This document shows, in pieces, positions 1 to 32,832 of a DNA stretch of 32,832 nt. This DNA comes from Pisciglobus halotolerans (GTDB lineage Bacteria > Bacillota > Bacilli > Lactobacillales > Carnobacteriaceae). The position numbers were made by a program, and so were the translations under genes. Position 1 is the first letter of the stretch; every line of letters starts with the position of its first letter. The stretch spans positions 1 to 32,832 of the forward strand of contig NZ_FOQE01000025.1 of the NCBI RefSeq assembly GCF_900113675.1, written 5' to 3'. Below the pieces are notes generated by a model. That model searched no databases, was not told the DNA's origin, and worked only from the letters and a program-made list of their open reading frames with translations.

Positions 1-17
1 CTTGCGGATAAAAGTAG

Positions 18-44
18 AAAAAAAGAAGTGGATTTCTCCACTTC
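18..44 (-). terminator. Rho-independent terminator, minus strand
   Basis: GAAGTGGA (25-32) pairs with TCCACTTC (37-44) around a 4-base loop. Read on the minus strand the hairpin is followed by seven T (18-24). It could end transcripts coming from the minus-strand amidase about 390 bases upstream, or belong to the repeat-rich spacer. Confidence 0.65.
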
Positions 45-112
45 AAAAAAGTCTAATATTTGGGGGTCACTACACAAGTGCTGTTTTTCCTATTAAATCA
101 TGCTTACTGAGC

Positions 113-135
113 AATAGACCATGCAGTTAGTTGTG
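113..135 (+). repeat. Dispersed intergenic motif, copy near the window start
   Basis: ATAGACCATGCAGTTA here nearly matches ATAGACCATACAGTTA at 23556, just beyond the third 52-bp array. Only the first part of that element is recognisable here. It is one of several short sequences shared among the intergenic regions of this window. Confidence 0.4.
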
Positions 136-166
136 CTTTTTCATTTTCCAGTCGCCTCTATCAACC

Positions 167-352
167 TCGCTCCGCATCCTCGTAGTTGAGCTGCGAAACA
201 CAGAAAGCTGTGTCTATCTTATCCTGTCCGCACACCCGCTCCGCTGGGCTGTTTGCGTCAGGATTGCGATAGTCTTCGCTTTCTAATCGTGTTTCTCCAC
301 ATCCTACTTTTAGTTGAGCTGCGAAAGCCAGAGTCTTTGCAAAAAAGATAAG
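167..352 (+). repeat. Two direct copies of a TAGTTGAGCTGC dispersed repeat
   Basis: Copy one (about 167-220) has CTCCGCATCCT, then TAGTTGAGCTGCGAAA, then CACAG. Copy two (about 292-352) has CTCCACATCCT, CTTTTAGTTGAGCTGCGAAA and CCAGAG. A third CTCCGCATCCTT lies at 420. An inverted copy lies at 4803-4862 upstream of tyrS. The 75-residue minus-strand frame across this area is a by-product of the repeats and is not called as a gene. The 1-431 interval otherwise shows no gene. Confidence 0.6.
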
Positions 353-431
353 TTGTTTTGATGCGCGCTTCGCTGCTCTCTTCAACAACTTCCTGTTTTT
401 GCTGTGACTCTATCGGGCTTTCTCCGCATCC

Positions 432-1895
432 TTAAATAAATTGTCCATCTTGTTCCATTTCTTGTCCAATGGCCAGCAGCCAGTCTTCCTTGCCTTTTGG
501 GGCAGTAAATTGGATGCCTAAAGGCAAACCGTTCGCTGCTAAGTAAGTCGGCAGACTGATAGATGGCTGACCAGTCAAGTTTGCTTGCATGCCAAACGGT
601 GTGATCGGCAGACTTTTTTCAAACATTTCCCAGACGATCTGCTGCTGTTCTGCTGAAGAAAAGGAGTCGATCTGACGCATACGTTCCAGTGTTGCCGCAC
701 TTTGCCATTGTGTTCCAACTTTTGGTGCCGTTTCTGCTGTAGCAGGTGTCAAATACAAGTCATATGTTTCATTAAATGTCGCCATTGTTTCAGCTGCTTG
801 GTCCCAAGTGTTCAAACTTTGTGAATAGCTGGCAGCTGAAATAGATTTGCCTGCTTGAAACAACACCCATGTTACTAGTTCCATATCCTCTATCGTCAAT
901 TTTCGCTGCAGAGATTGCTCGATTCCTTCCAGCATTGCTGTCGTTTCGCCTGAATTCATGAGGTAGTAAGACTTCATTAAATGGATCCCGTCAATATCAG
1001 GAGCAGCTTCTGTTACTTGGTGCCCATTTGCCTCCAACCATTTAACTGTGTCAAGGACAGCTTGTTTAGCTTCTTCACTGACTGCTGAGCCGACCGGAGA
1101 TGCCAGCGAGAAGGCGACGCGGAATTTTTTAGCAGATTTTTCTTTGAGCAAGTTTATATACCCACTTTCAAATAGGGGCGTTTGAAAAGCAGCGGCTGGC
1201 TGAACAACCTGCAAGGCATCTAACATAGCGGCCGTATCGCGTATCGACTTGGTCAAAGCAAAGCTGATCGAAGCACCTTGCCAATTTCTGCCGACGCCAG
1301 GCCCAATCGGCGTGCGCCCGCGTGTTGGTTTGAGTCCGACTAACCCGGTGAAAGAAGCCGGAATACGAATCGAGCCGCCACCGTCGCTTGCACCGGCAAC
1401 AGGTGACATCCCTGAAGCTACAGCTGCCGCAGCCCCACCGCTTGAACCGCCTGGAGAATGATTCGTATTCCAAGGATTGCGTGCTGGGCCGTATAGTTCT
1501 GGTTCCGTAATATTTTTAAAGCCAAATTCAGGGGTGTTTGTCTGCCCAATCACAATAAAACCGGCCTTTTGCAGCATGGCGGCAAAGTGGCTGGTTTGTT
1601 TAGCTCTATTGTTTTTTAATAACTTTGCTCCTGAAGTACTTGGTTCTCCTGCTAGATCTTGTCCTAAACCCTTTACAAGTATAGGAATTCCGCCATAGAC
1701 TTTTCCAGAAAAGTCTTGTTTTTTCGCCTCTTGCAAAGCTTTTTCTTTTCTTGTGTGTGTGACAGCGTTTAAAATAGGATTTTCCTTTTCGATTTTACAG
1801 AAAGCTTTCTCTACTAGTTCTTTTGGTGAAACCAATTTTTTTTGGACTTGCTCGACATAATAAAGACCATCTTTTGTTCTATCAAATGGATACAT
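432..1895 (-). CDS. Amidase signature family amidohydrolase
   Basis: A 487-residue cytoplasmic enzyme of the amidase signature family, which hydrolyses C-N amide bonds with a Ser-cisSer-Lys triad. The pieces are visible: Lys75 in PILVKG, the cis-Ser in SPGGSSGG (about 151), and the nucleophile Ser175 in [11 protein letters not shown]. The 24-residue spacing between the two serines is that of the family. Length is normal for a stand-alone amidase. The GatB and GatC partners are not adjacent, so it is unlikely to be the tRNA amidotransferase subunit GatA. The ATG start is preceded on the minus strand by a purine-rich AAAGAGGG site. The natural substrate (aliphatic or aryl amide, nitrile-pathway amide or peptide amide) cannot be read from the sequence. 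It lies 84 bases downstream of the GNAT gene on the same strand and may be co-transcribed with it. Confidence 0.9.
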
Positions 1896-1979
1896 ATTTT
1901 CCCTCTTTCCTACTGTATTCCTTTCAAGTGTAGCATTGCAGATAGAAAAAAGGAAGGGGATCAGAAAAAGGGATTCATT

Positions 1980-2417
1980 TTAATGCTGCTCTAATGACTT
2001 TTCCAAAAGAATACAAGGAACGTTGTTTTCATAAAATTCTTCAGAGGCTGTTTTATAGCCTAATTCACGATAAAAAGAAGCGGCTGTTTGCTCAGAATGG
2101 ATCAGCGCTTTGGTACAGCCTTTCTTTTGGCCGATTTCTTCTAATGCTTGGATGATCGTTCTGCCGAGTGCTCTTCCGCGATAAGCTTTTAGTGTTGCAA
2201 TTCTTCCAATACGAATGGTTTCCTTATCCAAAATCTCATATCTTCCAGTAGATATCGGGTGCTCGTTGTCATAGATAACGGCATACTCAATTGCAGCCGT
2301 GTCTTGTTGATCAAATTCTTCTGCTAATTCCATATTTCGTTCAAGCACAAAAACGGACATTCGCACATAAAAAGCGCCGGCCTTATTCCATATTTCATTG
2401 CCAATGTGGAGTTTCAT
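1980..2417 (-). CDS. GNAT family N-acetyltransferase
   Basis: A 145-residue protein with the GNAT fold, which transfers an acetyl group from acetyl-CoA to an amine. The acetyl-CoA pyrophosphate loop is YRGRALGR (about 79-86), directly after the beta strand RIGRIATL. The C-terminal FYRELGYKTASEEFYENN is the typical beta5-alpha4 region of the ElaA/YjcF-like branch. The start is supported by AGGAGGGG about 8 bases upstream of the ATG. The substrate is unknown; many members of this branch act on small amines or have no assigned substrate. It is divergent from the YetF-like gene, with 199 bases between the two starts. Confidence 0.88.
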   Translation of the reverse strand: MKLHIGNEIWNKAGAFYVRMSVFVLERNMELAEEFDQQDTAAIEYAVIYDNEHPISTGRYEILDKETIRIGRIATLKAYRGRALGRTIIQALEEIGQKKGCTKALIHSEQTAASFYRELGYKTASEEFYENNVPCILLEKSLEQH

Positions 2418-2616
2418 TTGTTTTTCCCCTCCTATAATGTGGGTGGTTCTTCCTTAGTTTGGCAAAATAATGTTAAAATTTCAATCAATATGAAGGAAGC
2501 AGCTAGGCGCTGAATAAGCAGGAGTTAAGACGATTGATATGAGTTGAAGAAGAAGAAGAAAAGAGTGTAAGATAAAGATAAAGAAAAGAACTAGCTTTTT
2601 AAAAAGGAGAATAAAT

Positions 2617-3147
2617 ATGAAGATGCTTTTTAGCGACTGGAATACGATTTTTAGAATTTTGCTTGTTGGGACTTTAGCTTATTTGTTGCTGATTCTAGTT
2701 TTGCGAATCTTTGGAAAACGTACATTATCAAAGCTGAATGCTTTTGATTTTGTTGTAACGATTGCTTTAGGATCTATTTTAGCTACGATTTTAACAAGTC
2801 GTGATTTAACATTGGTCGATGGAACGATTGCGTTCACGATTTTGATTTTTCTGCAATTTATCATCACCAAATTGACGATTTATTTCCAAATAGCCGACAA
2901 AGCGGTAAAGGCGAGTCCTACATTATTGTTTTACAAAGGGCAGTACGACTTTGAAGCAATCAAAAAAGAACGGCTCTCTGAAGAAGAGATTCTTCAAGCC
3001 GTGCGTTCAAAAGGCTCGGCCTCAATGGAAGACATTTTAGCCGTTGTTTTAGAAACAAGCGGAGACCTTTCGATTATTCAAAAAAGATCAAAAAGTAGCC
3101 CTGAAAGCAGTACGCTAAAGAATATCAATAAAGATCATTTTCAATAA
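2617..3147 (+). CDS. YetF/DUF421 family membrane protein
   Basis: A 176-residue protein with three hydrophobic segments at about 12-31, 42-60 and 69-90, followed by a soluble domain of about 85 residues. The segment between membrane parts (LRIFGKRTLSKLNAFDFVVTIALGS) and the soluble part with VRSKGSASMEDILAVVLETSGDLSII are typical of the DUF421/YetF family. Family members are usually near 200-230 residues, so this is a short form that ends soon after the conserved block. The biochemical role of the family is not established; Bacillus homologues have been tied to spore germination and membrane functions, and Enterococcus does not sporulate. The start follows AAAAAGGAGAATAAAT. It converges on tyrS across a shared terminator. 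Confidence 0.88.
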   Translation: MKMLFSDWNTIFRILLVGTLAYLLLILVLRIFGKRTLSKLNAFDFVVTIALGSILATILTSRDLTLVDGTIAFTILIFLQFIITKLTIYFQIADKAVKASPTLLFYKGQYDFEAIKKERLSEEEILQAVRSKGSASMEDILAVVLETSGDLSIIQKRSKSSPESSTLKNINKDHFQ

Positions 3148-3164
3148 GCAAAAAAAGGGAAAAA

Positions 3165-3196
3165 GCCATAGCTGGTCAATCAGCTATGGCTTTTTT
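3165..3196. terminator. Bidirectional terminator between the YetF-like gene and tyrS
   Basis: GCCATAGCTG (3165-3174), loop GTCAAT, CAGCTATGGC (3181-3190), a perfect 10-bp stem. T6 follows on the plus strand and an A-rich tract (A4-A7) precedes it, which becomes the T tract for minus-strand tyrS transcripts. Confidence 0.93.
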
Positions 3197-3204
3197 GTAA
3201 CATC

Positions 3205-4467
3205 TTAAACAAGTTTCACTAAGAAGTATTTTTTCTTGCCGCGGCGGACTAAGATAAATTTGCCTTCAAAAGAGTTTTCTGGTGTGATGACAGCTTCCAC
3301 ATCTGTTTCTTTTTCTCCATTGATGGAGATGGCGCCATTTTTAAGGTCTTCACGGGCTTGTCTTCTGGAAGGTTCAATACCCACCACATCGACTAACCAC
3401 TCTACAATATTACGCGCTTCTTTGGGAGATTCAAAAGTTGGCATGTGCTTAAAGCCTTCTTCGATCTGATCAGCCGTCAAATCCTTGACATCACCAGAGA
3501 AAAGAGCGGCACTTATTTTTTCAGCGTCTTCAAGAGCCGCTTTACCATGCACGAATTGGGTCATTTCACGAGCCAATGTTTTTTGTGCTTCACGTTTATG
3601 CGGTTCAGCTGCTACTTTTTCAGCCAATGCATTGATGTCTTCTTCTGACAAGAAAGTAAAGTATTTCAAGTATTTGATCACATCTCGGTCATCTTGGTTT
3701 AGCCAAAACTGGTAAAATTCGTAAGGTGTTGTTTTTTCGGGATCCAGCCAAACTGCTCCACCTGCTGTTTTGCCAAATTTTGTGCCATCAGCTTTCAGCA
3801 TCAATGGAATCGTTAAACCGAAAGCTTTTGCGTCAGCACCTTCTTGCTTGCGAATGTATTCAAGCCCGGCTGTAATGTTTCCCCATTGATCAGCTCCGCC
3901 AATTTGCAATTGGACATCTTCTTCTTTGTATAAATGCAAGAAGTCGATGGACTGAAGAATTTGGTAAGTAAATTCAGTAAAGGAAATACCTGTTTCTAAT
4001 CGACTGGAAACAATTTCCTTAGCAAGCATCGTGTTGACATTAAAACTTTTACCAATATTTCTTAAAAAATCAAGCAGTGTCAAATCCTTTGTCCAATCAA
4101 GGTTGTTGACGAGACGAATGGCTTTTTCGTCTTTGCCAGCGTCAAATAGCTGCTCCATTTGTTCTGTTAGTTTTGCAGCATTTTGCTCAACTTGTTCTTT
4201 AGACTGCAGCACCCGTTCTTGAGATTTGCCGCTCGGATCGCCAATCGATCCAGTTGCACCGCCAATCACAATCACTGGACGATGCCCAGCTAGCTGGAAC
4301 CTTTTTAAGATCATAAAAGGAATCAAATGACCAATGTGCATACTGCCAGTCGGATCGATTCCGCAGTAAACCCCGATTTTCTTTTCTTGTAATAATTCAC
4401 GCAAACCTTCTTCATCCGTTTGTTGATTGATGGCGCCGCGCCATGTTAACTCTTCTAAAATGTCCAT
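3205..4467 (-). CDS. tyrS: Tyrosyl-tRNA synthetase
   Basis: A class I aminoacyl-tRNA synthetase of 420 residues, which charges tRNA-Tyr with tyrosine in the cytoplasm. The HIGH motif is at residues 44-47 (SMHIGHL). The KMSKS counterpart is KFGKT at 230-234, as in bacterial TyrRS. The tyrosine pocket segment QLQIGGADQWGNI is at about 186-198. An S4 RNA-binding domain occupies about 354-415 (EPSRRQAREDLKNGAISING). Length is that of Bacillus-type TyrRS. AAGGAGAG lies about 7 bases before the ATG. Expression is controlled by the Tyr T-box directly upstream. A second tyrosyl synthetase gene is common in enterococci, so this may be one of two. Confidence 0.98.
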   Translation of the reverse strand: MDILEELTWRGAINQQTDEEGLRELLQEKKIGVYCGIDPTGSMHIGHLIPFMILKRFQLAGHRPVIVIGGATGSIGDPSGKSQERVLQSKEQVEQNAAKLTEQMEQLFDAGKDEKAIRLVNNLDWTKDLTLLDFLRNIGKSFNVNTMLAKEIVSSRLETGISFTEFTYQILQSIDFLHLYKEEDVQLQIGGADQWGNITAGLEYIRKQEGADAKAFGLTIPLMLKADGTKFGKTAGGAVWLDPEKTTPYEFYQFWLNQDDRDVIKYLKYFTFLSEEDINALAEKVAAEPHKREAQKTLAREMTQFVHGKAALEDAEKISAALFSGDVKDLTADQIEEGFKHMPTFESPKEARNIVEWLVDVVGIEPSRRQAREDLKNGAISINGEKETDVEAVITPENSFEGKFILVRRGKKKYFLVKLV

Positions 4468-4500
4468 TTTTTTCTCTCCTTTTTTAAGCTGATCTATGTA

Positions 4501-4761
4501 AAAAATAAAAAAGCCCCGATGCGTAAAGAATATTCTTTACCCATCGGGACGAAAAAATTTCCGTGTTACCACCCAATTTGCATGCAGTTGCTGCATACCA
4601 CTCGTTTACTATTATCGCCAGTATCGCGCTTGAAATGAATCAAGTTACTCCTGAGTGTAATTCGGATCGATGATATGTATCGGATTCCAGCAACCTCCGA
4701 CTCTCTATAAACAGGGATCATATCCTACTGCGCTCATTCACAGTAAAAAAGCTATTCGAAT
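4501..4761 (-). promoter_or_regulatory. Tyrosine-specific T-box leader of tyrS
   Basis: Read on the minus strand, the leader contains AGTAGGATATGATCCC, the GGTTGCTGGAATCCG segment of stem I, a specifier loop GAATTACAC, the T-box sequence TGGGTGGTAACACGG (4561-4575), and a terminator hairpin. The specifier codon is TAC (Tyr) at 4657-4659. The terminator stem GTCCCGATG/CATCGGGGC spans 4513-4550, with a T-rich tail at 4501-4512. Uncharged tRNA-Tyr is expected to pair with TAC and the T-box bulge, favouring antitermination and tyrS expression. The leader ends about 34 bases before the start codon. Confidence 0.95.
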
Positions 4762-4767
4762 GCTTAC

Positions 4768-4796
4768 AGTATAGAAGACCATGACCCAAAAGTCAA
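4768..4796 (-). promoter_or_regulatory. tyrS promoter
   Basis: On the minus strand: -35 TTGACT (4791-4796), 17-base spacer, -10 TATACT (4768-4773). Transcription would begin near 4761, at the 5' end of the T-box leader. Confidence 0.85.
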
Positions 4797-4802
4797 GAAT
4801 AC

Positions 4803-4862
4803 AAAGGACGCGGAGCGAGTCTCTGCCTCGTGCAGCTCAACTAAAAAAGCAGGATATGGGGC
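4803..4862 (-). repeat. Inverted copy of the TAGTTGAGCTGC dispersed repeat
   Basis: Read on the minus strand it contains ATATCCTGCTTTTTTAGTTG, then AGCTGC, GGCAGAG, CTCGCTCCGCGTCC. This matches the two copies at 167-352, in the opposite orientation. It lies immediately outside the tyrS promoter. Confidence 0.55.
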
Positions 4863-4907
4863 GACCCCGAAAGAACAATTAAGTCGCAAAGATCTTTGGT
4901 TTTTCTC

Positions 4908-5245
4908 CCTATCACGTTGGAACGATTTGCTGTCAAATTGCATAACAGTCGATCCTGTGAACAAGTTAAAGTTTTTATACTCTAAACTTGTTCACAGAGG
5001 ACTGGTCTATGAACAAGTTAAAGCATTTATACTCTGAACTTGTTCACAGAGGACTGGTCTATGAACAAGTTGCAGCTTTTACGTTCTGAACTTGTCCACA
5101 GAGGTCTGATCTATGAACAAGTTAAAGCTTTTATACTCTGAACTTGTTCACAGAAGCCTGTTCTATGAACAAGTTGCAGCACCATAACATTCAACATGTG
5201 CTGCTAAACATAATCTGTTAATATCTTTCTAAAATCCATCACTTC
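4908..5245 (+). repeat. 52-bp tandem repeat array 1 with leader and trailer
   Basis: Five units begin at 4959, 5011, 5063, 5115 and 5167, all exactly 52 bases apart. Each full unit reads GAACAAGTT, about 16 variable bases, then AACTTGTTCACAG and a GGACTGGTCTAT-type linker. CTGTGAACAAGTT and AACTTGTTCACAG are perfect complements, so each unit can fold as a hairpin. The leader at 4908-4958 (CCTATCACGTTGGAACGATT) and the trailer at 5176-5245 (ending TCTTTCTAAAATCCATCA) match those of array 3. No coding frame explains the area. From 5246 to 5502 I see only AT-rich spacer. The array lies between the divergent tyrS and ytrA promoters. Confidence 0.95.
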
Positions 5246-5502
5246 TATTTGGATATTTTCAATATTTTGTCATTTAAAAAAGTCAATATTTTTTTTGTTT
5301 ATTCATATCATGCATGAACTATTCCGCCTTGGAACCTGATAAATTTAAAGTGAAGTAGTTCAAGTTCCTTTCAATTTCTTTCTTTTATTCATTTTGACTG
5401 AAACTGGGAATCATATCTAGCTTAATTAAGGCAATGTCTCAAATGAACATTTAAAACATGATCATAGGTGAACGGCAATAATTAAAAAACTTCAAAAAAG
5501 TA

Positions 5503-5531
5503 TTGACTTTTTGCTGTACTAAATACATAAT
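5503..5531 (+). promoter_or_regulatory. Promoter of the ytrA-like operon
   Basis: TTGACT (5503-5508), 17-base spacer, CATAAT (5526-5531). The predicted start near 5538 places the inverted-repeat operator elements inside the early transcribed region, suited to repression. Confidence 0.8.
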
Positions 5532-5557
5532 ACAGATGTCGTTGTATTAAGAGCACG

Positions 5558-5600
5558 GTACACATTTTTTTAAACGAGGTGTACTAATGTGGTGATACAC
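5558..5600 (+). promoter_or_regulatory. Inverted-repeat operator(s), probably for the YtrA-like regulator
   Basis: GTACAC (5558-5563) and GTGTAC (5579-5584) form an exact inverted repeat. GTGTA (5579-5583) also pairs with TACAC (5596-5600), with 12 bases between. Two overlapping GTGTA/TACAC dyads downstream of the promoter and just before the GntR gene fit autoregulation, as known for YtrA-type regulators. Binding is inferred. Confidence 0.6.
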
Positions 5601-5635
5601 TAAAAGTACTTAATAAAGGAAGGTGAGACTTCAAG

Positions 5636-6004
5636 ATGAATCAGACTTTTAATAAGCGAGAGCCGGTATATGTGCAAGTTGTTCGGCAATTCAAGGAGCA
5701 AGTGGCTTCGGGAGAACTTTTGCCGGGACAAGAAATGCCATCGAGACGAGAACTCGCGCAAAAATTAAAAATCAATCCAAATACGGTACAGCGTGCCTAT
5801 AAAGAAATGGAGCATGAAGGTTTGATTTACACAGAAGGAAATATGCCTAGCAAAATCACAGAAGATCAAAAAATACTGATAAAAGTGAAGCAAGAACTGG
5901 TCACAGAAGCAGTGGACGCGCTAGTTAAAGCGATCAAGCCAATCAAGGTTTCGTTTGAAGAGATTGAGCCGCTTTTAAAAGAACGTTTTATGAGTGAAAA
6001 GTAG
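5636..6004 (+). CDS. GntR family (YtrA subfamily) transcriptional regulator
   Basis: A 122-residue DNA-binding protein. The GntR winged helix-turn-helix occupies about 10-75: PVYVQVVRQFKEQVASGELL, then PGQEMPSRRELAQKLKINP and NTVQRAYKEMEHEGLIYTEG. The C-terminal tail of about 45 residues is too short for an effector domain. This is the hallmark of the YtrA subfamily, which typically controls adjacent ABC transporter genes and responds indirectly to cell-envelope stress. The start follows AAGGAAGGTGAG. It is the first gene of a four-gene operon and probably represses its own promoter through the GTGTA/TACAC dyads upstream. The inducing signal is not visible. Confidence 0.92.
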   Translation: MNQTFNKREPVYVQVVRQFKEQVASGELLPGQEMPSRRELAQKLKINPNTVQRAYKEMEHEGLIYTEGNMPSKITEDQKILIKVKQELVTEAVDALVKAIKPIKVSFEEIEPLLKERFMSEK

Positions 6005-6019
6005 AGGAGATGAACGAAG

Positions 6020-6706
6020 ATGATCGAAGTCAAAAATGTTGTGAAGAAATATGGACGCAAAAGTGTATTAAAAGATGTTTCTTTTACTGCACAAAAAGGT
6101 GAAGTCACTTGCTTGATCGGGATCAATGGAACAGGAAAAACAACGATTTTAAATGCGATCATGAATCTCGTGCCTATCAACAGCGGAGAGATCCTCATCG
6201 ACAACCAAAAGCTGTCAAAAGAAAGTTATGAAACAGTTGCTTTTATCCCAGATACGATTATTACAATGCCCTCGATGACGATTGGACAAGCAATGACATT
6301 TATGCGCGACTTTTATGATTCATGGAACCAAGAACGAGCAGATGAGCTGCTGGGATTTTTCCGCTTAAAAGCTGAAGATAAGATTTCTTCGTTGTCTAAA
6401 GGAAACACAGCTAAAGTCAATATTTTGTTAGGTTTAGCATTAGATGTCGATTATTTATTGATGGACGAACCGTTTTCTGGAATTGACGTGTTCAGCCGTG
6501 AAGAAATCGCGAATGCTTTTACAGACTATCTTGTTGAAGACAAAGGGGTCATTATTACCACACATGAGATCGGAGATGTTGAGCATTTGATCGATCACGT
6601 GGTTTTAATAGACGAAGGCACGATCGTTAAATCTTTTGCGGCAGAAGAAGCGCGAGAAGAAGGCAAGTCGATCGTTGACATCATGAGGGAGGTTTTAGTG
6701 CGATGA
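6020..6706 (+). CDS. ABC transporter ATP-binding protein (YtrB-like)
   Basis: A 228-residue ATPase subunit. Walker A is GINGTGKT (34-41), the signature loop is LSKGN (125-129; a departure from LSGGQ seen in YtrB/CcmA-type exporters), Walker B is YLLMDE (145-150), and the switch histidine is in ITTHE (about 182). It begins 15 bases after the regulator and its stop overlaps the permease start by four bases (ATGA), so translation is probably coupled. With the permease it would form an ATP-driven membrane complex at the cytoplasmic membrane. In Bacillus the related Ytr system is induced by lipid II-interfering antibiotics; a similar role here is an inference from family and layout. Confidence 0.93.
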   Translation: MIEVKNVVKKYGRKSVLKDVSFTAQKGEVTCLIGINGTGKTTILNAIMNLVPINSGEILIDNQKLSKESYETVAFIPDTIITMPSMTIGQAMTFMRDFYDSWNQERADELLGFFRLKAEDKISSLSKGNTAKVNILLGLALDVDYLLMDEPFSGIDVFSREEIANAFTDYLVEDKGVIITTHEIGDVEHLIDHVVLIDEGTIVKSFAAEEAREEGKSIVDIMREVLVR

Positions 6707-7524
6707 AGAATTATATCAAGCTGGTCCGTTTTGAAGTCGATCGCTTTTCTAAAATATACGGCGCATTGATTGGACTGACGATTCTTTTGCAAATAGCCGC
6801 TGTCGTAAGTGCAGAAATGGGTTATATGAAAGAAGCAAATAGTTTGATGCTAGAACAAAGATACACATCAGTACAAGTCATAGAGCATTTAGGGAAAATC
6901 AGTATGCATACGGTCTCCTATACCACTTTATTTGTTTTCTCTATAGGAATCGCTGTAGTATCTTTGCTGATTTATTGCTTATTTATTTGGTATCGTGATT
7001 GGTTTGGCAAAAATATGTTTATTTACCGTTTATTGATGCTGCCGCTTAATCGTATTCAACTATTTTTTGCAAAACTGACTACGATCCTCTTATTTGTTTT
7101 TGGTTTGGTGGCTGTGCAGCTTTTATTGTTTCCTTTGGAAGAATTTTTACTGAGAAAAATCACTTCGGCCCCTTATTTTGAGCTGGTCTCACTTGAAACG
7201 CTTAGCCAAAGCCATCCATTTCTCAGTCTGATCTTACCCCATTCTTTTAGTGGCTTTTTAATCGCTTATGGCATTGGAACGTTGGCAGTCATTGTGCTGT
7301 TCACTGTCATCTTATTTGAACGCAGCTACCGATGGAAAGGGATCTTTATTGGTGCAGCGTATGTTTTGATCATAGCAGCCATCCTGATTGGTCCGCTTTA
7401 TGCACCGTTAAACTTCTTATTTTATCAAGAGATTTTTTGGTTGTATCTTTTCTTAAGTTTCTTGATCGGCGGCGTTTCTATTTGGCTTAGTTATTGGCTG
7501 CTTCAGCACAAGGTCACGGTGTAG
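6703..7524 (+). CDS. ABC transporter permease, six-helix membrane protein
   Basis: A 273-residue membrane protein with hydrophobic segments at about 19-37, 72-96, 122-142, 182-205, 213-235 and 243-265. It starts inside the stop of the ATPase gene (ATGA overlap). It is the likely membrane partner of the YtrB-like ATPase. The sequence is not close to a named permease that I recognise, and only topology and position support the role. The last helices are followed by a short basic tail (LLQHKVTV). No substrate can be inferred. Confidence 0.88.
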   Translation: MKNYIKLVRFEVDRFSKIYGALIGLTILLQIAAVVSAEMGYMKEANSLMLEQRYTSVQVIEHLGKISMHTVSYTTLFVFSIGIAVVSLLIYCLFIWYRDWFGKNMFIYRLLMLPLNRIQLFFAKLTTILLFVFGLVAVQLLLFPLEEFLLRKITSAPYFELVSLETLSQSHPFLSLILPHSFSGFLIAYGIGTLAVIVLFTVILFERSYRWKGIFIGAAYVLIIAAILIGPLYAPLNFLFYQEIFWLYLFLSFLIGGVSIWLSYWLLQHKVTV

Positions 7525-7612
7525 AAATGAACAAAGATATACTTTAAAGATCTGACCTATTTGTTGAGCAAAGCCTTTTTGCTCAATCAGTTATTTAAAA
7601 GGAGTGAAAGAA

Positions 7613-8851
7613 ATGAAGCGGTACTGGAAAGTTGGACTATTAAGTTTAATAGCATTTCTTACGATCGGCTGGTTTTACGTGGAAAAAGCAGTTGCGCGAA
7701 TGAAAGCACCGGAATATAACATCGAAACGCTCTCCGGAGATGATAAAGCGATTGAAGGTCTGGATTTAAAAGCAGGGATCGTCAGAAATGATGAGGTGTT
7801 GAGCAATGTTGGAATAAGCAAAGAGGGCTCATTATTTGATCACGATTTGCCTTATTTTGAACAAAGAGAAGGGCTATTTAATGTAGATTCTAGCCTTCAA
7901 AAGTTGTACAAAGAGCATAAAAGTTTTTTGCGCGGGAAAACTTTTTCTCCTAATCAGTATTTTGAAAATGACAATATGTATGTGTATGTCGACAAAAACA
8001 GACAAGAAAAAAACAAAGAATCTACTCAATTGGATATTTCTGTGTTAGAAAAAGCTTCTGGAAAGGAACTAGAATATAAAGTCTCTTTGCCTTTAAAGGA
8101 TACTTCTTTCTTCTGGATCGCGAATGTTCAAGTAGTTGGCAAGCAATTGGCAGTCTCAGCAAGCAGCAGTACAAGTAACAGTAAGACCGAAGAATGGAAT
8201 ATCTTTTACTTGGATTTAACTAAACAAGAAACGGATTCAAATGATAAAGCAGCACTGAAGGACTTAGGCATAGATGTGCCGGCACAAGCTGCTGTATACT
8301 TTTCTCCTGTAACAAACTTTGAAATCAAGCAGTCAAATGATCTGGAAGTTTTGGAAGTGCATATCACTCAGCAGGGAGAAGAGAATGAAGAAGGATCCGT
8401 TACGGAAGAGGAGTTAACGCAAACGCATTACATCGTTTATGATTATGGCGCAAAAGCCTTTTCTGTCTTGTCTCTGCCTAAAGAATTGAAAGAACGCGGA
8501 GCTGAACACTTATCAGTAGCAGAAAAAAGTCTTTATCTTCCAATGTTGACTGGTCAACAACTAACGCTTTATCATACTGTATCGGCTTCTTCTGGTTGGA
8601 CAAGTAAAACGATTCAGTTGCCAAAAGAAGTGACTATTGATATGAAAAAAGCAGGCTATGATACAACTATAAAAGAGGATAAGCTGTATCTTATCAGTAC
8701 AGTTGAAGACCAAGATACCGATATTTTTGTTGCGGTGATTGATTTGCACACAGATAAAGTGATTTACACAGGTAAAGTAAATACAACGAGCGAAAAAACA
8801 AGCAAACAAGAAGAAACTGCCTTACACCTTTATGACATTAACGTCGAATAG
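7613..8851 (+). CDS. Membrane-anchored extracytoplasmic protein of the YtrA-type operon
   Basis: I do not recognise this 412-residue protein. An N-terminal basic segment (MKRYWK) and one hydrophobic helix (about 7-25, VGLLSLIAFLTIGWFYVEKA) suggest anchoring in the membrane with the rest outside. There is no lipobox cysteine, so it is not a lipoprotein. The remaining 385 residues are hydrophilic and beta-rich, with repeated patterns of the kind seen in beta-propeller sensors (IYDYGAKAFSVLSLP-like, KLYLISTVEDQDTDIFVAVIDL). The ATG at 7613 is preceded by AAAGGAG with 8 bases spacing; the in-frame GTG at 7604 overlaps that ribosome site and is less likely. It lies 88 bases after the permease, with no terminator between, and the operon ends at 8862. 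A role as the external sensor or accessory subunit of the ABC system is inferred from position. Confidence 0.82.
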   Translation: MKRYWKVGLLSLIAFLTIGWFYVEKAVARMKAPEYNIETLSGDDKAIEGLDLKAGIVRNDEVLSNVGISKEGSLFDHDLPYFEQREGLFNVDSSLQKLYKEHKSFLRGKTFSPNQYFENDNMYVYVDKNRQEKNKESTQLDISVLEKASGKELEYKVSLPLKDTSFFWIANVQVVGKQLAVSASSSTSNSKTEEWNIFYLDLTKQETDSNDKAALKDLGIDVPAQAAVYFSPVTNFEIKQSNDLEVLEVHITQQGEENEEGSVTEEELTQTHYIVYDYGAKAFSVLSLPKELKERGAEHLSVAEKSLYLPMLTGQQLTLYHTVSASSGWTSKTIQLPKEVTIDMKKAGYDTTIKEDKLYLISTVEDQDTDIFVAVIDLHTDKVIYTGKVNTTSEKTSKQEETALHLYDINVE

Positions 8852-8861
8852 AAAGCAGCAG

Positions 8862-8889
8862 AAAAGGAGCCTAAATTTAGGCTCCTTTT
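8862..8889. terminator. Bidirectional terminator
   Basis: AAAAGGAGCC (8862-8871) and GGCTCCTTTT (8880-8889) lie within a perfect 28-base palindrome with TAAATTTA at its centre. T5 on the plus strand ends the ytrA-like operon; the A4 at its other end gives T4 for the minus-strand pseudouridine synthase. Confidence 0.92.
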
Positions 8890-8917
8890 TGATGTTGTTG
8901 TTTGATGTTTTCCTTCA

Positions 8918-9607
8918 CTAGGATCGTTTCATGTCGCGCCACAAGTTCCAAGGATATTGGTTTGGCGGCAAAGATTGAACGTCCATCGGTTCTTTTCTGA
9001 CAGGATGTTCTAAAGAAAGAGCGTGAGCCCAAAGTGCGATTTGTTCTCCTGGAACAGTAAGGTGTTGACCATATTTTTGGTCTCCAAAAAGAGGGTGACC
9101 AGTTTCAGATAATTGCACGCGAATTTGATGGGGTCTGCCAGTATGCAAGTTAACTGATAAAAGACTCATTCCCTTTTTTGAGGCCAGCACTTCATAATCT
9201 AGAACGGCTTTTTTCGCATTTGAATGGTTCGGTGAAACAGAAAAAACTTGATTCTTTCGCTTACCTTTATAGAGATAATGCACTAATTCTGCTTTTTTTA
9301 GTTTAGGTGTACCATGGACAACTGCGAGATAGCGGCGCTCGATGGTTTGCCGGCGAATCATATCTGATAAACGAGATGCCGCTTTGGACGTTTTGGCAAA
9401 CACCATGGCACCTCCAACAGGGCGATCCAATCGGTGTACTAGACCAAGATATACATTTCCTGGTTTTTGATGGCGGACCTTTAAATCTTCTTTTAACATC
9501 GTAAGCAAATCTTTATCTCGGCTGCTATCTGCTTGAACAGGAATATTGACAGGTTTTTCTACCATAAGTAGATGGTTATCTTCATACAATATAGAAATAT
9601 CTAACAA
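8918..9607 (-). CDS. RluA-family RNA pseudouridine synthase
   Basis: A 229-residue enzyme that isomerises uridine to pseudouridine in rRNA or tRNA. The catalytic aspartate lies in GLVHRLDRPVGG, the RluA-family signature. The downstream LHTGRPHQIRVQLSETGHPLFGD block (about 155-177) is the second family hallmark. There is no N-terminal S4 domain, so it resembles the short RluA-type or YhcT-like members more than RluD. The start is a TTG at 9607 with AAGGAG 7 bases upstream; no ATG fits. The target base cannot be assigned from sequence alone. Confidence 0.93.
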   Translation of the reverse strand: MLDISILYEDNHLLMVEKPVNIPVQADSSRDKDLLTMLKEDLKVRHQKPGNVYLGLVHRLDRPVGGAMVFAKTSKAASRLSDMIRRQTIERRYLAVVHGTPKLKKAELVHYLYKGKRKNQVFSVSPNHSNAKKAVLDYEVLASKKGMSLLSVNLHTGRPHQIRVQLSETGHPLFGDQKYGQHLTVPGEQIALWAHALSLEHPVRKEPMDVQSLPPNQYPWNLWRDMKRS

Positions 9608-10099
9608 TTCTTAACTCCTTATGCACATATGTTTCAATGTTGAATCTCTTTAACCCCTTCAAGTTTAATTTCAGAAAACCACTTTTCAAAAAAATAGCCT
9701 TCAATTTTCTAAGGGGGTTTCATACTTTCTTTTTTAATGAGGAAAAGTCGGTGAAGCGGCAACTTTCAAAGAACGATTGGAACGCATCTGTTTTTCATCA
9801 CCATCAGTGACTTGTTTGTCCATCAATTTCATTTCCCGAGTGTGGTTACTAAACCATTATGTCAAAAAAGAAACTACAATCCATAGCTTGCAGCGTGTTT
9901 TCCGCCGTCCTTTTCCCGACCGAATGCTCTGTCTGCCGAAAAAAGCATAAACGTTTGTGTACATGCATGATTACTGCCTCGTTGACGATAAGAAGACAGC
10001 TAATGACCAATTTTAATTTTTAATAGATAATGCCATCGTGTTGCTTGAAAAAAAGTTTTTTCTGCGTTAAGGTAAAGGTATCAAATAAAATAAAAAACA
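9608..10099. other. Spacer of about 490 bases, possibly with decayed coding remnants
   Basis: No intact gene is seen. On the minus strand a short frame ending at about 9737 encodes MKLMDKQVTDGDEKQMRSNR-like residues after a stop, and another short frame upstream encodes YAFFGRQSIRSGKGR-like residues. These could be remains of a degraded gene or chance. The last part (about 10020-10099) should contain the promoter of the lysine riboswitch transcript, but I could not pick one hexamer pair with confidence. Confidence 0.35.
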
Positions 10100-10331
10100 T
10101 TCAGATAGAGGCGCGATTTTTATTAGTAATTTTTTGGAGGATGACACCTATGAAAAAAGAAGAAAGGAAAAATCGCCGAAGTGACAGGGACTGTCAAAAA
10201 CCTGTTGCTGGGATTGGATAAAAGATATCCAATACTGTCATAGCTTTAGCTATGGAGGACTATCGAGCAATGGCGTGCAGCATATGTAATATTCCAGCAC
10301 CTTGAGCCGATAACGACTCCGGGTGTTTTTT
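10100..10331 (+). promoter_or_regulatory. Lysine riboswitch with terminator (L box)
   Basis: The aptamer (about 10100-10268) contains the conserved elements of the lysine class in order: GATAGAGGCGCGA (10104 onward), TTAGTAA, TTGGAGGA, AATCGCCGAAG, GCTGGGATTGG, ACTGTCATAGC, GCTATGGAGGACTATC. P1 is GATAG (10104-10108) with CTATC (10260-10264). The order and bases match the Bacillus lysC leader as I know it. The expression platform is a terminator: CACCTTGAG (10298-10306) with CTCCGGGTG (10317-10325), followed by T6. Lysine binding should favour termination, so the transporter downstream is expected to be made when lysine is scarce. Confidence 0.93.
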
Positions 10332-10361
10332 CTTTTTTCAAAAAAAAGGAGCGAAAAAGGA

Positions 10362-12092
10362 ATGTTGAAAAAAATAGGTTTGTTGGTCGGTGCCTTGTTT
10401 TTACTGACACCGCAGACAGTTTTTGCTGCTGAAGCGCAGAGTAGTCTAGCCAACGAAGCGGGGTGGCTGACGTTGCTTCCGCCGCTCGTTGCGATTATAT
10501 TAGCTTTTATAACCAAAAATGTCTTGTTGTCCTTATTCTTAGGGATTTTTTCCGGCACGATCATGATTGAGATGTTTGGCGGTGCCAATATAATCAGTGC
10601 TTTGACAGGCGGTTTCTTAGATCTCGTGCAGCTGATTTTGGACTCTTTGGCCGATCCATGGAATGCAGGGATCATACTGCAAGTCTTAACCATTGGCGGT
10701 TTGATCGGCTTGATCACCAAAATGGGGGGAGCGCGTGCTGTAGCAGAAGCTTTAGCTAAAAAGGCGAAGGGTCCTGTCAGTACTCAAGTGATCACTTGGG
10801 TCTTAGGCTTATTAGTCTTTTTCGACGATTATGCAAACTCATTGATCGTAGGCCCGATCATGCGCCCTGTTTCAGATAAAATGAAGATCTCTAGAGAACG
10901 GCTGGCATTTGTTGTTGATGCGACAGCCGCTCCGATCGCCGGTATTGCAGTGGTGTCCACTTGGGTCGGTTACGAAATAGGGTTGATCAATGATGCTTAC
11001 GCTTCAATAGGACACGACGTCAATGCTTATGGGATCTTTTTAGATACGATCCCTTACCGATTTTATAACATTTTGATGCTGCTGTTTGTTTTGGTCACTT
11101 CTTTGACCTTGCGTGAATTTGGATCGATGCGAACGGCTCAAATGCGTGCACGTAATGAAGGTAAGTTGATTGCGGAAGGTTCTGAAGTTCAAGCAGAAGA
11201 GGAAGAGGATGAAGAGCTGCCGGCTGCAAAAGAAAAAGCCACGATTTGGAATGCGTTGATTCCGATTGGTGCCCTTATTGTCTTTTCATTTGTTGGCTTT
11301 TATACAAACGGTCGCGATATTATTCTCAACGGCGATAATCAGCAGTTGATCCAACTGATGAAGGATCAGCCTTTCTCCTTTACAACTTTCAGAGAAACGT
11401 TTGGAGCTTCTGATGCCAGTATCGTTCTGTTCCAAGCTGCTTTGATTGCCAGCATCATCGCCATCATCATGGGCGTTGCGCAAAAACTGTTTAGAATCGG
11501 CGAAGCGCTTGATATTTGGATCGATGGGATGAAATCATTGGTGATCACAGGTGCGATTTTGCTGATGGCGTGGTCTTTAAGCGGCGTGATGACCCAATTA
11601 GGAACGGCAGACTTTATGGTTTCACTATTAGGAGAAACGATGCCGGCATTCTTGTTGCCAACTGTTATTTTTGTGTTTGGCGCGATTATTTCATTTGCGA
11701 CTGGAACCTCATATGGAACCATGGGGATTTTGATGCCCTTAGCGATCCCGCTAGCGGCTGCTCTGCAACCGGAAAATCCTGAATTTGCGATCATGTCAGC
11801 CGGGGCAGTGTTGACTGGGGCAATCTTTGGTGACCATGCTTCGCCAATTTCAGACACGACGATTCTATCTTCTATGGGCGCTGGTTCAAATCATATTGAT
11901 CATGTTAAAACGCAATTGCCTTATGCAGTAGCCGTTGCGCTAGTAGCAATTTTGTTTGGTTATATCCCAGCAGCATGTGGCGTGCCGATTATGATTATTT
12001 TACCAGTATCTGCTATTGCGACGATCGCCATGATCTTTATTTTAGGTAAAAAAGTAGATACAAGTGAAAAGCTCAAAGGAAAAGCAAAGTAA
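10362..12092 (+). CDS. NhaC-superfamily transporter, probable lysine carrier (LysW-like)
   Basis: A 576-residue polytopic membrane protein of the NhaC Na+/H+ antiporter superfamily. Family segments include FFDDYANSLIVGPIMRPVSD, VDATAAPIAGIAVVSTWVGY, FATGTSYGTMGILMPLAIPL and GDHASPISDTTILSSMGAG. The first 24 residues resemble a signal sequence (LVGALFLLTPQTVFAAEA). A charged loop (about 264-290, with a run of Glu/Asp) splits two membrane halves. The ATG at 10362 has AAAGGAG upstream; the frame is open back to 10323, but that region is the riboswitch terminator. Automatic annotation would say Na+/H+ antiporter. The lysine riboswitch directly upstream argues instead for lysine uptake, as proposed for the riboswitch-linked NhaC branch called LysW. 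Direct transport evidence is not available from sequence. Confidence 0.88.
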   Translation: MLKKIGLLVGALFLLTPQTVFAAEAQSSLANEAGWLTLLPPLVAIILAFITKNVLLSLFLGIFSGTIMIEMFGGANIISALTGGFLDLVQLILDSLADPWNAGIILQVLTIGGLIGLITKMGGARAVAEALAKKAKGPVSTQVITWVLGLLVFFDDYANSLIVGPIMRPVSDKMKISRERLAFVVDATAAPIAGIAVVSTWVGYEIGLINDAYASIGHDVNAYGIFLDTIPYRFYNILMLLFVLVTSLTLREFGSMRTAQMRARNEGKLIAEGSEVQAEEEEDEELPAAKEKATIWNALIPIGALIVFSFVGFYTNGRDIILNGDNQQLIQLMKDQPFSFTTFRETFGASDASIVLFQAALIASIIAIIMGVAQKLFRIGEALDIWIDGMKSLVITGAILLMAWSLSGVMTQLGTADFMVSLLGETMPAFLLPTVIFVFGAIISFATGTSYGTMGILMPLAIPLAAALQPENPEFAIMSAGAVLTGAIFGDHASPISDTTILSSMGAGSNHIDHVKTQLPYAVAVALVAILFGYIPAACGVPIMIILPVSAIATIAMIFILGKKVDTSEKLKGKAK

Positions 12093-12119
12093 ATGATGAG
12101 ATGCTATCCTTTTTCGCGG

Positions 12120-12147
12120 CAACAAGTTGCTCGCAATAAACTTGTCC
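12120..12147 (+). repeat. Possible single degenerate 52-bp repeat unit
   Basis: CAACAAGTTGCTCGCAATAA followed by ACTTGTCC resembles the arms ACAAGTTGC and AACTTGTCC of array 1 (third unit), but with a loop shortened by about six bases. It may be a relic or a coincidence. Confidence 0.3.
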
Positions 12148-12204
12148 TTTTAAACAATGATTTCATGAAGATGTAACTTGAAACAAACGAAACTTAAACA
12201 TCAT

Positions 12205-12253
12205 AAAAAGCAGCCTTTACAGAAAATATTTTCTGTGAGCGGCTGCTTTTTTT
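12205..12253 (+). terminator. Rho-independent terminator of the NhaC-type gene
   Basis: AAAAAGCAGCC (12205-12215) pairs with GGCTGCTTTTT (12241 onward), with an inner ACAGAAAATATTTTCTGT stem. A T7 tract closes it. Confidence 0.88.
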
Positions 12254-12281
12254 GGTAGCCCAGTTTGCGGTATGGTACAGT
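12252..12281 (+). promoter_or_regulatory. Probable promoter of the aldo/keto reductase gene
   Basis: TTGGTA (12252-12257), 18-base spacer, TACAGT (12276-12281), with an extended -10 TGG at 12273-12275. It begins in the T tract of the preceding terminator, 36 bases before the start codon. Confidence 0.45.
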
Positions 12282-12317
12282 AAAAGAAATGAGACAACAA
12301 GAAAGGAAGGAACAAGA

Positions 12318-13217
12318 ATGGATAAGTGGGAAAGCCAAGATAAAGAAAGTGTGGCGCTTCATTTGCAAGACAAAGCTGTAACATTACCGGATGGAAAAAC
12401 TGTGCCGCCGATCGGTCAAGGAACGTGGTATATGGGCGAAGATCCTCAAAAAGAACAAGCAGAGATCGAAGCATTGCGTTTTGGGCTGGATTTGGGACTG
12501 AACGTGATCGATACAGCTGAGATGTATGGAGAAGGAACAGCGGAAGAACTAGTTGGAAAAGCATTAGCGGGCAGAAGAGAAGAAGCCTTTCTAGTCTCAA
12601 AAGTTTATCCTCATCATGCCGGACTTGAAGAAATTGAAAAAGCTTGCGAAAACTCATTGAAACGTTTGAGAACAGATCATTTAGACTTATACTTATTGCA
12701 TTGGAAGGGCTCTGTTCCGCTTGAAGAAACGATCAAAGGAATGGAGAAGCTGAAGAAAGACGGAAAGATTTTGCGTTGGGGTGTTTCTAATTTTGATACA
12801 TCAGATATGAAACAGCTCACTCAGTTGGAAAACGGTGGGAATTGTGCGACGAATCAAGTGTTGTATCATTTGGGCTCTAGAGGGATTGAATATGACTTGC
12901 TTCCTTGGCAAGAAAAGCAGCAGGTGCCGATCATGGCTTATGCACCATTAGGGCACGGAAAGCAACAACTAGAGACGTTTACACAACACACAGAGCTGAA
13001 GCATATCGCTGCCAAACAGGGCGTCAAGCCGCTTCAAGTCGTTTTAGCATGGGCGATTCGTTCTGGAAAAGTTTTCGCGATCCCTAAAGCTTCTTCTAAA
13101 GAGCATGTGTATGAAAATGCAATCGCAGGGACGATAGACTTGGATGAAGAAGACCTGCGTTTGTTAGATCAAGCTTTCCCACCGCCAACAGCTAAGCAAA
13201 CATTAGATATTATTTGA
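12318..13217 (+). CDS. Aldo/keto reductase
   Basis: A 299-residue NAD(P)H-dependent oxidoreductase with the TIM-barrel aldo/keto reductase fold. The catalytic tetrad is visible as Asp65 and Tyr70 in DTAEMYGEG, Lys95 in LVSKVYP and His128 in LLHW. RWGVSNF and the C-terminal AIPKASSKEHVYENA (cofactor phosphate and adenine site) also fit the family. The start at 12318 is supported by AGGAAGG; an in-frame extension to 12252 would lie in the terminator and promoter. It is followed by the GH31 gene after 36 bases on the same strand, so the two may form an operon for sugar-derived substrates, but the true substrate is unknown. Confidence 0.93.
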   Translation: MDKWESQDKESVALHLQDKAVTLPDGKTVPPIGQGTWYMGEDPQKEQAEIEALRFGLDLGLNVIDTAEMYGEGTAEELVGKALAGRREEAFLVSKVYPHHAGLEEIEKACENSLKRLRTDHLDLYLLHWKGSVPLEETIKGMEKLKKDGKILRWGVSNFDTSDMKQLTQLENGGNCATNQVLYHLGSRGIEYDLLPWQEKQQVPIMAYAPLGHGKQQLETFTQHTELKHIAAKQGVKPLQVVLAWAIRSGKVFAIPKASSKEHVYENAIAGTIDLDEEDLRLLDQAFPPPTAKQTLDII

Positions 13218-13253
13218 AGATATTATTTGAGTTTTAAAGAGGGGGAAAAGATT

Positions 13254-15644
13254 ATGGGCATACGCAATCATCCAGTTTATCAAATTGAAACCGCTCCAGT
13301 TACCGATCCGGAATCGGTGATCACCCGTGATTCCGTTCGTTTCAGTGTGCTGACGGAACAAATGATTCGTTTGGAATACAGTCCAGACGGTGTTTTTGAA
13401 GATCAGGCCACACAAACGGTTTTGAACCGCCGATTTGAACCAGTTTCTTTTAAGTTGTTAGAAAGCGAAGATGAACTGCAGATCATCACTAGTGCTTTTC
13501 ATCTTGTGTATGTTAAAGGTGAAGAAGGATTTACAGCGAATAATCTCTATATTGAAATGTTAGGTGACTACAGCAAGCATGACAATGTGTGGCATTTTGG
13601 CGAAGAAACGCAAGATCTGCGCGGTACAGCTCGTACGCTGGATAAAGTAAACGGCGCAACGCCTTTAGATCATGGTTTGATGTCTATGCTAGGTTATACC
13701 TTGATCGATGATAGTCTCACGCCCATTTTAAGGGAAGACGGCTGGATCGAAAAAAGAAAACAGGATGTTGTTGATCTCTACTTTTTAGGGTACGGACGTG
13801 ACTATTTAGGCTGCCTCAAAGACTTTTATCACCTCAGCGGACCAGTGCCTTTGCTGCCGCGCTATGTGCTCGGCAATTGGTGGAGTCGCTACTATCCATA
13901 TACAGAAGAAGCTTATAAAAAACTCATGAATCGTTTTGGAAAGGAAGAGGTCCCTTTTTCGATCGCTGTAATTGATACGGATTGGCATTTGACAGATGTA
14001 GATCCTCAATATGGCAGCGGTTGGACGGGCTATACGTGGAACAGTGAATTGTTTCCAGATCCTGCGGCATTTTTAGAGTGGCTGCACCAGCGCGGTCTGC
14101 ATGTGACGCTAAATGTTCATCCTGCGAATGGGGTTAAGCCATATGAAGAAGCCTATGAAGAGATGGGGAAAGCACTAGGCGTAGATATCGAAAATGAAGA
14201 TGATATCAATTTTGATATTACAGATGAACATTTTCTGGCCGCTTATTTTACTTATTTGCACCACCCGCATGAAGACATCGGAGTGGATTTTTGGTGGGTG
14301 GATTGGCAATCCGGCAACATTTCCAAAATCAAAGGCCTTGATCCGCTATGGATGCTGAATCATTACCATTATTTAGATAGCGCTCGAAACGGCAAACGTG
14401 GATTGACCTTTTCGAGATATGCCGGCTTGGGCAGTCATCGTTATCCAATCGGTTTTTCTGGTGATACGTACATTACATGGGATTCGTTAGCTTTCCAGCC
14501 TTATTTTACAGCTAACGCTTCAAACGTCGGTTATACTTGGTGGAGTCATGATATCGGCGGTCACATGGAAGGGTATCGTGATGATGAATTGTTCGTGCGC
14601 TGGGTTCAATTCGGAGTCTTTTCTCCGATCAATCGGCTGCATAGTTCCCACGGTATTTTTAACGGCAAAGAGCCTTGGCGTTACAATCAAGCAGCGGAAG
14701 CCGTGATCAAAGATTACTTGCGTTTGCGACACAAATTGGTTCCGTATTTGTATACCATGAATTATTTGAACCACTTGGATGGATTGCCGTTGATTCAGCC
14801 GATGTACTATCATCATCCTTGGGAAAGCAGCGCTTATGAAGTACCCAATCAATATTACTTCGGCACGCAGCTGATCGTTGCGCCAATCACATCTCCGTTG
14901 GATCCAATAGCTGGACGTGGAAAGGTATCCGCATGGCTGCCAAAAGGGCTGTGGTTCGATTTCTTTACTGGAAAACCTTATGAAGGCGACCGCAACATTG
15001 ATTTGTATCGAACACTCGATGAAATTCCAGTTTTAGCTAAGTCAGGCGGAATTGTTCCACTCAACTTAGAAACAGTCAATGCAGTTGATGCTCCAGAAAA
15101 AATAGAAATCAGAATTTTTGCAGGTTCAAACGGCCGCTTTAGTTTATATGAAGATGACGGCAACCATATTGAGAGCTGTGTGATGACCAAGATGCAGCTG
15201 AACTGGCAATCTGCTAAAAATAGAGCTTCTTTTAGAATTGGTAAACCAGAAGGCGACGCAACTGTTTTGCCGCAAGAACGAACGTATCAGCTAAAATTTA
15301 TTGGCTTTGGTACAAACGAAAGACCGGAAGTTCAAGTAGATGGAGAAAGAATCTCACCAGTTATGGTCGAAGAAACAGATGGCTTATTGATTGAAATTTC
15401 GTCCATTTCAACCACATCCGAATTGGTGGTCTTCTTTAAAGACGTTTACTTGAAACAACCCAACTTGCTTGCTGAGACATTTGCTTTTCTTGATGCAGCT
15501 CAAATCAACATCTCTGATAAAGATAAAGCGATGCGAGCCGTTAAAAAAGGTGGCAACCAAGCCAGAGTGATCAATGACATTCAGTCTATTGGACTGCCAA
15601 AAGCTGTAGAAGGTACGCTAAGCGAGATTTTGTGGGCATACTGA
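13254..15644 (+). CDS. Glycoside hydrolase family 31 enzyme
   Basis: A 796-residue cytoplasmic glycosidase without a signal peptide. An N-terminal beta domain (about 1-205) precedes the (beta/alpha)8 barrel (about 205-560). The expected nucleophile is Asp350 in DFWWVDWQSGN and the acid/base is Asp404 in FSGDTYITWD. WWSHDIGGHMEGYRDDELF and NRLHSSHG complete the site. The nucleophile context VDWQSG differs from the DMNE of classical alpha-glucosidases and the DFGE of alpha-xylosidases, so a distinct GH31 subfamily is likely, and the substrate should not be assumed to be maltose-type. The C-terminal part (about 690-796) is a helical tail that is not part of the core. The start is the ATG after AGAGGGGG; a TTG nine codons earlier is less likely. 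It appears co-transcribed with the aldo/keto reductase. Confidence 0.93.
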   Translation: MGIRNHPVYQIETAPVTDPESVITRDSVRFSVLTEQMIRLEYSPDGVFEDQATQTVLNRRFEPVSFKLLESEDELQIITSAFHLVYVKGEEGFTANNLYIEMLGDYSKHDNVWHFGEETQDLRGTARTLDKVNGATPLDHGLMSMLGYTLIDDSLTPILREDGWIEKRKQDVVDLYFLGYGRDYLGCLKDFYHLSGPVPLLPRYVLGNWWSRYYPYTEEAYKKLMNRFGKEEVPFSIAVIDTDWHLTDVDPQYGSGWTGYTWNSELFPDPAAFLEWLHQRGLHVTLNVHPANGVKPYEEAYEEMGKALGVDIENEDDINFDITDEHFLAAYFTYLHHPHEDIGVDFWWVDWQSGNISKIKGLDPLWMLNHYHYLDSARNGKRGLTFSRYAGLGSHRYPIGFSGDTYITWDSLAFQPYFTANASNVGYTWWSHDIGGHMEGYRDDELFVRWVQFGVFSPINRLHSSHGIFNGKEPWRYNQAAEAVIKDYLRLRHKLVPYLYTMNYLNHLDGLPLIQPMYYHHPWESSAYEVPNQYYFGTQLIVAPITSPLDPIAGRGKVSAWLPKGLWFDFFTGKPYEGDRNIDLYRTLDEIPVLAKSGGIVPLNLETVNAVDAPEKIEIRIFAGSNGRFSLYEDDGNHIESCVMTKMQLNWQSAKNRASFRIGKPEGDATVLPQERTYQLKFIGFGTNERPEVQVDGERISPVMVEETDGLLIEISSISTTSELVVFFKDVYLKQPNLLAETFAFLDAAQINISDKDKAMRAVKKGGNQARVINDIQSIGLPKAVEGTLSEILWAY

Positions 15645-15660
15645 TCAATGAAAAAACGAG

Positions 15661-15700
15661 ACGATTAGGCAAGTCGCTGGATTGCCTAATCGTTCTTTTT
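15661..15700 (+). terminator. Terminator after the GH31 gene
   Basis: ACGATTAGGCAA (15661-15672) pairs perfectly with TTGCCTAATCGT (15682-15693) around a 9-base loop, followed by TCTTTTT. Confidence 0.93.
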
Positions 15701-15808
15701 AATCTTTCGTTAAATGGTATTCATCTAATTTTTAACGGTAAGCATTAAAAATTATTGTTATTTATAAACTGTTCAGGTATGCTAAATACAAAAAAAGGAG
15801 GTATTCTT

Positions 15809-16344
15809 ATGTATACAGCGTTGAGAAGAAAAAGTGGGTTTCTCAGTTTAGTCCTTCAAATAACAGCAATTTTTGATATTCTTTTGACTTTATTGTTATT
15901 AGGCTCGTTTATTACCGGTTTTATGGAAGTGACTGATCGCAATGAACCAAGAGCGATGTTTGCACTTTTTGATATTGGCTTCAGTACTCATTCAAACAAC
16001 ACAATAGATTATTATATTTTGTTGGGTAACAGTTTGTTAGCCAACGCTCTGTTTATTGCGATGCTGTTTAAAGGCAGCTTCATTTTCAAAGATATCTCAA
16101 ACGGACTTTCTCCTTTTGACGCTATTCAAGTAAAGCGGCTAAAGAATATTTTCTGGCTTATGTCAGTTCAGCTGTTCTTCCGCTCATTTTAGATAATGTT
16201 TTACACTGGCTGATAACATTCAGCGGCTACTATCGCCTTAGGGTAGACCTTGGTGAAATACTAATTGCGCTTCTTCTTTACACAGTGGCCGAGATTTTTT
16301 CGTACGGTTCTTCCCTGCAGCAAGAAATTGATGAAACACTATAG
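15809..16344 (+). pseudogene. DUF2975 family membrane protein, frameshifted
   Basis: The first frame gives 127 residues from the ATG at 15809 (after AAAAAGGAGG) and stops at 16192. The family's C-terminal part continues in another frame: LDNVLHWLITFSGYYRLRVD and onward to AEIFSYGSSLQQEIDETL, ending with a stop at 16344. The two frames join near 16164-16171 (GTTCAGCTG), and a one-base loss would account for it. Reconstructed length is about 178 residues with four membrane segments, normal for DUF2975. The gene is immediately followed by a small XRE regulator, the usual partner (as in the YoaS/YozG pair of Bacillus). It may be a true inactivation, a sequencing error, or phase variation; a read-level check decides. 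Confidence 0.85.
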
Positions 16345-16358
16345 ATGGAGGAATAAGG

Positions 16359-16568
16359 ATGGCTATCATATTGAGATTAGATAGAGTTATGGCAGATAGG
16401 AAGATATCGCTCAAAGATCTTTCTGAACAAGTAGGTATCGCCAATGTAAATCTTTCAAAGATCAAAACGGGAAAAGTGAGTGCCATTCGTTTTTCTACAC
16501 TGAATGCTTTGTGTCAAGTATTAGAATGTCAACCTGGCGATATTTTAGAATATACGCCCGATGAGTAA
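16359..16568 (+). CDS. Small XRE family helix-turn-helix regulator (YozG-like)
   Basis: A 69-residue, single-domain Cro/CI-type DNA-binding protein. The HTH is in RKISLKDLSEQVGIANVNLS, followed by KIKTGKVSAIRFSTLNALCQ, and the ending VLECQPGDILEYTPDE is typical of the YozG group. It starts 15 bases after the end of the frameshifted DUF2975 protein, with GGAGG upstream of the ATG. Such pairs usually act together, the small protein as repressor and the membrane protein as partner or antagonist. If the DUF2975 gene is truly broken, the regulator may be released from that control. Confidence 0.92.
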   Translation: MAIILRLDRVMADRKISLKDLSEQVGIANVNLSKIKTGKVSAIRFSTLNALCQVLECQPGDILEYTPDE

Positions 16569-16616
16569 AGAATAAAAAGATAAGACAAAAACTAAGGAAA
16601 GATAGGGGTCATCTCA

Positions 16617-17450
16617 GTGTATAAAATCGTCTTTTTTGATATTGATGGAACTTTGGTCACCGAGCAAAAGATCATTCCGAAATCAACGAAAAAAGCTGTC
16701 ATGCAGTTGAAAGAAAAGGGCATTATTCCAGTGATTGCAACTGGCAGAGCACCTTCTTTGATCAAAGAAGTGGCAGCTGAGTTGGGCATCCATTCTGCGA
16801 TTACCATGAATGGCCAATATGTAGTGGTGGAAGAACAAGTGATTTTTCAAAACCCGCTTCCTGCTGAGAGTGTCGCTCGTTTAAGCACCGTTGCGCAAGT
16901 AAATGGACATAGCATTGCTTTTTGCGGCAGTGAAGGCATCACGGGCAATTCTATTATTCTGCTGGCCAATAGAGGATGGCTGAAAAAGCTTTATCCTTTT
17001 GCAAAGAGATGGGTACCAAAAAGATTGATCACGCGTTTAAATCGATTGGTTTCTAAAAAAAAGATACCAGAAGAACAATTTGCAAATCGTACGATCTATC
17101 AATGTGTAGTTGCAGCAGATGAGCAGACCCGTTACTTGTATCAAGAACAGTTTCCAGAACTGCATATGACCAGTTCAAATGCTTATGCTGTCGATATCGT
17201 GAGTGGTGGCATGTCAAAAGCAATCGGGATCCAAAAAGTGTTGGATCATTTAGAACTGGATATAGAAGAAACGATGGCTTTCGGTGACAGTTTAAATGAT
17301 TTAGAAATGCTGCAGGCAGTCGGTTTAGGGATCGCGATGGGAAATAGCAAGCCAGAACTGAAGAAAGTAGCAGATCAAACGACCGGTGATGTTGGGGAAG
17401 ATGGAATTTATCAAGCGTTAGCAGCGTTGGGACTAGTTGCAAGCAAATGA
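16617..17450 (+). CDS. Cof-type HAD-IIB family phosphatase
   Basis: A 277-residue haloacid dehalogenase superfamily hydrolase. Motif I is FFDIDGTLV with Asp8 and Asp10, motif II is VIATGRAPS (Thr/Ser), the lysine of motif III lies in GGMSKAIGI, and motif IV is FGDSLNDLEML. The cap between motifs II and III marks the IIB (Cof) type, which hydrolyses phosphorylated sugars or cofactors in the cytoplasm. The start is a GTG at 16617 with a GGAAAGATAGGGG site. No terminator hairpin is visible after the gene; transcripts may run into array 2. Substrate is unknown. Confidence 0.93.
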   Translation: MYKIVFFDIDGTLVTEQKIIPKSTKKAVMQLKEKGIIPVIATGRAPSLIKEVAAELGIHSAITMNGQYVVVEEQVIFQNPLPAESVARLSTVAQVNGHSIAFCGSEGITGNSIILLANRGWLKKLYPFAKRWVPKRLITRLNRLVSKKKIPEEQFANRTIYQCVVAADEQTRYLYQEQFPELHMTSSNAYAVDIVSGGMSKAIGIQKVLDHLELDIEETMAFGDSLNDLEMLQAVGLGIAMGNSKPELKKVADQTTGDVGEDGIYQALAALGLVASK

Positions 17451-17561
17451 TACCTGTTAAATAAAGGGAAATTAGAAACCCTTGCATGGCCTATTATTCA
17501 GTTGGCATCAACACTGCAACGAACTTCATAAACGATCTATGAATATCTACTGAATGTATTG

Positions 17562-17611
17562 GCCATATGATGGTTATTTCCACTTCTTCTGTCCCTTTGC
17601 ATAAAGAGCCT
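17562..17611 (+). repeat. Dispersed motif beside array 2
   Basis: CCACTTCTTCTGTCCCTTTG matches CCGCTTCTTCTGTCCCATTA at about 23573 next to array 3. Similarity extends to both sides (CCATA upstream, and AACTT followed by GACAAA downstream). No gene is seen in 17451-18260 apart from repeats. Confidence 0.5.
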
Positions 17612-17679
17612 TTTGATCCTTAAACTTTAGCACTGACAAATGTATACCAACCCCCTTATAACCTCTGAGTTGGTAAGAT

Positions 17680-18060
17680 ACTCAGTTTGTTGCGCATCAA
17701 CTTGAGCTGGTTTCGAACGCTGACGCTCATTGACCAACTCAAATAAGTTGCAGTCCCTGAGTTCGTCATTAACGCCTCTTATTGACCAACTCAAATAAGT
17801 TGTAGCCCCTGAGTTCGTCATTAAAGCAACTTATTGACCAACTCAAATAAGTTACAGCCCCTGAGTTCGTCATTAAAGCTACTTATTGACCAACTCAAAT
17901 AAGTTGTGGCCCTCGAGTTCGTCATTAACGCTACTTATTGACCAACTCAAACAAGTTGCAGTACTTGAGTTTGTTATTAATGCCTCTTATTGACCAACTC
18001 AAACAAGTTGCAGTACTTGAGTTTGTTATTAATGCCTCTTAATTGACCAACTCAAACTGA
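17680..18060 (+). repeat. 52-bp tandem repeat array 2, different unit sequence
   Basis: GACCAACTCA begins at 17732, 17784, 17836, 17888, 17940, 17992 and 18045: a period of 52, with one 53 at the end. A degenerate unit precedes the first (about 17680). The unit reads TGACCAACTCAAATAAGTTG, then CAGTCCCTGAGTTCGTCATT and a CTTAT-ending linker. TGACCAACTCA pairs with TGAGTTCGTCA, with one mismatch, across about 17 bases. The unit is not the same as in arrays 1, 3 and 4, but some units share ACAAGTTGCAG with them. The array lies between the HAD phosphatase gene and the metS promoter. Confidence 0.93.
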
Positions 18061-18261
18061 TTGCAGTCTTCGAATACAAAAATTTAAAAAGAAATATCCT
18101 CTATTGAGCGCAGCTTACATCATAAATAATGTCTCCATACCTATACCTATCAAAAAATCATCCATTTAGAAAGAGAAGACTGCTTTCTAAAGTGTGATCA
18201 TTGTAGTGATAAATAGAAGAGAGCAAATTCTTTCAAAAGGTCGCGTCTTTACTGATTTTTA

Positions 18262-18270
18262 TGGTATACT
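18262..18270 (+). promoter_or_regulatory. metS promoter, extended -10
   Basis: TGG (18262-18264) followed by TATACT (18265-18270) forms an extended -10. No good -35 lies at the proper distance. The leader to metS would be about 110 bases; it contains no T-box motif. Confidence 0.6.
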
Positions 18271-18344
18271 AACCGAGATAAGTTTATCCAGTGAACGCAA
18301 AAATCGAGAAAAACGAGACTTTCTCGGACGCTCATATACGATAG

Positions 18345-20399
<2,055 letters not shown>

Positions 20400-20412
20400 T
20401 CAATAGAAAACT

Positions 20413-20454
20413 GCCCATCCATAAGGCATTGTCCTGAAGATGGGCTGCTTTTTT
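20413..20454 (+). terminator. Terminator after metS
   Basis: GCCCATC (20413-20419) pairs with GATGGGC (20439-20445), then TGCTTTTTT. The loop is long (19 bases), so it may be partial and allow some readthrough into tatD. Confidence 0.65.
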
Positions 20455-20524
20455 AATGAGAAAAATATTTACTTTAGATGAATCAATTCATGACAGAAAT
20501 AAATAAAAGAAAAGGGATGAAAGG

Positions 20525-21291
20525 ATGTTATTTGATACCCATACACATTTGAATGCGGATCAATTTGAAGGGGAAGAAGCAGAAGCGGTTGAACGGGCAA
20601 AAGCTCATGATGTCACTAGAATGGCTGTTGTGGGTTTTGATCAAAAAACCATCAAGAAATCACTCGCTTTGAGCAGAGACTATGACGGAATCTACAGCAT
20701 CATTGGCTGGCATCCGACCGAGAGTTATGCCTATACAGATCAAGTAGAAGAAAAACTGATGGAGTTGTTGCAGCAGCCCAAAATCGTTGCGATGGGGGAA
20801 ATGGGTCTTGATTACCACTGGCCTGATTCGACAAAAGAAGAACAATTTACCGCTTTTCGCAGACAGATCCGAGTAGCGAAGGAACTGAAGCTGCCCATTA
20901 CGATCCATAATAGAGAAGCAACAGAAGATGTTTATCAGATTTTAAAAGAAGAGCATATCGAAGACATTGGCGGTATTATGCACAGTTTTGGCGAGGATAC
21001 GTATTGGATGGAACGCTTCCTTGACTTGGGAATGCACATTTCATTAAGCGGAGTCGTGACGTTCAAAAATGCACCAGAAGTCCGCGAAGTAGCCAAAGCC
21101 GTTCCGTTTGATAAGCTGCTCATCGAAACAGATGCGCCTTATTTGGCACCTGTTCCGTATCGCGGCAAGCGCAATGAGCCTGCGTATGTTAAATATGTAG
21201 CAGAAGAAGTAGCAAAACAACGCGGCATCAGTTATGAAGAAGTGGGACAACAAACAACAGCGAATGCCTTGCGTTTATTTGGTATCCACCA

Positions 21292-21295
<4 letters not shown>
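20525..21295 (+). CDS. TatD family hydrolase / metal-dependent DNase
   Basis: A 256-residue amidohydrolase-fold metalloenzyme. Metal ligands appear in order: His6 and His8 in DTHTHLNADQF, the glutamate in GEMGLDYHW, histidines in TIHNREA and IMHSFGE, and the aspartate in ETDAPYLAP. TatD-family proteins act as 3'-5' DNases in DNA repair or quality control; the Firmicute YabD branch sits beside rnmV and rsmA, as here. The ATG follows AAAGGGATGAAAGG. Its stop overlaps the rnmV start (ATGA). Confidence 0.95.
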
Positions 21296-22735
<1,440 letters not shown>

Positions 22736-22737
22736 GT

Positions 22738-22787
22738 AGAAACGAAACCAGGCTAAGGAGACCGCTTCTTAGCCTGGTTTCGTTTCT
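22738..22787 (+). terminator. Long hairpin after rsmA, probable terminator
   Basis: AGAAACGAAACCAGGCTAAG (22738-22757) and its exact complement at 22768-22787 form a perfect 20-bp stem with a 10-base loop. Only ATCTTT follows, so the T tract is weak. The strong stem position right after the stop still favours a terminator. Confidence 0.75.
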
Positions 22788-22799
22788 ATCTTTAGCTTT

Positions 22800-23500
22800 C
22801 CTATTATGAGGGGACCGATTCACTGCAAAACGGCAAGATAGCCAAGTCTGTGAACGAGTTGAAAATTTTATTTACTGAACTTGATCACAGAAGCCTAGTC
22901 TATGAACGAGTTGAAGGATTTATTTACTGAACTTGATCACAGAAGCCTAGTCTGTGAACGAGTTGAAGATTTTATTTACTGAACTTGATCACAGAAGCTT
23001 GGTCTGTGAACAAGTTGAAGGATTTATTCACTGAACTTGATCACAGAAGCCTAGTCTGTGAACAAGTTGAAGATTTTATTTACTGAACTTGATCACAGAA
23101 GCCTGGTCTGTGAACAAGTTGAAGGCTTTATTCACTGAACTTGATCACAGAAGCCTAGTCTGTGAACGAGTTGCAGGCTTTTTTACTGAACTTGATCACA
23201 GAAGCCTGGGCTATGAACGAGTTGCAGCTTTTACACTTTGAACTTGATCACAGAAGCCTGGTTTGTGAACAAGTTGAAGATTTTATTTACTGAACTTGAT
23301 CATAGAAGCCTAGTCTGTGAACAAGTTGAAGATTTTATTTACTGAACTTGATCACAGAAGCTTGGTCTGTGAACAAGTTGAAGGATTTATTCACTGAACT
23401 TGATTACAGAAGCTTGGTCTGTGAACAAGTTGCAGCGCAATAGCGTTCATCTTACGCTATTGAATATCGTCTGCTAGCATCTTTCTAAAATTCATCAATC
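22800..23500 (+). repeat. 52-bp tandem repeat array 3 with leader and trailer
   Basis: Twelve units begin at 22852, 22904, 22956, 23008, 23060, 23112, 23164, 23215, 23267, 23319, 23371 and 23423, all 52 apart except one 51. The unit reads GAACAAGTTGAAGATTTTAT, then TTACTGAACTTGATCACAGA and AGCCTAGTCTGT. The arms CTGTGAACAAGTT and AACTTGATCACAG are complements with one mismatch. The leader at 22800-22851 and the trailer to 23500 match array 1; TCTTTCTAAAAT lies 57 bases after the start of the last unit in both. The 23501-23800 spacer contains only another dispersed motif. It lies between rsmA and veg. Confidence 0.96.
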
Positions 23501-23555
23501 TTATACCGAGTGCAAATTGAAATATTTAAATAATAAAACTTCTTAGACCATAGAC

Positions 23556-23602
23556 CATACAGTTATTGCCGCTTCTTCTGTCCCATTACGTGAAGGAAAC
23601 CA
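23556..23602 (+). repeat. Dispersed motif beyond array 3
   Basis: ATAGACCATACAGTTATTGC followed by CGCTTCTTCTGTCCCATTAC. The first half matches 113-135 and the second half matches 17577 onward, so this copy links the two partial ones. Confidence 0.5.
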
Positions 23603-23807
23603 GCAAACTTAAGGAGCCGACAAAGCAAGTCCATTTTCTAAAAGAAATTTTCGAATCATAAAAGATAGCGCTATTTCTAAATTTTCCACATGAGTATAAG
23701 ATGAGAGACCGGATTGCAAATAAAATGTAAAGGCTTTGATATCGTTGCTTTCAGCCCTTTTAAATGAGAGATTTATTATTTGAAGTCAATTTTCTAATAT
23801 GGTATAC

Positions 23808-23836
23808 TTGTAAAATTTTGAACACTATGTTATAAT
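23808..23836 (+). promoter_or_regulatory. veg promoter
   Basis: TTGTAA (23808-23813), 17-base spacer, TATAAT (23831-23836), start about 29 bases before the veg ATG. A second possible extended -10, TATGGTATACT, lies at 23798-23808 and resembles the metS promoter. Confidence 0.75.
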
Positions 23837-23864
23837 GAGAGCAACGTTAGTGAGGTGAATCTGA

Positions 23865-24122
23865 ATGCCAATTACATTAGAAAGCATTAAAGAAAGCTTA
23901 GATTGTCAGTTAGGTAAGAAGATTATGTTGACCGCGCAAACTGGTCGAAAAAGAAAGACTGAAAGAAGAGGCGTTTTAACAGATACATATCATTCAGTGT
24001 TTGTCGTAGAATTAGACCAAGAAGAAAATGCATTTGAGCGTGTATCTTATAGTTATACAGATGTATTGACACACGCTGTAGAAATCAAATTTGTCGAAGA
24101 AAATGTACCTCAATATGCTTAA
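23865..24122 (+). CDS. veg: Veg family protein
   Basis: An 85-residue protein of the Veg (DUF1021) family, strongly expressed in Bacillus and conserved across Firmicutes between rsmA and ispE, as here. Typical segments are LESIKESLDCQLGKKIMLTA, GRKRKTERRGVL and FERVSYSYTDVLTHAVEI. In Bacillus it has been linked to biofilm formation; its molecular action is not established. GTGAGGTGAATCTGA precedes the ATG. It is a single-gene transcript with its own promoter and terminator. Confidence 0.96.
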   Translation: MPITLESIKESLDCQLGKKIMLTAQTGRKRKTERRGVLTDTYHSVFVVELDQEENAFERVSYSYTDVLTHAVEIKFVEENVPQYA

Positions 24123-24141
24123 CCGAAATAGAACATAAAGT

Positions 24142-24181
24142 AGCGAGCTGTCTGTTGACTAGGTAGTTTGCTTTTTTTTTT
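24142..24181 (+). terminator. veg terminator
   Basis: AGCGAGCTGTCT (24142-24153) pairs with AGGTAGTTTGCT (24161-24172), with several G-U pairs and a 7-base loop, followed by T9. The spacer 24182-24465 beyond it shows no gene; a dyad TCGTTCGTGAACGA lies near 24254. Confidence 0.85.
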
Positions 24182-24479
24182 GCATTTTTTAAGAACTAAG
24201 ACGATTGAAGAATTCTATAAGCGGATCTAACGTAATGATGATTCAAGTCTATCTTCGTTCGTGAACGATCAATGTAAGTTATTGTACTGCCATCTAAAAT
24301 TAATTTGGTTTATCAATTGATTCAACAAGGCTATCATTCTTAACGTCTTTTTTGGCAGAGGAACGAAAAAATTCATGAGAAATAACAGTAAAAGAGAACA
24401 AAAACTTTTCAAAAGATCGTTTTTCGGCTAATATGTTTTACAGACTGTTAAAAAATAAACGAGGAAGGAGGAAAAAGTA

Positions 24480-25331
24480 GTGGAAGTGATCGAAAAGGCA
24501 CCGGCTAAGATCAACTTGAGCCTAGATGTCTTGCATAAAAGAGAAGATGGCTATCATGAAATGGAAATGATCATGACATCGATCGACTTAGCTGACCGAC
24601 TGACATTGAAAGAATTGGAAAAAGATCAGATCCGCATTGAATCCAATAATGGTTTTCTACCTTTAGATCAACGCAATATTGCTTACAGAGCAGCACAATT
24701 GTTGAAAGAAACTTTTCAGATCGACAAAGGCGTTGAAATAAAGATTGAAAAAAAGATCCCCATCGCTGCAGGTTTAGGCGGCGGGAGCAGTGATGCAGCT
24801 GCAACTTTGAGGGGACTGAATCGTTTATGGGATTTGAATTTGTCAGTTGAGGCTTTAGCTGAACTGGGCGCGCAAATCGGATCGGATATTCCTTTTTGTG
24901 TTCATGGAGGGACAGCCTTTGCAACAGGGCGAGGAGATCAGTTGGAAACGCTGAAGGAGATTCCGCAGTGTTGGGTCGTACTGGTGAAACCTAAAAAGGG
25001 CATCTCTTCATGGACGATTTTTGAAAAACTCGCGGTAGAAGAATTGGAACATCCGGAAACGGAAAAAGTATTGGCGGCGATCGAAGCGGATGACTATGAA
25101 CTCATGGCTAGACATATGGCAAATGCGCTCGAAGAAGTTTCGATTGCAAAGCAGCCGAAAATCAAAACCATCAAAGAGAAAATGCTGCAGTTTGGAGCAG
25201 ATGCAGCTTTAATGAGTGGTACTGGACCGACGATTTATAGTGTTTGTAAAAATTATTCGCGTGCACAACGGGTGTACAATGGTTTAAAAGGCTTTTGCAA
25301 TGAAGTTTATCTTGTTCGTACGTTAAAATAG
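24480..25331 (+). CDS. ispE: 4-diphosphocytidyl-2-C-methyl-D-erythritol kinase family protein
   Basis: A 283-residue GHMP kinase. Motif I is EKAPAKINLSLDV, the ATP-binding motif is PIAAGLGGGSSDAAATLRGL (residues about 93-112), and motif III is MSGTGPTIYSV. IspE phosphorylates CDP-methylerythritol in the MEP isoprenoid pathway. Enterococci make isoprenoids by the mevalonate route, yet keep this gene beside veg and purR, so its role there is uncertain. The start is a GTG at 24480 after GAAGGAGGAAAAA. No frame problem seen. Confidence 0.92.
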   Translation: MEVIEKAPAKINLSLDVLHKREDGYHEMEMIMTSIDLADRLTLKELEKDQIRIESNNGFLPLDQRNIAYRAAQLLKETFQIDKGVEIKIEKKIPIAAGLGGGSSDAAATLRGLNRLWDLNLSVEALAELGAQIGSDIPFCVHGGTAFATGRGDQLETLKEIPQCWVVLVKPKKGISSWTIFEKLAVEELEHPETEKVLAAIEADDYELMARHMANALEEVSIAKQPKIKTIKEKMLQFGADAALMSGTGPTIYSVCKNYSRAQRVYNGLKGFCNEVYLVRTLK

Positions 25332-25382
25332 GTAATGAGAAAGAAGCTGTCTGAGGGATAGCGATAAGGGCAGTTTCAGAAA

Positions 25383-25455
25383 GAACTGAGAGAGCAAGCA
25401 GGTATTCAAGAGAAAGGTGTTGAAGATCACTGCGAGTCTCCTCGGTTCTTTTTTT
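25383..25455 (+). terminator. Probable terminator after ispE
   Basis: GAACTGAG (25383-25390) pairs with CTCGGTTC (25441-25448), one wobble, and T7 follows. The 50-base loop is long and itself may fold, so this could also be a regulated element; no known riboswitch class was recognised. Confidence 0.5.
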
Positions 25456-25465
25456 ATTCTTCTGC

Positions 25466-25494
25466 TTGACGTTTTCTGGAGAGGGTGCTATTCT
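25466..25494 (+). promoter_or_regulatory. adcCB promoter
   Basis: TTGACG (25466-25471), 17-base spacer, TATTCT (25489-25494). Predicted start is about 25501, immediately before the Zur box. Confidence 0.75.
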
Positions 25495-25506
25495 TTTAAA
25501 GTGTTT

Positions 25507-25531
25507 CTAAACTGGAATAGTTACGATTTAG
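25507..25531 (+). promoter_or_regulatory. Zur-type zinc operator
   Basis: AAACTGGAATAGTTACGATT (25509-25528, next base T) matches the Bacillus Zur box, AAATCGTAATNATTACGATT plus T, at 17 of 20 defined positions; the right half-site is nearly perfect. Its place just after the predicted transcription start suits repression when zinc is plentiful. The AdcR-type TTAACNNGTTAA operator of streptococci is not present. Confidence 0.75.
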
Positions 25532-25597
25532 ATAAATGAGCTGAGCACATTTGCTCAGTATCAAGAAAATGAACACGTCACAAAAAGGAGGCGCAGC

Positions 25598-26314
25598 ATG
25601 CATTACATCGAAGTAGAAGATTTGTCCTTTCATTATGAAGATGAACCTGTTTTGCAAAACATCACGTTTACGGTCGATCCTGGAGAATTTGTGATTTTGA
25701 CTGGTGAGAATGGTGCAGCAAAATCGACTTTGCTCAGAAACGTATTAGGACTTTTAAAACCAGCAACGGGCACGGCTAAGATCTCTCCTATCAATATTGA
25801 TCAGGAAAAGTTGGCGTTGGGATATATCCCGCAGCAAGTAGCTTCTTTTAATGCTGGTTTTCCAAGTACCGTTTTAGAACTGGTGCGTTCGGGACGTTAT
25901 CAACGCGGAAAATGGTTTAAGCGACTTTCTAAAGAAGACCATGAACACGTTGAACGGTCATTAAAAGCTGTAGGAATGTGGGACATGCGCCATAAAAAAG
26001 TGGGCGACTTGTCTGGTGGACAAAAACAGCGGATCTCGCTAGCACGCATTTTTGCTACTGATCCTGATTTGTTTATTTTAGACGAACCCACAACTGGAAT
26101 GGACTCCAGCTCACGCAGAGCATTTTATGAATTGCTGAAACACAACAGTGAAGTGCATAAAAAGGGGATTTTAATGGTTACTCATGACCATGAAGATATC
26201 AAAGCTTATGCGGATCGTCATATTCAACTGATCAGAAAGGAGAATTCGCCGTGGAGATGTTTTTCTATGGATTCATGCAAAGAGCCTTCCAAGCATCCTT
26301 CATTATCGCATTGA
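25598..26314 (+). CDS. adcC: Zinc ABC transporter ATP-binding protein
   Basis: A 238-residue ATPase of the metal-uptake ABC family. Walker A is GENGAAKST (an Ala replaces the usual Gly before Lys; as I recall this is a trait of AdcC proteins), the signature is LSGGQKQ, Walker B is LFILDEP, and the switch histidine is in MVTHDH. It powers zinc import through AdcB. The ATG follows AAAAGGAGG. The last 21 codons overlap the start of adcB in a different frame, so the tail after HIQLIRKENSPW is shared coding DNA. The zinc-binding lipoprotein AdcA is not in this operon and is probably elsewhere. Control is expected from the Zur box upstream. Confidence 0.95.
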   Translation: MHYIEVEDLSFHYEDEPVLQNITFTVDPGEFVILTGENGAAKSTLLRNVLGLLKPATGTAKISPINIDQEKLALGYIPQQVASFNAGFPSTVLELVRSGRYQRGKWFKRLSKEDHEHVERSLKAVGMWDMRHKKVGDLSGGQKQRISLARIFATDPDLFILDEPTTGMDSSSRRAFYELLKHNSEVHKKGILMVTHDHEDIKAYADRHIQLIRKENSPWRCFSMDSCKEPSKHPSLSH

Positions 26315-27093
26315 TTGCTCCTGTTCTGGGATTATTCTTGATTTTAAGAAGACAATCTTTGATGGCTGATACGCTTTCGCATGTTTCACTTGCCGGAGTA
26401 GCGTTGGGGCTTTTAATCAATGTAAATCCAACTGTCACTACTTTGTTAGTGGTCGTTGCGGCTGCGATCTTACTAGAATATTTGCGCAGCTTGTATAAAT
26501 CTTATTCAGAAATCTCGATCGCCATGTTGATGTCTGGAGGGATGGCGCTTGCCTTGGTGTTGATGGGGCTGGGAGCTGGGTCATCGACGGTTAGTATTCA
26601 GCAGTACTTATTTGGTTCGATCGTTACCATCAGTTCACAGCAAGTGGCCTTATTAGCTGTTTTGGGCGTTATGATCTTGGCCTTGTATGTGCTGTTTCGC
26701 AAGCCATTATATGTATTGACTTTTGATGAAGAAACGGCTTTTACAGCCGGGTTGCCGATCAAATGGATGTCGATCGCCTTTAACGTTGTAACTGGGGTCG
26801 CTATTGCAGTGATCATGCCGATCGCCGGCGCTTTGCTGGTTTCTTCGATCCTAGTGTTACCAGCAGCGATTGCTATGCGCTTGAGCAAAAGATTTGATTT
26901 GGTGATCATCGTTGGCATGGTCATTGGTTTGATCGGGATGTTTTCAGGTCTAGCCGTTTCTTACGAGGTAGGAACGCCGCCTGGGGCAACGATCGCGTTG
27001 ATCTTTATCTTGATCTTTATGTTGATCACGGCTTGGAAAAAAGCTAGAATGCTGATGAAAAGAAAGAAAAATGCATCACTAGCTGATCATTAA
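26251..27093 (+). CDS. adcB: Zinc ABC transporter permease
   Basis: A 280-residue membrane subunit of the ABC-3 (ZnuB/MntB) family with about eight hydrophobic segments. Recognisable blocks are RRQSLMADTLSHVSLAGVAL near the N terminus and GALLVSSILVLPAAIAMRLS (about 190-209), which contacts the metal path in the family, followed by SYEVGTPPGATIALIFI. The start is probably the GTG at 26251 with AAAGGAG 8 bases upstream, which overlaps the end of adcC by 64 bases; the ATG at 26257 is an alternative. It ends with a basic tail of lysines. It partners with AdcC in zinc uptake. Confidence 0.95.
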   Translation: MEMFFYGFMQRAFQASFIIALIAPVLGLFLILRRQSLMADTLSHVSLAGVALGLLINVNPTVTTLLVVVAAAILLEYLRSLYKSYSEISIAMLMSGGMALALVLMGLGAGSSTVSIQQYLFGSIVTISSQQVALLAVLGVMILALYVLFRKPLYVLTFDEETAFTAGLPIKWMSIAFNVVTGVAIAVIMPIAGALLVSSILVLPAAIAMRLSKRFDLVIIVGMVIGLIGMFSGLAVSYEVGTPPGATIALIFILIFMLITAWKKARMLMKRKKNASLADH

Positions 27094-27105
27094 AGAGTTA
27101 AAAAA

Positions 27106-27144
27106 GCTGTTTTATTCTGGAATGCAGAATAAAACGGCTTTTTT
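27106..27144 (+). terminator. Terminator after adcB
   Basis: GCTGTTTTATTCTG (27106-27119) pairs with CAGAATAAAACGGC (27125-27138), one G-U pair, 5-base loop, then T6. Confidence 0.93.
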
Positions 27145-27189
27145 ATTCGGAAAAGCAAGAAGATAGGAGTAAAAAGGAATGTTTTAAAA

Positions 27190-27319
27190 GGAAAGCGAAC
27201 GTTTTCTTATCAATATCCGAAGTATTTGAGAGAAATCACAATGAAAAATTGAATAAAAACGAACATTTTTCATTATTTACGATAAAAAACTATCCTAATT
27301 TGGTTTTTGTGCGTATAAT
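27190..27319 (+). promoter_or_regulatory. purR upstream region with PurBox-like sites and a -10
   Basis: AAAGCGAACGTTTT (about 27192-27205) and AAAACGAACATTTTT (about 27256-27270) resemble the PurBox core CGAAC flanked by A/T. They are in direct orientation, 64 bases apart. A -10 TATAAT lies at 27314-27319, without an obvious -35. Autoregulation by PurR is plausible but not shown. Confidence 0.45.
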
Positions 27320-27368
27320 ACAATAGCACCCTGATAAGGGATCAATAATGAAATTGAGGCGAACAAGG

Positions 27369-28193
27369 ATGAAAGTAAAAAGAAGTGAACGATTGATCGA
27401 CATGACACGTTATCTATTAGAACGTCCGCATACACTAGTGCCTTTGACTTTTTTTGCTAACCGGTATGATTCTGCAAAATCTTCTATCAGTGAAGATCTA
27501 ACCATTGTAAAAAAGACTTTCCAAGAAAGAGGAACGGGTATATTAGAGACGATTGCTGGCGCAGCGGGCGGTGTCCGTTATATTCCGAGCATTTCAAATG
27601 AAGAAGCAAGAGCTTTTATTGAAGATATGTGTGCGCGCTTATCAGAAGTTGACCGGCTATTGCCAGGAGGCTATGTGTATTTATCTGACTTGTTAGGTCA
27701 ACCAGCTGTATTGCAAAAAATCGGCAGGATCATAGCTGCTCAATATTTAGACAAAGAAATCGATGCGGTCATGACTGTTGCTACAAAAGGTGTGCCGATC
27801 GCCCAAGCTGTATCGAATTGCTTGAACGTTCCTTTTGTGATCGTTCGTCGCGACTCTAAAATCACGGAAGGTTCAACGGTCAGTATCAATTATGTTTCAG
27901 GCTCTTCTAATCGCGTAGAGAAAATGGAGTTGTCTAAGCGTAGTCTAAAGAGAGGCTCGCGCGTGTTGGTCGTTGATGACTTTATGAAAGGCGGCGGAAC
28001 AGTTGACGGAATGAAGAGTTTGATCGAAGAATTCGAAGCTAAGCTGGTTGGTGTCACGGTTCTTGCAGAATCTACTTTCCCTGGCAAGAGAATGGTCGAC
28101 GATTACTCTTCATTGTTATGTGTTGATGAAGTTGATGTTCGTAACAAATCCATTCACGTCAAGCCAGGTAATTATTTTGATGACATTCAATAA
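27369..28193 (+). CDS. purR: Purine operon regulator PurR
   Basis: A 274-residue regulator of the Gram-positive PurR type. An N-terminal winged helix domain (about 1-73, VKRSERLIDMTRYLLERPHT onward) is followed by a phosphoribosyltransferase-like domain whose PRPP-binding loop is VLVVDDFMKGGGTVDGM (about 200-216). PurR binds PurBox DNA and is released or activated by PRPP, depending on species, controlling purine synthesis. The ATG at 27369 with GAGGCGAACAAGG is preferred over the ATG at 27348, which lacks a ribosome site and would add seven residues absent from relatives. It is a single-gene unit; its usual neighbour ispE lies upstream with adcCB inserted between. Confidence 0.96.
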   Translation: MKVKRSERLIDMTRYLLERPHTLVPLTFFANRYDSAKSSISEDLTIVKKTFQERGTGILETIAGAAGGVRYIPSISNEEARAFIEDMCARLSEVDRLLPGGYVYLSDLLGQPAVLQKIGRIIAAQYLDKEIDAVMTVATKGVPIAQAVSNCLNVPFVIVRRDSKITEGSTVSINYVSGSSNRVEKMELSKRSLKRGSRVLVVDDFMKGGGTVDGMKSLIEEFEAKLVGVTVLAESTFPGKRMVDDYSSLLCVDEVDVRNKSIHVKPGNYFDDIQ

Positions 28194-28212
28194 TCGTTTT
28201 AATGAAATAAAG

Positions 28213-28244
28213 AAAAGGACCAAGACAAAGCCTTAGATCCTTTT
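28213..28244 (+). terminator. Weak terminator after purR
   Basis: AAAAGGA (28213-28219) pairs with TCCTTTT (28238-28244), with an imperfect extension CCAAG/CTTAGA. There is no separate T tract beyond TTTT. Confidence 0.55.
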
Positions 28245-28266
28245 AGTGTAAGATGGAGGCGTTTGT

Positions 28267-28619
28267 TTGCAAAAGACATTTGAGTTAACAAAATCATTTA
28301 CTTTGCTGCTGGCGATCTCAACAGGAATCGCAGTAGCTAATTTATATTATATCCAGCCGTTAGAATCGATAATCGCGGCTGAATTCGGTGTAAGTCATAG
28401 TCTGATCGGGGTTTGCATCTATGTTATCGCAAGCTGGTTATGCGATTGGCTTGTTCTTTTTGGTCCCGCTGGGTGATTTATTAGAAAGAAGAAAATTGAT
28501 TACGCAGATGTTGGGACTTGTATTGGCAGCATTTTGGCTGGGCAGGTGTTTGCAGCGTAGGACTTATTTTTCTAACATGCGCATTGATCGCAAACTTTAT
28601 TTTGTTCAAGAAAAAATAA
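28267..28619 (+). pseudogene. MFS transporter, truncated and frameshifted
   Basis: From a TTG at 28267 (GGAGG 7 bases upstream) the frame encodes the first helix of a DHA1-type major facilitator transporter (LLLAISTGIAVANLYYIQPL). Near 28411-28415 a one-base gain in GGGGTTT shifts it; the next frame continues ASMLSQAGYAIGLFFLVPLG and DLLERRKLI, the family's loop 2-3 motif. A second one-base gain near 28531-28536 (ATTTTGG) shifts to GWAGVCSVGLIFLTCALIA, ending at 28619. Only about 115 of some 390 residues remain, so the gene is dead regardless of the shifts. The 28620-28908 stretch beyond shows no recognisable MFS continuation. Confidence 0.88.
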
Positions 28620-28908
28620 ATAATGTCTAGCTGATGAAGTAAACCAGAAAGCTGATTTCTTTCAAACGGCAACAATTTTCAATGAACTGTGTTGGAATGA
28701 AAGGAAGCTGCTTTTTAGCATTTGTGAGAAGAAGGTTGTAAACATGAGGACGACATATACGCTACATCTACCCTTTTATCAATGGTTATTGACTAAGCTA
28801 AGTGTGTTTATAACGCGTTGGAATAGAGTCAAATCATGGCAGAAAAATCTCCATGGATGTTCTTTTCAATTGGCTTTCAATATTTCTAAAAAAAATAGAA
28901 AAAAGTAG

Positions 28909-28937
28909 TTGCCATTTAGACTGAATAAGCGTATATT
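28909..28937 (+). promoter_or_regulatory. Promoter of the Rrf2-type regulator and YhgE-like gene
   Basis: TTGCCA (28909-28914), 17-base spacer, TATATT (28932-28937). Downstream, TGTAGAC occurs twice (28942 and 28975), in direct orientation, and may be recognised by the regulator; that is only a suggestion. Confidence 0.7.
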
Positions 28938-29003
28938 ACATTGTAGACATTTTGAGTCCATAATGGATAGCTGATGTAGACGATGTGAAAAGGAGGAATT
29001 AAA

Positions 29004-29495
29004 GTGATTTTATCAAAAGGATTAGAACAAGCTGTTTGTATCATGACCTTGTTAGCAACGCAGAACAAAGAAGTTCCTCTTGCTTCTCATGTGATTAATC
29101 GGCGTTTGAAAGGCTCTTCTCATTCTTATATCCGCAAAATCATTCGCAAATTGGTCGTGAGCGGCTTAGTATCTTCTGTATCGGGAAGCAACGGTGGTTT
29201 TTCTTTAGCAAAGGAACCCAAAGATATCAGTTTATTGGACGTAGTAGAGGCATTAGAAGGACCAATCCATACTTATCCCAATACAGGAATGATCAATCAA
29301 GTCTTCTTTGATCGAGGTCCGACAGCGGATAGTGGAGAAAAAGTTTTGACCAGTGTTTTTGAACAAGCTGACGATTGTTACTCCTCTTTTCTTTCAAACC
29401 AAACAGTCGAACAGTTGATCCGGAAATCTTTGGCAAGTGAAACGATACCTGTGCTCAATTGGAACGAATCCATGGAAAAAGTAGAGTCAAAATAG
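29004..29495 (+). CDS. Rrf2 family transcriptional regulator
   Basis: A 163-residue winged helix protein. The Rrf2 pattern is ILSKGLEQAVCIMTLLATQN, helix-turn-helix KGSSHSYIRKIIRKLVVSGL, wing VSSVSGSNGGFSLAKEPKDI and then SLLDVVEALEGPI. The cysteine triad that binds an iron-sulfur cluster in IscR/NsrR is absent: only Cys12 in the first helix and one near the end (DDCYSS) are seen. It is thus more like the cluster-free YwnA-type members. The start is a GTG at 29004 after AAAGGAGG. It is followed by the YhgE-like gene after 20 bases and probably controls the shared promoter. Confidence 0.93.
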   Translation: MILSKGLEQAVCIMTLLATQNKEVPLASHVINRRLKGSSHSYIRKIIRKLVVSGLVSSVSGSNGGFSLAKEPKDISLLDVVEALEGPIHTYPNTGMINQVFFDRGPTADSGEKVLTSVFEQADDCYSSFLSNQTVEQLIRKSLASETIPVLNWNESMEKVESK

Positions 29496-29515
29496 AAAGG
29501 CGTTGAAAGAAAAAG

Positions 29516-32425
29516 ATGAACATGGTGAAAAAAGAGTGGCAGAAGCTGTCACAAAATAAAATGTTGTTGATTTCTAGTATTGTAATTTTATTTATCCCCG
29601 TTTTGTACGCGGCTTTTTTCTTAAAGTCCAACTGGGATCCTTACGGTAATACAGACAAGCTTCCGGTAGCTGTTGTCAACTTGGATCAACCTGTCAATTA
29701 TGAAGGGAAAGAATTGGCCATCGGTGATGAGTTGGTCACCAACTTAAAAAGCAATGATGCGTTAGATTGGCATTTTGTTTCAAAGGAAGATGCTAAAAAA
29801 GGGTTAGAAGACCGTGAATATTATATGGTCATGACCTTACCGAAGAATCTTTCGGAAGATGCTTCTACTTTGATGGATGACAAACCGCGTAAAATGGAGA
29901 TCCAATATGAAACAAATGGTTCTTTAAACTATATCAGTGAAGTGATCAGCGGCTCAGCGGCTAAAGAAGTAAGAGCTGAAGTATCTGCAAATGTAACCGA
30001 AGCTTATGCTGAAGCTGTATTTGATCAAATCGGCGACATCGGAGAAGGGTTCCAAGAAGCAGCAGATGGCGCTTCTGACTTGAACGATGGAGCAGAAGAA
30101 CTCAAAGACGGAAACGAAGAAATTACGAAGAACCTAAAAGTACTAGCCGAAAGCACACTGACTTTCAGTGACGGAGCAGAAGACTTGGAAATGGGCTTGT
30201 CTCAATATACAGCTGGAGTTTCTCAAGTAAATGACGGAGCACAACAATTGAACAGCGGTATCAACGCATTATCTTCAAATGTCGGACCACTAAAAGAAGG
30301 CGTCGGCCAGTTGAATACAGGCGCTTTGAGTTTGAACCAAGGCTTGCAAAGCTATACCAGTGGCGTATCGGCCTTGAGCCAAGGATTAAACCAATTGACA
30401 GGCAGCAGCGCTGCATTAAAGAATGGTACACAAACGTTAAGTACTGGTGTTGACCAAGCTAAAGCGGGCAGCGGACAGCTGTTAGCTGGGCTGGAAACAT
30501 TGAAAAAATCATTAGGCGGAAGTTTGACGAAAGAAAAACAACAGCAATTAGACGATTTAGAAGAAGGTTTGCCAAAAATCCAAGCTGGGATCAGCAAATT
30601 GAATAACCAGATCACTAGTCAGATCGAAGCAGGAAAGACAGATATTGGTCAAGTATCTGATCAAATCGATAAAGATAAAATCGAACAAGCTGCTGGCTCG
30701 ATCAATCAAAATATGACGGCTATCAAAGAAGATATGGATACCACCAAATCAGCTTTGGAAGGTTCGAAAGGTTATTTAGAAAATATTGGAGCCAGCATTC
30801 CTGGTAATACAGAAGAAACAATCGGTGCATTGCAACAAACAGATGCTTACCAAAGTTTAACAGATGAACAAAAGCAAGAATTAATAGATACTTTATCATC
30901 TTCCTTAAAGAAACACGCTGCAGAACAATCGGAAGATCTTCAAGGCCTTAAAGGTCAAGTGGAATCTGCTGGCTCAAGTTTGAAAGATGCTGGAGAAAAC
31001 GTCGGTTCAGTGGTGAACACGGTTGGCGGCTTTAAAGAAGAGATCGACGGATTAGTTGAAACATTAGAAAACATGCATTTAGACGAAAAACTTGCAGGTT
31101 TAACTGAAAACTTAGAAAAATTAGAAAGTGGCGTTCAGGAATTAGATAAACAATCTCAAGTTGCACTTCCAGGGGCTGTTGAAGCGATCACTAGTCTGCG
31201 TGGCGGATTAGTCCAAATCCAAACAGCTTTGACGCAGCAAGGCGAAGGAGAAAATAAAGGTGTACTCCAAGGTGTGACTGAATTGGACCAAGGTTTGGCT
31301 CAAATCCAAGCTGGTTTAAGTGGTGAAAATGGCTTAGTGAGCGGGATCAATAAATATACCACTGGTGTTAGCCAAGTTCAACAAGGTGTATCTGAATTGA
31401 ACAAAAACTCTTCTGCATTGACTTCTGGTTCATTAGCCTTGAGCAACGGTATCGGCCAAATGAATGACCAATTGCCAGCACTAACAGGCGGAATCAATCA
31501 ATTGCAAGAAGGATCAGAAACATTGGCACAAGGAACATCTGAGCTTGATGCAAATGGAAATACTTTGATGGACGGATCTCAACAGTTATCAGATGGGGCT
31601 GCTAAAATTCATGAAGGTTCTAAACAATTAACAGAAGGATCTTCTCAAGTCGGAGTAGGAATGTCTGCTTTGACAGCTGGAACCACAGAACTGAAAGATA
31701 GCTTAGAAGATGGTGCAGATGAAGTGAAAAAGGTCGATGCAACAGATGATACGTTAAGTATGTTCTCTGACCCTGCAGAACTTGAACATAAAGAATATAG
31801 TCATGTGCCAAACTATGGTGCAGCTTTAGCACCTTATATCATGTCCATGGCGCTTTATATCGGTGCAGTAGTCTTTAATACGATTTACCCTGTTCGTAAA
31901 ATGTCTACAAGAAATGGCTCAGCATTCGGCTGGTGGGTAAGCAAGTTGTCGATCGCCTTGCCTTCTGCTATTTTGATGGGGGTCATCGAAACACTTATTA
32001 TGTTGGCATTAGGATTACCAGTCGACCACGTAGCACAATTTATCGGATTGGCTGTTATTACTTCCATGGCCTTTACATCGATCGTATTGTTCTTAGCCAT
32101 GACATTGAACAACGTTGGACGCTTTATTGCCATGTTGCTGCTGATCTTGCAATTAGGCGGATCAGGCGGAACGTTCCCTATGCCGTTAACGAATAAATTC
32201 TTTATGGCCATCCATCCGTTCTTGCCAATGTCTTACTCGATTTATGGGTTTAGACAAGCGATCAGTGATGGATTGGGACAACACATTTATGTCCAAGCCG
32301 TCTTGCTCATGCTCATTTTAACAGTTGTCTTTTGTGGTTTGCTTTACTTGTCTATGAAATGGTTATTTGACAAAAAGCCAGATGACTTCCTTGATGAAGA
32401 CGAAGTAGCAGCAGAAGAAGCTTAA
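29516..32425 (+). CDS. YhgE/Pip family membrane protein with a long repetitive extracellular region
   Basis: A 969-residue membrane protein. One N-terminal helix (about 17-37) is followed by a YhgE domain (PVAVVNLDQPVNYEGKELAI onward, about 49-170). A long region (about 175-745) is built of short repeats of the type GxxxLNxGxxxL/LSxG with predicted coiled-coil character. An ABC-2-like C-terminal membrane block of five or six helices (about 765-945) and an acidic tail (DFLDEDEVAAEEA) end it. Relatives include the phage infection protein Pip of Lactococcus and the EsaA protein of type VII secretion. Its role here is unknown. It starts 20 bases after the Rrf2 gene; a GAAAGG site lies about 15 bases upstream, and the second ATG at 29522 is an alternative. 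Confidence 0.94.
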   Translation: MNMVKKEWQKLSQNKMLLISSIVILFIPVLYAAFFLKSNWDPYGNTDKLPVAVVNLDQPVNYEGKELAIGDELVTNLKSNDALDWHFVSKEDAKKGLEDREYYMVMTLPKNLSEDASTLMDDKPRKMEIQYETNGSLNYISEVISGSAAKEVRAEVSANVTEAYAEAVFDQIGDIGEGFQEAADGASDLNDGAEELKDGNEEITKNLKVLAESTLTFSDGAEDLEMGLSQYTAGVSQVNDGAQQLNSGINALSSNVGPLKEGVGQLNTGALSLNQGLQSYTSGVSALSQGLNQLTGSSAALKNGTQTLSTGVDQAKAGSGQLLAGLETLKKSLGGSLTKEKQQQLDDLEEGLPKIQAGISKLNNQITSQIEAGKTDIGQVSDQIDKDKIEQAAGSINQNMTAIKEDMDTTKSALEGSKGYLENIGASIPGNTEETIGALQQTDAYQSLTDEQKQELIDTLSSSLKKHAAEQSEDLQGLKGQVESAGSSLKDAGENVGSVVNTVGGFKEEIDGLVETLENMHLDEKLAGLTENLEKLESGVQELDKQSQVALPGAVEAITSLRGGLVQIQTALTQQGEGENKGVLQGVTELDQGLAQIQAGLSGENGLVSGINKYTTGVSQVQQGVSELNKNSSALTSGSLALSNGIGQMNDQLPALTGGINQLQEGSETLAQGTSELDANGNTLMDGSQQLSDGAAKIHEGSKQLTEGSSQVGVGMSALTAGTTELKDSLEDGADEVKKVDATDDTLSMFSDPAELEHKEYSHVPNYGAALAPYIMSMALYIGAVVFNTIYPVRKMSTRNGSAFGWWVSKLSIALPSAILMGVIETLIMLALGLPVDHVAQFIGLAVITSMAFTSIVLFLAMTLNNVGRFIAMLLLILQLGGSGGTFPMPLTNKFFMAIHPFLPMSYSIYGFRQAISDGLGQHIYVQAVLLMLILTVVFCGLLYLSMKWLFDKKPDDFLDEDEVAAEEA

Positions 32426-32442
32426 AAAAATAAAAGTGAAAA

Positions 32443-32486
32443 ACTGCCGTAATAGCTATTCAATAGCTGTTACGGCAGTTTTTTTA
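32443..32486 (+). terminator. Terminator after the YhgE-like gene
   Basis: ACTGCCGTAATAGCTATT (32443-32460) pairs with AATAGCTGTTACGGCAGT (32462-32479), one wobble, followed by T7. Another short dyad without a T tract, GCTCTTTAA/TTAAAGAGC, lies at 32549-32573. Confidence 0.93.
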
Positions 32487-32711
32487 CAGATTAAAAGTTT
32501 TGAAATGATCCTTTTAACGATTGAGCGACGATTATGAAATGTCCGGCAGCTCTTTAATCGTAGTTTAAAGAGCCTGACCTCCTTTCAAACAACCGTTTCA
32601 ACTGGCATTGTGCCGGTGGTATTTGCATCTCTTCTCAAAATCAAAAGCGGAAAAAGGATCAAAGCTGCGCTGCGCTCGCTTTGTAAACATTTGAGGACAG
32701 AGTCAAGTGGA

Positions 32712-32832
32712 AATGCAGCGACTTGTTCACAGCAGGCAGTCCTATGAACAAGTTCAGTGAAAAGCTGCCTCAACTCGTTCACAGAAGGTAGTCCTGTGAA
32801 CAAGTTCAGTAAAAAGCTGATGCAACTCGTTC
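32712..32832 (-). repeat. 52-bp tandem repeat array 4, cut by the window end
   Basis: Read on the minus strand, units GAACGAGTTGCATCAGCTTT and GAACGAGTTGAGGCAGCTTT are followed by TTACTGAACTTGTTCACAGG-type right arms. On the plus strand GAACAAGTTCAGT occurs at 32746 and 32798, exactly 52 apart. The unit is closest to arrays 1 and 3 and points in the opposite orientation. The leader side lies outside the window. Between 32487 and 32711 no gene is seen. Confidence 0.9.

Follow-up and report, generated by a model that had tools for sequence, protein, structure and literature searches.

A probable BOX-type, MITE-like repeat with palindromic 52-bp modules in a genome placed in or near the Carnobacteriaceae

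Introduction

Are two tandem arrays with similar sequence before and after their repeats copies of one element, or independent products of slippage? The question is raised by contig C84, which is the window of this study (the whole stretch of DNA analyzed, 32,832 bp) and belongs to a genome of 2,437,433 bases (2.44 Mb) in 88 contigs. A first-pass annotation of the window had described arrays 1 and 3 as one modular element that has a leader and a trailer as its ends and may have spread by some mobilization route or been copied by recombination. Here we compare these arrays with the other copies in the genome and weigh the readings that they allow.

Results

In the window, TRF detected four tandem arrays with a period of 52 bp, at positions 4958 to 5175, 17729 to 18068, 22840 to 23432, and 32721 to 32832 (arrays 1 to 4). 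Based on unit sequence, arrays 1, 3, and 4 belong to family A and array 2 to family B (see below). With the unit HMM and TRF combined, array 1 extends from 4955 to 5180 on the plus strand (4.2 units by TRF, each an imperfect palindrome plus a linker), array 3 from 22848 to 23435 on the plus strand (11.4 units by TRF), and array 4 from 32706 to 32832 on the minus strand. Array 4 runs off the contig, which ends at 32832 inside it, and arrays were also found at the ends of contigs C48, C62, C63, and C34. Therefore, the arrays are a probable cause of breaks in the assembly, and the numbers and lengths given for them here are minimum values.

Since the window KsgA is closest to those of a Carnobacterium MAG (72%) and Isobaculum melis (71%), the nearest named genomes returned (a set that may lack records very close to the window), this protein sequence places the host in or near the Carnobacteriaceae. 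At the gathering threshold, Rfam recognized in the window only a T-box (4542 to 4750, minus strand, before tyrS) and a lysine riboswitch (10098 to 10270) and nothing over the four arrays, and known RNA families were rejected. A CRISPR array was rejected as well: in the arrays inspected, the 52-bp units follow head to tail without unique spacers, and within-array identity is 0.83 to 0.85 over all 52 bp.

The leader strings start at 4908 in front of array 1 (CCTATCACGTTGGAACGATT) and at 22800 in front of array 3 (CCTATTATGAGGGGACCGAT), and the trailer string TCTTTCTAAAAT starts at 5224 and 23480, all as annotated at first. The leader-to-unit spacing is similar in both arrays, but the 51 to 52 bases originally given, which had been counted to another unit start, become 47 and 48 in the register of CTGTGAAC (at 4955 and 22848). 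Each trailer string begins 61 bases past the start of the last partial unit (CTATGAAC/CTGTGAAC), which equals the 57 bases counted earlier from GAAC, and is followed by CCATCA in array 1 and TCATCA in array 3, so that the annotated CATCA is present in both.

For a comparison with independent copies, HMMs were built from 12 leaders and 7 trailers, all from outside the window (other contigs). The leader HMM matched the leader of array 1 at 4885 to 4945 (plus strand; E = 3.2e-10), which is truncated on its left side and was also 88 to 89% identical by BLAST to the leaders of L061 and L069. It further matched the leader of array 3 at 22791 to 22839 (plus strand; E = 5.8e-8), which is truncated next to a hairpin that was read from the sequence after ksgA. 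The trailer HMM matched the trailers of array 1 (5184 to 5241, plus strand; E = 3e-8) and array 3 (23438 to 23516, plus strand; E = 3e-11), and also the far right end of the element with array 2 (18159 to 18208; E = 4.6e-8). As a control, the window was shuffled 20 times in 2-base blocks and the results were searched together as a single database; here, the best leader HMM match had an E value of 0.086, and the trailer HMM gave no match at E values up to 1. Against this background, E values of 3e-8 to 3e-11 (5.8e-8 for the leader of array 3) bear out the proposal that arrays 1 and 3 represent one modular element. A weaker leader HMM match (32683 to 32643, minus strand; E = 7.9e-4) corresponds to a leader-like palindromic piece beside array 4. 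The remaining trailer HMM matches at E values up to 1, at 16124 to 16164 (0.61) and 3251 to 3279 (0.81), look like chance.

We then queried the genome with array 1 and afterward with a leader, a trailer, the element of array 2, and a further array, which was met through a match to a leader piece, and fetched the stretches around the matches. TRF was run over the window and 72 loci; periods of 40 to 70 and the best row per array were kept, and rows with multiples of the period or shorter subperiods were dropped, which left a few short arrays uncounted (e.g., in L074 and L084). In the fetched stretches, 66 tandem arrays were counted, 65 with a period of 52 and one with a period of 53; the loci had been chosen by similarity, and the period is therefore not independent within a unit family. 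Best-rotation matching assigned 30 arrays to family A, 24 to B, and 12 to C. One array assigned to C (L075:5995) is of type A by its arm motifs, so that later analyses used 31 A, 24 B, and 11 C arrays. L233 (C24:388-1225), counted as B, holds two 52-bp arrays built from another divergent unit (TTGAGTGTGTGATAAAGC...), which may represent a fourth family.

Array-free flanks were compared by all-against-all BLAST (E threshold 1e-4; ordered pairs). Within family A, 106 left-left and 46 right-right pairs were obtained, and within family B, 34 and 30, respectively. Flanks of A and B arrays matched each other in 12 left-left and 14 right-right pairs in each direction. Left-right pairs on the plus strand were limited to 2 in either direction within A and 4 in either direction within B. 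Of the minus-strand pairs, most involved C (A left with C left 7 and B left with C right 7 each way; 1 or 2 for the others). A dispersed palindrome explains a part of the A-C matches, and some flank edges may contain degenerate unit sequence. Altogether, 34 of the 66 arrays have at least one same-side flank in common with another array (19/30 A, 11/24 B, and 4/12 C), and both flanks are common in 11 A, 5 B, and no C arrays; in the other 32, none was detected. Flank similarity between the copies is mostly specific for side and strand and, with the leave-out HMMs, it stayed above background with more copies included.

A and B elements carry different repeats and have both outer ends in common, with terminal inverted repeats of roughly 17 bp. 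Better-preserved copies reach further out on both sides: on the left, the left-end module common to them leads to an end resembling TAACACTACAACGAACA, and on the right, AGAAAGAGAAGACTGCTTTCTAAAG leads to one resembling TGTTCRTTGTAGTGTTA. Both ends were found in six elements, which are 181 to 797 bp long and in which the left end agrees with the reverse complement of the right end at 11 to 16 of 17 positions (one left end is shifted by a base). The end pattern GTTCRTTGYAGTGTTA, with up to 2 mismatches allowed, gave 25 matches, as opposed to 9 for a reversed control; because of these 9, some of the weaker end-pattern matches are expected by chance.

In four A copies, the left inverted terminal repeat is located 197 to 269 bp before the array, whereas the leader kept is 70 bp in array 1 and 57 bp in array 3. 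On the right, full copies extend about 40 to 60 bp further than arrays 1 and 3, the trailer of array 1 being truncated before the inverted terminal repeat. Compared with the fuller copies, arrays 1 and 3 are copies truncated on both sides, and their leader and trailer are internal modules. The initial boundaries were consequently misplaced as element ends, since the inverted terminal repeats lie further out.

The complete element in the window is that of array 2, which spans 704 bp (17508 to 18211). From left to right on the plus strand, unless indicated otherwise, it consists of the left inverted terminal repeat (17509 to 17524, minus strand; pattern GTTCRTTGYAGTGTTA with 1 mismatch), the left-end module common to A and B elements (17539 to 17609; HMM E = 1.1e-11, which is not an independent value because the iterated HMM included window matches), a B-type left module (17610 to 17728), array 2 itself (17729 to 18068; 6.5 B-type units by TRF), and a B-type right module (18069 to 18211). 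The left modules matched the left flanks of L173, L171, L211, L213, and L214 by BLAST over about 17517 to 17717 (E = 8e-24 to 5e-31). The right module, supported by BLAST to the right flanks of L211, L173, L214, and L171 (E = 1e-30 to 5e-34) and by the above-mentioned trailer HMM match (E = 4.6e-8), ends in the right inverted terminal repeat (18196 to 18211; pattern with 2 mismatches). The number of 52-bp modules varies from zero to about 12 (in L061 and L213). At least two copies have no repeats: in L168 (C50:39588-39759) and L169 (C87), the left module runs straight into the right module.

Several further pieces of the element were noted. L172 (C75:67900-69900) holds an element copy without a 52-bp array at locus positions 949 to 1226, beside which two copies of a part of the left-end module form a perfect inverted repeat (24-bp arms, six bases between them). 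At the right end of L211 (C41:148184 onward), a second left-end-like module starts directly after the right terminal repeat, an arrangement that suggests a nested or tandem insertion. In the window, a separate fragment of the shared left-end module is located just after array 3 (23538 to 23615, plus strand; E = 1.5e-17 with an iterated HMM that included window matches), and a possible one near the window start, away from any array (100 to 142; E = 3e-4). In addition, there is a dispersed GCGAGC-rich palindrome repeat, which was found at 4861 to 4892 in the window, in L177 (920 to 1041), and at C79:7411-7531, C42:19841-19962, C75:18759-18865, and C35:43749-43831; a 28-bp piece of it (query positions 115 to 142) is present at many further sites. 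Part of this repeat joins the A left module, and part adjoins C arrays.

The consensus units of the three families are TGAACTTGATCACAGAAGCCTGGTCTGTGAACAAGTTGAAGCTTTTACGCTC (A), TGAGTTTGTCATTAACGCCTCTTATTGACCAACTCAAACTAGTTGCGGCTCT (B), and TGAGTTGGAACGATAACCGATTTGCGTTCCTACTCAAATGAGTTTTGGTCCG (C). B and C units have the same base at 27 of 52 positions in register, while for A the best rotation on this strand gives at most 22 of 52 identical positions with B or C. In each family, the unit is an imperfect palindrome plus a linker with a single dyad register, in which the Watson-Crick fraction is 0.57 to 0.62 over the unit compared to 0.42 or less in the next register. The conserved positions are mainly those of the palindrome arms, while loop and linker are more variable. 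Within families, the dyad register did not lead in covariation, and arm changes often break pairs: of the 31 A consensuses, for example, 10 have neither a standard nor a wobble pair at 13-27, and of the 24 B consensuses, 17 have T-T or A-A at 12-25. With B and C combined, the dyad register tied with another register. Compared to mononucleotide shuffles, folding of single-unit consensuses gave median z values of -2.35 (A), -1.82 (B), and -0.85 (C), and hairpin tests per array on TRF consensuses were uneven, with 0 to 186 of 200 shuffles reaching the observed value. We conclude that the palindrome is real. With no leading covariation in the arms and pairing broken at several arm positions, however, the data do not establish a stem, whether in RNA or as a cruciform.

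The step from unit to unit was 52 bp in 229 of 240 measured cases (in this count, about half of the A units were anchored). Identity between units of one array was 0.831 (A), 0.843 (B), and 0.852 (C), and between arrays of one family it was 0.663, 0.678, and 0.667, respectively. The higher likeness within than between arrays supports the view that arrays expand and are homogenized in place.

The arrays are intergenic, none of the 66 lying mostly inside an ORF of at least 100 aa. They are located in 25 codirectional, 16 divergent, and 13 convergent gaps (12 undetermined), compared to 32, 13, and 7, respectively, for array-free background gaps of the same loci. Array orientation is not fixed relative to codirectional genes (9 same strand, 16 opposite). 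The gap between ksgA and veg is 1129 bp in the window; in the nearest two of the named relatives that could be read, it is 150 and 143 bp. Using a motif search, veg was found within 3 kb in 5 of 23 relatives tried; the other three gaps were 357, 1221, and 1522 bp, the latter two in Lederbergia and Bacillus, possibly with other genes in between.

The genomes searched included no further member of its genus. Among 18 genomes of its family (itself included), the A query matched this genome only. Among 246 genomes of the order, the B query matched this genome, and its matches elsewhere were limited to two marginal ones (41 bits, about 33 bases each), so that relatives of A and B in the genomes searched are marginal at most. 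Spread on plasmids, phages, or viruses was rejected, as there was no match to the A element in plasmid and phage collections, to the B element in the plasmid collection, or, in viral contigs, to an exact unit pattern of A and one of B. Many tandem-repeat rows with periods of 27 to 125 were detected in 80 ksgA loci from other species, one of them with a period of 52 (2.2 copies; L118, Pontibacillus); by eye, none of these repeats resembles A, B, or C. In the part of the literature covered by our search, we found no description of these repeats.

Immediately beyond the CACTAC-type ends, the 4-bp motif TTAR is identical on both sides in three of the six complete elements (TTAA in L173 and L172, TTAG in L216), and the 4 bases differ in the other three (L211, the array 2 element of the window, and L073). 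With regard to the target duplications, which the first-pass annotation had proposed to look for, the match may represent an old 4-bp target duplication or, where it is TTAA, a part of the inverted end. The inverted ends suggest mobilization, one of the two routes first considered, and do not by themselves show transposition. Concerning a possible enzyme, mobilization of the IS630 type was considered for the TA at the ends and rejected, because the corresponding DDE_3 domain (PF13358) is absent from the genome. An autonomous copy at isolated ends was also rejected: by eye, the ORFs at four isolated end matches (L247, L248, L263, and L267), at least one of which may be a chance match, look like ordinary chromosomal genes, and no transposase was recognized among them.

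Discussion

Arrays 1 and 3 are, in our judgment, probably truncated copies of a BOX-type, MITE-like nonautonomous element, whose palindromic modules expand in place. The element is made up of n palindromic 52-bp modules between left modules and a right module, with a terminal inverted repeat on each outer side. MITE-like insertion is the most likely origin of its copies, with a putative transposase acting in trans on the inverted ends of roughly 17 bp. After insertion, the 52-bp modules would have expanded, contracted, and been homogenized in place by slippage or unequal recombination, and many copies would then have lost their ends. We infer an enzyme supplied by another element and the lack of a host function; the element is probably a parasite. 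Since 32 of the 66 arrays have no common flank, arrays may also arise or persist without ends. It also counts against this explanation that the period of 52 is kept despite a divergence of roughly one third between arrays, which simple neutral slippage does not predict. Least explained of all is the constant 52-bp length in families of divergent sequence.

One possibility, which we regard as rather unlikely, is that a DNA-binding protein, be it nucleoid-associated, a transposase, or a segregation protein, uses the arrays as phased sites and that the unit length is kept by selection. At 10.4 bp per turn, 52 bp correspond to five helical turns, so that the palindromes would all be on the same face. 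The constancy of the period (52 in 65 of 66 arrays and 53 in the other, with nearly all measured steps equal to 52) speaks for such sites, as does the fact that A and B/C have the same period despite different sequences. Furthermore, the palindrome arms are conserved while linkers vary, and arm substitutions within families are mostly uncompensated, which fits a protein site better than an RNA stem. However, the arm sequences differ between A and B/C, so that one protein could read all of them only by shape, and arrays of one family inherit the period from their ancestor. In a specific form, which we hold to be equally improbable, the palindromes, phased along the helix, would be recognized by a protein or recombinase by which modules are amplified or moved. 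If true, this would make the element a module-amplifying mobile repeat and not a passive MITE with a minisatellite inside. That the arrays act as RNA instead, as strings of hairpins in transcripts that alter termination or stability of neighboring genes, seems unlikely to us. The one clear dyad register per family and the folding of single-unit consensuses below shuffles are in its favor, but there is no covariation signal within families and pairs are often broken. Moreover, the arrays occur in codirectional, divergent, and convergent gaps with no fixed strand, and Rfam had no match over the 9 of 66 arrays searched. At E values up to 0.1, a search of five element loci returned one weak sRNA match, below the gathering score and outside the array.

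Tandem palindromic units in intergenic DNA also occur in REPIN/BIME-type repeats mobilized by a RAYT (Y1 transposase). We consider this origin very improbable and rejected it, because no Y1_Tnp domain (PF01797) was detected here, although the search was positive in 5 of 14 control genomes; besides, the element has inverted ends and long nonpalindromic modules. We give hardly any credence to independent slippage products whose flanks resemble each other by chance. The 32 arrays without a common flank would fit such an origin, and the homogenization within arrays indicates local expansion. In contrast, the leave-out HMM matches are far below the best shuffle E value, and flank sharing is specific for side and strand. 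For arrays 1 and 3 and for the right end at array 2, the HMM matches refute independent slippage. The original argument against slippage stands insofar as flanks are shared in a side-specific manner; it has to be complemented by local expansion, to which the likeness within arrays points, and it applies to no more than 34 of the 66 arrays with regard to the flanks.

The closest architectural parallel is the BOX element of Streptococcus pneumoniae and Streptococcus suis, for which one study describes the order boxA-boxB(n)-boxC with tandem boxB, terminal inverted repeats, target site duplications, 125 copies in one pneumococcal genome, a proposed partner IS, and, in S. suis, more than one set of end modules that can flank the same internal module (PMC3049150). 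Like BOX, the element is a composite intergenic repeat with conserved left and right modules, a variable number of tandem internal modules including zero, terminal inverted repeats, and many copies per genome, the common flanks being present in 34 of 66 arrays. Unlike BOX, it has three unit families, all with a 52-bp period, and is found in a host in or near the Carnobacteriaceae; the target site duplication is not established here and no partner IS was found with PF01797, with PF13358, or by eye at four isolated ends, in contrast to what PMC3049150 reports. The BOXA1R primer, the sole BOX sequence compared, had 7 mismatches of 22 in its best match in 264,980 bases of the genome, and the element is unrelated to BOX in sequence as far as this one primer shows.

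With MITEs, including RUP, the element has in common that it is short, noncoding, intergenic, and multicopy with inverted ends; it differs from them in its expandable internal arrays and in that no partner IS was identified and no target site duplication established here. Tandem palindromes in intergenic DNA are likewise a feature of REPIN/BIME with RAYT (PMC3116915), but this genome is without a Y1 transposase and the element has defined long ends. An interspersed mobile element with an internal tandem array is also represented by the nonautonomous Helentrons with satellite-like arrays in oyster (PMC7492417); these are eukaryotic, and no relationship is claimed.

In summary, a BOX-type architecture, described in streptococci, is present with a different sequence in the genome of another family, where it accounts for at least 66 arrays. 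In practical terms, a draft assembly can break at such arrays. For the biology of these repeats, two internal module families on one set of ends, and three families on one unit length, make it possible to ask what fixes the length of a module and how modules are swapped.
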